Source of the DNA: an uncultured Elusimicrobia bacterium
GTDB lineage: Bacteria; Elusimicrobiota; Elusimicrobia; UBA1565; UBA9628
DNA length: 56,993 nt
Assembly: GCA_903830945.1 (NCBI GenBank)
Contig: CAIKVT010000040.1
Location: 1-56,993 of the forward strand
Reading direction: 5' to 3'
The number at the start of each line of letters is the position of its first letter. The first letter of the stretch is position 1. This document shows, one piece after another, positions 1-56,993 of the stretch. Both the position numbers and the translations under genes were made by a program. A model generated the notes under the pieces. The model did no database searches and had not been told where the DNA came from. It saw nothing but the letters and a program-made list of their open reading frames with translations.

Positions 1-931
1 CCAGGGTCTCGTTGAGGTTATTGAAGAGGAACCGCACCTTGTAGAATCCATCGGCGTCCAGCTTGATGACCTTGATCTTGAAGGCGGTGTCGATCTTGAT
101 GCCGTCCCAGGTCAATGCGATGGGCAGCCAATCGCTCCAGTCTCCGGGCTTGAGATCGGACAGGATCTTCTTCTTATCGAAGGAAAAGGCGATACGGTCA
201 TAAGCGGCCTGGGCGCCGCCGCTGCCATGGATGTAGGCATGGACCGTCGCGCCCCATGCCTCCAGGGAGACTTCCTTGGCCGGCGCGCGGGACAGGGGCG
301 GGGCGGCCCAGCCTTGCGCCGGGACGGCGTGACGGAACATGGTCAGACGGGGACCCAGGAAAAAAAGCCGGCTCTGGCGGCCCTGCCGCCGCATCGCGGC
401 GCCGTCGCCGAGCTCCTCGAAGTTGACCGCGTAGAAACTGGCGCCCCAGCCGCCCCAGCGTCCCACCATGGTATAGCCTTTTTCCAGCTCCGGGGGCGTG
501 GATCCGGGCAGGGATAGCAGGGCGACGGTTTTGCCTTGCTTTTCCAAGGTGACCCAGATCGGCTCTATCTTTTTAGCCGTGGAACTGAAGCCCATGACAG
601 AAGGCTTGTTGAGGGGATTTCCTTCGGTGTGCATGACGCCGTCCGCGACGCCGTGGCGTTCCGGATATGTCCCGGTGAGCAGAGTGGCGAAATTCACCGG
701 CGTGTGGCCGGGATACACCGGCTGGCTATAGCCGTAGGCGCCCTGGTCCATCATGCGCTTGATGTTCGGCAGTTTCCCCTCTTTAGCCCAGGCATAGATG
801 TCGAAGAGATAAGGTTCGGCCCGCGTTCCGTCGGGGATGAACCAATAGAGCTTGGTCGCCGGGGGCTCCGCCGCGGACGCCGGGTATGGCATGCAGAGAA
901 AAAGTGCCACGCAGGACAGAAGCGTTTTCAT
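1..931 (-). CDS. Exported type I phosphodiesterase / nucleotide pyrophosphatase family protein (partial)
   Basis: The gene begins at an ATG complementary to 929-931 and runs off the left edge, so about 310 N-terminal residues are visible. The first 20 or so form a signal peptide ending near PASAAEPP, which places the enzyme in the periplasm. The mature protein opens with a beta strand and metal-ligand Asp (WFIPDG, D34). It is followed by PVYPGHTPVNFATLLTG, where T77 aligns with the nucleophilic Thr of nucleotide pyrophosphatase/phosphodiesterases (PF01663), and by a TYPERHG motif typical of the family. It should hydrolyse phosphodiester or phosphonate-type bonds; the substrate is unknown. It lies downstream of the TonB receptor on the same strand with a gap of about 75 bases, so co-transcription is likely. 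The C-terminal metal ligands are outside the window. Confidence 0.85.
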   Translation of the reverse strand, partial: MKTLLSCVALFLCMPYPASAAEPPATKLYWFIPDGTRAEPYLFDIYAWAKEGKLPNIKRMMDQGAYGYSQPVYPGHTPVNFATLLTGTYPERHGVADGVMHTEGNPLNKPSVMGFSSTAKKIEPIWVTLEKQGKTVALLSLPGSTPPELEKGYTMVGRWGGWGASFYAVNFEELGDGAAMRRQGRQSRLFFLGPRLTMFRHAVPAQGWAAPPLSRAPAKEVSLEAWGATVHAYIHGSGGAQAAYDRIAFSFDKKKILSDLKPGDWSDWLPIALTWDGIKIDTAFKIKVIKLDADGFYKVRFLFNNLNETL

Positions 932-1007
932 TTTCCGTCGCTATAATACAATAGATGGAGCCGTCAAAAAAACATCGGATCGCCCAGCGACCGCACCAGC
1001 CGCCGTG

Positions 1008-3080
1008 TCAGCGGTAGTGGAGGCGGACGCCGAGCGCGACGTAGAGCGGTTCGCCGAGGTAGGCCTGCGAGCCGATCTGCACGGCCGTGTAGCGCCGGTC
1101 GAGAAGGTTTTCGCCGTCGAAGTAGACCTCGAGATCCTTGGTGACCCAGCGCGAGGCCGAGATGTCGAGCACGAATTCCTCATCCAGGGGGCTATATTTG
1201 TGCGTGTCATCTCCCCAGCGCTTGCTTATATAGCGTCCGCCCAGGCGCGCGGTCACGATCTTCGGGTCGTCGAAGCTGAGCTTGAAGGTGGCTTGGTGAC
1301 GGGGCATATCCGCGAGGATCTGGCCCTCAGACTTGGGGCTTTGGGGGTTGCTGATGACCGTGGCCTCCGTGAAGGTGTAGGTCGGCAGCAGCGACCACTG
1401 GCGGCTGAAGCGCACGGGGGCCTCGATCACGGCGCCCCGGCTGCGGACTTGGGCGACATTCTGCGGCTGAGTGTCGCCGCTTGGCAGCGTGACCGAGGTG
1501 ATCGCATCCTTTATCTTGACCCAGAACAAGGTCGTGCGCATAGTCAGGGCTCCGAGCTTCAGGTCGGAGCCGAACTCGCCGCCGATGTCCAAGATCTCGG
1601 GCGCGAGGTTAGGGTTCGGCCACAGGACCGTGACCGTGGCCTTGCCCGGAGTGGGAGTCTTCGCCCCTCGATAGAGTGAGTTGATGTCCGGCGCCACGAA
1701 GGCGCGGTAGACCGCGCCGCGCAGGGCAAGAGGCTCGAGGACCTGGTAGCGCAGGGCCAGGCGCGGGCTCAAGAAGGCGTACTGCTTGGCCGGCAGCGAC
1801 ACCTCCCCCCCCGAATCGACCTGGTGTAAGTCGTGGTTCTGCCAGTAGTCCACGCGCGCGCTCGGGGCCACAATCAGGTCCGGGATGGGGTGCGCGGTCC
1901 ACTGGCCGAAGAAGCCGATGTTGGTCTGCGTGGCGCGCGTGCTGTGGTCTATGGTGTAGTTTCCGCTGTTGTCATAATCGAACTCATGGACCCGGCCGGA
2001 GATATTGCGCACGTCCATCCCGAGGGTAACTGAGGAAGCCAGCGCCTCGAAGGGATAAGACCACTGTAGACTTCCGCCGCTGTCGTAAGAGGGCAGGTCG
2101 TTGCGCAAGGTGGTCTGGTCGACCGTGCGGGCCGTGTTGGTAGCCCCATTGTTGGAGTCCACGTGGTGCTTTCCGTGGAAGGCCTGGCCGCGGATTTCTC
2201 CCCCGGCGTCCAAAGGATGATGGAAGCCGCCCGCGACCTCGAGGATGTCGCGCTTGGTGAACCAGTGGTCGATGCCGAAATCGCGTATTTCGTAGAATGC
2301 ATTTCCGCGCACGAACCAGAGCGGGCCGGTCGCGTCGCCCTTGAGCGAGGCCGCCTTGACCTGCAGGGTGGTGTTGCGGGTCCAGGCATTATGGTCGACC
2401 GGGCCGCGGTTCTGGGTCGGAAGCCATTGATAGCCGTCGGTGCGGAAGTCGTTGTAGTCGATGCTGAGGCCGAAGGCGTCGAGGAAAGGCTCGCTGACGT
2501 AGGCGTTGCTCTTAAAGGTGTTGCGCGAGCCGTAGGATAGGTTTAAGTCGGCCGCGCGCTCCTTGGGAGATCGCGTGATGATGTTGATGGCTCCGCCCAT
2601 GGCGTTGGTGCCGTAGAGGCTGGAGCTGGCGCCGAGCATGACTTCGACGCGCTCCACGACGTCGGTGGGGACCATGCTCCAGGGCACCCAGCCTCCGAAT
2701 CCGTCGGTCAGCGGCATCCCGTCCAGCATGACCAGCGAGCGCGCGCCCCCGAGCAGCGTCATGCCCAGGCCCAGGATCGAGACGGTCTGCAACGACGGGT
2801 TGACGATGTTGCTGCTGATGACCCGCATCTGCACACCCGGGACGTAGCGCACGACGTCGTCGAGCGCGTGCGCCGGAGCGGCCTGGATCTCGGCCGCGGA
2901 GATGACGGTCACGGCCGCGGGGACGGTCCGGTTCAGCTGGCCGTAGCGGGAAGCGGTGATCACCACCGGCTCGAACTCCGCGGCGGCCTTCGTCCCAAAG
3001 GCGCGCGAGGATGCCGGAAGGCAGCTCATCAGGATCGCCAGGACCGTCAGACATGCGCCGCGATGATGCAGAGGGGTCAT
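1008..3080 (-). CDS. TonB-dependent outer-membrane receptor
   Basis: About 690 residues. The start at 3080 is chosen because a GGAGG lies 9-13 bases upstream and the next residues form a signal peptide; a longer open frame continues upstream but has no support. A TonB-box-like stretch (FEPVVITAS, about residues 36-44) precedes a plug domain with typical segments such as VVRYVPGVQ, VMLDGMPL, VERVEVMLGASSSLYGT and GGAINIITR. A beta-barrel of the BtuB/CirA type fills the rest. The last residues are LHYR, not the usual terminal Phe. It would import a scarce ligand across the outer membrane using TonB energy. Nothing in the sequence fixes the ligand. The neighbours (ABC importer, exported hydrolases, B12-type radical SAM enzyme) suggest an organic nutrient or a cofactor. 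I looked for a cobalamin riboswitch in the 235-base divergent gap and saw none. Confidence 0.93.
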   Translation of the reverse strand: MTPLHHRGACLTVLAILMSCLPASSRAFGTKAAAEFEPVVITASRYGQLNRTVPAAVTVISAAEIQAAPAHALDDVVRYVPGVQMRVISSNIVNPSLQTVSILGLGMTLLGGARSLVMLDGMPLTDGFGGWVPWSMVPTDVVERVEVMLGASSSLYGTNAMGGAINIITRSPKERAADLNLSYGSRNTFKSNAYVSEPFLDAFGLSIDYNDFRTDGYQWLPTQNRGPVDHNAWTRNTTLQVKAASLKGDATGPLWFVRGNAFYEIRDFGIDHWFTKRDILEVAGGFHHPLDAGGEIRGQAFHGKHHVDSNNGATNTARTVDQTTLRNDLPSYDSGGSLQWSYPFEALASSVTLGMDVRNISGRVHEFDYDNSGNYTIDHSTRATQTNIGFFGQWTAHPIPDLIVAPSARVDYWQNHDLHQVDSGGEVSLPAKQYAFLSPRLALRYQVLEPLALRGAVYRAFVAPDINSLYRGAKTPTPGKATVTVLWPNPNLAPEILDIGGEFGSDLKLGALTMRTTLFWVKIKDAITSVTLPSGDTQPQNVAQVRSRGAVIEAPVRFSRQWSLLPTYTFTEATVISNPQSPKSEGQILADMPRHQATFKLSFDDPKIVTARLGGRYISKRWGDDTHKYSPLDEEFVLDISASRWVTKDLEVYFDGENLLDRRYTAVQIGSQAYLGEPLYVALGVRLHYR

Positions 3081-3315
3081 CTTAAGGCCTCCGGACTGTT
3101 GGGATGAATGATTATCGGAGATTCTCGCCGCCGCTGTCCATGATGAGGGCCACACAGTCGACATGACGGCTATCATATTGCCGGGATGCGATTTTGTGGC
3201 AACATCGGCCGGCAAGAGGCTTTTCGGGCAGAGGATACAAAGATATACTATGGGCCTGCATGGATCGCTATCACCGCGGGAAGGACTCGTCGGCTCCTTG
3301 TGTAGGATGAAACCG

Positions 3316-4062
3316 ATGAACCCGACGATCGAACAGTTTAGAAAAAGAGCCAAGACATATTCCAGTTCCGCCAACTGGATATCCGACCGCAGGCTCATCA
3401 AGGCGCATCTGGAAGCCTGCGCAAGGCGTCCCCCGGGACACGTGCTCGAGCTGTGCTGCGGGACCGGGATGGTCGGCAGGGACTTCCGGGCCGAGGGCTG
3501 GAGCGTGTGCGGCATCGATCTGACCCGCGCCATGGCCGAGGAAGCCAATCGCTATTTCCCCTGCATCTGCGTCGCGGCGGAGAACATCCCTTATCTCGAT
3601 GGCTCATTCGACGTGGTCGTGCTGCGTCAGGCATATTTCCTTCTGGAAGACGGTCAGAAGGCTCTGGCTGAGGCCCACCGAGTGCTCAAGCCCGGCGGGG
3701 TCCTGGTGTTGAGCCAGACGGTGCCCTACTCGGCGGCAGACGCCGATTGGCTGGGGCGCATCCACCGGACCAAGCAGGCCCAACTGAAACGGTTTTTCAC
3801 GGAAGAGACCCTGGCCCTGGAACTCAAGCGAGGCCGTTTCCGCCTGGCGCGCAGACGCCGTCTGTCGGTCCGCGAGAACATCACGCGATGGCTGGCGGCC
3901 GCGCCCGAGTTGAGCGCGGCCAAGAGGGCGGAGGTCTGCGGCCTCATCGACCATGCGCCCGAGGCCTACCGCCGGCTGCATCGAGTCTCGGCGAAGAACG
4001 GAGAGGTCTTCGAGGACTGGAACTGGGTGGTCTTCACGGCCCGGAAAAAGAAACTCCCATGA
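3316..4062 (+). CDS. Class I SAM-dependent methyltransferase
   Basis: About 248 residues. I prefer the ATG at 3316 because AGGA lies 8 bases upstream; an in-frame ATG at 3307 is the alternative. SAM-binding motif I is VLELCCGTGMVG (residues 43-54), followed by an acidic residue after the second strand (CGIDLTRAM), the post-motif segment FDVVVLRQAYF and the motif LKPGGVLVLS. This is the Methyltransf_11 pattern for small-molecule methylation. The stop overlaps the start of the radical SAM gene (ATGA at 4059-4062), so the two are translationally coupled and probably act on the same or successive substrates. The ligand is unknown. A TATACT at 3244-3249 could be a -10 element, but its -35 is poor. 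Confidence 0.88.
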   Translation: MNPTIEQFRKRAKTYSSSANWISDRRLIKAHLEACARRPPGHVLELCCGTGMVGRDFRAEGWSVCGIDLTRAMAEEANRYFPCICVAAENIPYLDGSFDVVVLRQAYFLLEDGQKALAEAHRVLKPGGVLVLSQTVPYSAADADWLGRIHRTKQAQLKRFFTEETLALELKRGRFRLARRRRLSVRENITRWLAAAPELSAAKRAEVCGLIDHAPEAYRRLHRVSAKNGEVFEDWNWVVFTARKKKLP

Positions 4063-5531
4063 CTCCGCCGGGGAACTCGGAGCGGACGATCGAACGCGTC
4101 GCCGCGATCCCGCTGCCCCATGAAGCCAAACCCATACACGACCGATCCGTCGGATTGCTGATCCCGCCGTCGGTCTTCGTGGTCCCCCGGGGCTGGGAAT
4201 GGACCCATACCGCCCCGTTCGAGGGCCCGTCGATCCTGGCCAGCCTGGTCCGGGGGCTGGGCTATCCCTTCCGCTTGTTCGATCAGAGGGAGGACTTCGA
4301 TCCCGAACGGGTCCGAGGGCTGGCCGCGGACCGCGACATCATCGGGATCAGCGTCTACGGCGACAGCTTCAGCTATGTGCGCCGGGCCGTGGAGATCCTG
4401 AAAGAGGAAAGGCCGACGCGCCCGGTGGTCCTCGGCGGGCCGCTGGCCACGGCCGCGCCTCGACTGTTGCTCGAGACGACCCGGGCGGATTTCATCGTGG
4501 CTGGAGAAGGCGAGCTGACCTTCACGGAGCTGCTGGACCACTTGACCGGCGATCATCTCGCGCTGCCGGTCCCGGAGATCCTCGGCCTGGCCTGGAGGGA
4601 CGAGTCCGGCGCGGTCAGGCTCAATGCTCCGCGCCCGCAATTGCGGGACCTGGATGTAGTCCCGTTCCAGGACATGAAGGCCTGGGAGCGGTTCCGGGGG
4701 AAATCCATCCCAGAGATCTATCTGTCCTACTCGCGCGGATGTTCACACAACTGTACCTTCTGTTATCGTCCATTCCCCAAGCTGAGTCGGAAATCCGTGG
4801 AGCGGGTCAGGAAGGAATTGGACTACTACAGATCCTCCGGGTTCCGGTATGCCTGGTGGAACGACTTGACCTTCGTCACGGACCGCGACTATCTGCGCCG
4901 GTTGATGGACACCGCGCTCCAAGGCCATTCTTTCCGTTGGAACGCCTTCAGCCGGGTCGTCGGTCTGGATGAGGAGACGCTCCTGCTGATGAAGCGCAAC
5001 GGCCTCGACATCATCCTGTACGGGATGGAGTCCGTCTCGCCGGCGGTCCTGGCCGGCTACCGCAAAGGGACCTCGAAGAGCGCGATGACGGACATCATCC
5101 AGCTGCACCGCAGATGCGGCGTGAAAGTCGGAGGGCTTTTCATCATCGGCGCTCCCGAAGACGACCGGCAGGGCATGCGCGAGCTGGTGGCGTTCTGCAA
5201 CGAGTTCAAGGAGATCACCCGCGTCAAGTATCTATCGGCATTGCCAGGCACGGCCTTCTATCGTGAGTGCCTCAAGAACGGACTCATCCGCGATGAGCGC
5301 AAGCACCTGGAATGGCTCTCGGAGGAGCAATCGGTCGAAGAGGATATCGAGCATGAGGGGTTCGTGAAGTTCACGGAGCATCTGAGCAAGGCCGAGCTCC
5401 GGCAGATCTACCATGACGTGAACCATCTGATCGAGGCACGCCCCTACGACCATAGCAGGCAGGATAACGTGTTCCTGGATGCCGGCGAGAAATTCCGCAG
5501 GCGGAAGCCCGCCCCGGCCAAGCCGGGATGA
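4059..5531 (+). CDS. B12-binding-domain-type radical SAM enzyme (BchE-like architecture)
   Basis: 490 residues. The N-terminal part (about 30-190) has the Rossmann-like fold of cobalamin-binding radical SAM proteins: DIIGISVYGDSFSYVRRAVEIL, then PVVLGGPLAT and DFIVAGEGELTFTELL. The DxHxxG cobalamin lower-ligand motif is not visible, as in many members of the class. The radical SAM core follows, with cluster cysteines C228, C232 and C235 (CxxxCxxC in GCSHNCTFCY) and a later GMESVSPAVLAGYRKGTS segment. Such enzymes do methylations, ring formations or rearrangements. The coupled methyltransferase upstream and importer genes downstream suggest it processes a compound brought in by this locus. Start chosen from the four-base overlap with the preceding gene. 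The exact reaction cannot be read from sequence. Confidence 0.87.
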   Translation: MTPPGNSERTIERVAAIPLPHEAKPIHDRSVGLLIPPSVFVVPRGWEWTHTAPFEGPSILASLVRGLGYPFRLFDQREDFDPERVRGLAADRDIIGISVYGDSFSYVRRAVEILKEERPTRPVVLGGPLATAAPRLLLETTRADFIVAGEGELTFTELLDHLTGDHLALPVPEILGLAWRDESGAVRLNAPRPQLRDLDVVPFQDMKAWERFRGKSIPEIYLSYSRGCSHNCTFCYRPFPKLSRKSVERVRKELDYYRSSGFRYAWWNDLTFVTDRDYLRRLMDTALQGHSFRWNAFSRVVGLDEETLLLMKRNGLDIILYGMESVSPAVLAGYRKGTSKSAMTDIIQLHRRCGVKVGGLFIIGAPEDDRQGMRELVAFCNEFKEITRVKYLSALPGTAFYRECLKNGLIRDERKHLEWLSEEQSVEEDIEHEGFVKFTEHLSKAELRQIYHDVNHLIEARPYDHSRQDNVFLDAGEKFRRRKPAPAKPG

Positions 5532-5541
5532 CCCGAAGCCC

Positions 5542-6480
5542 ATGAGGCCGATCATGGCGTGCCTGTCGCTGATCCTGGGCTCCGCCTCGGCGGCCCGGGC
5601 CGCCGCCGTGCCGACTAGGGTCCGCATCGCCTATCCTGAGAACGGCACGCTCATCAGCGCTCAGGTCGGCCTGACTTTGGGCAGGACCGATCTCCTGAGG
5701 AAGAATGGCTTCGCGCCTGAGCTCTTCGCTCTGTCCACCGGCCGGGACATGAAGCTCGCTTTGGTCAGCGACAAGGTCGATGTCATCCTGACCAGCGAGG
5801 CCAATTTCGTCGTGGTCCTGGCCGAGGGGTTCCCGGCGTACGGCATCGCTTCGTTGGGAGCCGGGGGCGACATGGGGCTGGCGGTCCGGACAGGGTCGGG
5901 GATCAAGAGCGCCGCGCAGCTGCGGGGCAAGACCGTCGGGACGATGTTCGGGACGTCGCTGCACCGTCCGGCCCTGGAATGGACGCGAGGCGTCCCGGAG
6001 GTCAGGATCGTCAGCATGCCCAGCATCGGAGCGTTGCTGGCGGCGCTGGAGGCCAAGAAGATCGACGCGGCCCTTCTGTGGGACCCGTACCTGACGGATG
6101 GCATATCCCGCGGCAGGGTCGAAGTCCTCAGGAAGGAGCCGTTGGAGCTCATCGCCATCGCGGCGAAGCCTTTTGCGGACCGCGATCCCGGAGCGCTGGA
6201 ACGCCTGCAAAAGACGCTGCGCGAGGCGGTCCTGTATTTCGTGCGGCACAAAGACGAGGTCAACCGCTGGGCCAGCGACGTCACCAAGCTGGACATGAGC
6301 CTCATCGACCGGGTCTCGCGCACCAACCGGAATTACGACAAGGCCCGGCTGGATCAGATCGACATCCGGATCAGTCCCTCCTTCATCGACAAGATGAAGA
6401 TGACGGGAGCGTTCCTCTACGCCAACAAGGTCATCACCCGGGATCCGGACATCGGCGGCTCTATCCGCAATCCCAGATGA
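5542..6480 (+). CDS. ABC importer periplasmic binding protein, NMT1/SsuA-like
   Basis: About 312 residues. The ATG at 5542 gives a signal peptide (MRPIMACLSLILGSASA, cleavage near ARA-AAV); an ATG at 5554 is also possible. The mature protein has the two-lobed type II binding fold of the nitrate/sulfonate/taurine/thiamine-precursor group: a GLTLGRTDLLRKNGF helix, MKLALVSDKVDVILTSEANF, LRGKTVGTMFG and LEAKKIDAALLWDPYL. It captures a small organic ligand in the periplasm. The CCCFC motif of THI5-type thiamine-precursor proteins is absent. The stop overlaps the permease start by four bases, and the ATPase follows, so the importer is complete. The substrate is not determined. Confidence 0.88.
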   Translation: MRPIMACLSLILGSASAARAAAVPTRVRIAYPENGTLISAQVGLTLGRTDLLRKNGFAPELFALSTGRDMKLALVSDKVDVILTSEANFVVVLAEGFPAYGIASLGAGGDMGLAVRTGSGIKSAAQLRGKTVGTMFGTSLHRPALEWTRGVPEVRIVSMPSIGALLAALEAKKIDAALLWDPYLTDGISRGRVEVLRKEPLELIAIAAKPFADRDPGALERLQKTLREAVLYFVRHKDEVNRWASDVTKLDMSLIDRVSRTNRNYDKARLDQIDIRISPSFIDKMKMTGAFLYANKVITRDPDIGGSIRNPR

Positions 6481-7226
6481 ACCTCCTTCGCAGGACGCTC
6501 GCTGTCCTGGCCCCTTTCGGCCTGGCTCTCCTGGTGTGGGCCGGCCTGTCCGCGACCGGGCGCATCAACGCCTTCATCTTGCCCGCTCCCGGCGCGGTCC
6601 TCCGCGCGTTGATCCAAGGCCTCTGCTCCGGTGAGCTCCTGTCCGCCACGGCGTTGAGCTTGTGGCGCGTCGGCTGCGGGTTCGGAATCTCGGTCGTCAC
6701 GGCGGTCCCTTTAGGGATCGCCTTAGGGTCCAGCCACCGGCTTCGAGGCCTGCTCGACCCCCTGCTCAAGTTCGTCCGCCCCATACCGCCCATCGCCTGG
6801 CTCCCTCTGGCCATCCTCTGGTTCGGCATCGGCAACGGGCCGTCGTACTTCCTGACCATGGTCGCCTCGTTCTTCCCTATCCTGACCAGCACCATGACCG
6901 GCGTCGAGAACGTGTCCCAGCAGCACCTGGCGGTGGCGCGCTGTTTCGGGGCGACGCGGGCCTCGATCCTCTGGGACATCGTCATCCCCTCGTCGCTTCC
7001 CATGATGATCTCCGGGATCCGGACCGGGTTCGGGTTCGCCTGGATGGCCGTCGTGGCCGCGGAGATGATCGCGACGCGCTCCGGGCTCGGCTACCTGATC
7101 TATACCAGCCAGGACCTGCTCAGGACGGACCGGGTGCTGGTGGGGATGCTGGTCATCGGGATGATCGGCCTCCTGGTCGACACTCTGATCGTTCATTTGA
7201 AGGACCGCTGGATCCATTGGGTATAG
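6477..7226 (+). CDS. ABC importer inner-membrane permease, SsuC/TauC-like
   Basis: 249 residues from the ATG at 6477, which overlaps the TGA of the binding-protein gene. Hydrophobic segments consistent with six membrane spans are visible. The cytoplasmic EAA loop typical of BPD_transp_1 permeases appears as ARCFGATRASILWDIVIPSSLP (about residues 157-178), the surface that docks the ATPase. PIPPIAWLPLAILWFGIG is a strong family signature of nitrate/sulfonate/taurine permeases. It forms a homodimeric channel with the ATPase encoded three bases downstream. Start choice is secure because of the overlap and the positive MNLLRRT amino end. Confidence 0.9.
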   Translation: MNLLRRTLAVLAPFGLALLVWAGLSATGRINAFILPAPGAVLRALIQGLCSGELLSATALSLWRVGCGFGISVVTAVPLGIALGSSHRLRGLLDPLLKFVRPIPPIAWLPLAILWFGIGNGPSYFLTMVASFFPILTSTMTGVENVSQQHLAVARCFGATRASILWDIVIPSSLPMMISGIRTGFGFAWMAVVAAEMIATRSGLGYLIYTSQDLLRTDRVLVGMLVIGMIGLLVDTLIVHLKDRWIHWV

Positions 7227-7229
7227 ACC

Positions 7230-8009
7230 ATGCTGTCGCTTGAGAATATCTATTTCAAATATCCCGCGCGCAGACGCGGCAACGGCGACGCCCACTGGGT
7301 GCTCGAGGACATCTCTTTGACGGCGGCGGCTGGAGAATTCATCTCCATCATCGGCCCCTCAGGGTGTGGGAAGTCGACGCTCCTCTCGCTTATCTCCGGC
7401 CTGTTGCGACCCAGCCGCGGCAGGATCCTGGCTCAAGGGCGGGAGGTGCTCGGGCCGTCCCGGAGCCGCGTGCTGATCTTTCAGGGGCACCTTCTGTTCC
7501 CCTGGAAGACCGCCATCCAGAATATCGAGTTCGTCTTGAAAGCCAGAGGACTGTCCCAAGGCCTGCGCCGCCGGCAGGCGCTGGAATATCTGCAGCGGGT
7601 GAGACTGGAAGCTCATGCCGACGCCTACCCGCGCGAACTCTCAGGCGGCATGCAGCAGAGGATCGGGATCGCGCGCGCCCTGGCCGCGGAGCCGGATATC
7701 CTGCTCCTGGATGAGCCCTTCAGCTCGCTGGACCTGGTCGCCAAATGCGCGATCATCGATGAACTCAAGGCGATCGCGAGCCAGATGGGCAAGACCGTCA
7801 TCCTGGTCACCCACAACCTGGAGGAGGCTTTCCATGTCGGGCATCGGGTCTATCTGCTGACTAAAGGCCCGGGCCGGATCGCGGCGACCTTCGACCCCTC
7901 CGCGACGAAACCGGACCAGCTCCAGTCGCTGGGGGCAAGCAGCGAGTTCCAGGCTTTCCAGAAGAAGGTCTCAGCCTTCATGACCGATCCCGCCGCGGCC
8001 CAGCGGTGA
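7230..8009 (+). CDS. ABC importer ATPase, SsuB/TauB-like
   Basis: 259 residues with every nucleotide-binding motif. Walker A is GPSGCGKST (42-50), the Q-loop is IFQGHLLFPWKTA, the signature is LSGGMQQR, Walker B is ILLLDEP, the D-loop is SSLD and the switch histidine is in LVTHN. The LLFPWKT sequence after the Q-loop is typical of nitrate/sulfonate/taurine-type ATPases. It drives uptake through the permease just upstream. The gene starts three bases after the permease stop. It is followed after 20 bases by an exported hydrolase in the same direction, which suggests the hydrolase prepares or releases the imported compound. Confidence 0.93.
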   Translation: MLSLENIYFKYPARRRGNGDAHWVLEDISLTAAAGEFISIIGPSGCGKSTLLSLISGLLRPSRGRILAQGREVLGPSRSRVLIFQGHLLFPWKTAIQNIEFVLKARGLSQGLRRRQALEYLQRVRLEAHADAYPRELSGGMQQRIGIARALAAEPDILLLDEPFSSLDLVAKCAIIDELKAIASQMGKTVILVTHNLEEAFHVGHRVYLLTKGPGRIAATFDPSATKPDQLQSLGASSEFQAFQKKVSAFMTDPAAAQR

Positions 8010-8029
8010 ATCCCCATAGGAGAAATGCC

Positions 8030-9424
8030 ATGTTCCGAATCCTCGCGGCGTTGTCGCTGTTGTCCGTAGGACTCCCGGCCGCGGCCTTGGCGGCCGAGGC
8101 CGGCTTCTCGGCTGCGGCGCCCTGCCCCGGCTGCAGCGTCATCCTGGTCTCGTTCGACGCGCTGCAGGCCGCGCACGTCCACGCGCTCGGCTATCCGCGC
8201 CTGACCACCCCTACCATCGATAGGCTGGCCGGCCAAGGCGTCCTTTTCAGCCAGGCCATCAGCCCGGCGCCCTGGACTTTGCCCGCGCATATGTCCTGGT
8301 TCACGGGCACCTATCCCTCCGTGCATAAGGTCGTCAATAAGTTCGTGGTCCAAGCGGACGAATTGGTCCTTTCCAACCTGCAGCAGCTGTCTCCCGGGAT
8401 CGAGACGATCGCGGAGGTCCTGCATGAGCAAGGCTACGCGACCGGAGGCTTCACGGGTGGGGCGGGCGTGAGCGGCGAGTTCGGATTCAATAAGGGCTTC
8501 GATGTCTACTCCGACGACGTGCCTCCATTCACTGGGATGGAGGGCTCCATCCCCAGGGCATTGAAGTGGCTGGAGGGACGCCAGGGCCGGCGTTTCTTCC
8601 TGTTCCTGCACGGCTACGGCATCCATGGGCAGTACATGCCCGCGGGAGGATACGACAAGAGGTTCGTGGATCCGCCTTACGAGGGGCCTTATGACGGGAC
8701 GCCATCCCAGCAAAGGGTCCTGCGCGAGTTGGGGCTCAGGCAAGCGATCGACCTCGATAAGCCGGACGTGAAGTTCTGGCGCGACATCTATGACGAGAAG
8801 ATCGCCCGCACGGACGCCCTGTTCGCCGGGTTCATTTCGTCGCTCCAAGCGATGAAGCTGGACCAGCGCACCGTCTTCGTCCTGGCCTCGGATCACGGGA
8901 CCGAAGAATATGAGCATAAGAGGTTCGACCACGGCTACGGCCTTTATGACGAGATGGAGCATGTCCTGCTGGCGGTCGTCGCGCCGGGCATCAAAGGGGG
9001 GCGTCAGATCCGCGTCCAGGTGGGGACCCTCGACATCATGCCCACCATCCTGGCCCTGGTCGGCATCCCGCAAAGCCCCCGGCTCAAGGGGCAGCTCAAG
9101 GGAAAGAGTCTGGTCCCGCTGATGACGGGGCGGGAAACGGCGGGGGAGGACGTCTTCATGGAGACGGACTACCGCCTGTTCACCCATAAGCGCGGCCTGC
9201 GCACGCGCGACGGCTGGAAGCTCATCCATACGCTGGAAACCGGGAAGATCGAACTTTTCGACCTCAGCTCAGATCCCCAGGAGATGGCCGACTTGTCCGC
9301 AAGCCAGCCCGGGCGGGTGAAGGAGTTGGACGACCGGCTCTTAGCCCACTATCGAGAGATCGGAGCCGTCCTGGATCACTGGGATGTGGGCTGCAGCCCG
9401 GTGTATCCCGACCAGTGCCATTGA
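8030..9424 (+). CDS. Exported sulfatase-fold hydrolase with Thr in the nucleophile position
   Basis: 464 residues. The ATG at 8030 has AGGAGA about 7 bases upstream; a GTG at 8006 overlaps the ATPase stop but has no ribosome site. Residues 1-22 form a signal peptide. The alkaline-phosphatase/sulfatase fold shows an early metal site (VSFDALQ, D43) and a later ASDHGTEEYEHKRFDHG metal cluster. The catalytic segment reads APWTLPAHMSWFTGTYP. The residue in the place of the formylglycine precursor Cys/Ser is T83, and the CxPSR sulfatase-maturation motif is absent. It therefore cannot be a formylglycine sulfatase. A Thr-type phosphodiesterase or phosphotransferase is more likely, in line with the other Thr-type hydrolase at 1-931. 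Two cysteines near each end of the mature chain could pair. Confidence 0.85.
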   Translation: MFRILAALSLLSVGLPAAALAAEAGFSAAAPCPGCSVILVSFDALQAAHVHALGYPRLTTPTIDRLAGQGVLFSQAISPAPWTLPAHMSWFTGTYPSVHKVVNKFVVQADELVLSNLQQLSPGIETIAEVLHEQGYATGGFTGGAGVSGEFGFNKGFDVYSDDVPPFTGMEGSIPRALKWLEGRQGRRFFLFLHGYGIHGQYMPAGGYDKRFVDPPYEGPYDGTPSQQRVLRELGLRQAIDLDKPDVKFWRDIYDEKIARTDALFAGFISSLQAMKLDQRTVFVLASDHGTEEYEHKRFDHGYGLYDEMEHVLLAVVAPGIKGGRQIRVQVGTLDIMPTILALVGIPQSPRLKGQLKGKSLVPLMTGRETAGEDVFMETDYRLFTHKRGLRTRDGWKLIHTLETGKIELFDLSSDPQEMADLSASQPGRVKELDDRLLAHYREIGAVLDHWDVGCSPVYPDQCH

Positions 9425-9432
9425 CGCGCTAG

Positions 9433-10860
9433 CTATAGCCGGTTATGCTCGTAGGGGTTCAGATCGCCGGCGGCGTAGGCCGCCTTCGGGAATGGGATGT
9501 AATTGGGATGATGGAATTGGTGGCAGACATCGTCCGCGAAGAAACGGCCCAGAGGAGTCAGGGTCAAGGCTGCGGCGCTTTCGGTCAGAAGCCCGTACTC
9601 CTGGAGCAGGCCGATCTTCTCGCGGAATGACCCGTCCAGGGACATCCCGGCGCGCTTCTGAAAAATGGCCTTGGAGACGTTGCGATTCTTTAATGGCAGG
9701 ATGATCGCCCAACGCGCCTGTTCCTCCCGGTCCCGCACCAGCCCGCGGTTGAGGGGCAAGCGGCCCGCTTTGATCAGGGAGTAGTATTCCTTGAAATCCT
9801 GGGTGTTCAGGCCGAATCTATCCCGAAGGCTGCTGAATGCCGTCAGCCCCAGACCGATCTGGTCGAACAGGTTGCAGCATTGGTCGGCCGCGTAATGCGA
9901 GAAATCCTTCCGCTCTTTCGAGAAGACGCGGGTCAGATTCTCGTGATATCCGTTGGCGTCGAGGATCAGCATCGCGGTCTTCTTCATCACCAGCGTATCC
10001 GGGACGGAAGGGAATTGCTCCGGCCGGTGCGTGAAATGTCCCAGGACCGGCCCGGTCTTGTCTCCGTAGGGCGCGATCTTGAGCCGATAGAACTGTATCT
10101 CCTCCACGCCGAGCCCCGCCGCGGCCTCGACGACATCGGCCCAATTCTCCTGGGTCTGCCCCGGGTGGCCGAAGATGAACTCGATGTTGAGCTTGAACCC
10201 CGCCTTTTTCGACGCGGCTATCGCCGCGACGACTTGCGCCGCGTCGTGCTCGCGGTTCATCTTCTTGAGGACGGCGTCATCGAGGGACTGCGCGCCGATG
10301 GTGAGGCGGTCCACGCCGTAGGAACGCATGATCTCCAGGCGCCGCGCGCCGTCCTCTCCCAACAGGGATGAGGGGTCGACGTCGTAGGAGAACTGCGTGC
10401 AGGAAGAAAGATCCACCCGCCGGGTGAAGGCGTCGAGGAAGCCGCGCAGCTGCTCCGGCGTCAGATCGGTCGGCGTGCCGCCGCCGATGAGGACGCAGCG
10501 GGCGCGGATGCGCGAGACGCCGAGGCGGGCCATGTAGAGATCCGTCTCCCGGGCGATCATGTCCAGGTATAGATCCTTCTCCTCGGACGAGGCGTTGTAT
10601 TTTCCTGGATAGTGGCAGAAACCGCAGGGACGGATGCAGAAGGGTATGTGCGCATAGACGGAGAGCAGATCGTCGGCGGGAAGGCTGTAGCCGGCGAAGA
10701 GCTGATCCTCCGTGATGCGAGGATACATCGTTATGGGCGGATAGTGCACGGACGGAAAAAAATCGCCGTGCTCGGGGATCAGGCCCGCCTGGCGCAGGCG
10801 GTCATAGTCCGCGAGTATGCCGCGCGCCTCAGCCACGACTTTTTTTGTGGTTGTTTCCAT
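9433..10860 (-). CDS. HemN/HemW-like radical SAM protein, paralogue 1
   Basis: 475 residues. The radical SAM cluster motif is HIPFCIRPCGFC (C75, C79, C82), and the SAM-binding GGGTP lies near residue 128, as in the coproporphyrinogen dehydrogenase/HemW superfamily. A C-terminal region after about residue 390 looks like the winged-helix HemN_C part. The extra Cys after the third cluster Cys seen in true HemN (CxxxCxxCxC) is absent here (CHYPGKY), so classical HemN activity is unlikely. HemW (haem chaperone) or HutW-like haem chemistry, or an uncharacterised reaction, are options. The closest relative in the window is the protein at 11880-13310; they share layout, the YAHIPFCI stretch, and an ending with LNPY. 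It converges with the hydrolase gene at 9424. Confidence 0.85.
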   Translation of the reverse strand: METTTKKVVAEARGILADYDRLRQAGLIPEHGDFFPSVHYPPITMYPRITEDQLFAGYSLPADDLLSVYAHIPFCIRPCGFCHYPGKYNASSEEKDLYLDMIARETDLYMARLGVSRIRARCVLIGGGTPTDLTPEQLRGFLDAFTRRVDLSSCTQFSYDVDPSSLLGEDGARRLEIMRSYGVDRLTIGAQSLDDAVLKKMNREHDAAQVVAAIAASKKAGFKLNIEFIFGHPGQTQENWADVVEAAAGLGVEEIQFYRLKIAPYGDKTGPVLGHFTHRPEQFPSVPDTLVMKKTAMLILDANGYHENLTRVFSKERKDFSHYAADQCCNLFDQIGLGLTAFSSLRDRFGLNTQDFKEYYSLIKAGRLPLNRGLVRDREEQARWAIILPLKNRNVSKAIFQKRAGMSLDGSFREKIGLLQEYGLLTESAAALTLTPLGRFFADDVCHQFHHPNYIPFPKAAYAAGDLNPYEHNRL

Positions 10861-10976
10861 GTCCGGGTCCCGAACGGACCGCCGGTGCTATCATAGCATT
10901 GCTGGCCCGCGAGCCGCCGACTGGATCGACGGGCTTCGGACAGTCCGTCGGCGAGAAATTGATATGATGAATCCGC

Positions 10977-11858
10977 ATGTTCAGCGGGACTATCGGCTGC
11001 ATCGCCGCCCTGGGATCCGCCGCGGCATGGGCCTTCTGCTCGATCCTGTTCCGGAAAGTAGGCGAGGATGTGTCTCCCGCGGGGATCATGCTCGCGAACT
11101 CCGGCATCGGGATCATTTATCTGGGGATAGCGCTGCTGTTGGCGGGCATAGGGCCGGTGGATACCCGGACCGTCCTGACACTTGGGCTGAGCGGCCTTCT
11201 GGGCCTTTCCTTGGGCGGAATTTTATTTTTCCGGGCGCTGATGTGCCTGGGCCCGAAATTGACGGTGATCATGGGACTGAGCTGTCCCATCATGACGATC
11301 GCGCTGGCGGTCGTTCTGCTGCATGAGCGGCCTTCTCCGGAGACCTGGCTGGGCGCTGGCCTGACCCTGGCGGGCATCACTCTCGTGCTATGGAAGAGAT
11401 CCTCGTCCGGACCCCGAAAGGAGCGGATGTTCCCCGGCCTCGTCTATGCTGCGCTGTCGGCGTTATGCACGGCCGTCAGCATGATCCTCGCGAAGGTCGG
11501 GGTCGCGGATATCTCCCCTTTACAGGCCGCTTTCATCCGACAGTTGTGGGCCGTGCTGGGTCTGGCGCTTTGGGGCTGCGCGACCAGCCGGATCAAGGAC
11601 TGGCTCGCGCCCTTCCGGGAGCCGCGTCTGGTGAAACTCGTCGTCTTCGGATCCTTCGTCGCGATGTTCGGCGGGTTCTGGCTTTCCATGATGTCGCTGA
11701 AATATGTGGACGTTTCCGTATCCACGACCCTTTGCATGACGGAGCCGCTCTTCATCCTTCCGTTCACGGCGCTGCTGTTGAAGGAACAGATAACCTGGCG
11801 CGAGACCGCGGGCGCCCTTATCGCCTTTTCCGGCGTGGCGCTCATCTTCCTGCGGTAG
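10977..11858 (+). CDS. EamA/DMT-family transporter, copy 1
   Basis: 293 residues with ten predicted membrane helices in two EamA repeats: one ends near VVLLHERPSPETWLGAGLTLAGITLVLW, the other near LLLKEQITWRETAGALIAFSGVALIF. The repeated LxEx..W..GaxLi..G motif is the family hallmark. Such proteins export or exchange metabolites in the inner membrane; the substrate is not predictable. It sits between two paralogous radical SAM genes transcribed the other way, so it may move their substrate or product. A TATGAT at 10963-10968 could be a -10 element very close to the ATG at 10977. No ribosome binding site is visible, so the mRNA might have almost no leader. It is paralogous to the gene at 18956-19834. 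Confidence 0.88.
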   Translation: MFSGTIGCIAALGSAAAWAFCSILFRKVGEDVSPAGIMLANSGIGIIYLGIALLLAGIGPVDTRTVLTLGLSGLLGLSLGGILFFRALMCLGPKLTVIMGLSCPIMTIALAVVLLHERPSPETWLGAGLTLAGITLVLWKRSSSGPRKERMFPGLVYAALSALCTAVSMILAKVGVADISPLQAAFIRQLWAVLGLALWGCATSRIKDWLAPFREPRLVKLVVFGSFVAMFGGFWLSMMSLKYVDVSVSTTLCMTEPLFILPFTALLLKEQITWRETAGALIAFSGVALIFLR

Positions 11859-11879
11859 CCCGAGCAGCCGGGCATCCCT

Positions 11880-13310
11880 TCAATTCATGGTTTCGTTGTC
11901 GTTGTAGGGGTTGAGCGGGCCGTCCGCGTATTGCTCCCTGGGGAAAGGCATCAGATCCGGATGAAAGAAAAAATGTGCGATTTCGTCTGCGTAGAACCGG
12001 CCCTTTTCCGTGGCCTTGAGGAACTCGGCGTCTTCCTCCAGCAGGCCGTATTTTTTCAGTAGATCTATCTTTTTTCCGAACACCTCGGACATCGCCGTCC
12101 CCGTCCTTTCCCGGTAAGCTTCTTTTGACACCGCAAGATTGCCCTTAAGCGGCATCAGCAGGCTGCGCCTGAACTGCTGATCGCGGCTGCGTATGAGGCC
12201 GTTCATGATCGGCAGCCTGCCGGCCTCTAGCTCCCGGCAATATTCCTTCAGGTCGTACGTGCTCTGGCAGAACCGGTCGTGGAGCTGGCACATCGCGTAA
12301 TACCCGAAACCGACCGTGTCGTATTGGTCGCCCATATAGTCTTTCGCGTAGTGGGAATAGTCCGCCGCGGTCTTGGAGAAAACCCGCGTGAGCGTCTCAC
12401 GATAGCCTCCGCTTCTAAGCGTGTCTCTGGCCATGGACTTGACCGCTATCTGCTCATCATTGGAGGACAGCGGATCGGGCCTGGAATCCAACAGCTTGTT
12501 TATCGCGCAGGGGTTGATGGCGCACGGGATTATCTTCAGACGATAGATCATTATCTCATCCACGTCCAGACTCATGGCCTGCTTCACTATCGCTAAAAAT
12601 TGCTCCGGTGTTTCTCCGGGATAGTCGCAGATCAATTCGAGATTGAGCTTGAAGCCCATTTCCTTGGCCACGCCGATCGCCCTGATGTTGTCGGCGTTAT
12701 TGTGGTGGCGACCCATTTTTTTAAGGATAGCATCGGAAAAGGACTGGGCGCCCAGGGCCAGCCGGCTCACGCCGGCGCCGCGGAGTATGCGCATCCGCTC
12801 GCGGCCCTCGTAGCCGAGCATGGTCAGCGGATCCAGATCGCAGCCGAACTGCGTCATGGCGGACATGTCCAGGCGGGAGGTGAAAAAGCCCAGGAAGCGT
12901 TTCATCTGCGCCGGAGACATATGGGTGGGGGTGCCGCCGCCCAGCAATATGGAACGCGCCTTCAGCCTGTCCATGCCCAGCTTTTGGAGGCATATCCCCA
13001 TTTCCCTGTCCATGCAATCGAGATAGGCGTCCTTCTCGTTTTCGGAGGCGCCGATGACATTGGGATAATAACAGAATGCGCACTGTTGGATACAGAACGG
13101 GATATGGGCGTAGACCGCGAACTGGCCGTTCTTGCGGGGGATGTAACCCTTAAAAATATCCCCCCCCTTCATCGGCGGATGCTGCATCATGGGCGGATAC
13201 ATATGAACGGATACGAACTCCCCGGTCTTGTTTATGAAGCCGAGTCGTATCAGCTCATGGAATTCCGCCACCGACTTCCGCGCTTCTTCAAGCATATCTG
13301 GATTCAGCAT
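11880..13310 (-). CDS. HemN/HemW-like radical SAM protein, paralogue 2
   Basis: 476 residues. The cluster motif is HIPFCIQQCAFC (C73, C77, C80) and GGGTP lies near residue 128. Start at 13310 is supported by AGAAGGGG about 6 bases upstream. It is homologous over its length to the protein at 9433-10860, including the C-terminal winged-helix-like part and the LNPYNDN end. One local oddity is a tandem pentapeptide, PCAINPCAIN, at the place where paralogue 1 has PYGDKTGP. It adds two cysteines near the expected substrate side. The extra HemN cysteine is missing, so its chemistry may be HemW-like, HutW-like or novel. A -10 element for this gene is proposed at 13373-13378. Confidence 0.85.
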   Translation of the reverse strand: MLNPDMLEEARKSVAEFHELIRLGFINKTGEFVSVHMYPPMMQHPPMKGGDIFKGYIPRKNGQFAVYAHIPFCIQQCAFCYYPNVIGASENEKDAYLDCMDREMGICLQKLGMDRLKARSILLGGGTPTHMSPAQMKRFLGFFTSRLDMSAMTQFGCDLDPLTMLGYEGRERMRILRGAGVSRLALGAQSFSDAILKKMGRHHNNADNIRAIGVAKEMGFKLNLELICDYPGETPEQFLAIVKQAMSLDVDEIMIYRLKIIPCAINPCAINKLLDSRPDPLSSNDEQIAVKSMARDTLRSGGYRETLTRVFSKTAADYSHYAKDYMGDQYDTVGFGYYAMCQLHDRFCQSTYDLKEYCRELEAGRLPIMNGLIRSRDQQFRRSLLMPLKGNLAVSKEAYRERTGTAMSEVFGKKIDLLKKYGLLEEDAEFLKATEKGRFYADEIAHFFFHPDLMPFPREQYADGPLNPYNDNETMN

Positions 13311-13372
13311 AAATTCCCCTTCTGCAGGCCCCGGGCCGCCCGACTTTTTTAAGTAAAATCGAATCCGATATA

Positions 13373-13378
13373 ATTATA
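13373..13378 (-). promoter_or_regulatory. Candidate -10 element for the radical SAM gene at 11880-13310
   Basis: On the minus strand this reads TATAAT, a perfect sigma-70-type -10, about 60 bases upstream of the start codon at 13310. No good -35 hexamer is seen at 16-18 bases further up, so activation by a regulator is possible. Confidence 0.4.
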
Positions 13379-13437
13379 CTTTTTCCTCTTGAGGACACAG
13401 GAGCAGTTGTCGCGAGTCACAGCATCATCCACACCTG

Positions 13438-13453
13438 GAGCTTCCGGAAGCTC
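13438..13453. promoter_or_regulatory. Perfect 16-bp palindrome upstream of paralogue 2
   Basis: GAGCTTCCGGAAGCTC is a perfect palindrome with no loop, so it resembles a dimeric regulator site and not a terminator. It lies between the stop of the MetA-type gene (13475) and the -10 candidate at 13373-13378, about 60-80 bases upstream of that -10. The position would suit an activator or a shared operator. No binding protein is identified. Confidence 0.3.
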
Positions 13454-13474
13454 TGAAAGGTTGTCCCGGTCGTT

Positions 13475-14428
13475 TTAAAGCGGCAGCAGAAACATCAGCA
13501 GGTAACGCGCTCCCTCCGGGCGGTTTCGCGCGTTGAATTCATCCTGGTATCTGAGGATGGTTATGAACTTCTTCCCGAAGTTATGCTTGAGATATGGGCC
13601 CAAGGCCACGACTCGGCCCCGGTTGCCGATTCCGGTATTGGCGAATGTGGTCGGCCGCCCGCGCAGTTCATCATCCGTGGTCTGCTCGTAGTAGTAGCCC
13701 TGGACGCCCAGCTCGGTCTTCGGATCGACTCGGTGTCGGTATCCGGCGTTGAACTCGGCGTAGAACTCGTCCCCCGACCGGTACTGCGTGGCTTGGTTCT
13801 TCGAATTGACCCCATAGCGCAGTCTCAGGTTCGTCTCCAGGCCCGGCGCGGGGTGAGCGCCTATGCCGTAAACCGCGGCGAACTGCCAATAGTTCCTGCC
13901 GATGTTGATGGCGCTGTCCCTGTTGTAGCCTCCCAGCGGCGGCATGAACTCCATCGACACGGACTGGCTGATGCTCCGTCCCTTCCAGCATAACCTCAAT
14001 GGAGTCAGAATGGGGTCGGCGAGATTGGTCCTGCTGCTGTCATAACTTCCGGCTGCCGTTGCCTTGGCAAACTCGAAGGCGGAGCCCGAGACGATGAAAA
14101 TGCTTTCCGTGCCCGCGCCCAGGAATGTCTTTTCCCAAACGTGATGCAGACAGTACGCCAGGGTATTCGATCGGATCTTGAACTTCCGGTAAGCGGGATT
14201 GTCCTTGCCATCGACACCCTTGACGTGGTCGGCCTCGTAGTGGCTGTAGCCCACATAATGGTAATCGCCCGGGGGGAAAATGCTGCCGTACGAAACCTCC
14301 GATCCGTTAGTGTACGAGCTGCCTGCGTTCTCCGTAGCGTAGGCTCCTGCCGCGGCCATGAGCCAAGCCAGGAGAACGGCGAGTAGTGCCCGCCCGATCA
14401 TGTTTTCGCGCGCGCTGATGGTCCGCAT
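13475..14428 (-). CDS. MetA-pathway-type outer-membrane protein
   Basis: 317 residues. A signal peptide (about 1-31, ending GAYATEN) is followed by a repetitive aromatic-rich beta pattern: PPGDYHYVGYSHYEADHVKG, NIGRNYWQFAAVYG, NLRLRYG and ending FLLPL. This matches the Phenol_MetA_deg family (PF13557), predicted barrels often found beside hydrophobic-compound uptake or degradation genes. Start at 14428 is favoured by GCGAGGA about 10 bases upstream. It is the last gene of the branched-chain-type ABC cluster, 31 bases beyond the binding-protein stop, and may be the outer-membrane entry route for the same ligand. The name is historical and does not prove phenol use. Confidence 0.72.
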   Translation of the reverse strand: MRTISARENMIGRALLAVLLAWLMAAAGAYATENAGSSYTNGSEVSYGSIFPPGDYHYVGYSHYEADHVKGVDGKDNPAYRKFKIRSNTLAYCLHHVWEKTFLGAGTESIFIVSGSAFEFAKATAAGSYDSSRTNLADPILTPLRLCWKGRSISQSVSMEFMPPLGGYNRDSAINIGRNYWQFAAVYGIGAHPAPGLETNLRLRYGVNSKNQATQYRSGDEFYAEFNAGYRHRVDPKTELGVQGYYYEQTTDDELRGRPTTFANTGIGNRGRVVALGPYLKHNFGKKFITILRYQDEFNARNRPEGARYLLMFLLPL

Positions 14429-14459
14429 TGATATATTATCCTCGCCTTAATATAGGAAC

Positions 14460-15581
14460 TCACAATCGTTCAGGCGGGCCGAGTTCCATATTGTTGATGG
14501 TCCTAAACGAGACGGATTCCACGCGCGAGTTGCCGTCCTCATCGATGAACAGCTTGCCGCCGACCCCGTCATACTCCTTGATTTCCGACATGGCCTTTTG
14601 TATCCCAGTGCCGGTATACCCGCCTTTTTCGATCGCCTGGAAGATCACGTTGAACGCGTTATAAGTGCATGTGGTCTCAAAATTGGGGACGCTTTTGGTT
14701 CTCGCTTCATATTTTTTCACGAACTCCATATCCGCTTGTTCCTTGGCCACGAAATTGGGCATTACGACTATTGCCCCGTCGAGAGCGGCCCCGGCTATCT
14801 TGAAGATGTAATCATACACCATGCCGATGCTGCTGAAGAGCTGGAAAGATCTGCCGGCCTCGGCAAGTTGTTTTGAGAATATGCCGAGACTGGGGCCATA
14901 GCCGATCAGGTATAAAGAGTCTATTGGGACTATTTTCAATTTCGCGATCATGCCTTTGAAATCCCGGTCTGCGGGATTATAGGCCTCCACGACGTGCAGC
15001 TTGCCCCCCATGCTTGTGTACTGTTTTTCAAAAGCATTTTTCGCCTCATTGCCGAAGGCATTGTTAATATGAACGACCGCCGCGTTCTTATAACCCTTCT
15101 TGAGCATATACTTCGCCAGTTCGGTCGATTCCTGGGTTATGGATTCATTTATGCTGAAAGCGAACTTGGAGGACTTGGCAAAATCCGGAAGCATGATCGT
15201 AGTTATGAACGCCACCTTGTTCCTATCGGCGATAGGCACCAAAGCCATGCCTATCTCGGTCAACGTTGTGAAGACGATGGGAATCTTATCAACGCTTATG
15301 AATTTATTCATGATTGAAACGGCTTCTTTGCGGTCGGATTTGCAATCCCCGTACATTACCTCTATTTTTTTGCCGTTTATGCCCCCTTTTTCATTTTTTT
15401 CTTCAACCGCGTAATCGATCGTTTTTTTCGCGTATTCGCCAAAATACGCAAGCGGTCCGGTCAGCGTCAATATCGCGCCGATCTTTATGGTTTCAGCTTC
15501 TGGCTTTGCATAGGTGGCGGAAGCTGTCATAAGCAACCCGCCGATCGCCAATAATGTGATAAACGATTTTTTGTGGAACAT
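14460..15581 (-). CDS. Branched-chain-type (LivJ-like) ABC binding protein
   Basis: 373 residues. The signal peptide ends near SATYA-KPEA and has no lipobox. The mature part has the type I periplasmic fold of Peripla_BP_6: IKIGAILTLTGPLAYFGE near the start, YGDCKSDRKEAVSIMNKFI, then the two-lobe crossover and TTCTYNAFNVIFQAIEKGG. Proteins of this group bind branched-chain amino acids, amides, urea or aromatic acids. The binding residues do not identify which. It lies 48 bases below livF on the same strand. Its codons are noticeably richer in A and T than those of the genes at 1-12 kb. Confidence 0.88.
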   Translation of the reverse strand: MFHKKSFITLLAIGGLLMTASATYAKPEAETIKIGAILTLTGPLAYFGEYAKKTIDYAVEEKNEKGGINGKKIEVMYGDCKSDRKEAVSIMNKFISVDKIPIVFTTLTEIGMALVPIADRNKVAFITTIMLPDFAKSSKFAFSINESITQESTELAKYMLKKGYKNAAVVHINNAFGNEAKNAFEKQYTSMGGKLHVVEAYNPADRDFKGMIAKLKIVPIDSLYLIGYGPSLGIFSKQLAEAGRSFQLFSSIGMVYDYIFKIAGAALDGAIVVMPNFVAKEQADMEFVKKYEARTKSVPNFETTCTYNAFNVIFQAIEKGGYTGTGIQKAMSEIKEYDGVGGKLFIDEDGNSRVESVSFRTINNMELGPPERL

Positions 15582-15629
15582 GATTTTAAGGCTCCTTGCG
15601 CGATCCTGGGGTCGCGTATGATAACAAAA

Positions 15630-16346
15630 TTAAAACAATCTATGAACCGCCGCGGTCTCATCTTCAAGAAGCCGCGCGGGGTTTTCTTCGGAGACGATGC
15701 GCCCGTCTTTCAAGATGAAAGCCCGCTGGCTCACCCGCAGGGCTTCTTTTATGTTCTGTTCCACAAGGATGACCGTCGTCCCGTATTTCTCGTTTATCTC
15801 TTTTACCCGGTTTAAAGTGTGTTTAACCAGAGCGGGAGATAAGCCGGCCGAAGGCTCATCCAGCAAAAGTAGCCTGGGCCGGTTGATTAGCACCATCGCT
15901 AAAGCCAGGGCCTGCCTTTCGCCGCCGGAAAGCGCTCCGGCGTGCAGGCCCCGTACAGTTTGTAGTTTTGGAAAAAGAGCGTTGACTTCCCGTAGCCGGG
16001 CGCTCAGTTCGGAGGGTTTTAGTCTATATCCGCCGAGAACCATATTTTCATGAACGCTCATGCCGCGGAACACCTCGCCGCCTTGCATGAAATAGCCGAT
16101 CTCCCTGTCAATGCGTTGGGCTGCGGAAGTCTGTGTTATATCCTCGCCGTTCATTCTGATCGCGCCGGCGGCGGGTTTCAGGATCCCGGCGATCACTTTA
16201 ATCAAAGTGGATTTACCGGAGCCGTTGGGGCCGATAAGAGCGGCTATTTCGCCGGAGTTTACTGAAAGGTTCACGCCCCTGAGTATTTCCTTCCGGCCGT
16301 AGGCGGCGTGGACGGCTTCCAGGGAAAGAAAAGTTCCGGTGGTCAT
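15630..16346 (-). CDS. livF: Branched-chain-type ABC ATPase, LivF-like
   Basis: 238 residues from the ATG at 16346. A longer frame exists upstream, but this start leaves four bases after the livG stop and begins the domain properly. Walker A is GPNGSGKST, the signature is LSGGERQALALA, Walker B is LLLLDEPSAGLSP and the switch region is VILVEQN. The short C-terminus and IGYFMQGGEVFRGMSVHENM after the Q-loop are typical of LivF. It pairs with the LivG-type ATPase to energise the LivH/LivM channel. The symbol indicates family only. Confidence 0.88.
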   Translation of the reverse strand: MTTGTFLSLEAVHAAYGRKEILRGVNLSVNSGEIAALIGPNGSGKSTLIKVIAGILKPAAGAIRMNGEDITQTSAAQRIDREIGYFMQGGEVFRGMSVHENMVLGGYRLKPSELSARLREVNALFPKLQTVRGLHAGALSGGERQALALAMVLINRPRLLLLDEPSAGLSPALVKHTLNRVKEINEKYGTTVILVEQNIKEALRVSQRAFILKDGRIVSEENPARLLEDETAAVHRLF

Positions 16347-16350
16347 GCCT

Positions 16351-17103
16351 TTATATCCCCAGGTACGCCTCGTGTACGCGCTTATCCGCCAGCACATCTT
16401 CGGGGGTGCCGAAGGTCCTCACCCTACCATCGTCCATGAAATATACGAGATCCGTCACTTTAAGAATGACGGACATGTCATGTTCGATAAGGACCACTGT
16501 TTTGCCCTCGTCATTTACGATGCGCTTTATTAGATTCAGGATATGTCCGATCATGGTGGGATTGACTCCGGCGGAGGGCTCATCCAGAAGAAGAAATTCG
16601 GGCTCCGCCGCCATAAGCCGTGCAAAAGCAAGTAGTTTCTGCTGGCCGTAGGAAAGATTTCCCGCCGGGACATTCTCCATATTCGGTAGGTCCACAAAAT
16701 CAAGCCATTTTCTCGCGTCCTTCAGGTTGCTGTTCTCGAACCGCCTGACTTTTCCAGGAGCAAAAAAAGAGTTCAGTGGATTCTCGCCGGGATTTCCTTT
16801 TTTTGCGAGGAGGATATTCTCTAGGCAGGTCAATGTCCCGAAGTTCCTGTTGTCCTGGAACATCCTCCCCATTCCGCAAGAGGCGATTCGCCGTGGGGGC
16901 AGCCCCGTTATTGGTTTTGTCTTAAAGAGGATTTCGCCCGAATCGGGTCGGAGAAAGCCGTTTATAAGATTGAAAATCGTGGTCTTACCGGCGCCGTTGG
17001 GCCCGATTATGGCTGAAATTTCGCGTTCCTTGAAACATAGCGAAACATCGTCGACCGCTTTTACGCCGCCGAAATGTTTGGTTACATGATCAAGTCTGAG
17101 CAT
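16351..17103 (-). CDS. livG: Branched-chain-type ABC ATPase, LivG-like
   Basis: 250 residues. Walker A is GPNGAGKTT, the signature is LSYGQQKLLAFA (the LSYG form common in LivG), Walker B is FLLLDEPSAGVNP and the switch region is VVLIEHDMSV. The characteristic LivG insert with the DNRNFGTLTCLENI segment and a long helical stretch after it is present. Its start overlaps the end of livM by 14 bases, so translation is coupled. It works as the partner ATPase of LivF. Confidence 0.9.
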   Translation of the reverse strand: MLRLDHVTKHFGGVKAVDDVSLCFKEREISAIIGPNGAGKTTIFNLINGFLRPDSGEILFKTKPITGLPPRRIASCGMGRMFQDNRNFGTLTCLENILLAKKGNPGENPLNSFFAPGKVRRFENSNLKDARKWLDFVDLPNMENVPAGNLSYGQQKLLAFARLMAAEPEFLLLDEPSAGVNPTMIGHILNLIKRIVNDEGKTVVLIEHDMSVILKVTDLVYFMDDGRVRTFGTPEDVLADKRVHEAYLGI

Positions 17104-17986
17104 AAGGTGACAGGATTTTATTCAATCCATATTCCCCGAGGATCCCCTGCGGTCGCAAGCGCAGCATGAGTATCAGGAGCAGCCCGTAGATTATCTGTCG
17201 GATATTCGCGGCGGCCGCGTCGGGAATGCTCAGGAATCTTAATATTTCGGGGATGAGTAATATGAGGAAAGTGCCGATCACAGGACCCTTCAGGTTGCCG
17301 GTGCCCCCGATGACTATGATGGTGATGATGAAAAAAGATTCGTCAAGCGCAAAGCAGGTTGGGTCTATGTATGAAATGTAGGGGGCGATCATGGCGCCAG
17401 CGATCGCGGCGATGCCGCCGGCTATGACAAAGGCCGAAACCTTGAACTTTGCCGCGTTTTTGCCCAGCGATACCGCCAGGAGTTCGTCGTCACGGATGGC
17501 TTTCAAGGTCCGGCCGAACGGAGAGGCATGGATCTTCTTGCAAACATAAATGGCCGCGGCCGAAAAAATAAAGCCTAGGACGCAGAATTGCCATATCTCG
17601 CTGACTTTGTAGCCGAATAATTGGGGCGACGGGATCCCCGTGATTCCGTAAGGCCCGCGGGTTACGGAGGTCCAATTATAAAAGATACTGAAAACAAGGC
17701 TTTGAAAAGCGAGCGTTGCCAGCATAAAGTAATCGTCTTTAAGTCTTAATGACGGCAGCGCGATGATCAAAGCCAGAACCATGCACCCTAGGGCGGAGAA
17801 AGGAAGTGTAAAAAAGAAATTCATTCCCAGTCTGATCATCAGCAGGGCCGAGATATATGCGCCAACCCCGTAAAAAACGGCATGGGCCAGGCTGAGAAGC
17901 CCCAGGTAGCCTAGTAACAGGTTCAAAGAAAGGCCGAGCATGAGATATATTTCAAACATTACAAAAAGGTGAAGTATATAATTCAT
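17090..17986 (-). CDS. livM: Branched-chain-type ABC permease, LivM-like
   Basis: 298 residues from the ATG at 17986, chosen because GGAAGAA lies just upstream and the start overlaps the livH stop by four bases. Eight or more hydrophobic helices are visible, with the LivM signatures LLLGYLGLLSLAHAVFYGVGAY near the start and FGRTLKAIRDDELLAVSLG in the middle (the ATPase-docking loop). FIITIIVIGGTGNLKGPVIG follows near the end. It forms the channel with LivH. Confidence 0.9.
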   Translation of the reverse strand: MNYILHLFVMFEIYLMLGLSLNLLLGYLGLLSLAHAVFYGVGAYISALLMIRLGMNFFFTLPFSALGCMVLALIIALPSLRLKDDYFMLATLAFQSLVFSIFYNWTSVTRGPYGITGIPSPQLFGYKVSEIWQFCVLGFIFSAAAIYVCKKIHASPFGRTLKAIRDDELLAVSLGKNAAKFKVSAFVIAGGIAAIAGAMIAPYISYIDPTCFALDESFFIITIIVIGGTGNLKGPVIGTFLILLIPEILRFLSIPDAAAANIRQIIYGLLLILMLRLRPQGILGEYGLNKILSPYAQT

Positions 17987-18855
17987 TGTTCTTCCAGTCG
18001 TTTTTTGGCGCCAAACAGCCCCTGCGGGCGGAATATCAGAACAACAAGCAAAATCGCGAAAGTGACGGCCGACTGCCATCTGGCGGAAGTCTGCCATGTG
18101 ACCAGACTCTGGATAACGCCCAGCATGACGCCGCCGACCGCCGCCGCGGCAAAAACGCGTACACCTCCAAAAATCATAGCGACCACGGCGCTAAGAGTAG
18201 CAGCCAAGCCCATATAGGGGTCCATGCCCGTCTCAAGCGCCGAGAGGCAGGCCGCCGCCGCCGCCAGACCTGAGCCGTAGCTGAAAGCGAGCAGCCTGGC
18301 TTTTTTTATGTCAAGTCCGAGTGCTTCGGCCAGTTTTCTGTTATCTGAAACCGCGCGGATCAATCGTCCGTACCTGGAGAATTTCAGCAGGAGCGCGGTC
18401 AGCAGGAACAGCAGGGCAAAAACCGAGGCCTGTATAGCCTGAATGCGGGTGACAATCACCGGGCCTATTTCAAAAGTCTTTTCTACGCCGGGGTGCAGGA
18501 TTTGGGTGTCGTTGCCGAATCCGAGCGCGATGAGGTTCACTATGACGATATAGATCCCAAAAGAGGTGATAATGGGAACGGTTCTCCTCACGCCGGCGGG
18601 TAAGGGCGCGTAGAAAAACCGGTCCATTAGGACGCCCAATAATATGGCGAGCGTTAAAGCCAGTATCGTGGCGGGCGCTGCGCCAATACTTGTTTTGCAG
18701 GCAAATAAGAACAACAGGTAGGCGGCGGAAGTGTATACCGCTCCATGCGCGAAATGGAAGACGTTTGTGACGTTATAAATGAGGGAAAGCCCCAGAGCGG
18801 TAAGCCCGAACAGCGCCCCGGCGCATAAACCGTTAACTATATATTGCCAGATCAT
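17983..18855 (-). CDS. livH: Branched-chain-type ABC permease, LivH-like
   Basis: 290 residues and the first gene of the minus-strand cluster. Family signatures include NGLCAGALFGLTALGLSLIYNVTNVFHFAHGA near the start, YGRLIRAVSDNRKLAEALGLD in the docking loop, and FGGVRVFAAAAVGGVMLGV towards the end. A candidate promoter precedes it: TTGTGA and TATAAA 15 bases apart within 18900-18945, with AGGA about 11 bases before the ATG. The order H-M-G-F-binding protein differs from the E. coli J-K-H-M-G-F order but is common elsewhere. Confidence 0.9.
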   Translation of the reverse strand: MIWQYIVNGLCAGALFGLTALGLSLIYNVTNVFHFAHGAVYTSAAYLLFLFACKTSIGAAPATILALTLAILLGVLMDRFFYAPLPAGVRRTVPIITSFGIYIVIVNLIALGFGNDTQILHPGVEKTFEIGPVIVTRIQAIQASVFALLFLLTALLLKFSRYGRLIRAVSDNRKLAEALGLDIKKARLLAFSYGSGLAAAAACLSALETGMDPYMGLAATLSAVVAMIFGGVRVFAAAAVGGVMLGVIQSLVTWQTSARWQSAVTFAILLVVLIFRPQGLFGAKKRLEEQ

Positions 18856-18955
18856 ATAAGCCGGATCCTTGGTCTTTTAGAGAGAAGTTCCGTCGGTGAA
18901 TTTATACATCTGCAAACAGTATCACAATATAATAAACAATCCAGTGATGCTGCCG

Positions 18956-19834
18956 CTACGCGACGAAGAGCAGCGCGACGCCTGCGACCGCCACCGCGGC
19001 GCCGGCGACCGCGCGCGCGGAGATCTTCTCCTTGAGAAGCCATGCGGTCATGGGCAGCACGAACAGGGGCGTGGTGGAATTGAGCGCGGTCGCGATCGAG
19101 GCGTCGATGTACTTGAGCGACACGAGGAAAAGCCAGAACCCGCCAAAGATGCCGACGAACGCGGCCAGGAAGGCCTGCTTGAGCACGCGCCGGTCCGTCA
19201 GGGGCCGCAGCCAGGGCCCGAGCCGGCGTCCGGCCGCGCCGCAGAGCCCCAGGCCGCCGGCCGCCCACAGCAGGCGGATGAAGGTCGCTTCCAGAGCGGA
19301 GTTTTTGCTCAGCGCCAGCTTGGCCAGGAGGATGCCCGCGGACATGCAGGCAGCTGAGAGCAGGGAGAAGGCGATGCCGCGCAGCCGTGCCTTCTTGGCT
19401 TCGGGCGGCCCGGGATTTTCCCATAGCACCCAGGTCACGCCTGCCAGGATCAGCAGGATGCCGGCCCCAGCTTGCGCCGACAGCCTCTCGCGCAGGAAGA
19501 TGATGGCCCCCATCACGGTCAGGACAGGCCCCAGCATCTCGGCTAAGACCGTCAAGCGCGGTCCCAGGCGCATGAGGGCGTTGAAAAAGAAGCTGTCTCC
19601 AACCGCGATGCCCAGCAGGCCGCTGGCTCCCAGCAGCAGGAAATCCCGCCGGCCGACCGGCTCCAGGCCGAACCCCAGCAGGAGAGCCCCGAGATAGAGC
19701 AGGCCGATGAGGCATTTGGTCAGGTTCATGGCCGTGGGAGAAAGCGCGTCGCCCAATCTGCGGAACAGGATGGAGCCCAAGGCCCAGGAGGCGGCGGAGA
19801 GTAAGGCGGCGGCGCTGCCCAACAGGCTGTTCAT
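18956..19834 (-). CDS. EamA/DMT-family transporter, copy 2
   Basis: 292 residues, ten predicted helices in two EamA repeats. It is clearly homologous to the transporter at 10977-11858: both begin with a similar SAxLSAASWAxxSILFR pattern, share GxxGxSLGxxxFFxALMxLGP and carry FGGFWLxxxSLKYxDxS in the second half. A strong GAGGAG site lies just before the ATG. A TATAAT on the minus strand at 19912-19917 may be its -10. It runs into the livH promoter region, so it is probably a separate transcript. GC content looks higher than in the liv genes next to it. Confidence 0.88.
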   Translation of the reverse strand: MNSLLGSAAALLSAASWALGSILFRRLGDALSPTAMNLTKCLIGLLYLGALLLGFGLEPVGRRDFLLLGASGLLGIAVGDSFFFNALMRLGPRLTVLAEMLGPVLTVMGAIIFLRERLSAQAGAGILLILAGVTWVLWENPGPPEAKKARLRGIAFSLLSAACMSAGILLAKLALSKNSALEATFIRLLWAAGGLGLCGAAGRRLGPWLRPLTDRRVLKQAFLAAFVGIFGGFWLFLVSLKYIDASIATALNSTTPLFVLPMTAWLLKEKISARAVAGAAVAVAGVALLFVA

Positions 19835-20021
19835 CGTCCGTCTCCTCGTGTTGATGCGGCGGCAAGGTAAACTGTCAGATCGCGGTGGTCCGTGAACGCG
19901 TCGCGAATTGTATTATAGCCTTAATTCCTGAGTGCGGTGTGTTTGGCCGCGGGATCTCCATGTTCCGGAGCAGATCGCAAATCGGCTCATCGAAATCCCA
20001 CAACGCCGGATACTGGATAGC

Positions 20022-20315
20022 CTATCGGATTATTTCATGGCGGGCGTCAATTATTTTTTGGAACTCAGGAGAGATGGCGTGCCAGTCCAGGATATCAACC
20101 CTGAAAGGGAGTGTGGATTCTTCAAAATCCATTTTCATGTTTCCCAACAGAGGGAAATCAATTTTTTTATCCGCACGCACAGCTAAATCCAGATCCGAGT
20201 AGCTCACGGAGGCCCCGGTTACGCGTGAACCAAAAGCCATTACCACCGCCCCGGGAACATGTTTTTGAAGTATTTTCTTTACAATCCCCAGCTCCCCGGT
20301 CTCAATGTCAAGCAT
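20022..20315 (-). CDS. MNT-type nucleotidyltransferase (antitoxin-like)
   Basis: 97 residues. The minimal nucleotidyltransferase motif is FGSRVTGASVSYSDLDLAV: G29-S30, then D41 and D43 as metal ligands (GSx10DxD). It overlaps the upstream HEPN gene by eight bases. In such pairs the MNT protein AMPylates or otherwise blocks the HEPN partner, acting as antitoxin (MntA/HepT type). This two-gene layout, HEPN first and MNT second, is a standard mobile-defence module. No promoter was resolved. Confidence 0.82.
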   Translation of the reverse strand: MLDIETGELGIVKKILQKHVPGAVVMAFGSRVTGASVSYSDLDLAVRADKKIDFPLLGNMKMDFEESTLPFRVDILDWHAISPEFQKIIDARHEIIR

Positions 20316-20727
20316 TGCGTCTCTCTAGCTCGATTAGGAATTTTTTTGCGTCGCCAAGAAACTCCTTGGAAACCTCAAAAATCTCATCCGCTTTAATAGG
20401 ATCGTATGTGTGGGAGGTGTCGTTGCGAGCCTGATGATATCCCATCCACCTGTCAACGTCCGCAATAAGGTGATTTTCTCTGACCATGCGGAAAAGCTCG
20501 CGCCTGGGAACCCCTTCCCCATAAGCTCGGCCGATGTTGATTTCCAGCCAGCGGCGCATATACTTCCAGCACAATTCATAGGTGAACTCGAAATTTTGTA
20601 TCACTCCGGCCTTGATAACCTTTTTCTCGGCTTCGCTGAACAGGGAAAATTTTGCTGATTCCACCACCTGTCGGGCGGCTTCAAGTGACAGAACGCCTTT
20701 TTTTATGCTGCTTAAATCCAAAGCCAT
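20308..20727 (-). CDS. HEPN-domain / nucleotidyltransferase substrate-binding protein (HI0074 family)
   Basis: 139 residues from the ATG at 20727, chosen for the AGGAGGG ribosome site directly upstream. It is all-helical. The HEPN catalytic motif Rx4H is present as RNDTSH (R101, H106), within the family segment YHQARNDTSHTYD. An upstream region FEFTYELCWKYMRRWLE is the usual HI0074-type helix. HEPN proteins of this group are candidate RNases kept silent by the MNT partner encoded just downstream, so the pair may be a toxin-antitoxin system. No other defence genes adjoin it. Confidence 0.82.
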   Translation of the reverse strand: MALDLSSIKKGVLSLEAARQVVESAKFSLFSEAEKKVIKAGVIQNFEFTYELCWKYMRRWLEINIGRAYGEGVPRRELFRMVRENHLIADVDRWMGYHQARNDTSHTYDPIKADEIFEVSKEFLGDAKKFLIELERRNA

Positions 20728-20771
20728 CAAGGCCCTCCTGAAATAGCCGCCAAACACCCTTCTACGCGCTA

Positions 20772-21035
20772 TTATATCACATGCTTATCCGGCTGCTGGG
20801 ATAAGCTCTGAAAGCCAGAGAGATAGAATTCTCGGATGCCGGGGCGGGTGAGGTCGGCAGCGAGTTCGCGCACGAGCGGATCCAGGTATGCGCGGTCCAG
20901 CGTCGCCTGCTGGGCGTGCACGATGCCGCCTCTTCCCTGCTTAAGACGGGAGAGGTGCTGCTGCGAGATCCCGGACAAAAGAGCCATGTCTTTTTGAGTG
21001 AGCTTACGCGCTGTCCTTAGGCGGTTCAGCGAAAA
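20772..21035 (-). pseudogene. HTH-domain ORF fused in frame behind the queD stop, no clear start
   Basis: Directly after the queD TAA (21036-21038), in the same frame, comes an open stretch of about 87 codons. It encodes an XRE-like helix-turn-helix: LRTARKLTQKDMALLSGISQQ followed by HLSRLKQGRGG. No ATG, GTG or TTG occurs before the helix-turn-helix; the first ATG (20987) would cut off its first helix. A CTG start, stop-codon readthrough of queD, or decay of a once independent regulator are possible. The C-terminal half (about 45 residues) is not recognised. Confidence 0.4.
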
Positions 21036-21455
21036 TTAGGCGGTCGGGTATTCGGCTACCGAGTCGCGGCTTTCCCAGAGCCGCACTCGCAGGACCGGGA
21101 GTTTGCGCGCGCGGGCGCGCGCGTAAACCAAGCGGGCGATGTTCTCCGCCGTGGGATTGCCCTTGATGGTCTTCACCGGCTCGCCCAGTCCGCGCAGGGC
21201 CCGGGCCAGCGGATCCAGAGAGTTTAACAGCATCTTGTGGTCCAGCGTGGTCTTGACCCAGTCCGCCACCGCTGTTTTTATCCTCTCGAAGTCCATGACC
21301 ATGCCCATGCGGTCGAGGCGGCTGCGCCGCAGGGTCACCTCCAGAACGCCGTTGTGTCCGTGCAGGTGGCGGCATTTGCCGCGGTGCCCTAAGAGTCGGT
21401 GGCCGTAGCAGAAATGGATGACTTTAGTCACACAGTGGGATTTTTTGGAGGCCAT
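21036..21455 (-). CDS. queD: 6-pyruvoyl-tetrahydropterin synthase / QueD family
   Basis: 139 residues. Zinc ligands are H19, H32 and H34 (YGHRL and LHGHNG), and the catalytic Cys is C28 in GKCRHLHGH. LDHKML, GNPTAENIARLVY and LWES near the C-terminus complete the family pattern. In bacteria this enzyme usually makes 6-carboxytetrahydropterin for queuosine synthesis; related enzymes serve folate or biopterin. No other queuosine gene is in the window, so the pathway assignment is by family. The ATG at 21455 is preferred; a TTG at 21464 overlaps the Yip1-like stop as TTGA and would allow coupling. Neither has a good ribosome site. Confidence 0.85.
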   Translation of the reverse strand: MASKKSHCVTKVIHFCYGHRLLGHRGKCRHLHGHNGVLEVTLRRSRLDRMGMVMDFERIKTAVADWVKTTLDHKMLLNSLDPLARALRGLGEPVKTIKGNPTAENIARLVYARARARKLPVLRVRLWESRDSVAEYPTA

Positions 21456-21460
21456 AATAC

Positions 21461-22732
21461 TCAATCGGGAGTGTTTTGTGGAGACTGCTGGGATGTCGGC
21501 GTCTGTGCGGAGCTGCCCGTATCGTTTTTCGGTGGGTTGGCAGCGTCGTGTTTGGGCTCAGGAGTAATTTGGCCTGGCTTGGTGGCTTTTGGACCTGGAT
21601 CAGGGAGGCCTTGGCGCGAAATCGGTGACTGCAAGGTCATGAACTGCATCATGGTTCTCTGGAACTTGGCCATCATGGCCGCCTGCTCTTTGCTCGAAAG
21701 ATTCTTGCCGCTTGCCATGTCGGTCTGCATTTGTTGCGCCAGGCTGGTCAGCGTCTTCATCGGTCGGGTTTGTTCTGGTGTCATGCCCTGGGTCAGCGCC
21801 GGGTTGTTGAGCAGGGCCATGACCGGGCCCATCAAATTCGACATGGACTGTTGGAGTGCCTGTCCTTGGGCCTGGAGCTGAGGCGTGCCGCCTTTGGGGT
21901 CATTCGGGGCCGGGCCGCCCGCTGGCGGGGTGAGCAGCTGCAGGCCGGAGAGGGTCGGCTGGGAGGAGCTTGATGGCGCCGTTATCCAGGTCGCCGGTGT
22001 CTGGTCCTGCGGCAGGCCGGGGTTGGCCCCTTCCATCCCACGTTCTAAAGGCAAGGACATCTGCTGGACTTGCTGCACTTGGCGACCGAGGTCTTGGGCC
22101 GTGGCCGCGGCGCTCTGCAGGGCAAAGGCCGGCTTGGACCAGTGGGCGAGCTGCTCGCGCAGCACCCATTGCCCGGCGATGCAGATGGTCGCCACCAGGT
22201 AGAATACGACGCCGGAACGCAGGGCTGGCGCGCGATGCAAGGTGCGAGCGGCGGCGGGCGCCAGGTAGGCCGCCAGAAGCGCCGGAAGCGCCCAGGCCCA
22301 GTCGAACCAATTCAGCAGGGCTTGCAGCGCGAGAAGGATGGAAAACATGGAGGTGGCTTGATAGCTGCGTTGGAAATCCCCCGTTCCACCCGAGAGCAGC
22401 ATGAACGATTGGAGCACTCCCGCCGCCAGGAAGCTCAATGGCACGGTGAGGATCGTGCCGGCCGCGGCCGCGATGGCCATCGTGCCCGGCGCAGCGTGCA
22501 GCAGTTCCGGCGCCGCGACGGCGGCGCGCAGGAGGGTCGCGATGCAGGCGGCCGTGCAAAAGACCAGCAGATTCGGGATCATGACCGCGTAGGACGGCGT
22601 CGGCCTGGCGGCGAGGTCGGCGAAGATGTTGCCGGCCCGCAATAGGGAACAGACCGTGTCTTCAAGCATGTGGCCTAGACCGTAGGGCTTTTGGGCCTCG
22701 GGCAGGCTTAGATCCGGCTGGTTCTCGTCCAT
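21461..22732 (-). CDS. Yip1-like multi-span membrane protein with long disordered C-terminal tail
   Basis: 423 residues. The N-terminal region resembles the Yip1/DUF1282 domain: an amphipathic stretch (DTVCSLLRAGNIFADLAARP) then about five hydrophobic helices up to residue 200. From about residue 205 onwards the chain is rich in Gln, Pro, Ser and Met, with a possible helical segment near 285-375, and looks extended into one compartment. The function is unknown. It starts 12 bases after the degenerate histidine kinase stop and runs into queD, so these three genes probably share a transcript. Confidence 0.62.
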   Translation of the reverse strand: MDENQPDLSLPEAQKPYGLGHMLEDTVCSLLRAGNIFADLAARPTPSYAVMIPNLLVFCTAACIATLLRAAVAAPELLHAAPGTMAIAAAAGTILTVPLSFLAAGVLQSFMLLSGGTGDFQRSYQATSMFSILLALQALLNWFDWAWALPALLAAYLAPAAARTLHRAPALRSGVVFYLVATICIAGQWVLREQLAHWSKPAFALQSAAATAQDLGRQVQQVQQMSLPLERGMEGANPGLPQDQTPATWITAPSSSSQPTLSGLQLLTPPAGGPAPNDPKGGTPQLQAQGQALQQSMSNLMGPVMALLNNPALTQGMTPEQTRPMKTLTSLAQQMQTDMASGKNLSSKEQAAMMAKFQRTMMQFMTLQSPISRQGLPDPGPKATKPGQITPEPKHDAANPPKNDTGSSAQTPTSQQSPQNTPD

Positions 22733-22744
22733 GTTTTATTCCCT

Positions 22745-23983
22745 TCAGACCTCGGCCCTGCGGCCCGCCCACGTGGACTCCGCGATGCGCACCACTGGAA
22801 GGTCTCCGTCCTCCGGCAGCGTGATGAGTGCGGTGGTCAGGCCTTGGCGGCTGCGGATATCGAGACTGCCGCCGGCGCGTTCGATCATCCGGCGAGACAT
22901 GGGCAGCCCCAAGCCCAGACCGGGACTGCCGGGTCGGGCGCTGTGGATCGGTTCGAAGACCTGCTCTGGAGTCAGGCCGCGCAGTCCCCCCCCGTCGTCG
23001 CTTACCATCAGGTGAAAGCGGTCATCGTGTCGGCGCAGCAGCACCGAGATCGTTCCTCCGTCCTGGGAGCTGCAGGACTCTAGGGCGTTTTGGAGGACTG
23101 AGAGCAGGATCAGGCGCAGGCTTCGGCGGTCGCCTCGGACCGAGGTCGGTTGCGGTGTAGGGGTGAGGCGTATATTAACGGGGCCGGTGGCGAAGGCCGC
23201 GCGCGCCTCCGCGATGGTCTCAGCGACGAGGCCGTTGAGGTCGAAGGATGAGTTCTCGCCGGCGGTTCGGCCCGTGATGAGCTCGGACTTGTCCCCCAAG
23301 AGCCGCCCGGCTTTCCCGTTAAGCTCGGAGACCAGGCGCTTGAGACGCTCGGCCCGCTTGGCGAGGGCGGGCTGATCTTTTGGGATGCTCAGAGCGAGCG
23401 CCTCGGCCGCGGCCGTGACCGAAATGAGGTATTCACGTAGCTGATAAAGGACTAAAGACAGGAATTCCGATATCTGTCCGGAGCGGAGGAAGTTGACGGT
23501 CTCGCGCGCCCGGCGCCCTGTGGCGGCGCGCAGCTCTTGGGCCTGCATGGCGACCGCCAGGGGCAGGAACACCAGGGCGGCGCTGCGCAGGACGAGGGAC
23601 GGGGCCCAAAGGTTTCCCCGGGCGTAGAACGCCTCCAGAATCGCCGCGCCGGCACCCAGTGTCGCGCCGGTGACAGGTCCTTCGGAGAGCCCTAGTAGGG
23701 CCGCCGGCAGCATGGCGAAGAGGAAAAGCTCCGTGCCCCAGAGGGCGGTCCAGTTGATGGCCCAGTAGCAGAGGGCAATGTCGCCCGTCAGCGCCAGCGT
23801 GCGGATTAATCGGCCCCAGCGCGGGAGGCGCTGCCAGCCGAGCGTGAAGGAGGCGATGGAAAGTGCGAGCCATGCCCCTAAAACGCAGAGGGGAGCATAG
23901 AGATTCACCGTCCGCGTATGGGGATAGCATAGCGCCGCGGTCAGGGCGGCCAAGTTCATGCCCCGTAGGAGAATCTCGCTCAT
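22745..23983 (-). CDS. Histidine-kinase-like membrane protein with a degenerate H-box
   Basis: 412 residues from the ATG at 23983; the open frame continues upstream without a ribosome site. Five or more hydrophobic segments fill residues 8-150. A DHp-like helix follows, but where kinases have the H-box (HExxxPL) this protein reads LYQLREYL: Y180 replaces the phosphoacceptor His, and the Glu and Pro are also changed. The ATPase part appears intact: N-box LLSVLQNALESC (N299), G1 VSDDGGGL (D329-G332) and GLGLGLPMSRRMIERAGG. It may therefore bind ATP but not autophosphorylate, and act as a regulator of another kinase. The codon TAT could arise from CAT by one transition. No response regulator lies nearby. 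Confidence 0.75.
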   Translation of the reverse strand: MSEILLRGMNLAALTAALCYPHTRTVNLYAPLCVLGAWLALSIASFTLGWQRLPRWGRLIRTLALTGDIALCYWAINWTALWGTELFLFAMLPAALLGLSEGPVTGATLGAGAAILEAFYARGNLWAPSLVLRSAALVFLPLAVAMQAQELRAATGRRARETVNFLRSGQISEFLSLVLYQLREYLISVTAAAEALALSIPKDQPALAKRAERLKRLVSELNGKAGRLLGDKSELITGRTAGENSSFDLNGLVAETIAEARAAFATGPVNIRLTPTPQPTSVRGDRRSLRLILLSVLQNALESCSSQDGGTISVLLRRHDDRFHLMVSDDGGGLRGLTPEQVFEPIHSARPGSPGLGLGLPMSRRMIERAGGSLDIRSRQGLTTALITLPEDGDLPVVRIAESTWAGRRAEV

Positions 23984-24119
23984 TGCGGTTCGGTCATGAA
24001 TCGGGAATCCGGCGCGGGGGAGCGCCGTCCTTGGAGGGCAATCATTCTCATTCCCCGGAAGGGACTTCCACATGCAAAGTATAGGAAAAAAGAAGTAAAC
24101 TTGAAACGGTGAATGATGT

Positions 24120-24180
24120 GGGGACACCATACTTAATCTTGGTTTTCCTATGGCGCTTCCTGAATTAAATATGGTGACAC
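24120..24180. repeat. REP-like palindromic repeat, copy A
   Basis: Left arm GGGGACACCATACTTAATC (24120-24138) and right arm GAATTAAATATGGTGACAC (24162-24180) are imperfect inverted repeats with a loop of about 23 bases. They match the arm consensus found at three other places in the window. It lies 11 bases before the start of the kinase at 24191 and is in the divergent gap between the two kinases, so it may affect their expression. Confidence 0.7.
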
Positions 24181-24190
24181 TGGGATTTTT

Positions 24191-25588
24191 ATGCGGTTGA
24201 GCGTCCGTCTCGCTCTGGTCTTCTTGTTGTTTGGTCTGGGCATCGCGGTCGGACTGCTGACCTATCATGTCCGCGTCATCCGTCGGGAGGCCTATTCCCG
24301 ATCCGAGATCATGGCGGCCAACACGCTGGCGGCTGTCCGGGCGTTGGTCTGCGCGCAGGCACGGGCTGGTCGGTATCATGAGCTAGACGCCAATCTCGCG
24401 GGCATGATCCGACAGGCCGGCATCGCGGCCGTCGAGGTGCGTGATCGTCGGGGCCGGCTCTTGCTGCGTCGTGTCGACGACCCTCGCTGGCTGGCCCGCC
24501 AGCCGCATCCCGGGGTCCCCATCCGCTTGGTCCCGGATGGGATTTACGATATTCAGACGGGCGTGTCCCTGGGCGGCCGCAGGCCGGGCACGGTTCTTTT
24601 GGGATTCCACACCGACGATCTGGAAGGTCGCCTGGCCGCTATCGCAGCGCGGGCCGTGCAGTGGGGTGTGACCGCCCTGTTGGGCGTCACAATCACGGCT
24701 TGGCTCATGGGGGCGTGGTTCGGCTGGCGTATCGAACGGCTGGTGCCACGTTTTGAGGCCTTGCCTAAGGACCCGGAGCGGTTCCGGCCCCTGCGCATCG
24801 ACGACACGGGCGACGAGGTGTCACGTTTGGTGGCTGCTTTCAACTGCTTGGGGGGCACCCTCAAGGAGGAGACGCGACGCCGGCGCGAACTGGAGTTGGA
24901 GAAGCGCGAACTCTCGGCGATGCTCGTGCACGACCTCAAGACCCCGCTGACCGTGGTGCGCGCCGGCGTCACTCTGCTGCGGGAACAGCTCGCTGATTTT
25001 AAGGCGGGGGCGGGCTGTAAGCGCACGATAGAGTTGCTGGATATGTCCACGGACCGTCTGCGCCGCATGGTCGATGACGTCCTGCAGCTGGCGCGCATGG
25101 AGGAGGTCGAGGGTTTGCGCGAGCAGCAGCCTGTGGACCTGGCGGCCATGGTCTTTGCAGCCGGGAATGATTTCGGCCTGATTGCTGCGGACCGCAAACA
25201 AGAACTCGTCGTCGACATCTCGGCCGGGGCCAACGCCATAGTCCTGGGCGACGCCGCCCTCCTGCGCCGAGTGCTCGATAACCTGGTGCACAACGCCGTC
25301 GAGCACACCCCGGCTCAAGGCTTGGTCGCCATCTCCGTGCGGGTTCAGGACGGCCAGGGGCGTGTGGATGTATCGGACGGGGGCCCGGGCATTCCGCCGG
25401 AGGCGCGGCCGGAGATCTTCAAGAAGTTTTTTCAGAAGGACATGAAGCGGCATGTGGGCAACGTGGGTCTGGGGTTGGCGCTCTGCCTCAAGGCGATCCA
25501 GCGGCATGGCGGCACGATCGGGGTCGAGGATGTCTTTCCTCATGGTGCCCGTTTTTACTTCAGCCTGCCTTTAATCAAGGGCAAGTAG
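24191..25588 (+). CDS. Membrane sensor histidine kinase
   Basis: 465 residues. Transmembrane helix 1 spans about 5-27, an extracytoplasmic sensor region runs about 30-155, transmembrane helix 2 about 158-178 and HAMP about 178-232. The DHp H-box is LVHDLKTPLTVV with the phosphoacceptor H247. The ATPase core has LLRRVLDNLVHNAVEH (N-box), VDVSDGGPGIPP (G1), KKFFQ (F-box) and VGLGLALCLKAIQRHGG (G2). It should phosphorylate a response regulator, but none is encoded within the window. It is divergent from the degenerate kinase at 22745-23983; the two may heterodimerise. Confidence 0.92.
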   Translation: MRLSVRLALVFLLFGLGIAVGLLTYHVRVIRREAYSRSEIMAANTLAAVRALVCAQARAGRYHELDANLAGMIRQAGIAAVEVRDRRGRLLLRRVDDPRWLARQPHPGVPIRLVPDGIYDIQTGVSLGGRRPGTVLLGFHTDDLEGRLAAIAARAVQWGVTALLGVTITAWLMGAWFGWRIERLVPRFEALPKDPERFRPLRIDDTGDEVSRLVAAFNCLGGTLKEETRRRRELELEKRELSAMLVHDLKTPLTVVRAGVTLLREQLADFKAGAGCKRTIELLDMSTDRLRRMVDDVLQLARMEEVEGLREQQPVDLAAMVFAAGNDFGLIAADRKQELVVDISAGANAIVLGDAALLRRVLDNLVHNAVEHTPAQGLVAISVRVQDGQGRVDVSDGGPGIPPEARPEIFKKFFQKDMKRHVGNVGLGLALCLKAIQRHGGTIGVEDVFPHGARFYFSLPLIKGK

Positions 25589-25608
25589 GGATTCGACGGA
25601 TTTTCCCA

Positions 25609-25766
25609 GCGGGGGCACCATGCTTGATTTTACCCTCGTGAGGCGGAACTTATTTCTTCCTCGATCGTATGTGTAGTGCGCGCCGAGGAAATCCTGGGCC
25701 GGAGCCTGCTCAGGAAGAAAACGGGGCCGCGGCCGAGGATCGCGGAATCAAGTAATGTGCCCCCGC
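25609..25766. repeat. Long palindromic repeat element, copy B, overlapping the 3' end of maf
   Basis: Left arm GCGGGGGCACCATGCTTGAT (25609-25628) and right arm ATCAAGTAATGTGCCCCCGC (25747-25766) are inverted repeats, 18 of 23 positions pairing if extended. They relate to the GGGGACAC...CTTAATT consensus of the other copies. The interior of about 110 bases has further short stems (TTCCTCG with CGAGGAA). The element fills the 159-base gap between the kinase and maf, and its right arm provides the last codons and the stop of maf. Confidence 0.65.
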
Positions 25767-26353
25767 AATAGCTTTCTGGTGGCTTCGAGGGGGAGCCCCA
25801 CTACGTTGCCGTAGTCGCCTTCGATACGCTCGATGAATGGGTCGTCCTTGTCTTGGACTGCGTAGGCCCCGGCCTTGTCCGGGTGTTTGCCCACGAGCCG
25901 GGACAGCTCCGCGGGGTTCAGGCGACGCGCCAGGACCCGGCTTTTTACGGCTTGGGCCAAGGACTTCTTACCTCCTTCCCAGGCCACCGCTATGCCTGTG
26001 TAAACTTCTTGCCAGCGGCCGTTCAAGAGTTCCAATATGCGTCGCGAATCGACAAGGTCACGGGGCTTTCCGATGATCTTGCCGCAGCAGACCACGATGG
26101 TGTCGGCGCCCAGGACTGCGGCATCAGGATGGCGGCGAGCGACGTCGCGGGCTTTGCGCAGGGCGAGTTCTACGACGAAGCGGCGTGGATTTTTTTCGCA
26201 AGTTTTTTCGCTGACATGGCTGGGGATGACGCGAAAAGTCACCCCGAGTCGGCGTAACAGGAGACGACGACGCGGAGAGGCGGAGGCGAGTATGAGCGGC
26301 CTGGTAGTTTCTCTGGATGAGGCTGGCTGCGACTTTCTAGCCTTGATTTTCAA
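25748..26353 (-). CDS. maf: Maf-family nucleotide pyrophosphatase
   Basis: 201 residues. Family motifs are LILASASPRRRLLL (about 20-33), KARDVA, AVLGADTIVVC and the C-terminal KAGAYAVQDKDDPFIERIEGDYGNVVGLPL. Members hydrolyse non-canonical or canonical pyrimidine nucleotides (dTTP, UTP, m5U) to monophosphates, a house-cleaning role. The first usable start is a TTG at 26351-26353 and no ATG precedes the first motif; 18 extra residues lie in front of LILASASP. Repeat arms touch both ends of the gene: one arm (26365-26383) just upstream, another at the stop, where residues RGHIT are repeat-encoded. The original start may have been displaced by the repeat. Confidence 0.88.
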   Translation of the reverse strand: MKIKARKSQPASSRETTRPLILASASPRRRLLLRRLGVTFRVIPSHVSEKTCEKNPRRFVVELALRKARDVARRHPDAAVLGADTIVVCCGKIIGKPRDLVDSRRILELLNGRWQEVYTGIAVAWEGGKKSLAQAVKSRVLARRLNPAELSRLVGKHPDKAGAYAVQDKDDPFIERIEGDYGNVVGLPLEATRKLLRGHIT

Positions 26354-26364
26354 GTTGTTGCCAT

Positions 26365-26383
26365 GGATTAAGTATTGTGTCCC
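26365..26383. repeat. REP-like single arm, copy C, upstream of maf
   Basis: GGATTAAGTATTGTGTCCC matches the right arm of the copy at 38729-38792 in 18 of 19 bases. No partner arm is visible within 100 bases, so it is a solitary or decayed copy. It lies between cutA and the TTG start of maf. Confidence 0.7.
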
Positions 26384-26428
26384 GGATCTGACTGGATCTG
26401 GATTAATAGGGGAGTCGGACGTCTTCTG

Positions 26429-26773
26429 TCATGCGGAGTGCACCGTATTGGCTTTGAGCCATTCGAGGTAGGGCGGGCTGCCCTCGGTGATGGGGAGGCT
26501 GATGATCTCCGGGACTTCGGCCGGGTGTTTCTCCTTGATGAACCGAGCTGCCTTGTTGAACGCGCCGGCATGGGTCTTGATGGCCAGCAGGACTTCCAAG
26601 GCCTTCTGGAGCTTTCCCTTCCAGCGGTATATGGAGGTCACGCCGGGGATGATGTTGACGCAAGCCGCGCACTTGCGTTCTACCAGGCCGCGTGCGATGG
26701 TCTCGGCGAGTCGGGCGTCGGGCACGGTCACGAAGATGACTCGGAACTGGGGTGACGGGGGCGCTTTAGGCAT
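26429..26773 (-). CDS. cutA: CutA1-like divalent-cation tolerance protein
   Basis: 114 residues. The pattern matches CutA1: VIFVTVPDARLAETIARGLVERKCAACVNIIPGVTSIYRWKGKLQ, then VLLAIKTHAGAFNKAARFIKEKHP, EVPEIISLPITEGSPPYLEWL. These are small trimeric proteins related to PII, linked to copper tolerance in E. coli though their precise role is unclear. The start overlaps the end of mtnA by eight bases, so the two are coupled. Confidence 0.93.
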   Translation of the reverse strand: MPKAPPSPQFRVIFVTVPDARLAETIARGLVERKCAACVNIIPGVTSIYRWKGKLQKALEVLLAIKTHAGAFNKAARFIKEKHPAEVPEIISLPITEGSPPYLEWLKANTVHSA

Positions 26774-27803
26774 GGGATTTTCCTGTCACTTTTTCGAGGT
26801 TTCGCCCGTTGGCCGGGCGCACGATGCCTCTATCCGTGACGATGGCGGTGACCAGCTCGTGCGGGGTCACGTCGAAAGCGAAATGGCGGGCCCGGGCCCC
26901 CGGGGGGGCGATGGGGCGGCCGAATATCTTGAGGACTTCGGCGGCGCTGCGTTCCTCGATGGGGATGCGCGAGCCATCCGGCGTGGCCAGGTCTACGGTG
27001 GTGGCGGGCGCCACGACGTAGAATGGGATGCCGTGATGTCGGGCGAGTATGGCCAAGCCGTAGGTTCCGATCTTATTGCACACGTCCGCGTTGGCCGCGA
27101 TGCGGTCCGAGCCTACGATCACGGCGTCGATGGCGCAAGTCTTCATGACGTGCGCGGCCATGTTATCTGTGATGAGCGTGGCCGGCACGTGCGACTGCAT
27201 GAGCTCCCAGAGGGTGAGACGGCTGCCCTGGAGGTAGGGCCGGGTCTCGCAGGGGTAGACGTGGACGACTTTACCCAAGTGGTGCGCGTAGCGGATGACC
27301 CCGACTGCTGTCCCCAGGCCCCCCGTGGCGAGCGCACCGGCGTTGCAGTGGGTGATGATGCGGGAGCCCTTCTTGAGCAGGGAGGCTCCTAGAACGGCCA
27401 TGCGCTGGTTGCCCGAGACATCCTCGCGGTGGAAGGCGACGGCCGCTGTCTCTAGGGCGAAGATCAGGCGGCGCTCGGCAACGTTCTCGGCGGCAGCCAG
27501 CATGGTGTCGACTGCGTGCATGAGGTTGACCGCTGTAGGGCGGGCGCGGCGCAGCCGTCGGCCTGCGCGTTCGAGCGCCGGGCGGCCCTGGCGCGCGGCC
27601 AGAACCATCCCGTAGGCCGCGGCCACTCCGATCAAGGGCGCCCCGCGCAGCGCCATGGAGCCGATCGCCATGGTGACATCTTCTGCCGTGCGGCAGGTCA
27701 GGTACTTGATTCGGCGGGGCAGAAGCCGCTGATCGAGGACCAGCAGACGGTCTCTCTTCCAGCTGATATGTGTGATGGGGTCCGTGACGGGGAAGTTTCT
27801 CAT
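26766..27803 (-). CDS. mtnA: S-methyl-5-thioribose-1-phosphate isomerase
   Basis: 345 residues from the ATG at 27803. Signature segments are MALRGAPLIGVAAAYG (51-65), ITHCNAGALATGG (catalytic Cys C153), ITDNMAAHVM and VGSDRIAANADVCNKIGTYG (catalytic Asp D233). The enzyme converts methylthioribose-1-phosphate to methylthioribulose-1-phosphate in methionine salvage. No other mtn gene is present here. The gene is separated from DUF167 by a strong hairpin with a U-tract (27824-27878) just before the start. Readthrough or a promoter just after the terminator would be needed; TATAAAAATGG lies at the junction. Confidence 0.93.
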   Translation of the reverse strand: MRNFPVTDPITHISWKRDRLLVLDQRLLPRRIKYLTCRTAEDVTMAIGSMALRGAPLIGVAAAYGMVLAARQGRPALERAGRRLRRARPTAVNLMHAVDTMLAAAENVAERRLIFALETAAVAFHREDVSGNQRMAVLGASLLKKGSRIITHCNAGALATGGLGTAVGVIRYAHHLGKVVHVYPCETRPYLQGSRLTLWELMQSHVPATLITDNMAAHVMKTCAIDAVIVGSDRIAANADVCNKIGTYGLAILARHHGIPFYVVAPATTVDLATPDGSRIPIEERSAAEVLKIFGRPIAPPGARARHFAFDVTPHELVTAIVTDRGIVRPANGRNLEKVTGKSHA

Positions 27804-27823
27804 CGAAGGTCCATTTTTATAGC

Positions 27824-27878
27824 AAAAAACGAAGACACCCGCGGCAGGGGCTTGCGGCCCCATGCGCGCGGGTGTCTT
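27824..27878 (-). terminator. Intrinsic terminator between the DUF167 gene and mtnA
   Basis: On the minus strand the stem AAGACACCCGCG pairs perfectly with CGCGGGTGTCTT (12 bp; arms 27867-27878 and 27832-27843). It has a GC-rich loop that can itself fold (GGGGC with GCCCC), followed by a run of six T. It lies 21 bases before the mtnA start, so it could also be an attenuator for mtnA. Confidence 0.78.
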
Positions 27879-27891
27879 GAGCACTATGGTG

Positions 27892-28155
27892 CTATGGTAT
27901 AGACTCCATCACTCGCTTGAGCTGCTCTTCAGTCCGGCCCACGATTTCCACGGTCTTTTCGCGGCCGTTGGCGCCGCGCAGGATGTTGACCCGGCGCGAC
28001 GGGACTTCGAAGAACTCGGCGAGGTAGTTCTTCAGTGTGGCGTTAGCTTTTTCGTCGATTGCCGGGGCCGTGACCTTCACCCGAAGAACGCTGCCGATGC
28101 GGCTGACGACTTCGTTGTCTTCTGCGTTTGGTATCACGCGGACTTTGACGATCAT
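27892..28155 (-). CDS. DUF167 (YggU-like) protein
   Basis: 87 residues, the usual size. The family pattern is VKVRVIPNAEDNEVV, LRVKVTAPAIDEKANATLKNYLAEFF and SRRVNILRGANGREKTVEI. A strong GGAGGG ribosome site lies just before the ATG. It sits 24 bases after the PLP-homeostasis gene, a neighbourhood (yggS-yggT-yggU) conserved in many bacteria, though yggT is absent here. Function unknown. Confidence 0.9.
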   Translation of the reverse strand: MIVKVRVIPNAEDNEVVSRIGSVLRVKVTAPAIDEKANATLKNYLAEFFEVPSRRVNILRGANGREKTVEIVGRTEEQLKRVMESIP

Positions 28156-28179
28156 GAAGTACCCTCCTTCTTGAATGCT

Positions 28180-28857
28180 CTATTCATCGAAAACGACCGC
28201 ACCACACCGGACCATCGTCGCGCCTTCTTCCACGGCGACCTTATAGTCGCTACTCATGCCCATGGACAATTGCGCCTCGGGCCGGTTTGTGAAAAATCTG
28301 TCGAACCATCCGCGCATGCGCCGAAAATGCGGCCGGACATCTTCGGGAGAACTCGCTTGCGGCGCGATGGTCATCAGGCCGCGAACCTGCAGATGCGGAT
28401 ACGCCGGGAGCTTTTGCAGGAGGTCCTCCAATGCTTCCGGCGCGACCCCGCCCTGGGTCTCGCGCTGCGTCAGTTTGACTTGAACCAGTATCGACAGGGT
28501 CTTCCCCTCCGGGGCCAGGGCATTCTCCAGGGCCTGCGCCACATGCAGGCTGTCTATCGAATCCACGGCGTCGAAGACCTGCGTGGCTTTGCGGGCTTTG
28601 TTGGTCTGCAGATGGCCGATGAGCCGCCAGCGGATTCGCCCTGCGAGCTCTCCCAGTTCGCAGCGCTTCGTTTCGGCGGTTTGGACCCGGCTTTCGCCGA
28701 TGTCGGAAACCAGGCCAGAGGCGATGACCTCACGGATCTGCTGCGTGGTCGCGTACTTGGTTACGACCACAAGCCCGATCCGATCTGGGTCGCGTCCGGA
28801 CTTTTGTGCCGCAGCGCGGATGCAATAGCGTATTTTGGTTAAGTTGTCAAGGATCAA
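28180..28857 (-). CDS. yggS: Pyridoxal-phosphate homeostasis protein (YggS/PLPBP)
   Basis: About 225 residues if it begins at the TTG complementary to 28855-28857, which gives the normal length. A longer in-frame extension reaches past the -10 candidate and is unlikely. PLP-binding features are VVVTKYATTQQI with the Schiff-base Lys, GESRVQ, WRLIGHLQTNKARK, VQVKLTQRETQGGV, LQVRGLMTI and LSMGMSSDYKVAVEEGATMVRCG. It is a single-domain alanine-racemase-fold protein that buffers PLP and affects amino-acid pools. First gene of a short minus-strand unit with DUF167. Confidence 0.9.
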   Translation of the reverse strand: MILDNLTKIRYCIRAAAQKSGRDPDRIGLVVVTKYATTQQIREVIASGLVSDIGESRVQTAETKRCELGELAGRIRWRLIGHLQTNKARKATQVFDAVDSIDSLHVAQALENALAPEGKTLSILVQVKLTQRETQGGVAPEALEDLLQKLPAYPHLQVRGLMTIAPQASSPEDVRPHFRRMRGWFDRFFTNRPEAQLSMGMSSDYKVAVEEGATMVRCGAVVFDE

Positions 28858-28867
28858 TGCGATATGT

Positions 28868-28873
28868 ATTATA
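28868..28873 (-). promoter_or_regulatory. Candidate -10 element for the yggS-DUF167 unit
   Basis: TATAAT on the minus strand, 10 bases before the proposed TTG start. It is just downstream of the groEL terminator, so this unit should be transcribed separately from groESL. The -35 is weak (TTTTCC at 16 bases), and a very short leader would result, so the translation start may lie slightly further in. Confidence 0.4.
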
Positions 28874-28914
28874 CCATAGAATCGTCCTGGGAAAACGATC
28901 GGGGCAGGGAGTTG

Positions 28915-28951
28915 AAAAAAAGCACCCCCGGTCCGACGGGACCGGGGGTGC
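28915..28951 (-). terminator. Intrinsic terminator after groEL
   Basis: On the minus strand GCACCCCCGGTCC pairs perfectly with GGACCGGGGGTGC (13 bp, tetraloop CGTC) and is followed by seven T. It lies 38 bases beyond the groEL stop and ends the groES-groEL transcript. Confidence 0.95.
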
Positions 28952-28989
28952 AAACGCGGGGCCGGCTTGCGGTGTCGGCCCGGTGCGGC

Positions 28990-30639
<1,650 letters not shown>

Positions 30640-30653
30640 CTATATAAGGTGCG

Positions 30654-30965
30654 TTACTTGAGAATGCCGAGGATGTCGTCCTGATGCATGATCAGGTGTT
30701 CGACTTCGTCGATCTTGATCTCGTTGCCCGAGTACTTGCCGTAGAGGATGCGGTCGCCCGGCTTGACGTCCATGGGCAGGACCTTTCCGTCTTCGGTCAT
30801 CTTACCCTTGCCCACCGCCACGATCTCGCCCTCCTGGGGCTTTTCCTTGGCGCTGTCAGGGATGATGATCCCTCCCCGTTTGACTTCCTTCGCTTCGACC
30901 GGCTTGACCAGTACGCGGTCGCCGAGGGGTTGAATCTTTACTTTGGTTAGTGTCGCTTCGGCCAT
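30654..30965 (-). CDS. groS: Co-chaperonin GroES (Hsp10)
   Basis: 103 residues. Motifs are [34 protein letters not shown] with the mobile loop, [24 protein letters not shown] and a C-terminal EDDILG-like end ([10 protein letters not shown]). A good CGGAGG site lies before the ATG. First gene of the groESL operon, under the promoter and CIRCE-like operators upstream. Confidence 0.97.
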
Positions 30966-31012
30966 GTTGCGTTACCTCCGGATGTTCATCTGTTGATCTG
31001 CGAGTGTCATAA

Positions 31013-31039
31013 TTGGCACTCGGCGTTGCTGTCTGCTAT
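31013..31039. promoter_or_regulatory. CIRCE-like HrcA operator, site 1
   Basis: TTGGCACTC, nine bases, GTCTGCTAT. Compared with the consensus TTAGCACTC-N9-GAGTGCTAA the left half differs at one position and the right half at three. It overlaps the -10 end of the groES promoter, a position that would block initiation when HrcA is bound. Confidence 0.65.
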
Positions 31040-31066
31040 TTTAGCAAGACAAATCAAAGTTGTCAA
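31038..31066 (-). promoter_or_regulatory. groESL promoter, sigma-70 type
   Basis: On the minus strand a perfect -35 TTGACA (31061-31066) and a -10 TAAAAT (31038-31043) are exactly 17 bases apart. The expected start of transcription is about 60 bases before the groES ATG. CIRCE-like sites cover both hexamers. Confidence 0.88.
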
Positions 31067-31086
31067 TCACTTTGTGGGAGTGCTAA
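31060..31086. promoter_or_regulatory. CIRCE-like HrcA operator, site 2
   Basis: TTGTCAATC, nine bases, GAGTGCTAA. The right half is a perfect CIRCE half-site; the left half matches at six of nine. It overlaps the -35 hexamer of the groESL promoter. Heat induction through loss of HrcA binding is the family expectation; no hrcA gene is in the window. Confidence 0.75.
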
Positions 31087-31150
31087 TTATGAAGGAGAGC
31101 AGCTCCTCCTTCCAGGGGGGGCTTGACTTTGCGCCGTAGACGTGGAGGAG

Positions 31151-32257
31151 TTAGACTTGGGGCTTGTTGATGAATCTCTTCAGGAAGTCCACCAGCGCGT
31201 TGCGCTCGGCGGGCTGCTCAGGCAGCTGAGGCACTATTATTTTCGGGAGCTGAGGCGGTTCGTCGGTGGTGTAGACGGCGCGCTGGGAAGCGCGGTTCAT
31301 CGTTGGCGCAAGAGCGCTGACGCCCTTGGCGTTATCAGGAGATGCGTTGTTGATCGCGGGGGCGGGCAGGGGCTCTTCTTCTCCGGAAGGGGCGGCGCGC
31401 CTGGCGGCGCAATCAGGTCGGACCGCGTCCTTAGCCGCTGCTTCCGCTTCGGCGCACGGGCCGTCCTTCGAGGGGAGTGCGGTCGACGGCCCTGCTTTTC
31501 CGCCGGTAAGAGCCTGGATCCGCTCGCGGTGCTCGCCGAGCAAGTCAGGATGGTCGGTGCCTAGGTCTTCATCGAGCCGTTTCAGGAGGCTTAAGGCCTT
31601 GGCCAGACTGACCTCCTTCTCGGTGAGGTCGTGGTTGAGTCTCTCCACCAGACGGTTGCGGATGGAGAGATCGTTGGTCGTCTCTCTGAGAGAGCGCTTG
31701 GCGTTTTCCAGCTCGTTTTTGGTTTTTTCGATCCGCATGCGCTGATCCGCGGAGGCGCGGTCGCGTTCCTGAACGGTGCTCTCCAAGCTCTGGATGCGGT
31801 CCGCGGACTTGCGCTGGGAGGCCTCGAGTTCATCCAGACGAGGCATTCGCGCCTCAAGTTTTTCAAAGCGCTCGCGCTCGCTCTGGAGCTGGTCATTGAG
31901 GTCCGTGACCTGTCTTTGCAGGGAAAGGATGAGGGCCTTATCCTCATGAGCGTGATCCAACTCCTTCATGAGGTCCGCGACGTGGCTGCAGAGTCGGCTG
32001 CTGGCGGAGTCGAGGAGTTTGTCTACGTCTGTGGGCGCCGATGTTTCGGGTGGGGGCGCGGGCTTCTGGCGGGCCGCGAGTTCCTGGAGCGCGGGTATGA
32101 TGTCTGGGAACTCTGCGGCGCGCCGCCAGTTTTTCTCAAGGCCTTCCCCCTCCTCCGGGCAGATCAAGGTGGCGCTGGAAAAGCCTTCCAACTTTGCCAG
32201 CTCTGTTGGGGTGAAGCAGCCCAGAACTTTCCCGTTGAGATTGACCCAGAATCTCAT
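31151..32257 (-). CDS. GYF_2-like domain and coiled-coil protein
   Basis: 368 residues. Residues 1-50 look like a GYF_2-type domain (MRFWVNLNGKVLGCFTPTEL, then TLICPEEGEG and NWRRAAEFPDI), a small fold that often binds proline-rich partners. A long heptad-like coiled coil follows at about 85-245, rich in Glu, Lys, Arg and Leu. A Pro/Ala-rich linker leads to a short C-terminal helix (NALVDFLKRFINKP). It has no signal peptide and is likely a cytoplasmic scaffold. It overlaps the preceding gene by four bases, so the two products may interact. Function unknown. Confidence 0.7.
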   Translation of the reverse strand: MRFWVNLNGKVLGCFTPTELAKLEGFSSATLICPEEGEGLEKNWRRAAEFPDIIPALQELAARQKPAPPPETSAPTDVDKLLDSASSRLCSHVADLMKELDHAHEDKALILSLQRQVTDLNDQLQSERERFEKLEARMPRLDELEASQRKSADRIQSLESTVQERDRASADQRMRIEKTKNELENAKRSLRETTNDLSIRNRLVERLNHDLTEKEVSLAKALSLLKRLDEDLGTDHPDLLGEHRERIQALTGGKAGPSTALPSKDGPCAEAEAAAKDAVRPDCAARRAAPSGEEEPLPAPAINNASPDNAKGVSALAPTMNRASQRAVYTTDEPPQLPKIIVPQLPEQPAERNALVDFLKRFINKPQV

Positions 32258-32676
32258 GTTTGTCTTCCCGCGGTCTCGCGGACGATCCGCTTGACCTTGA
32301 CGAGGAATTCGTGCAGCTCCCGGCGCAGGCCTGCTTCAAGCGCCTGGGCGTGGACTTCCAGGTTCTCGTATGCCTTTTTCGCGAAGGCACGGCTCTGGCG
32401 TTGCGCCTGCAGCTGGTATTCCTGAAGGCAAACCTGTTCTTGGATGCTCGATTCGGAGCTATCCTGGGACTTCGTTTCGGCCTGCACTAGACCCTTAGGG
32501 GTCGGCGGGCCAGCGAGAGATTCTATCTCGGATTGCCACCAGGAAGAGAATGCGGCCTGGGCGCTGCGGCCGGCTGCGGCGGGGCCGGGCGCGGGGGGCT
32601 TGGCGGTTAAGGCGTCGATTTCACGCTTGAAATCATCGAGCCAAGCTTGGTAGGGGTCCGCATCGGTCATACGCAT
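32254..32676 (-). CDS. Small coiled-coil protein of unknown function
   Basis: About 140 residues from the ATG at 32676 (a TTG lies one codon earlier). The N-terminal part reads YQAWLDDFKREIDAL, then a Pro/Ala-rich stretch and a charged helical region at 80-135 typical of a coiled coil. No family recognised. Its stop overlaps the start of the GYF_2-like gene by four bases, which argues for coupled translation and a joint complex. Confidence 0.6.
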   Translation of the reverse strand: MRMTDADPYQAWLDDFKREIDALTAKPPAPGPAAAGRSAQAAFSSWWQSEIESLAGPPTPKGLVQAETKSQDSSESSIQEQVCLQEYQLQAQRQSRAFAKKAYENLEVHAQALEAGLRRELHEFLVKVKRIVRETAGRQT

Positions 32677-32777
32677 CAAGCATACCGCGCCGATATTACA
32701 TTTTCAAGACATTCTTTCAATAAAGTCGAATCGAGCGGAGCCGGTCCGTCCGGGTCGTTTCTATGGTCTTGAGTGGA

Positions 32778-34001
32778 TCATTCCTGGAGTTGCCGCAGGA
32801 CTTCTTCGTACGTAGCGGCCGTCTTGAGGCCTTGTTTGGCCTTGTTCTGCGAGTCGAAGAAATCGGGGCGCTCTTTGACGAATGTATAGTCCATGACGGA
32901 TTCCGTCCGCCGACCCAGGAGGTCCAAGGTCTGGGCTCGGCGCAGATGACAATGAGTTACCGTCGCCTTTTTGGGATTGGGAGCACGCTCGATGCATCGG
33001 TTCAGGGTTTCCGCAGCCTTGGAGTATTCCTGGGCTCCGAGGTAGGCTTCTCCCAGGTAAAGATCGAAGAGGCTGGCATGCGGCTTGGTGTAGGCGAGCT
33101 CGCGGACTCGGGGGGCCAAAAATTCCCCGAAGGCGATGGCCCCGTTCCAATCCCGGGCGTCTATGCGGGTCCCTACTTCCATCAGGAGGAAGAATAGGTT
33201 TTCCGGCTTCTGTCGGCGCAACTCCAGGACGATCTGTAGGGCCTTATCGGGCTGCTTTTCGTAGGCGCTCAGGATGCCTACTAGGAATATCTTGGCTTCA
33301 GTGACGCTGTAGTGGCCCTTGGTCAGAGTGGTTTCGATGTAGCGCAGTCCTCTCTGCTTGTCCCCGCGCACCATGAGGTTGGCCGCGAATCTCAGGATGG
33401 TCGGCAGGGTGTCTGAGTAATAGTCGTACATGCCCATTCCCAGGTAGGCGTCATAATACTCGGGGTTGAGCGCAATGGTCCTCTGCAGGTACTTGTAGCC
33501 TTTGAAGCCGTAGTGGGCCGCGCGTATCCATTTGTACTTGAGCAGCAGCCAGCGCCCTTTCATGCCGTAGCACGCTCCCAGATAGAAGTTCGCCTCGGGG
33601 TCGTCGTGGTTTGTCGCGTACATCTTCCGGGCGCGTTCCAGGGCCTGGTCCATGCTTCGGTCGAATTTCGGTTCGAGGGCGTCGACCGTTCCGGGGACGT
33701 CGGCGTTCTGGGAGTACTCGAGCCACTGCAGGGAGGCGAGGAAGAAAGGCCCGGCTGGATGTCCCGGCTCTAATCGGGCCGCCTCTGAAAAAAGGGATGC
33801 GGAGCGCTCGAAGTCCAGACTGTAAGCGGCATCGAGACCTTGAAGGATCAATTTGTCGGTTTCGGGAAGGATGGCATGCGCCCGGGGAGCGAAGACCATG
33901 GCGAGAGCCGCTAGAAGCAGCTTGTGCCAGGCCGTCCTGGCACTGCCCGCGCTGCGGACCTTACATGGGGCGGAAACTGGCAATGACTTGGGGCTTTGCA
34001 A
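32778..34001 (-). CDS. Exported TPR-containing protein
   Basis: 407 residues. The first available start is a TTG at 34001; a signal peptide ends near FAPRAHA-ILP. The mature chain carries helical repeats: ILQGLDAAYSLDFERSASLFSEAARLEPG, YLGACYGMKGRW, KYLQRTIALNPEYYDAYLGMGMYDY and DLYLGEAYLGAQEYSKAAETLNRCIERAPN match TPR consensus positions (A, Y, G, P). It is probably periplasmic and used for protein assembly; the partner is unknown. It lies downstream of another TPR gene with a gap of 47 bases. Confidence 0.75.
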   Translation of the reverse strand: MQSPKSLPVSAPCKVRSAGSARTAWHKLLLAALAMVFAPRAHAILPETDKLILQGLDAAYSLDFERSASLFSEAARLEPGHPAGPFFLASLQWLEYSQNADVPGTVDALEPKFDRSMDQALERARKMYATNHDDPEANFYLGACYGMKGRWLLLKYKWIRAAHYGFKGYKYLQRTIALNPEYYDAYLGMGMYDYYSDTLPTILRFAANLMVRGDKQRGLRYIETTLTKGHYSVTEAKIFLVGILSAYEKQPDKALQIVLELRRQKPENLFFLLMEVGTRIDARDWNGAIAFGEFLAPRVRELAYTKPHASLFDLYLGEAYLGAQEYSKAAETLNRCIERAPNPKKATVTHCHLRRAQTLDLLGRRTESVMDYTFVKERPDFFDSQNKAKQGLKTAATYEEVLRQLQE

Positions 34002-34048
34002 GCAAGTCGATTATATCAAAATGGCCGCATGGGATAAGTTGCGTCGAC

Positions 34049-35080
34049 CTAGGAGCCATAGATGCGTTCCCCGGGATCGTTCGTCGGCTTCGGTATCTTG
34101 CGGCGCTTGGTTTTTTTGAGCGGCTTGAGCGGTGTTGGCGGCGGCGGCGCGGGTCGTGGCTTGAGCCCGGCTAAAGCCTGCGCCCGGGCGCAGGCTCTTT
34201 GGATGCCGTGCCGGCATCCGGCCCTGTAGTCGGCCAAAGCCCCGGGAGTGTCGCCGCGCGACTCGCGCAGGCTGCCGCGGTCGAGGTGTGCGCGGCCAGC
34301 CGAGGCTTGACGTTCTTCGACCTCCAGGGGCAGAGCCCGCGAGCGGGTCAGGTCCAGAAGCAGTTCTGCGTGCCGCTGCAGGGCGCAGTCGAGTTCGGCG
34401 AGAGCCCCGGCCTGGTCTCCCTGCGCCAGTCGGCACGCGGCGCGTTCCGTCAAGATGTCGGCGTCTCGGCCGCGGGCCAGGGCATCGGCGGCGTCGAGGC
34501 TCTCCCGCGCGGGACGGAAGTCCCGCGCGGCCAAAAACGCTCGGCCGATCCCGAGTCCGGGACGGGGATCGAAGGGAGCGAGTTTGCGCGCGCGGACGAA
34601 GGCGACCTGGGCCGCGGCGATATGACCGGCCAGGACCTGTGCGCGTCCCAAAGAGAGAAGGCCTTCGATGTCTTCCGGCTTGAGCGACACGTAATCGGCC
34701 AGAGCCTTCGCCGCTTGCGCGGCGGAGTGGATCGAGGGAGACTCTTCGAGGAGCGTTTGATGCAGGAGGATCCGGCCGCGCAGAAACATCACGCGCGCGT
34801 TGTCGGGGTCCCCGTCCAAGGCTTTGGCTAAGTCGGGCAAAGCCTCGGTGAAGTCGCCGGTCTGGTAGCGGGCTTCGCCGCGGCCGAAGTAGCACGCGGC
34901 TAGCAGGCTTCTGCCGTGGCTCGGTGTCCAGGTCGCGAGTGCGCGTGAGAAGTACTCGACGCGTTCCTCGGGTTCCTGGCGGGCTTCGGCCTTGCGGATC
35001 AGCGCTAGGAAATCATCCCCCCCCCAGATCGAGGGCGAGCCGGCCATGAGCGCGAGTGCCATTAAGCCGGGGAGCAGCAT
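34049..35080 (-). CDS. TPR-repeat protein with basic C-terminal tail
   Basis: 343 residues. A short signal-like amino end (MLLPGLMALALMAGSPSIWG) is followed by TPR-like helices: AACYFGRGEARYQTGDFTEALPDLAKALDGDPDNARVMFLRGRILL and LLSLGRAQVLAGHIAAAQVAFVRARKLAPFDP are the clearest. The C-terminus is Pro-rich then strongly basic (PLKKTKRRKIPKPTNDPGER). It starts four bases after the LOG gene stop, so translation is probably coupled. Role unknown. Confidence 0.7.
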   Translation of the reverse strand: MLLPGLMALALMAGSPSIWGGDDFLALIRKAEARQEPEERVEYFSRALATWTPSHGRSLLAACYFGRGEARYQTGDFTEALPDLAKALDGDPDNARVMFLRGRILLHQTLLEESPSIHSAAQAAKALADYVSLKPEDIEGLLSLGRAQVLAGHIAAAQVAFVRARKLAPFDPRPGLGIGRAFLAARDFRPARESLDAADALARGRDADILTERAACRLAQGDQAGALAELDCALQRHAELLLDLTRSRALPLEVEERQASAGRAHLDRGSLRESRGDTPGALADYRAGCRHGIQRACARAQALAGLKPRPAPPPPTPLKPLKKTKRRKIPKPTNDPGERIYGS

Positions 35081-35084
35081 GAGC

Positions 35085-35984
35085 TCACGGCATGCGGCCG
35101 CTGGCGCGGTGCTCCTTCCAGAAATTACGGATGTGGGCCCAGCCTTCTTCCGCTTTTTCGACCATCGTGATCAGGCGCGTGTCTTCCCAGCCGATCATGC
35201 CGGACTCGGCCAGGTAGTTTAAGTCGATGACCCGCTTCCAGAACTCGCGGCCGAAGAGCACGATGGGGATGGGCCGCTTCTTGCCCGTCTGCACGAGGGT
35301 CAGGGTCTCGAAGAGTTCGTCGAGGGTTCCGAATCCACCCGGGAAGGCCACCATGGCCTTGGCTCGCATCATGAAGTGCATCTTGCGCAGGGCGAAGTAG
35401 TGGAACTGGAAGGAGAGCTCCGGGGTGATGAACGGGTTGGGATACTGCTCGTGGGGCAAGGTGATGTTGAGGCCGATGGAGCGGCATCCGGTCTCGTAGG
35501 CGCCGCGGTTGGCCGCTTCCATGATGCCCGGGCCGCCGCCGGTCACGATGACGAACTCCAGGCGCTTGTCCGTCTGCTGGGCGCGCGAGATGATGGCGGC
35601 GAAGCGGCGGGCTTCCTCGTAGTAACGCGAGAACTCCATCTTCATCTGGGCCCGGTTGACCGCCTGGGCCAAGTCGTAGTCGCTGGGATCGGCTTTGGCT
35701 TTGGCCTGAGCCGTGGTCAGCTCCCGGTTGGCCTGTTCCGGCGGGGCCACGCGCGCCGAGCCGAAGACCACGACCGTGGACTTGATATTGTTCTCGGCCA
35801 GGACCATCTCGGGCTTGAGCAGCTCCAACTGCAGTCGGACCGGCCGGAGCTCCCGGCGCTGCATGAACTTCGTGTCTTCGTAGGCTTTCTTGTAGGCCGG
35901 AGCGGACTGAATGCGGTCCAGGAGCCGCTGCTTTTCTTCCGGGGCCAGGTCGCTGTTGTGGGTCGATGCTTTTATGGGTTTCAT
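35085..35984 (-). CDS. LOG-family nucleotide 5'-monophosphate phosphoribohydrolase-like protein
   Basis: 299 residues from the ATG at 35984, which has GAGGA upstream and overlaps the dctM stop by four bases. The Rossmann-like LOG fold shows TVVVFGSARVAPPEQA, FVIVTGGGPGIMEAANRGAYETG and the signature FPGGFGTLDELFETLT (PGGxGTxxE). Such proteins cleave the base-ribose bond of nucleoside monophosphates; plant LOG enzymes activate cytokinins. It is longer than typical LOG (about 190 residues) through an N-terminal helical extension of about 70 residues and an inserted helical stretch, as in the YgdH-like subgroup. Its place in the TRAP operon is unexplained. Confidence 0.85.
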   Translation of the reverse strand: MKPIKASTHNSDLAPEEKQRLLDRIQSAPAYKKAYEDTKFMQRRELRPVRLQLELLKPEMVLAENNIKSTVVVFGSARVAPPEQANRELTTAQAKAKADPSDYDLAQAVNRAQMKMEFSRYYEEARRFAAIISRAQQTDKRLEFVIVTGGGPGIMEAANRGAYETGCRSIGLNITLPHEQYPNPFITPELSFQFHYFALRKMHFMMRAKAMVAFPGGFGTLDELFETLTLVQTGKKRPIPIVLFGREFWKRVIDLNYLAESGMIGWEDTRLITMVEKAEEGWAHIRNFWKEHRASGRMP

Positions 35985-37252
35985 AGTATCCTCAGAAGGT
36001 CGGGGAGCCAGAGGCTCAGGCGCGGCAGGTAGGTGACCAGGGCCAGCGCTACGAGGAGCACCGCCCAGAACGGCATGGTCGCCCGGTAGAGGGCGGGCAG
36101 GCGCTTGTCGAAGCGCCGGCTGGAGAGGAAAAGGTTCAGGCCCAAAGGAGGCGTCATGTATCCGATCTCGAGATTGAGCAGGAAGAGGGTCCCCAGATGG
36201 ATGGGGTCGATGCCGTACTGCATGGCCACGGGCACGATGATGGGTACCACGATGATGATGGCTGAGAATATCTCCACCATATTGACCACGAGGAGGAATA
36301 CGTTGAGGCAGGCCAAAAAGGCCCACTGGCTGTGGAGATGGAGGCTGAGGAACCGGAATATGCGCGCCGGGACCTCGGCGTCGATGAGGTAGTTGGTCAG
36401 GCCTAAGGCCGTGCCTAGGACGATGAGGATGGCGCCGACGAGCATCATGCTGCGGCGCATGACCCGGGGCAGGTCGCGCAGGTCGAGGTCCCGGTAGACC
36501 AGGATCTCGACGGCCACCACATAGAAGGCCATAATGGCGGCGGCTTCGGATGCGGTGAATTTGCCGCTGTAGATGCCGCCGATGATGATGAAAGGCAGGG
36601 GCAGTTCCCAGGCCGCGGCGCGCGCGGCCGCCAGCGCCGCGGTCAGCGAGAATGGCACACGCGGCACGCGGTGGCGGGAGGCTACGAGCATGGCGTAGCC
36701 GCCGAGTATGGCGAGCAGGACCAGGCCGGGGATGGCCGCGGCCGCGAAGAGCCGGTCGATGGAGACCTTGCTCACCAGGGCGTAGAGGATGATGGGCAGG
36801 CTTGGCGGGAAGAGCAGGCCGAGGCTTCCGGTCGTGGTGACCAGCCCAAGGGAGAAATCTTCAGGGTAGCCTTGGCGCCGTAGAAGAGGATAGATGAGGC
36901 CGCCCAGGGCGATGATGGTGACGCCCGAGGCGCCCGTGAAGGCGGTAAAGAGCGCTGTGGCCAGGAGCGCGGACATGGCCACGCCGCCGGGCAGCCAGCC
37001 GAAGAGGGCTTCGGCCATGGCTATGAGGCGCTTGGGCGCTCCGGATTCCGCCAGGATGTATCCGGCGAAGGTGAACAGCGGGATGGCGATCAAGGACGGC
37101 AACGTGGCGAGGCGATAGAGTTCGATGATGACCGCTGTCGAGGCAATCCCCGCGGTATGGAAAAGCCATAGGGCCAGTCCCCCCATGAGGGCGAAAATGG
37201 GCGCCCCCAGGAAGGCCAGGACCAGCACGGCCGCGGTGAGGCACCAGGTCAT
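35981..37252 (-). CDS. dctM: TRAP transporter large membrane subunit (DctM-like)
   Basis: 423 residues with about twelve hydrophobic helices and no soluble domain. Family motifs are GAPIFALMGGLALWLF, IPLFTFAGYILAESGAPKRLIAMAEALFGWLPGGVAMSALLATALFTAFTGASGVTIIALGG and EIGYMTPPLGLNLFLSSRRF. It moves substrate across the inner membrane with a sodium or proton gradient, together with DctQ and the binding protein. Overlaps of four bases exist on both sides (dctQ stop, LOG start). Confidence 0.93.
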   Translation of the reverse strand: MTWCLTAAVLVLAFLGAPIFALMGGLALWLFHTAGIASTAVIIELYRLATLPSLIAIPLFTFAGYILAESGAPKRLIAMAEALFGWLPGGVAMSALLATALFTAFTGASGVTIIALGGLIYPLLRRQGYPEDFSLGLVTTTGSLGLLFPPSLPIILYALVSKVSIDRLFAAAAIPGLVLLAILGGYAMLVASRHRVPRVPFSLTAALAAARAAAWELPLPFIIIGGIYSGKFTASEAAAIMAFYVVAVEILVYRDLDLRDLPRVMRRSMMLVGAILIVLGTALGLTNYLIDAEVPARIFRFLSLHLHSQWAFLACLNVFLLVVNMVEIFSAIIIVVPIIVPVAMQYGIDPIHLGTLFLLNLEIGYMTPPLGLNLFLSSRRFDKRLPALYRATMPFWAVLLVALALVTYLPRLSLWLPDLLRIL

Positions 37253-37788
37253 GGGCGCTGGTTCTCCTCAGGGACTTTTCCCACCCAGAGGCGCAGCCCG
37301 GTGTGCACGGCGACCAGCAGGAACCCGATGGGCACGATGGCGGCGAAGGGCCAGCCCGGCACCTCGAGGCGGCCGGCCGTGAACAAAGGCTCGCCGGCGC
37401 CGCGTTCCTCGATCATGAAGACCCATGAGGCCTTTGCCAGCAGTAACGCTACGGCCGTCGCGGTCAGGCGCGCCACTGCGGCGGCGGCGCCATGGAGCCG
37501 GACGGGCAGGTGCTCGGTCATGGCCTCGAAAGCGAAATGCTTCTCCTCGGCTGCGGCGCGCGCCGCGCCCAGGAAGGCGACCCAGAGGACGAGGTGGCGC
37601 AGAAGGGTGTCGCACCAGAGGATGCCGCCTCCGAAGAATTGGCGCAGGACCACCTGCAGGAAAGACATGGCCACCAAAGATAGCAGGATGACCACCAGTA
37701 AGAGGCTTTCCAGGCCGAGCAGGACGGACTCAGCCTTTTTTAGTCTTTCCACTGCCTTTAGGAGCGCCGCGTCTAGAGGCCAGCGCAT
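37249..37788 (-). CDS. dctQ: TRAP transporter small membrane subunit (DctQ-like)
   Basis: About 179 residues from the ATG at 37788; the frame is open further up but would then overlap dctP by 137 bases in place of 59. Four hydrophobic helices carry DctQ signatures: ESLLLVVILLSLVAMSFLQVVLRQFFGGGILWCDTLLRHLVLWVAFLGAARAAAEEKHFAFE. It bridges the binding protein and DctM. The overlap with the dctP C-terminal region is unusually long and may reflect a late start choice. Confidence 0.87.
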   Translation of the reverse strand: MRWPLDAALLKAVERLKKAESVLLGLESLLLVVILLSLVAMSFLQVVLRQFFGGGILWCDTLLRHLVLWVAFLGAARAAAEEKHFAFEAMTEHLPVRLHGAAAAVARLTATAVALLLAKASWVFMIEERGAGEPLFTAGRLEVPGWPFAAIVPIGFLLVAVHTGLRLWVGKVPEENQRP

Positions 37789-38809
37789 TCTCAACCCGGT
37801 CGAGGAGTTCAGCGGAATAGAGCTTGCCGACCAGTTCCCGTCGAGCCTGGCGGCCCAAATCCTCATAGCGCCTCATGACTTCGGGCGCGGCCTTGGCGGA
37901 GAGGGTCAATCCCTGTTTTTGCAGGGCGGTCAGGGCATCCTCGTTTTCCTGACGCGAGAGGAGGTTGAGGCGCTTGAGGTGCCGGGAGCTGAGCTCAAGT
38001 AGGATATTGCGGTCGGCCTCGGGGATAGCGTCGAAGGCCTTGCGGGAAATAAGCACCGCGCCGATGGAGTCCGCGATCGGTACGTTGTAGATGAACTTGG
38101 TGCGGCGGAACCACTGCAAGGCGGTCACTCCCATGGGCGGGCCGTAGACGCCGTCGATCATGCCCGTTTCCAGAGAGGACATGACGTCCACGACGGAGAG
38201 CGGTCTGGGGGTCACACCGATGGCCTTGTAAGCGGCCTGGGCGATGGGGTCGCCCTCCCAGACCCACATTTTGGCTTTCCGCATGTCCTCTGGGGAGTCG
38301 ACGGGGGCGCGGCTGAACACGTAGATCCAGCCCAGTTCTGCCCAGCCCAGCAGGACGTAGCCGCCTTTTTCTATGGCGGCGTTCAGGTCCTTGGCGAAGG
38401 TCTGTCGGATGAAGTCCGCCTCTGTGTTGTCGCGGAAGAGCCACGGCGCGTCGAGGATGCGCACCTCTGGTGCGATCTGGCCGAGGCCTACGCCCGTGAA
38501 GCCGGCGGCCTGGATCTGTCCGATGCGGATCTTTTTGACTACATCTGTCTCGTCGCCTTGGACTCCGCCTGCGTAGAACTTGAACTTAACCCGTCCCGCG
38601 GTCTTGGCCTGGAGCTCTGCATTGAGGTCGTTCATGACCTTCATCCAGGTGGAGCCGTCCGGCGCCAAGGTCGCGAATTTTATGATGGCCGGATCAGCCG
38701 CCCGCGCCAAGCCGAAGAGGAGCAATAGGGGGACACAATACTTAATTCCTCGGCGAACCAAAGCCAGCAGGTGAATTAAGTATTGTGTCCCCGAATTAGA
38801 AGAGGTCAT
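37730..38809 (-). CDS. dctP: TRAP transporter periplasmic binding protein (DctP-like) with repeat-derived N-terminus
   Basis: 359 residues if it starts at the ATG complementary to 38807-38809, which overlaps the TatT gene by 14 bases. Mature motifs are IIKFATLAPDGSTWMKVMNDLNAELQAKTAGRVKFKFYAGGVQGDE, DAPWLFRD, and the ligand-lobe segment MIDGVYGPPMGVTALQWFRRTKF. It delivers an organic acid or related ligand to DctQM and TatT. Residues 7-27 are encoded by the repeat at 38729-38792. The positive n-region (R19, R20, K23) and the first part of the hydrophobic core (Y24-P27) come from the right-hand part of that hairpin. Cleavage is expected after A37 (LARA). A TTG at codon 17 could be the used start. 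Confidence 0.88.
   Translation of the reverse strand: MTSSNSGTQYLIHLLALVRRGIKYCVPLLLLFGLARAADPAIIKFATLAPDGSTWMKVMNDLNAELQAKTAGRVKFKFYAGGVQGDETDVVKKIRIGQIQAAGFTGVGLGQIAPEVRILDAPWLFRDNTEADFIRQTFAKDLNAAIEKGGYVLLGWAELGWIYVFSRAPVDSPEDMRKAKMWVWEGDPIAQAAYKAIGVTPRPLSVVDVMSSLETGMIDGVYGPPMGVTALQWFRRTKFIYNVPIADSIGAVLISRKAFDAIPEADRNILLELSSRHLKRLNLLSRQENEDALTALQKQGLTLSAKAAPEVMRRYEDLGRQARRELVGKLYSAELLDRVENALASRRGAPKGSGKTKKG
38729..38792. repeat. REP-like palindromic repeat, copy D (perfect arms)
   Basis: GGGGACACAATACTTAATTC (38729-38748) is the exact reverse complement of 38773-38792; the loop is 24 bases. The element lies inside the 5' end of the TRAP binding-protein gene, four bases after the TatT stop, and is read through as protein. 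It is the best preserved of four copies. Confidence 0.92.
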
Positions 38810-39671
38810 TGATCTTCTCTAGGAGAGCTGCGGCTTTGAGTTTGGCCACTTCGTCGGCGAGCCTGGCTTTTGGCAGGCGGCCGGAGGGTGAGTCCTTGAC
38901 CTTGGCCAGTAGGCTCTCGAAGAGCGCGCGGTCCTGCAGGGCCACAGCCAATGTTTTGGCTTCCAAGACGTAGGTCATGAGGTACTGGCCATGCGTGAGG
39001 CGCTCGACCCATTTGAAATGCTCTTTGGCCTTCTCGGGGTCGCCGCCCAGGAGCTTGGGTCGGGATGCGTAGTAGACCCCGAAGAATAAGTCGGATCCGG
39101 CGAAATCGTACTCGGGGTTCAGCTCGTGCGAACGAATCATGAGCGCCACGGCCTTGGGGAGTTCGGCCACGGCCTCGGGAGAGTCCTTGGACAGGTTGAT
39201 GAACCCGGACCAGCAGAAAGCCGCCCAGAACAGGGCCGGCGCGTCGGACTTGTCCGCGTTCTTAAGGGCTCTCTCCAAATCGTCTGGCAGCATGGCGGAA
39301 AGGCCCGCCAGGCCTGGCCGGTCGCCGAGGCTCCTGAGCGCGTAGTCCCGGCCTCTGAGATAAAGTGCCTTGGCGCGCTCCGGTTGAGAGTCTTCTATAA
39401 AGAGGAATGTGTAGCCGCCGAAGCCTTCCGCTACCAGGCGGTTGAGGCGCGGATCCTTGGGGTCGCTCTGGAGCAGGCCTTCGATGAACTTGAGTTGGGA
39501 ACCCATGGTTTCCCGGGCGAGCTGAGGATCGGCTTCGTCGTAATAAGCCGCGACACCGCGGTCCAGGAGCTCGGCAGTCGAGCGCAGGGCCAAAGTGTTT
39601 AGGCTACAGCCGCAAAGCGCGCCAAGATGGAAAAGTGAAACCAGGAATGTGATTTTCTTCAAGCGGGCCAT
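38796..39671 (-). CDS. TatT-like TRAP-associated TPR lipoprotein
   Basis: 291 residues. The amino end MARLKKITFLVSLFHLGALC and the following GC form a lipoprotein signal with lipidated Cys at about residue 22. The rest is helical: DRGVAAYYDEADPQLARETMGSQLKFIEGLLQSDPKDPRLNRLVAEGFGGYTFLFIEDSQPERAKALYLRGRDYALRSL is typical of TRAP transporter TatT (PF16811). The later PALFWAAFCWSGFINLSKDSPEAVAELPKAVALMIRSHELNPEYDFAGSDLFFGVYYASRPKLLGG matches too. In Treponema the homotrimeric TatT caps the binding protein and may feed hydrophobic ligands to it. The start at 39671 overlaps the oxidoreductase stop by 13 bases. Confidence 0.88.
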   Translation of the reverse strand: MARLKKITFLVSLFHLGALCGCSLNTLALRSTAELLDRGVAAYYDEADPQLARETMGSQLKFIEGLLQSDPKDPRLNRLVAEGFGGYTFLFIEDSQPERAKALYLRGRDYALRSLGDRPGLAGLSAMLPDDLERALKNADKSDAPALFWAAFCWSGFINLSKDSPEAVAELPKAVALMIRSHELNPEYDFAGSDLFFGVYYASRPKLLGGDPEKAKEHFKWVERLTHGQYLMTYVLEAKTLAVALQDRALFESLLAKVKDSPSGRLPKARLADEVAKLKAAALLEKINDLF

Positions 39672-40762
39672 TCTAGCAAATTGGCCGTGAAATCGGCGAT
39701 GGCCGGGCTGGCGGTGAGGCCTGGAGAATCGATGCCGATGAGGTCGACCCAGCCGGGCAGGCCGTGGCCGGACTGCTCGGCGATGAAGAAATCCCGGAAG
39801 GAGCCGTCTGCGGAAAGTTTTGGACGGATGCCGGCTGTGCCCGGGACGAGGTCTTCGGCCCGGAGGTCCGGCAGATAGCGCGAGGCCGCCTCGAAAAATT
39901 GTCTGCGGTGTCCAGGGGCCACCTCGTAATCCAAGGCATCCACGGCGAAGGCGTTCGGGCCGAGGCGGTGCCGGCCCTGCCGGTCCACCGTGAGGTGGAT
40001 GCCGAGGCCGTGCTCCGCGGGGACGGGATAGACCAGTGGTTTGATGGGGAGTGCCCGGCGCAGGCTGAAGTATTCGCCTTTGAACCAATGGAGCCGGCAG
40101 CCCGCGGCATCGCAGTCGGATCCGGCGAGGCCTGCCACGCGGTCAGAGGAAAGGCCCGCCGCATTGACGACGCAGCGGGCGAGGATGGGGTCGTCCATGC
40201 CCTTGACGCCAAGGCGGTAGGAGCCGCCTTCGCGTGCGACGGAGGTCAGTTCGGAGTCCCACAGGAAGATGGCGCCGGCCTCCTGCGCTTTGAGCAGAAA
40301 GTAGCGCATGAGTTCTTCGCTATCCACGATGCCGGTTTCGGGAGACCAGAGGCCGGCGACGGCGCGTACGCCGGGCGCTAGGCCGGGGATGTCGGCTTTA
40401 TCCACCATCGCAAGGCCTTCGACGCCGCTGGCTTGGCCCTGGGCGCGGAGGCTCTCGAGCTTCTTGACCTCTTCAGGGGCGCAGGCGACGAGGAGTTTGC
40501 CGGTGCGGCGGCAGAAAACACCATGTTGCGCGCCGATCTCATAGAGCTTTCGGCGGCCTTCTACGCAGAACCGGGCTTTGAGGCTGCCTGAGGGATAGTA
40601 AAGGCCCGCGTGGATGACTTCGCTATTGCGAGACGAGGTCTCGAGGCCGTGGCGTTGGTGGCGTTCCAGGACCACGACGTTGTTGTCCGGCCTGGCCAGG
40701 CGCGCGGCTGTGGCTAGGCCGATGATTCCAGCGCCGACGACGACCGCGTCGATGGTCTCCAT
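39659..40762 (-). CDS. FAD-dependent 2-hydroxyacid oxidoreductase (LhgO-like, DAO family)
   Basis: 367 residues. The FAD-binding Rossmann motif is VVVGAGIIGLATAARLAR (8-25), with ERHQRHGLETSSRNSEVIHAGLYYPSGSLKARFCVEGRRKLYE as the family signature and VVNAAGLSSDRVA mid-chain. It resembles L-2-hydroxyglutarate dehydrogenase and related glycerol-3-phosphate-like oxidases. It is the first gene of the TatT-TRAP operon, so the imported ligand could be a 2-hydroxy acid or a molecule made into one. This is contextual inference only. Confidence 0.85.
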   Translation of the reverse strand: METIDAVVVGAGIIGLATAARLARPDNNVVVLERHQRHGLETSSRNSEVIHAGLYYPSGSLKARFCVEGRRKLYEIGAQHGVFCRRTGKLLVACAPEEVKKLESLRAQGQASGVEGLAMVDKADIPGLAPGVRAVAGLWSPETGIVDSEELMRYFLLKAQEAGAIFLWDSELTSVAREGGSYRLGVKGMDDPILARCVVNAAGLSSDRVAGLAGSDCDAAGCRLHWFKGEYFSLRRALPIKPLVYPVPAEHGLGIHLTVDRQGRHRLGPNAFAVDALDYEVAPGHRRQFFEAASRYLPDLRAEDLVPGTAGIRPKLSADGSFRDFFIAEQSGHGLPGWVDLIGIDSPGLTASPAIADFTANLLEWPA

Positions 40763-40879
40763 CAGACGGTTCTATGCTACTAAATTAAAAATTGATAAAA
40801 GATTCGATTTCCATTGACAAAGCCGATTGGCGGGGCTAAACTTTCATGCGGGGCGGCCTCCGATATGATAGGTGCTAAT

Positions 40880-42418
40880 ATGCCCAATAATGAAGATTCC
40901 AAGCTCCCGAAGCAGGACTCGGCCAACGTGGTCATCCCGACGTTGAAAAAAAAGGAAAAAGAGAAGAAGAAAGCAGGCGGGATATGGGGCAGCACGAAGC
41001 CAGCTGGAAGCCCTTTCGTCGGCGCGACCGCTGGGCAAGGAGCCACCGTCGGTTTTGACTTAGCGGCCGAACTCGCCCAGTCCATCGCCAGCTTTATTGC
41101 CCGCTTCAGCAGCATGATCGCTACCCTTACCGGTACCTTATTGGGTAAGTTCGTGGCTATGGCGCTGATCGCGCTTCTGGTCGGTGGAACGGCCGCCCTC
41201 GCCTATAAAGTCTTCCGCGGCGGCGGAGCCGCAAGCCGGGACGCGACGGATCTGGGCAGTATCGCTTCCGCGATGAAGGTCCCTCGTGAGACCGATGATT
41301 CGCGCCTGAAGTATGCGGCGGAATCCTCTCAAGGGCAGTTGGATTGGGAATACCAGTCCGCGAAATCCGATACCCAGAAGGCCGCTGACTCCTCGGTCGA
41401 TGCCGCCAAGCCCGATGAGGCCGCAAAGGCGCCTGACGCCGGGGCTCAGGCCGCGGCTGATAATGCCCAGCCTGCCGACTCGCAGGTCCCCCGCCCGCAT
41501 CTCTCCGGCAGCCTGAACGGCGGCTTCGGCGCGCACAGCTCATTCAAGGGAGGTGGAGGCTTTGCCGGCTTGGGCGGAGCGGGTGTGGTGCCTCATTATG
41601 GTCCCGCCAAGGGGATGATCGGAAAGTTCGGGCAGGGCGTGGGGAAGTCGGGCAAGGGCGGGGCTTTGCAGGCCAAGAACATCCGGACGAGTTCCGCGCT
41701 GAACATGAAGCACCTCGCCAGCGGCTCCAGCAAGACTTTGGCTCTGTTGCGCGGCATGGCGACCAAGTATAACCCCTCTATCCGTTCGGGCGGCTCCAAG
41801 GCCACTGAGGTCAACGCGGCCGCGGCACAGGCGCAGTTCGAGGCGAGCGATATCACTGGTGCCGCGTCTCCGACCTCGCCGACTGATTCCGCCGGCACGC
41901 CGGGTGGTGCTTCGGCGGGAGGCGGAACCACTGGGGACAGCCTCGGCTCGGCGCCAGATCAGTCGACCATCGAGAATTGCAGCGACGACCAGTACTGGGA
42001 CGGCTCCAGCTGCACTTCGATGAATCAGGCGAAGAAGAACGTAACGCCCTGGCAGGCGCTGGTGGACACCTGCATGAAGCTCGTGCTGATCAGCGCCGCT
42101 CTCATAATCATCGGGAGCATCATCGCTCAGATCGCCAAACCTTTATTGGCGACACCTCTGGGCCAGATATTGATGGTGCTTGCCGGATTGATGATCTTAT
42201 TAGCGCTGGGCATGGCGATCATGGTCATCGTGAAGGGCGTGAAGATCAACTCCATGGGCGGCTCGCCTCAGGGGAACATCTTTATAACGTCCGGCGTGCT
42301 GCTGACGGTCGCGGCGGCTATGGCATTGATGTGCCCTATGGTCAACCTGCTCGCGTGCATGCTCATCCCCGCTATTTTGGCGATCGGGGCGTGCATATTG
42401 CCTGCGCTCGGAAAGTAG
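40880..42418 (+). CDS. Low-complexity membrane protein of unknown function
   Basis: About 512 residues from the ATG at 40880, with AGGTG six bases upstream. A basic N-terminal stretch rich in Lys (TLKKKEKEKKKAGG) precedes one hydrophobic helix at about 90-110. Residues 120-370 are rich in Ala, Gly, Ser, Asp and Lys and probably disordered, with a Gly-rich part around 215-265. Residues 400-512 hold a two-Cys motif (CSDDQYWDGSSC) and then about four hydrophobic helices with a further cysteine pair. No family recognised. It is divergent from the LhgO-TRAP operon and may be surface- or membrane-machine-associated. Confidence 0.6.
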   Translation: MPNNEDSKLPKQDSANVVIPTLKKKEKEKKKAGGIWGSTKPAGSPFVGATAGQGATVGFDLAAELAQSIASFIARFSSMIATLTGTLLGKFVAMALIALLVGGTAALAYKVFRGGGAASRDATDLGSIASAMKVPRETDDSRLKYAAESSQGQLDWEYQSAKSDTQKAADSSVDAAKPDEAAKAPDAGAQAAADNAQPADSQVPRPHLSGSLNGGFGAHSSFKGGGGFAGLGGAGVVPHYGPAKGMIGKFGQGVGKSGKGGALQAKNIRTSSALNMKHLASGSSKTLALLRGMATKYNPSIRSGGSKATEVNAAAAQAQFEASDITGAASPTSPTDSAGTPGGASAGGGTTGDSLGSAPDQSTIENCSDDQYWDGSSCTSMNQAKKNVTPWQALVDTCMKLVLISAALIIIGSIIAQIAKPLLATPLGQILMVLAGLMILLALGMAIMVIVKGVKINSMGGSPQGNIFITSGVLLTVAAAMALMCPMVNLLACMLIPAILAIGACILPALGK

Positions 42419-42494
42419 GCGCTCTAGCCATCCGGGGATTGCCTGGAGGACGAGTGCGGATGATCGCAGGCCGGGGTCTTGCGTCCGGTCGGCG

Positions 42495-42956
42495 TCAGCG
42501 GGTGGAGCCGGACTTGATGGCTTCTGTCATCATTTTCACCCACTTGTCCGTTCTCCCCATCAGATCAGACACCAGCAGCAAGCTCATGGCCGCATTGATG
42601 GGAATCCACTCGTAACGCAAAGTCAGTCTTGCGCTCAGAGGGGTCTGGTGTTCGATTGTGATGGTGATGGCCGAGGCGTATCTCTTGAGCCATCCGCAGC
42701 ATTCCGTGAATAGGGAGATTTCCTGAAGCGGGTTCCAGGCCGTGATGGTCCAAGGCAGGGAGGAACCGTTCGACGTCACGATCACGGTGGCATTTTCTCC
42801 GGCGACGCAGTCCTCGGATAGACGAAAGGATTGTCTCTTCACGGAGAGCAGGCCATAGCGCGTGGTGAAATGTTCCCAGTTCCCGAAGTCGGACACATAG
42901 TCCCATATCCGTTGCGCCGGGGCCTCGATTATTGTGCTGCTTTCAGTGCTGGGCAT
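42495..42956 (-). CDS. SRPBCC / polyketide-cyclase-like START-fold protein
   Basis: 153 residues. The beginning STIIEAPAQRIWDYVSDFGNWEHF is the typical START/SRPBCC N-terminal strand and helix. The mid part (ENATVIVTSNGSSLPWTITAWNPLQEISLFTECC) and C-terminal helix (WIPINAAMSLLLVSDLMGRTDKWVKMMTEAIKS) fit the fold that binds hydrophobic ligands in a cavity. Function is not deducible. It stands alone between convergent and divergent neighbours. Confidence 0.78.
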   Translation of the reverse strand: MPSTESSTIIEAPAQRIWDYVSDFGNWEHFTTRYGLLSVKRQSFRLSEDCVAGENATVIVTSNGSSLPWTITAWNPLQEISLFTECCGWLKRYASAITITIEHQTPLSARLTLRYEWIPINAAMSLLLVSDLMGRTDKWVKMMTEAIKSGSTR

Positions 42957-43045
42957 GGGAGAGTCCTCGAATCAAGATATATCACAGACGGTTCATCTTG
43001 TCAATAAGTATTCTTGCAACATAAGCATTCTTGCGCAGTTAGCGG

Positions 43046-44731
43046 TCAGCGCGGTTCCGGGAAGGCGGGCGGCGCGACTTCGTCGAGACGCGAGGTGGGC
43101 GGCCGGCGCAGGCGCCGCGTCGCGCTGTTGAATATGGAGAAAGCCTGTCCGGCGCGGATGGACACCACCCAGCGGCTCGGCCCCGGGCCCCGGTCCAAGG
43201 CATAGGCCAAATCTACCCGTAAGACCCCTCCCGAGCGGGATCGCGTCGAAGCGGCCCGCAGCCCTATGCCCACATCGGAATTGAAGCGCGCGAAAGACAG
43301 ACCGCTGCCCTCGGGAACCACGGCCCCCGAGTCGAAGAACGCCGCGCCCCCCAACCGCACCAGGTGGAGGTACTCGCCCGGGATGAAGAACCGGTTCTCC
43401 ACGTTGGCGAGCACCGCCTTGGCGCCCGTGAAGGCGTCGTTTTTGTAGCCGCGCAGTCCCGTGTCTCCTCCCAGGATGACCTGGTTATCCTGGTCCATGC
43501 GGCGCACCGTGGCGCCCTCCAGATGCGCGACCCAAGTGTTGAGCCAGGGCTGCTCCGACTTCCAGAACAGGTCCAGGTTGGTGAAGAGCAGGGCGTTCTC
43601 CCAGTCCCCCCCCGCCACGCGGCCGGCCGTCCCGATCTGGGCCAAGGCGAAGCGGCCCTCGCCGAAGCTCAAGCCCTGCTGGTCCGTGACGTTGAAGATC
43701 CAACGGTCCCGATCCGAGTCCAGTTTCGTGCCCGCATAGCCTCCCAGGAAAGACAGCTCATTGCCCAGGTCATAGTCCTCCACGCGCTCTATGCGGTCTA
43801 TGTAGGTTTCTTTGACGTAATGGGGCAGTATCCAGGAATAGCCTAGCGTCGGCCCGGAAAGCTGGCGATCCACGGGCAATGTCCCCGGCAGCGTCGCCGC
43901 TTCGGAGGTGAACCGGTTTCTGCTGTAAAGCCAACCTGCTTCCAAGCGCTGGGCGAAGGTGTCGCTTCGGCCCAAGCGACGCCCCGCGCTGATCATGGCG
44001 GCCTGGTTGTACTCCAGGAACTGGGAGTGGGTCAGGCCTGACTGATAGACTGTGTTCTCGTCGTTGAAGCGCTCCCATCCCGTGCCGTAGGCATAGGGCG
44101 TGTCCAGGGCGTAGAAGGGCCGGGCCAGGTCCGCTCCCATGGAGTCGCCATGGCCGGTGTTGGCCAGAAGCGTGGATAGGCGCAGTCGTGAGTCCAGGAC
44201 GCGCGGGTCCGTGTAGCGCAGGTCGTTGCGCACCGTGGGCCCGTTCTGGGAGTGTAGCAAGGAGACGGCCTTGTTGTATCCGAAGAGATTGTTTTCCTCG
44301 ATCCCGTAGCCGAAGAAGTTCTGGCCGCCTTCCGTCCCGATGGAGAGGTTCGGGATGGTGGTCCAGGAATCCTGGGTTTTGGCCAGAACATCGACTCCGC
44401 CGTCCGGCCGCGGTACGGGCATGACCTTGACCCAGCGGAAGGATCCTGAGGCGCGCAGGTTGCGTTCGGATTCCAGGGCCTTGAGTTCGTCCCAGGGGTC
44501 GCCTGGCTTGAGCAGGATCTCCTGGCGGATGATCCGTTCGCGGGTCGTGATATGGATCTTGTTGGCGATCTGGAAAGGCCACCAGGCTTCGCCCGGGACC
44601 CGTGGGTCGAACACATCGAGGCGCTCCCCGACCCGGATAACGCTCACAACCGGCGTCGTGGAGACGGTCTGGGCGGCTGCGCCGGCGGGAGGCGCCCAGG
44701 CGCACAGGACCAGCAGTAAAATCGGTTTCAA
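43046..44731 (-). CDS. BamA/Omp85-superfamily outer-membrane protein with a single POTRA-like domain
   Basis: 561 residues from a TTG at 44731, which overlaps the metF stop as TTGA. A signal peptide ends near PPAGAAAQT. One POTRA-like module is visible (HITTRERIIRQEILLKPGDPWDELKALESERNLRASGSFRWVKVMPVPRPDGGVDVLAKTQDSWT, about 55-120). The rest is a barrel pattern with the surface-antigen signature VILGGDTGLRGYKNDAFTG. The C-terminal ends WVVSIRAGQAFSIFNSATRRLRRPP, a polar tail beyond the last strand. True BamA has five POTRA domains, so this is a relative for translocation or assembly, or a two-partner-type exporter. Partner unknown. Confidence 0.78.
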   Translation of the reverse strand: MKPILLLVLCAWAPPAGAAAQTVSTTPVVSVIRVGERLDVFDPRVPGEAWWPFQIANKIHITTRERIIRQEILLKPGDPWDELKALESERNLRASGSFRWVKVMPVPRPDGGVDVLAKTQDSWTTIPNLSIGTEGGQNFFGYGIEENNLFGYNKAVSLLHSQNGPTVRNDLRYTDPRVLDSRLRLSTLLANTGHGDSMGADLARPFYALDTPYAYGTGWERFNDENTVYQSGLTHSQFLEYNQAAMISAGRRLGRSDTFAQRLEAGWLYSRNRFTSEAATLPGTLPVDRQLSGPTLGYSWILPHYVKETYIDRIERVEDYDLGNELSFLGGYAGTKLDSDRDRWIFNVTDQQGLSFGEGRFALAQIGTAGRVAGGDWENALLFTNLDLFWKSEQPWLNTWVAHLEGATVRRMDQDNQVILGGDTGLRGYKNDAFTGAKAVLANVENRFFIPGEYLHLVRLGGAAFFDSGAVVPEGSGLSFARFNSDVGIGLRAASTRSRSGGVLRVDLAYALDRGPGPSRWVVSIRAGQAFSIFNSATRRLRRPPTSRLDEVAPPAFPEPR

Positions 44732-45597
44732 CTCTGTCGCAAGGGCCGCAGGGCAGCCAGGATCTCTGTCGTGGAGTGGGATCGGTTGAGCGTGTAGAAA
44801 TGGATGCCGGGCGCGCCGCGGGCCAGAAGCTCCCGGCACTGGCGCGTGGCCCAGTCGATACCGTAGCTGATTATGGCCCCCGCGTCGTCTTGGATGCGCT
44901 CCAGGTCCGCGGCCATCCGGGGCGGGATGGAGGCGCCGCAGAGCGTGGTGAAGCGTTTAAGCTGGGAGTATCCCGTCACGGGCATGAGGCCGGGGACGAT
45001 GGGGACCGTGATGCCTGACCGGCGGGCCGCGGCCACGAATTCGAAGTAGTGCCGGTTTTCGAAGAAGAGCTGCGTGACCACCCAGTCCGCGCCGGCGCGC
45101 ACCTTGGCCGCGAGGTGCCGGAGATCCTCGTCACGGCTGAGCGCTTCCGGATGGGTTTCAGGGTAGCCGGCCACGGCGATGCGGAAGCCTCCCGCCTGCC
45201 GGATGAAGCGCACCAGGTCCACCGCATGCGGAAAGTCTCCGGGCAAGGGGCCTGCCCAATTCTGGGGCTGGTCGCCGCGCAGGGCCATGATGTTCCGGAT
45301 GCCCGCTGCCTCGATGCGCTCGAGGTTGTGGAACATCTCAGTTCGGGTGTGCGTGACGCCGGTCAGGTGGCAGACGGTCTCGATGCCGACTTCCCGCTGC
45401 ATGCGGCCGACCACGTCGATGGTGCGCTCTCGGGCCGATCCGCCCGCCCCGTAGGTCAGGGTCACGAAGGCGGGTCCGAGGGCCTTGAGTGCCTGGACCT
45501 TGGCCAGGAAGGCGTCCGTGTCTTCCGGGGTCTTGGGCAGGAAGAACTCGAAAGAGAAGACCGGCTCCCGTCGGGCGAAGAGGGCCGGGATGTCCAC
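44728..45597 (-). CDS. metF: Methylenetetrahydrofolate reductase
   Basis: 289 residues. Key segments: FSFEFFLPKTPED (catalytic Glu in FSFEFF), FVTLTYGAGGS, GIETVCHLTGVTHT, IRNIMALRGDQP, AVAGYPETHPEA, DWVVTQLFFENRHYFEF and VPIVPGLMPVTGYSQLKRF. It reduces 5,10-methylene-THF to 5-methyl-THF for methionine synthesis with FAD. It lies at the head of a coupled pair with the Omp85-like gene (TTGA overlap). The neighbouring large TPR gene ends just upstream. Confidence 0.97.
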   Translation of the reverse strand: MDIPALFARREPVFSFEFFLPKTPEDTDAFLAKVQALKALGPAFVTLTYGAGGSARERTIDVVGRMQREVGIETVCHLTGVTHTRTEMFHNLERIEAAGIRNIMALRGDQPQNWAGPLPGDFPHAVDLVRFIRQAGGFRIAVAGYPETHPEALSRDEDLRHLAAKVRAGADWVVTQLFFENRHYFEFVAAARRSGITVPIVPGLMPVTGYSQLKRFTTLCGASIPPRMAADLERIQDDAGAIISYGIDWATRQCRELLARGAPGIHFYTLNRSHSTTEILAALRPLRQS

Positions 45598-45601
45598 GCA
45601 G

Positions 45602-48541
45602 TTATTTTAGCAAATGGGGACGCGGGGAACCGACAGCGCTGCTGGCGGCGATTTGGGCCTCGGCATCCTTGATGAGTTTTTGGTATTCCTCTACCAGTCC
45701 GGGGTCCGTATTGACGAGGCTGGCGCTCCGGAACTCCGCGGCGGCGTTTCTGAACTCATTGAGGTTGGAGTAGGTCGAGGCACGGTTGCGATAGTAGCGG
45801 TCGCAGGTGGGGCCAAGCGAGATGGCTCGGCTGAAATTCTCCAGGGCGTCCGGATACTTATGTAGGGCGAAATAGCCCATCCCGACACCGTTGAAGGCCG
45901 CAGCTGAATTCGCATCGCACTTGGCCGCGATCTCGTAGTTCTCCAGGGCCCTTTGGTAGGCGCCCTGGAAGTAGTAGACGTTGCCGGCGCGTAGGAAGGC
46001 TTCCGAGTTCTTTGGGTCGATCTTGAGCGCCGCGGAGATCGCCGCCATCGCCGGTTTGTAGCTGCGGCGCACCGTCAGCAGCGTGGCCAGGCGCAGGCGT
46101 GAGCCTGCGTCCGTCGGACCGAGTTCGATGGCCCTCAGGAAGTCTTGCTGGGCCGCGTCATAGGATCCCTGGGAGAAGAGGCAGTCGCCGCGGCCGATGT
46201 AGGCCTCCGGGACGTGGGCATCGAGCTCCATGGCCTTGGTGAACTCCATGATGGCCTTGTCGTAATGGCCCGCGTTGTGCAGCGCATCGCCGCGCAAGAC
46301 GAAGACGTAGGGATCGGTGGCGTCCGACGAAGCGAGCGCCTCGATATCGGCGATGGCGCTGAAGTAGTCGTCGTTGTCCCCGCGGGGAGTCCCGAAGCCG
46401 GCCTGGAAGGTCCTGGCGTTGGGGTCGAGAGCCATGGCTGCTAGATAGGTTCGGTGAGCTTCTTTATATTGCTTGGCCAGGGCGTGGGCGTAGGACAGGG
46501 CCAGCAGGCCTTCGGCACGGCGCACGCCGAACTGATAGGCGCTGTTGAGGTCCGAGATGGCACGGTCGGCGTTCTTTAAATGCAGGTAGGCCAGTCCCCT
46601 CTGCAGGAAAGCGGGCCCGTAGTTCTGTTCCAGTCCTAAGGCACGGGTGCAGTCCCGCACGGCGCCGAGGTGATCCTGGCGCAGTCGTCGGATAATGCAC
46701 AGGCCGGTCCAGGCTTCCTTGGACCTTGCATCCAGGTCGGCGGCACGGTCGAAATCATCGAATGCATCCTTGAGAGTGCCCAGCGCCCCGTAGGCTGTGG
46801 CGCGATGCGCGAGTGCCGGAGCGAAGTCCTTGGAGACATGCAGGGCCTGGTTGAGGTCGCGGATCGCGGCTTCGTAGTCGTGCTCCATCAGGCGGATGAG
46901 GCCCAATCTGTCGTAGATGGCGGGGTTGCGGGGGTCCTTTTCCAGGGCGATCTGGATGTCGTGCAGTGCGGCGGCATGTTCTCCGAGCTGGGCGCGGACC
47001 TCGGCGCGGGCCTCCATGATGGGCGCCACCGGCCCTTTCAAGTTGAGGGCGGCGCCGAGGGCTTCCAGGGCCTTGTGGTAATGTCCGGCCCGCAGGCGCA
47101 TGATCCCCAGGTTGAACTGGTAGCCGGCGTTCTGCGGCGACAGGACCGCCGCGGAGACGATGTCGTTGAGTGCCTTGCCCGTGTCGTCGAAGGCGTTGGC
47201 GTAGAGCGCGCCGCGGTTGTTGTAGGCCTCGGCCAGGTTGGGATCGGCGGCGATGGCGACGTTGAAGTCTTCCAGTGCCAGTTGGGCCTTGTCCGTACGC
47301 GCGTAGAAACTTCCCCGCGCCACGCGGACTTTGGCGGACTTCGGGTCGAGCTTGAGCGCGCGCGTGAGGTCCTCCAGAGCTTGATCCGTGCGGCCGAGTT
47401 GCAGGTTGAGTAGGCCGCGGGCGGTCCAGGCCACGGCCGCAGCCGGCTCGACGCGCACGGCTTCGTCGAGGTCGGCCATGGCCTTGCGGGTGTCTCTGAG
47501 CGCCTCCCACGCGGCGGAGCGGCGCATCAGAGGCGCGGCGGTCGCGCTGAGGCCGGCGGCGCGCGAATAGGCTTCGATCGCTTCCCGCCATAGTTGTCGC
47601 TGGACGAAGCGGTCCCCCACTATGGTGGCGTATCGGGCGTCCGGCATATTCGAGGCCAGCACCTGGCGATAGTCGGCCAGGGCGCTATCCTGGTCGCCCC
47701 GCCGCCAGTAGGCTTCGGCCCGATTGAACCAGGGGGAGAATCCGCGAGGGGCAATCCGGGTGGCCTCTCCGAAATCCTGGAACGCGGCCGCGTCTTCTCC
47801 TCGAGAGAGGCGCAACGCCGCCCGCCCCAGGTAAGCGTAGACGTACTCCGGGTCCAGGGAGATGGCCTTATCATAGGCTTTGAGCGCGCGAGCCGCTTCG
47901 CCCTTGCGGGCCATGACCGTGCCCAGAAGACCAAAGGATAGGTAGGAATTCTTGTTGCTCTGGAGGGCCGCGGTCAGGTCCGCGATGGACTTGTCGTACT
48001 GGCCCAGGTCGTAATAGGCGTGGGCCCGGTTGTGGAAGTAGAGGCTTTCCGGCGCGAGCTTAATGGCGGCGGTGAGGTCGTTGGCCTCGGCCGTGTAGTC
48101 GCCTTTGGCGCGCCAAGCCCGGGCCCGGGCCGCGAAGGCTTCCGCGGGCGGATTCTCGGTGTGCAATGCGGCGGTGAAGTTGGCGAGGGCATGCTCCGTG
48201 TCGCCTGTGAGCAACAGCGCCGAGCCGCGCGCCACGAGTGCCTCGGGGTCCGGCGCAGAGCTGCGGATTTTTGAGAGGGTGGATTCGCAATCCTCCTGCA
48301 TGTGCGTGCGGTCGTCCAGCATGTACCAGATCCGCGCCCGCAGGCTGAAAGCCGCGCCCAGGCGGGAGTCTTTCGTGATGGCCTCGTTGGCGGATGATAA
48401 AGCCGCGTGGACGTTTCCATTGAGCAACGAGCTCAGCGCTTCGTCATAAGACCGCCGCGCCCCAGGCTTGTCGCTGGCGCGGCAGGGCAGGGCGGCGAGT
48501 AGGGCGATTAGAGTGAGTGTTGAATGCAATGGGCGCCTCAT
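45602..48541 (-). CDS. Giant exported TPR protein
   Basis: About 979 residues from the ATG at 48541 (a TTG lies two codons earlier). A signal peptide ends near LPCRAS-DKP. The rest is almost entirely tandem TPR repeats, over twenty, in which A, Y, G, P and the D-L-A pattern recur every 34 residues: clear examples include FHNRAHAYYDLGQYDKSIADLTAALQSN and AYNNRGALYANAFDDTGKALNDIVSAAVLSP. Such arrays form a superhelix that binds proteins in the periplasm. No catalytic domain is present. It sits four bases upstream of metF on the same strand. Confidence 0.85.
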   Translation of the reverse strand: MRRPLHSTLTLIALLAALPCRASDKPGARRSYDEALSSLLNGNVHAALSSANEAITKDSRLGAAFSLRARIWYMLDDRTHMQEDCESTLSKIRSSAPDPEALVARGSALLLTGDTEHALANFTAALHTENPPAEAFAARARAWRAKGDYTAEANDLTAAIKLAPESLYFHNRAHAYYDLGQYDKSIADLTAALQSNKNSYLSFGLLGTVMARKGEAARALKAYDKAISLDPEYVYAYLGRAALRLSRGEDAAAFQDFGEATRIAPRGFSPWFNRAEAYWRRGDQDSALADYRQVLASNMPDARYATIVGDRFVQRQLWREAIEAYSRAAGLSATAAPLMRRSAAWEALRDTRKAMADLDEAVRVEPAAAVAWTARGLLNLQLGRTDQALEDLTRALKLDPKSAKVRVARGSFYARTDKAQLALEDFNVAIAADPNLAEAYNNRGALYANAFDDTGKALNDIVSAAVLSPQNAGYQFNLGIMRLRAGHYHKALEALGAALNLKGPVAPIMEARAEVRAQLGEHAAALHDIQIALEKDPRNPAIYDRLGLIRLMEHDYEAAIRDLNQALHVSKDFAPALAHRATAYGALGTLKDAFDDFDRAADLDARSKEAWTGLCIIRRLRQDHLGAVRDCTRALGLEQNYGPAFLQRGLAYLHLKNADRAISDLNSAYQFGVRRAEGLLALSYAHALAKQYKEAHRTYLAAMALDPNARTFQAGFGTPRGDNDDYFSAIADIEALASSDATDPYVFVLRGDALHNAGHYDKAIMEFTKAMELDAHVPEAYIGRGDCLFSQGSYDAAQQDFLRAIELGPTDAGSRLRLATLLTVRRSYKPAMAAISAALKIDPKNSEAFLRAGNVYYFQGAYQRALENYEIAAKCDANSAAAFNGVGMGYFALHKYPDALENFSRAISLGPTCDRYYRNRASTYSNLNEFRNAAAEFRSASLVNTDPGLVEEYQKLIKDAEAQIAASSAVGSPRPHLLK

Positions 48542-48580
48542 CCGCAAAGGAGATTAGTCGATAAGTGTTACAAATTCAAG

Positions 48581-48913
48581 TCACAGTCCTAGCCAGCGCC
48601 GCAGTCTACTTTTCGGCGCCGCCGTCACGGCCTCCCCGCGCCGCAGCAGGCGGTAGCGCCGTCGCAGGTGCCGAGCGTCGCGGCGCAGGGCCGAGAGCTC
48701 CGGAGCCAGCAGGGTAATCCGATGTTGGCCGAGGATGAAGTCAGTGAAGGCCAGTGCGTCAGCCACGGCCGCCGCATCGCCCTCAGGCCGGGTGCGTGGG
48801 GCGTAGGAGAGAAAAAGAGCGCGATAACGGCTGCCCAGCAGGCGCGCGGTCTCTGGGAGATAGCGCGCGCAGAGCCAAAGACGATGCGTCGCCTGCGCAG
48901 GCCCTGTGTCCAT
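48581..48913 (-). CDS. Small Arg-rich protein of unknown function
   Basis: 110 residues. The centre (FLSYAPRTRPEGDAAAVADALAFTDFILGQHRITLLAPELSALRRDARHLRRRYRLLRRGEA) is rich in Arg and Leu and predicted helical. AAGG precedes the ATG. No family recognised. It follows the glycosyltransferase-methyltransferase gene by 36 bases on the same strand and may be in the same unit. Confidence 0.5.
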   Translation of the reverse strand: MDTGPAQATHRLWLCARYLPETARLLGSRYRALFLSYAPRTRPEGDAAAVADALAFTDFILGQHRITLLAPELSALRRDARHLRRRYRLLRRGEAVTAAPKSRLRRWLGL

Positions 48914-48949
48914 CCTTAACGGAGAGAGTAGCAGGTCTGCTCCGGAGCG

Positions 48950-51037
48950 TCAAGGAATCGTCGGCTTTCGGCCCGAGACGCGCCAGGATACGCCGACATA
49001 GGGGCTTAGGTGTGTGTCTTCCAGTCCACTCAGCCAGGACTCGGCCTGGGTACGTGAAATGAAATGGGTCGTCGGGGCGTTCATCTTGTCGAAGACGTTG
49101 AGTTGGTTGCGCTTATAGGACAGCGTTCGGAAATTATGAAAGTATTCATGGAAGGGGAGGAAGGAGAGCGGCAGCAGATATAGGGTGAACACGGGTGGGT
49201 AGAGCGCGAGAGTCGCGAGATGGCTGAGGGCCGACAACACGGGGCGCGCAAGCCGGTGGAGGATGACTTCTTTGGCTGGTTCCAGCAGCCACCGGTTGAG
49301 AGCATTGCCTTCGCGGGCGTAGACCCACAAGATCATCCGGCCGCCGGGCTTGAGCAGATCTTTCAGGTGGCTGACGGTTCGGTCCGGGTCTGCGGTATGG
49401 TGGACCACTCCGACGCAGTAGACGACGTCGAAACGGTTGCCGTCGTCCCAAGAGGAGATGTCGGCCTCGACGATGCGGACGTTGGGCAGGTCGGCGAGCT
49501 TTTTTCTGGCGATATCGGCCGTATTGAGGTCGACTGCGACTACCTCTCGCGCCAGGGCGGCGGCCAAGCGGGCGTGGTGGCCCGGGCCGCAGCCGGCATC
49601 TAGGACGAGTTTCCCGGCGAAGTCCTCGAGGCGGTTCGGCTGTATCCAGTCCCGGAACAACTGCGTCTCATTGTCCTCGAATACGGACCATTGATAGCTC
49701 CATTCGTCCTGCTTTGCCTGACCTTTACCGACTTTCCCAGCGTTCCGAGTGAAGGCCGCCGCCGCCGCGGCCAGGAAAGGCATCATGGGGATGCGGTAGC
49801 GGTAGTAGCCTTCCAAGCTCGATAGAGCGAGGAAATAGGCGGCGCATCCTCCCAGCAGCAGCGCCTCCGCCCGGCGCTCGCCATGCCAGAGCTTCAGCAG
49901 ACCTGTCAACGCCAGACCGTAGAGCGCGGCGAGGAACATCCAGTAGAGCAATTGTATCGGGATCAGCCAGGGATGCGCGCGCAGCAGTGCCAGCGTTCCC
50001 TGTCCAGAGGCCTTGGGCTTGAATTCCGCGGCTTCGGGCCCTGGGGTATCGGCACTGGTCCATTCGAGCCACATCTCCAGCCCAGTGCCCGCCAGTACCT
50101 TGACCGTGCCCCAGGCGCAGTATTCCAGTAGAAGCAGCGGGTGAGCCCGGAGGATTTCCCCGGCGCGTCGGCCATAGATCTTCGCCTGCTCTGCCTGGCT
50201 TGAATAGCCGGCCGGATGAGCGGAGTCGATCTCCTGCCGCAGTTCCAGGTCCAGCTCTTTCAGTCGACGGCCGGTGCGCAGGGATTCAACGCCCGCCGCG
50301 GGATAGCGCAGAAGGTCGACGCCGGGAAGCGAGGAGAACACGGCATGGCCTGTGACGGCCTGGTTGCGCAGCACCCAAGCCGCCGGCAAGAGGCAGGCCG
50401 CTGCCATGAAGGCCGCCATTGCCTTGCGGTCCGGCCACCATCTCCAGCATAAGAGCGGCGGCAGATAGAGCGATATGGGCCGGAACAGGGAAGTCACGCC
50501 CCACAGAAGGCCGCCGATGGCGGCGCGGCCCCAGCCTTTTCCTGGGGTCCAGACCTTCAGCATTGACAGGACGAGGAACAGGACGAATAGCGTCTCGGAC
50601 AGCAGCAGCGGCGTGTGGAATACCGATACCGGGTCTAAGGCGAGAAACAAGACGCCGGTCGCCGCGCCCTTGCGCCCGCCGAGCCCTTCGAACCAGCGCC
50701 AACATAGGGCGACCGTCAGCGTCCCGAGCAGGCACTGAAGCAGGGAAGCAAGGAGGGCCGGGTCGTTGTGGAGCGCCGCGCAGGCGGCGAGCCATAGCGG
50801 GTAGGCCGGGGTCCTGGAGGTTTCGGCAGCCCACCTACCCGCCTCGTAGGAGCCGAAGGCTCGTTGGTGCAGCAGGTTCCCCGCCAAGTCCAGGTAGCCC
50901 GTCGAGTCCGCGCGGAGACAGCGGTGCGGATCGATGACGGCCAGGCCCCACAGCGCCAGCCGCGGTAAAGCGGCTGCGAGCCATACCCACGCGGGGGCGC
51001 CAAGGAAGGCGTGCCGGCCGTCAGGCTCTTTTCTCAT
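48950..51037 (-). CDS. Glycosyltransferase (GT-C, ArnT/PMT-like) fused to a SAM methyltransferase
   Basis: 695 residues. The first 440 or so have about ten hydrophobic helices with family features of the PMT/ArnT class: an acidic/arginine early loop (RADSTGYLDLAGNLL), SRTPAYPLWLAACAAL and a SETLFVLFL stretch. After a linker, a cytoplasmic class I methyltransferase has motif I LVLDAGCGPGHHARLAAAL (about 481-500), then VVYCVGVVHHTADP and LLKPGGRMILWVYA. The methyltransferase contains a hydrophobic C-terminal segment (ALYPPVFTLYLLPLSFLPFHEYF) suggesting membrane association. The GT2 gene at 51085-51987 lies 47 bases upstream, and could supply a polyprenyl-phosphate sugar. Fusion suggests methylation linked to glycan transfer. 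Confidence 0.82.
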   Translation of the reverse strand: MRKEPDGRHAFLGAPAWVWLAAALPRLALWGLAVIDPHRCLRADSTGYLDLAGNLLHQRAFGSYEAGRWAAETSRTPAYPLWLAACAALHNDPALLASLLQCLLGTLTVALCWRWFEGLGGRKGAATGVLFLALDPVSVFHTPLLLSETLFVLFLVLSMLKVWTPGKGWGRAAIGGLLWGVTSLFRPISLYLPPLLCWRWWPDRKAMAAFMAAACLLPAAWVLRNQAVTGHAVFSSLPGVDLLRYPAAGVESLRTGRRLKELDLELRQEIDSAHPAGYSSQAEQAKIYGRRAGEILRAHPLLLLEYCAWGTVKVLAGTGLEMWLEWTSADTPGPEAAEFKPKASGQGTLALLRAHPWLIPIQLLYWMFLAALYGLALTGLLKLWHGERRAEALLLGGCAAYFLALSSLEGYYRYRIPMMPFLAAAAAAFTRNAGKVGKGQAKQDEWSYQWSVFEDNETQLFRDWIQPNRLEDFAGKLVLDAGCGPGHHARLAAALAREVVAVDLNTADIARKKLADLPNVRIVEADISSWDDGNRFDVVYCVGVVHHTADPDRTVSHLKDLLKPGGRMILWVYAREGNALNRWLLEPAKEVILHRLARPVLSALSHLATLALYPPVFTLYLLPLSFLPFHEYFHNFRTLSYKRNQLNVFDKMNAPTTHFISRTQAESWLSGLEDTHLSPYVGVSWRVSGRKPTIP

Positions 51038-51084
51038 GGCAGGAGTTTACAAAAAATGCCGAGTGGCCGGAGAATCCTCCCCGT

Positions 51085-51987
51085 TTATGGCTTGCGCGGG
51101 GAATGGAGCCTTATGGAATCGAGGATGCAGCCGCAGAGGAAGATAAATATCGCGGTGGCCCCGCAAAAGAGGAACCCGGCCAGATCGGCGGATCGAAGGG
51201 TGAAGACGTAGCGCAGGGCCAGCAGAGCGCCCAGTCCCCAGGGCGCCAGGCTGAGCACTACGCAGAACTTGATGGGGTTGAAGTAGATGATGATCTCCAG
51301 CATGAGCTGCAGCATTCGCAGGATGTCGCGCAGGGGATGGATCTTAGACCTGCCGACCCGCTCCTGGAACGCTACGGGGACGAACTTGACCGGCAAGGCT
51401 TCCTGGATGAAGGAGAGGGTGATGGTCGTGGAGAAGGAATACCCGTAGCAGCGGATGGGCATATGGAGCTGTTCCGCAGTCTTGCGCACCAGGCGCAGGC
51501 CTGAGTTCGGGTCGGGGATCTCGACGCCGGCGACGAACTTGGCCAGAGCCAGCTGGACACAGCGCAGAGCGGAGCGCAGCAGACCGCCCCAGAAGAGATC
51601 TCCTTGGCGGGCTCCGACTACCATCTCATAATCGGGCACGAAAGGAAGGAGTTTGGCCAGCTCAGAGGGCGGATAGGAGCCGTCGCCGTCGATGGTGGCG
51701 ACCCAGTCGTAATGAGCCTGTTCGAAGCCGGTTCGTAGGGCCTTGCCATAGCCGAGGTTGCAGGGGTGGCGCACGACCCGGGCGCCTGCCTTCTGTGCTA
51801 CGGCGGCCGTCTGGTCCTGCGAGCCGTCATCGACCACTAAGACCTCGCAGTCCGCGCCGGCCTGGAATCCGGCTGCTTGGAGGCAGTGTTGGATCCCGGA
51901 AATGACCTCGGCGATGCCGTCAACCTCGTTGTAGGCGGGGATGACGACACTGATAGACAGCGCTTTCGAGGATATGTTCATAGACAT
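51085..51987 (-). CDS. GT2 glycosyltransferase, dolichol/undecaprenyl-phosphate sugar synthase-like
   Basis: About 300 residues. The GT-A fold shows ISVVIPAYNEVDGIAEVI, EVLVVDDGSQDQTAAVAQKAGARVV, NLGYGKALRTGFEQA and WVATIDGDGSYPPSELAKLL (metal-binding DGD). Two C-terminal hydrophobic helices follow. This is the pattern of polyisoprenyl-phosphate hexose synthases such as DPMS. The next gene on the strand is the GT-C fusion, likely to use the lipid-linked sugar. Start at 51987 is a choice between it and 51981; no clear ribosome site. Confidence 0.87.
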   Translation of the reverse strand: MSMNISSKALSISVVIPAYNEVDGIAEVISGIQHCLQAAGFQAGADCEVLVVDDGSQDQTAAVAQKAGARVVRHPCNLGYGKALRTGFEQAHYDWVATIDGDGSYPPSELAKLLPFVPDYEMVVGARQGDLFWGGLLRSALRCVQLALAKFVAGVEIPDPNSGLRLVRKTAEQLHMPIRCYGYSFSTTITLSFIQEALPVKFVPVAFQERVGRSKIHPLRDILRMLQLMLEIIIYFNPIKFCVVLSLAPWGLGALLALRYVFTLRSADLAGFLFCGATAIFIFLCGCILDSIRLHSPRKP

Positions 51988-52024
51988 CGTGTTGGCGAGT
52001 CGTCTGCGGCGCACGGCACACATT

Positions 52025-52030
52025 ATTATA
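52025..52030 (-). promoter_or_regulatory. Candidate -10 element for the GT2-fusion unit
   Basis: TATAAT on the minus strand about 38 bases before the GT2 start at 51987. No convincing -35. It is back to back with the helicase promoter at 52056-52064. Confidence 0.4.
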
Positions 52031-52055
52031 CTTTATCCCGGAACAAGCCTAGTCT

Positions 52056-52064
52056 TGGTATAAT
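52056..52064 (+). promoter_or_regulatory. Extended -10 promoter of the helicase gene
   Basis: TGGTATAAT is an extended -10 (TGn-TATAAT). The ATG is at 52104. The leader is pyrimidine-rich with no AGGAGG, so translation initiation is unusual. Confidence 0.5.
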
Positions 52065-52103
52065 ATCTGAAGTGCCTCGTCATCCCCCCTCCTTTCTTCC
52101 CTT

Positions 52104-54179
52104 ATGACTGTCGAGGAACTCTTCTCGCCCGAAGGACCCCTTGCCCGGGAAGAGTCTGATTATGAGTTCCGGCCGCAGCAGACCCGCATGGCGGCAGCCG
52201 TCATGGCGACGCTCGAGCGGGGCGGCGGCCTCGTCGTCGAGGCGGGCACGGGCGTTGGCAAGTCCCTGGCCTACCTGCTCCCTGGAGCTCTGTGGGCGGT
52301 GTCCGGGGGCCGGCGTCTGCAGGTTTCGACGCACACGCGCGCGCTGCAAGAACAGGTCATGGAGCGTGAACTGCCTATCGTCGCCCGTGTCCTCAACCGC
52401 TTGGGCCAGACCCTGAGATATGCCATGCTCATGGGCGCCGATAATTATCTCTGCGTGCGCCGACTTGAGAGGCTGGCTCAGTCACCTGAACTCTTCTCGG
52501 AGTCCGCGATGACCGTCTTGGAGGACCTGGCCGTTTGGGCCAAGACGGCGGACACGGGCCAGCGTTCGCGTTTGCCTCATCTCGTTGCGCAAGGCCTGTG
52601 GCGCCGCATCTGCCGCGACCCGGAGTTCTGCCTGGGGCAGGGCCGACAAGGCCCGGCTCAGTGCGGCCGTTGCCTTTACCGTTGCGACAGGGACCGGGCC
52701 GAGAAGGCGCAGGTGCTGGTCATTAATCACGCTTTGCTCCTTTCGGCCGCGAGGCTTCCGCCTAGTGATGCCCTGGTCGTTGATGAAGCGCACACTCTGC
52801 CGGATGTCGCGGCCGGGCATTTCGGCATGGTCGTGACCCCGGGCCGTTTCTTGCGCCTGGCCGAGGAGACCGCGGCCTTGGCCCGGCGCGCGGCGAGCGG
52901 TGGCGAAGATGCCGATGGGTCCTGGGCCGAGGCGCAGCGTTGGGCCGGCCTCTGCGCGGAGGAGGGGCCGCTGTTCCTTAAACAAGTCGCCTTGCGGCAC
53001 GGCTTTTCAGAGAGCGTCGCAGAACCCGGGGGTCGGCTGCTGGATGGATCCTGGGGGAAAGTCGAGCCGCCGTCCTTGCCCGACCTTGAGCGATGTTTGG
53101 CTGAGGTTCGACGTCCGTGCCCGGATCCTGAAGACGAGTCCGTGGCCCAGGCGCTACAGGTCCGAGTCGCGGCCCTGCGCAAGGACCTCCGCGAGCTTTT
53201 TGAGGCCGATTCGCTCGAGACCGCACGCTGGGTCGAGTGGTTTCCCTTGGGGCGGCAGGACCGGTCTGAATGCGGCCCTGCTCTCCGTGGCTTCGGCTTT
53301 GAACTCCGTGCCACGCCGCTCGACGTTGCAGAGCGGCTTTCCGAGAGGCTTCTGGGGCCCGGAGTCCCGGTTGTGATGACATCCGCCACTCTCTCCTGGG
53401 GTCGGGGCTTGGGAGAGTTCAAGGAGCAAGTCGGTTTGGCGGGCGCTCGGGAGCTGGCGTTGGATTCCCCCTTCGATTTCCGCAGTCAGGCCGCTCTTTT
53501 CATCCTTGATGACGTTCCCGACCCTTCCGACGAGGCGGGATATGCGACGGCGGTGGCACGACGCTGTCGCGACATCATCCCTAGGATCCCGGGAGGGGTC
53601 TTCATCCTGTTCTCGAGCTGGAAGATGCTGCGCCGGGTCCATGAGCTCATCAGAGACCGGATCAAGGGTCGTCCCCTGTGGGTTCAGGGCGCATCCGGCA
53701 ACGAGACGCTCTTGAGCGACTTCATCTTGGCCGGCAATGCCGTGCTGTTGGGAGTGGACACTTTTTGGCAGGGTGTGGATGTCCCTGGTTCGGCCCTCTC
53801 CTGCGTGATCTTGACAAAGCTTCCGTTCCCCAATTTTGCCTCGCCTGTGGAAAGTGCGCGCCGGCGTTGGCATGAGTCTTTTGGGCGTTCATATTTTGAT
53901 TGCTGGAGCCTGCCTCGCGCGGTCATGAAACTTCGCCAGGGGTTCGGTCGTTTGATTCGATCCGCCGCCGACCGCGGCGCGGTGGTCATCCTGGATTCGC
54001 GAATCCTGCACAAGCGCTACGGAGAGACCTTCCTGGAGGCTCTGCCTCCTTGTCGGCGTATTTCCAGCATGGAGGAACTCTCTCGCTTCTTTTCCAGACG
54101 GAAGCCGGGCAAGAAGGGCTCGAAGATTTCCGCTGAACGGGGGCGATATCATCGGAGGCAGGAAAAAGATGCGATTTGA
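52104..54179 (+). CDS. dinG: DinG/XPD-type ATP-dependent DNA helicase
   Basis: 691 residues. Walker A is EAGTGVGKS (46-54); the Q-motif-like YEFRPQQTRMAAAV precedes it. A set of cysteines for a 4Fe-4S cluster is visible: C117 (NYLCVRR), then C170 and C176, C187, C190 and C194. Walker B is VVDEAH (225-230). The second helicase domain has VVMTSATLSWG, GVFILFSSWKML, LGVDTFWQGVDVPGSALSCVILTKLPFP and the arginine-finger region LRQGFGRLIRSAADRG. It unwinds damaged or branched DNA in a 5'-3' direction by family precedent. The C-terminal ends with a Lys/Arg-rich tail. Confidence 0.92.
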   Translation: MTVEELFSPEGPLAREESDYEFRPQQTRMAAAVMATLERGGGLVVEAGTGVGKSLAYLLPGALWAVSGGRRLQVSTHTRALQEQVMERELPIVARVLNRLGQTLRYAMLMGADNYLCVRRLERLAQSPELFSESAMTVLEDLAVWAKTADTGQRSRLPHLVAQGLWRRICRDPEFCLGQGRQGPAQCGRCLYRCDRDRAEKAQVLVINHALLLSAARLPPSDALVVDEAHTLPDVAAGHFGMVVTPGRFLRLAEETAALARRAASGGEDADGSWAEAQRWAGLCAEEGPLFLKQVALRHGFSESVAEPGGRLLDGSWGKVEPPSLPDLERCLAEVRRPCPDPEDESVAQALQVRVAALRKDLRELFEADSLETARWVEWFPLGRQDRSECGPALRGFGFELRATPLDVAERLSERLLGPGVPVVMTSATLSWGRGLGEFKEQVGLAGARELALDSPFDFRSQAALFILDDVPDPSDEAGYATAVARRCRDIIPRIPGGVFILFSSWKMLRRVHELIRDRIKGRPLWVQGASGNETLLSDFILAGNAVLLGVDTFWQGVDVPGSALSCVILTKLPFPNFASPVESARRRWHESFGRSYFDCWSLPRAVMKLRQGFGRLIRSAADRGAVVILDSRILHKRYGETFLEALPPCRRISSMEELSRFFSRRKPGKKGSKISAERGRYHRRQEKDAI

Positions 54180-54526
54180 AACATGCCATCGATTATTGGA
54201 GAGGTGGGTGAGCGGCTGAAATCGACGGCTTGCTGAATCATTTCCGCTAAATCCGGTCCCGCCTCGAAGTCCGCAATCCCCCCCCCGGAAGGTCAACTTC
54301 TCGACGAGAAATGGTGTGATTGGCCGCCGCGCTCCTTTTGCCGAGTGTTGCGGTCCTTTGCCAAGAATAGACCCAAAGCGGCCACTTTTCCGGCCATCCA
54401 GGTCGCGTGGGTATTCTCCTAAAACGCACACTGCCCTCTGAGCCCTGGGTGACTGAGGTGAAGGCCTGTGTGATGCGCACATTTACCGTATTTACTTTTT
54501 TATAGTAATGGTATAAAATAGTCATT
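54180..54526. other. Non-coding stretch between the helicase and the AAA_14 gene
   Basis: 347 bases without a supported gene. It holds the tRNA-Ser remnant (54198-54240), an unexplained GC-rich middle part with a run of Cs near 54280-54290, and an AT-rich end. TTTACT at 54491-54496 and TATAAA at 54512-54517, 15 bases apart, form a weak promoter candidate for the downstream ATPase gene. The AT-rich end marks a change of base composition, in line with foreign DNA starting here. Confidence 0.6.
54198..54240 (+). repeat. tRNA-Ser 5'-half remnant (candidate attachment site)
   Basis: The sequence starting GGAGAGGTGGGTGAGCGG matches the start of the tRNA-Ser gene at 56952: 25 bases are identical (54197-54221 with 56951-56975) and the next 18 differ at four positions. 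The anticodon-loop TTGCT is kept, but the 3' stem and the rest of a tRNA are missing. The two copies flank the ATPase and integrase genes, as an attL/attR pair would. Confidence 0.75.
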
Positions 54527-55744
54527 GTGAAAATAATTCGCTCCGTCTTCGCTGAGTTGGCCAAGGAGATCGGCCGGCCGGAAGTGTCCATCCTGCTTGG
54601 GCCGCGCCAAGTCGGCAAGACCTTTCTCCTTCGCGAACTCCAGAAGCATGCTAGAAAGATGAATTTGCGGACCCGGTACTATGACCTCGAACTCCCCCCC
54701 GACCTCATGGCGTTCAATAAGACCGACGCCGAGATATTTCAGATGCTGACCAAAAACGTGGATGTCATCTTCATCGATGAGTTCCACTACATGAAAAATG
54801 CTTCCAAGATATTCAAGGCTATCTTTGACAGCCACAGGAAGGTCAAGGTGTTTGCCTCCGGCTCCTCTTCGATAGAAATGCATAAGCACATCAAGGAAAG
54901 TCTTGCGGGAAGGAGGTTGACAACCCAGATTACTCCACTCAGTTTTGATGAATTCAGCCGGAAGGTCCGCAAAGGCAGTGCGGCAAGTCTCTTCGAAGAG
55001 TACGCCACTTACGGCGGGCTGCCGGGACTTATACATCAGCCTGACACACCGTCGAAAATCAGGATTCTCAATGAGCTGCTGGCCACCTACATCCAAAAGG
55101 ATGTGAAGGGCCTGGTAAAAGAGGAGAACATACGGGCCTTCAACAACCTGATATATCTCCTGGCGGAAAGCCAGGGTTCGCTGATTTCCGAGAACAGCTT
55201 GGCCCGTGAGATCGGCTTAACGGCCGCCACCGTCAACAAACATCTTTCTATCCTGGGCAACACGTATGTCTGCCACACGGTCCACTCTTATTCGCGCAAT
55301 CTGGGCAATGAACTCAAAAAGTCCAAGAAGATCTATTTTTACGATCTTGGAATCAGGAATGCGCTGCTCAAGGATTTTGGAGCGCTCGGCCAGAGACGCG
55401 ACAAGGGGACTGTCCATGAGTCCTTCGTTTTCCTGCAGCTAGCCTGCGCCCTCAAGCCGAACATGGAGATCAAGTTCTGGAGGAACAAATCCGGGCAAGA
55501 AATCGATTTCGTCCTGCTGAAAGACCGAAGACCTTTTCTTATCGAGGTCAAATCTTCACTGCACAGTCGTGAGATCCCTCCGGCGATGAAGATATTCCTC
55601 ACAAACTACCCGGAAACGGTTGGCGCCGTCATCTTCTCTGAGAACCAAGCCGGTGTAGAGAAGTTCCTTGGGAAAACCATTCGCTTTGAACCCCTGAGCG
55701 CGGCTGCCAATGTGATTCGGGTAATCATGAGCGCAGCGGCTTAA
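54527..55744 (+). CDS. AAA_14 / DUF4143 family ATPase
   Basis: 405 residues from a GTG at 54527. Walker A is LGPRQVGKT (24-32) and Walker B is VDVIFIDEFHYMKN (about 78-91). A sensor region GSSSIEMHKHIKESLAGRR and the typical LSFDEFSR follow, then a helix-turn-helix-like stretch (SENSLAREIGLTAATVNKHLSILGNTYV). The C-terminal DUF4143 domain carries EIDFVLLKDRRPFLIEVKSS, like a PD-(D/E)xK nuclease core. This family is common on mobile DNA and in archaea and bacteria; its role is unknown. It is the only intact gene of the element. Confidence 0.9.
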   Translation: MKIIRSVFAELAKEIGRPEVSILLGPRQVGKTFLLRELQKHARKMNLRTRYYDLELPPDLMAFNKTDAEIFQMLTKNVDVIFIDEFHYMKNASKIFKAIFDSHRKVKVFASGSSSIEMHKHIKESLAGRRLTTQITPLSFDEFSRKVRKGSAASLFEEYATYGGLPGLIHQPDTPSKIRILNELLATYIQKDVKGLVKEENIRAFNNLIYLLAESQGSLISENSLAREIGLTAATVNKHLSILGNTYVCHTVHSYSRNLGNELKKSKKIYFYDLGIRNALLKDFGALGQRRDKGTVHESFVFLQLACALKPNMEIKFWRNKSGQEIDFVLLKDRRPFLIEVKSSLHSREIPPAMKIFLTNYPETVGAVIFSENQAGVEKFLGKTIRFEPLSAAANVIRVIMSAAA

Positions 55745-55828
55745 GCCCCGGGCGAATCCACAGGCCGCCTGCATTGACGCCAATCCTTTCTTCGATCGGA
55801 GATAGAGAAGTCCCGGAGGATCAAACCC

Positions 55829-56885
55829 ATGGGTATTTTCATGCGCCAAGATTCCCCCCGCTGGTGGTACCGTGCCCAGCTCAAAAGCAAGGTCGTGACG
55901 GGGAGCACTGACATGGCGGACAAGAGGCTGGCCTTCAGGATCTGCCTGGAAAAGCACCGCCAGCTCGCCGAGGACTACCATCTTCCCAACCAGCGGGCGC
56001 TGAGCACGACCTTCTTCCAGATGTGCGACCACTACATCGAGAACCACGCCAAGGTCAACAAGCGCACGTGGAAAGACGACGAGCGGCTCGTCAGGAAGCT
56101 CAAGAGGTTCTTCGGGGATGTGGCCCTCGCCTTCATCAAGCCGCAGGACGTGGAGAGATACAAGGGCAGCCGCCGCGGCCTCGTCAAGGAGGCGACGATC
56201 AATCGCGAGCTGACCGTCCTGAAGGTTATCTTCAAGAAGGCCGTGGGGCTACGCACGCCTTGATCCTACGGAGGAGGTGCGTCTGTACAAAGGGGAGCGG
56301 GTACCAATCCGTATCCTGAACCCGGAAGAGAGGCAGCGGCTCTTCGACGCCAGCCCGGAACCTCTCAGGCATATCTTGGTCATGGCGCTCAAGACCGGGA
56401 TGCGCAAAGGCGAGATACTAAGCCTAAAGTGGCAGGACGTGAACTTGGAGCACATGACTATCAGCGTGGCTCATACGAAAAGCAACAAGCTCAGGAACGT
56501 TCCCATCCACCCAGAACTGGCTCGGGTCCTCCAGGTTCTTCCAAGAATATCCGAATACGTTTTCTGCAGCTCGCGCGGCCGGAAGTGGGGCTACAATGAA
56601 CTGGCCCGCACGGCCTTCGAGAAGGCTAGAAAGCGGGCCGGCTTGCAGGAGCTGACTTTCCACGCCCTGCGCCATAACTTCGCCTCCGAGCTCGTGGCCA
56701 AGGGCGCCGACCTGCGCACAGTCTAGGAATACATGGGCCACAGATCCCTGACGATGCTCCAGCGCTACGCGCACGTAAGCCATGGGATCTGGTGCTCGAG
56801 CATCCAGTTGCTCGGCAGGGACATCCCGGCGGAGCGTCCTGCTGAGGCGGTGCCCGCGACAGGCACTACGCTGCGGTGGCTGTGA
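55829..56885 (+). pseudogene. Tyrosine recombinase / phage integrase, disrupted
   Basis: The gene starts at an ATG (55829) with GGAGGA upstream. Residues 1-140 include the SAM-like core-binding domain (MCDHYIENHAKVNKRTWKDDERLVRKLKRFFGD). The reading frame then breaks near 56250: the frame ends at a TGA (56261-56263) after GLRTP, while the catalytic part continues in another frame as YARLDPTEEVRLYKGER, so a small deletion or insertion is inferred. The catalytic domain has KTGMRKGEILSLKWQDV (Arg), FHALRHNFA (HxLR) and GHRSLTMLQRYAH (His and Tyr), but a TAG at 56724-56726 sits where Gln is usual (ADLRTV-stop-EYMGH). With both lesions it cannot give a full enzyme. It adjoins tRNA-Ser, a usual integration target. 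Confidence 0.9.
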
Positions 56886-56951
56886 CGCCGAGGAATCGCA
56901 ATTGGTCCGCCAATAAGCTATGATTTTTCTCGTCGCTTTTCACGATTTTGT

Positions 56952-56993
56952 GGAGAGGTGGGTGAGCGGCTGAAACCGACGGTTTGCTAAACC
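56952..56993 (+). tRNA. tRNA-Ser(GCU), 5' part, cut by the window end
   Basis: The acceptor 5' strand is GGAGAGG, then TG, a D arm with GGT and ACC pairing around GAGCGGCTGAA, and an anticodon arm CGGTTTGCTAAACC with loop TTGCTAA. T33-GCT gives anticodon GCU for Ser. The variable arm and 3' half lie outside the window. It flanks the decayed integrase gene. Confidence 0.85.

Follow-up and report, generated by a model that had tools for sequence, protein, structure and literature searches.

The window analyzed here is a complete contig of 56,993 nucleotides from an uncultured Elusimicrobia bacterium. A gene on its minus strand (22745-23983) encodes a pseudo-histidine kinase of 412 amino acids, organized into a multi-transmembrane (TM) N-terminal sensor, a DHp domain without the phosphoacceptor His, a HATPase_c domain, and a conserved C-terminal tail. 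As originally predicted, this gene is divergent from a canonical kinase (24191-25588, plus strand; HisKA and HATPase_c domains, His247) across a short gap, which measures 207 bp and holds a palindromic repeat and a promoter-like element. Downstream, at a distance of 12 bp and in the same direction, lies a gene (21461-22732, minus strand) whose membrane-protein product has a weak Yip1-like domain; the Yip1 domain was matched in a relative at E 1.8e-5, below the Pfam cut-off. Further along, two adjoining small genes (20022-20757) may form a toxin-antitoxin pair; by eye, one resembles an MNT nucleotidyltransferase and the other a HEPN-like protein.

A histidine kinase fold without its phosphoacceptor

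The H-box of the 22745-23983 protein reads LYQLREYL. Its core YQLREY (23429-23446, minus strand) belongs to a family motif, [FY]Q-x-R-[DE]-Y, and places Tyr180, encoded by TAT at 23446-23444, at the His site, in line with the original prediction of a Tyr in place of the His. The predicted loss of the conserved Glu and Pro was likewise borne out, with Gln at H+1 and Tyr at H+5. Three independent alignments (MAFFT with other kinases, a profile match to ZraS, and a profile-profile comparison with the nearest canonical kinases) align Tyr180 to the phosphoacceptor His, and the DHp contains no alternative His. In Pfam searches, HisKA (PF00512) is absent from the protein even at E<=1, and HATPase_c is matched at E 1.1e-14, above the gathering score. 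The ATP-binding motifs are intact, as had been noted from the sequence, and comprise the N box (N299), G1 (DDGGG), and G2 (GLGLGL). The open frame is full-length and keeps every residue that is invariant in the family.

An AlphaFold2 model, built on a shallow alignment of seven rows and with a mean pLDDT of 54.6, has membrane helices at the N-terminus, a pair of long helices for the DHp, the first of which carries Tyr180, and a CA domain that is folded with confidence. Of these parts, the CA domain can be relied on; the DHp and TM parts are of low confidence and never served as the sole basis of a claim. Foldseek matched the model to ZraS (E 4e-14), HK853, KinB, DivL, and RetS, and the protein has a profile match at E 6e-27. 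Model and profile together indicate that the protein has the histidine kinase fold, a DHp hairpin followed by a CA domain, with the DHp modeled at low confidence. Pfam matched no PAS domain in this protein or in the scanned family members, and the N-terminus is hydrophobic and, in the model, helical. Membership in the PilS group was considered and rejected: among the 22 members scanned, the 6TM_PilS domain (PF25323) came up in a single one, at E 0.33, far below the cut-off.

An order-specific family with a replaced His

Whole-genome searches found orthologs in 25 of the 56 genomes of the order, distributed as 15/44 in f1 (the window's family), 8/8 in f2, and 2/4 in f3; some of the absences may reflect assembly gaps. 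Outside the order, no ortholog-like score was obtained in a phylum-wide sample of 295 genomes. The orthologs (E 1e-87 or better) are separated by a score gap from the next matches (about 1e-34), and ten kinases read out below this gap all carry His in the H-box. A scan of genome contigs for close relatives gave only ordinary kinases, with 24-33% identity.

The His site is occupied by Phe in 23 of the 25 extracted orthologs, encoded by TTT or TTC, and by Tyr in the other two, the window protein and its counterpart in genome G007. Thus, the alignment with homologues proposed along with the original prediction finds Phe or Tyr fixed at the site in 25/25 and His in none. The remark that TAT is one transition from CAT is correct as codon arithmetic but misleading as an evolutionary path; because Phe prevails among the orthologs, the site is not simply a CAT mutated to TAT, and a recent His-to-Tyr mutation was rejected on the prevalence of Phe and the lack of any His. 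The replacement motif, L[FY]Q-x-R-[DE]-Y, is near-invariant, and eight positions are invariant in all 25 orthologs: E173, Q181, R183, and Y185 in and around the motif, and T404, W405, R408, and R409, the TW and RR of the tail. Among the 22 family members scanned with Pfam, all match HATPase_c and none matches HisKA at E<=1. Some members have a degenerate G1 box, reading DDAGG or, in the case of G007, DDAGA. The G007 ortholog (L014 1516-2385) has no His residue in its entire length, and, therefore, an alternative His as conserved phosphoacceptor was rejected, as it was for the window protein from its DHp. Only one hydrophobic segment remains of the membrane domain in this ortholog, in which the DHp, CA domain, and tail are complete.

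The conserved tail, LPVVRIAESTWAGRR (22757-22801, minus strand), follows the family pattern LPxxRxxxSTWAGRR. A degenerate DNA pattern for the STWAGRR core has one match in the 3.2-Mb genome, at the pseudokinase gene itself. In comparisons of close relatives, dN/dS amounts to about 0-0.09 over the 20 C-terminal residues, 0.05-0.28 in the DHp, and 0.19-0.48 in the TM region. Mean majority identity follows the same order, with the tail at 0.73, the DHp at 0.62, and the TM region lowest at 0.54. The low dN/dS of DHp and tail, together with the invariant residues, indicates that the family with its rebuilt H-box is maintained by selection and is not decaying. By the same comparisons, the replacement of the His is long established rather than recent, in a gene that is kept and not broken. 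So far as sequence can tell, no sign contrary to the original prediction (His in homologues, relaxed selection, or another His) has appeared, and the designation as a pseudokinase is strongly supported by the lack of His in 25/25 orthologs, the near-invariant replacement motif, purifying selection, and the absence of a conserved alternative His.

The canonical kinases closest to the family among those found are L102, L104, and L106, from the same phylum; in a profile-profile comparison (E 4e-39), their alignment to the family covers 343 columns and extends across the TM domain. Their TM, DHp, and CA domains are all alignable to those of the pseudokinases; unlike the latter, they keep the His (H-boxes HRIKGPL, HQIKGPL, and HQVKHPL), match HisKA, and lack the STWAGRR tail. 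In a tree, the His-less family stands apart from all sampled canonical kinases, with an arbitrary deeper rooting. Canonical multi-TM HisKA kinases of this kind are likely the ancestral type, and since His is near-universal in the superfamily, we infer that the change ran from His to Phe/Tyr.

Neighboring genes and the divergent gap

The divergent kinase at 24191-25588 is confined to f1, where 33 of 34 genomes have an ortholog; f2 and f3 genomes contain no ortholog, with best matches of 29-34% identity. In the same subset of 34 f1 genomes, a clear pseudokinase was found in seven, and an N-terminal fragment at a contig end in G003 (8/34 with any pseudokinase), so that 25 of the 33 genomes with the kinase have no detected pseudokinase. 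In several f1 genomes (G012, G014, G024, G027, G029, and G025), no more than 67-128 bp separate the kinase from the Yip1-like gene, and the pseudokinase is therefore truly gone; the losses look like clean deletions. Repeated loss indicates that the function of the pseudokinase is dispensable in f1. In f2 and f3, the pseudokinase comes after maf in a housekeeping cluster, yggS-yggU-mtnA-cutA-maf (names by inspection and synteny), and a kinase between maf and pseudokinase is seen in f1 only, which argues that the adjacency reflects a shared conserved locus.

These distributions bear on the original suggestion that the pseudokinase may modulate the divergent kinase, in the model considered here by dimerizing with it and tuning its activity. 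Heterodimeric control has precedents in ChrS/HrrS (PMC9491836) and RocA/CovS (PMC7028121), and in f1 the two genes are divergently adjacent wherever one contig carries both. However, each gene is distributed independently of the other, the kinase alone in most f1 genomes and the pseudokinase alone, after maf, in f2 and f3, and both conserved motifs, in DHp and tail, occur just as well in genomes that have no ortholog of the kinase. An obligate pairing was rejected on these grounds, and we regard a tuning of the adjoining kinase as unlikely. As judged from phylogenetic distribution, the pseudokinase did not evolve as partner of this kinase, and the kinase is not an obligate partner of the pseudokinase.

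None of the 76 receiver-domain matches of the genome lies on the 57-kb contig. A nearby response regulator, already noted as absent in the original prediction, was thus rejected for the whole contig. The divergent kinase is an orphan in this sense, yet occupies the same locus in nearly all f1 genomes examined, and this retention suggests that it probably serves a conserved function in its own right. The most consistent neighbor of the pseudokinase is the Yip1-like membrane gene, which accompanies it across the order. In several f1 relatives, a small gene of ~160-180 amino acids (L047 3055-3525, L057 2997-3494) separates the kinase from the gene that follows; it encodes the cysteine motifs CGYCGH and CxHCEQ and matches no Pfam family over the cut-off. 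The window seems to have lost this gene, whose 5' end remains upstream of the pseudokinase.

The palindrome noted in the gap is present, as an inverted repeat with 13-nt arms (24125-24137 and 24164-24176), but it is not an element special to the gene pair. It belongs to a REP-like dispersed repeat (24125-24176, without strand), the arm of which has 12 matches in the genome, six of them in the window, with 0 expected, and it is absent from the equivalent gap in G001 and G004. A role as shared operator was rejected because the repeat is dispersed. Copies of the palindromic repeat, GGGACACCATACTTAATT, occur in the window at 24121-24180, 25612-25629, 26366-26383, and 38730-38791, and intergenic sequences of relatives include a fragment similar to a REP-associated transposase (HHVMARGN ... 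NHVHLLVR). The gap also contains a promoter-like element, TTTCAA-17-TATACT (24078-24106, minus strand), conserved by eye. A similar TATACT element lies in the same place upstream of the pseudokinase in other f1 genomes, and in some f1 genomes lacking the pseudokinase it precedes the next gene instead. A stringent sigma-70 scan reported no consensus promoter, and TTTCAA-17-TATACT falls below its threshold.

Proposed function of the pseudokinase

HisKA kinases autophosphorylate on His, use an acidic residue at H+1 for base catalysis, and exert phosphatase activity via H+4. All three catalytic positions are replaced in the family. By alignment, the path from a canonical multi-TM HisKA kinase would have led from the phosphoacceptor His to Phe/Tyr, from the catalytic Glu at H+1 to Gln, at H+4, the phosphatase position, to an acidic residue, and at H+5 from the helix-kinking Pro to Tyr. 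Extrapolating from HisKA biochemistry, these changes would leave a protein that most likely performs no phosphotransfer and may act as a conformational switch. The ATP-binding fold is retained, as the sequence shows, and ATP itself may still be bound. A signal reaching the membrane domain, a nucleotide bound by the CA domain, or both could alter how the DHp surface and the tail are presented to a protein partner, with the C-terminal tail as a putative docking peptide. We thus favor, with a probability of roughly 0.6, an order-specific, anciently fixed membrane sensor pseudo-histidine kinase that would carry out no phosphotransfer and would work by regulated protein binding, in the manner of DivL.

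In Caulobacter DivL, Tyr550 occupies the His site and is fixed in nearly all orthologs, and kinase or phosphatase activity is not needed (PMC4211667). DivL binds DivK~P via the docking face of its DHp, for which R553 at H+3 is required, and a Y550F variant is still selective for DivK~P (PMC4211667). The family resembles DivL (PDB 4q20) in the DHp and CA fold, the aromatic residue at the His site, and the Arg at H+3, which is invariant in the family. Unlike the family, DivL has PAS domains and a partnership with DivK and CckA; the family, in turn, differs in its multi-TM N-terminus, a site that is mostly Phe, Gln at H+1, Tyr at H+5, and a unique C-terminal tail. The profile match to DivL (E 3.5e-14) and the Foldseek match are no closer than those to ordinary kinases. 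Homology of the family to DivL extends no further than the kinase superfamily. A more detailed version, in which the transmitter was rebuilt as a receptor that binds a receiver or some other protein through its F/Y-Q-x-R-D/E-Y face, the STWAGRR tail being a second docking peptide and output passing via the Yip1-like protein without phosphotransfer, is tentative and, as a whole, somewhat improbable.

RocA of group A Streptococcus, a six-TM pseudokinase acting on CovS, offers a different model, and its TM half suffices if overexpressed (PMC6193603, PMC7028121). Rather than phosphorylating, it modulates another system (PMC7028121, PMC6193603). By analogy, the membrane domain of the family might bind and modulate a sensor kinase from another locus, and the cytoplasmic part would be a relic. 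The described layout of RocA, six TM segments, DHp, and a HATPase-like domain (PMC6193603), resembles the multi-TM, DHp, and HATPase layout seen in the family, and the genome is rich in kinases, with 33 matching places. However, RocA still has a His in the DHp, the dispensable H246, combines it with a degenerate CA domain, and exerts its effect through the TM domains, whereas the family retains the CA domain and has its conserved parts in the DHp motif and tail. The membrane part, expected to be the most constrained, is the least conserved and nearly absent in G007, where DHp, CA, and tail persist whole, which speaks indirectly against a function borne by the TM domain. A DivL-like binding switch is therefore favored, and an accessory of the RocA kind appears quite unlikely. 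Other kinase-fold proteins are reported to act on another kinase via heterodimers, such as the evolved pseudokinase ChrS (PMC9491836) and, as cited in PMC12675982, RetS. Both differ from the family in domain make-up and in having specific known target kinases, and in ChrS it is the CA domain that is broken, not the His site.

It is improbable, too, that the protein has remained an enzyme, with an ATPase activity or with a kinase activity toward another residue or protein. Ser is the target of GHKL kinases like SpoIIAB, and the N, G1, and G2 boxes are retained in most members, with the HATPase_c match of the window protein over the gathering score; however, Phe at the site in 23/25 orthologs excludes a conserved phospho-Tyr there, the H+1 catalytic acid is Gln in all, and G1 is degenerate in some members. 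Decay of the gene in the window's lineage, to which the frequent losses in f1 might point, is highly improbable in view of the full-length frame, the retained invariant residues, the seemingly clean deletions, and the strong purifying selection in close relatives.

Experimentally supported natural bacterial pseudo-histidine kinases are few, comprising DivL, RocA, and some others. An order-wide pseudokinase whose H-box is rebuilt, whose C-terminal tail is new and invariant, and which is under purifying selection would add an independent case of a kinase core working without phosphotransfer. The family also names residues for mutation, and relatives with clean loss of the gene may serve as natural controls.
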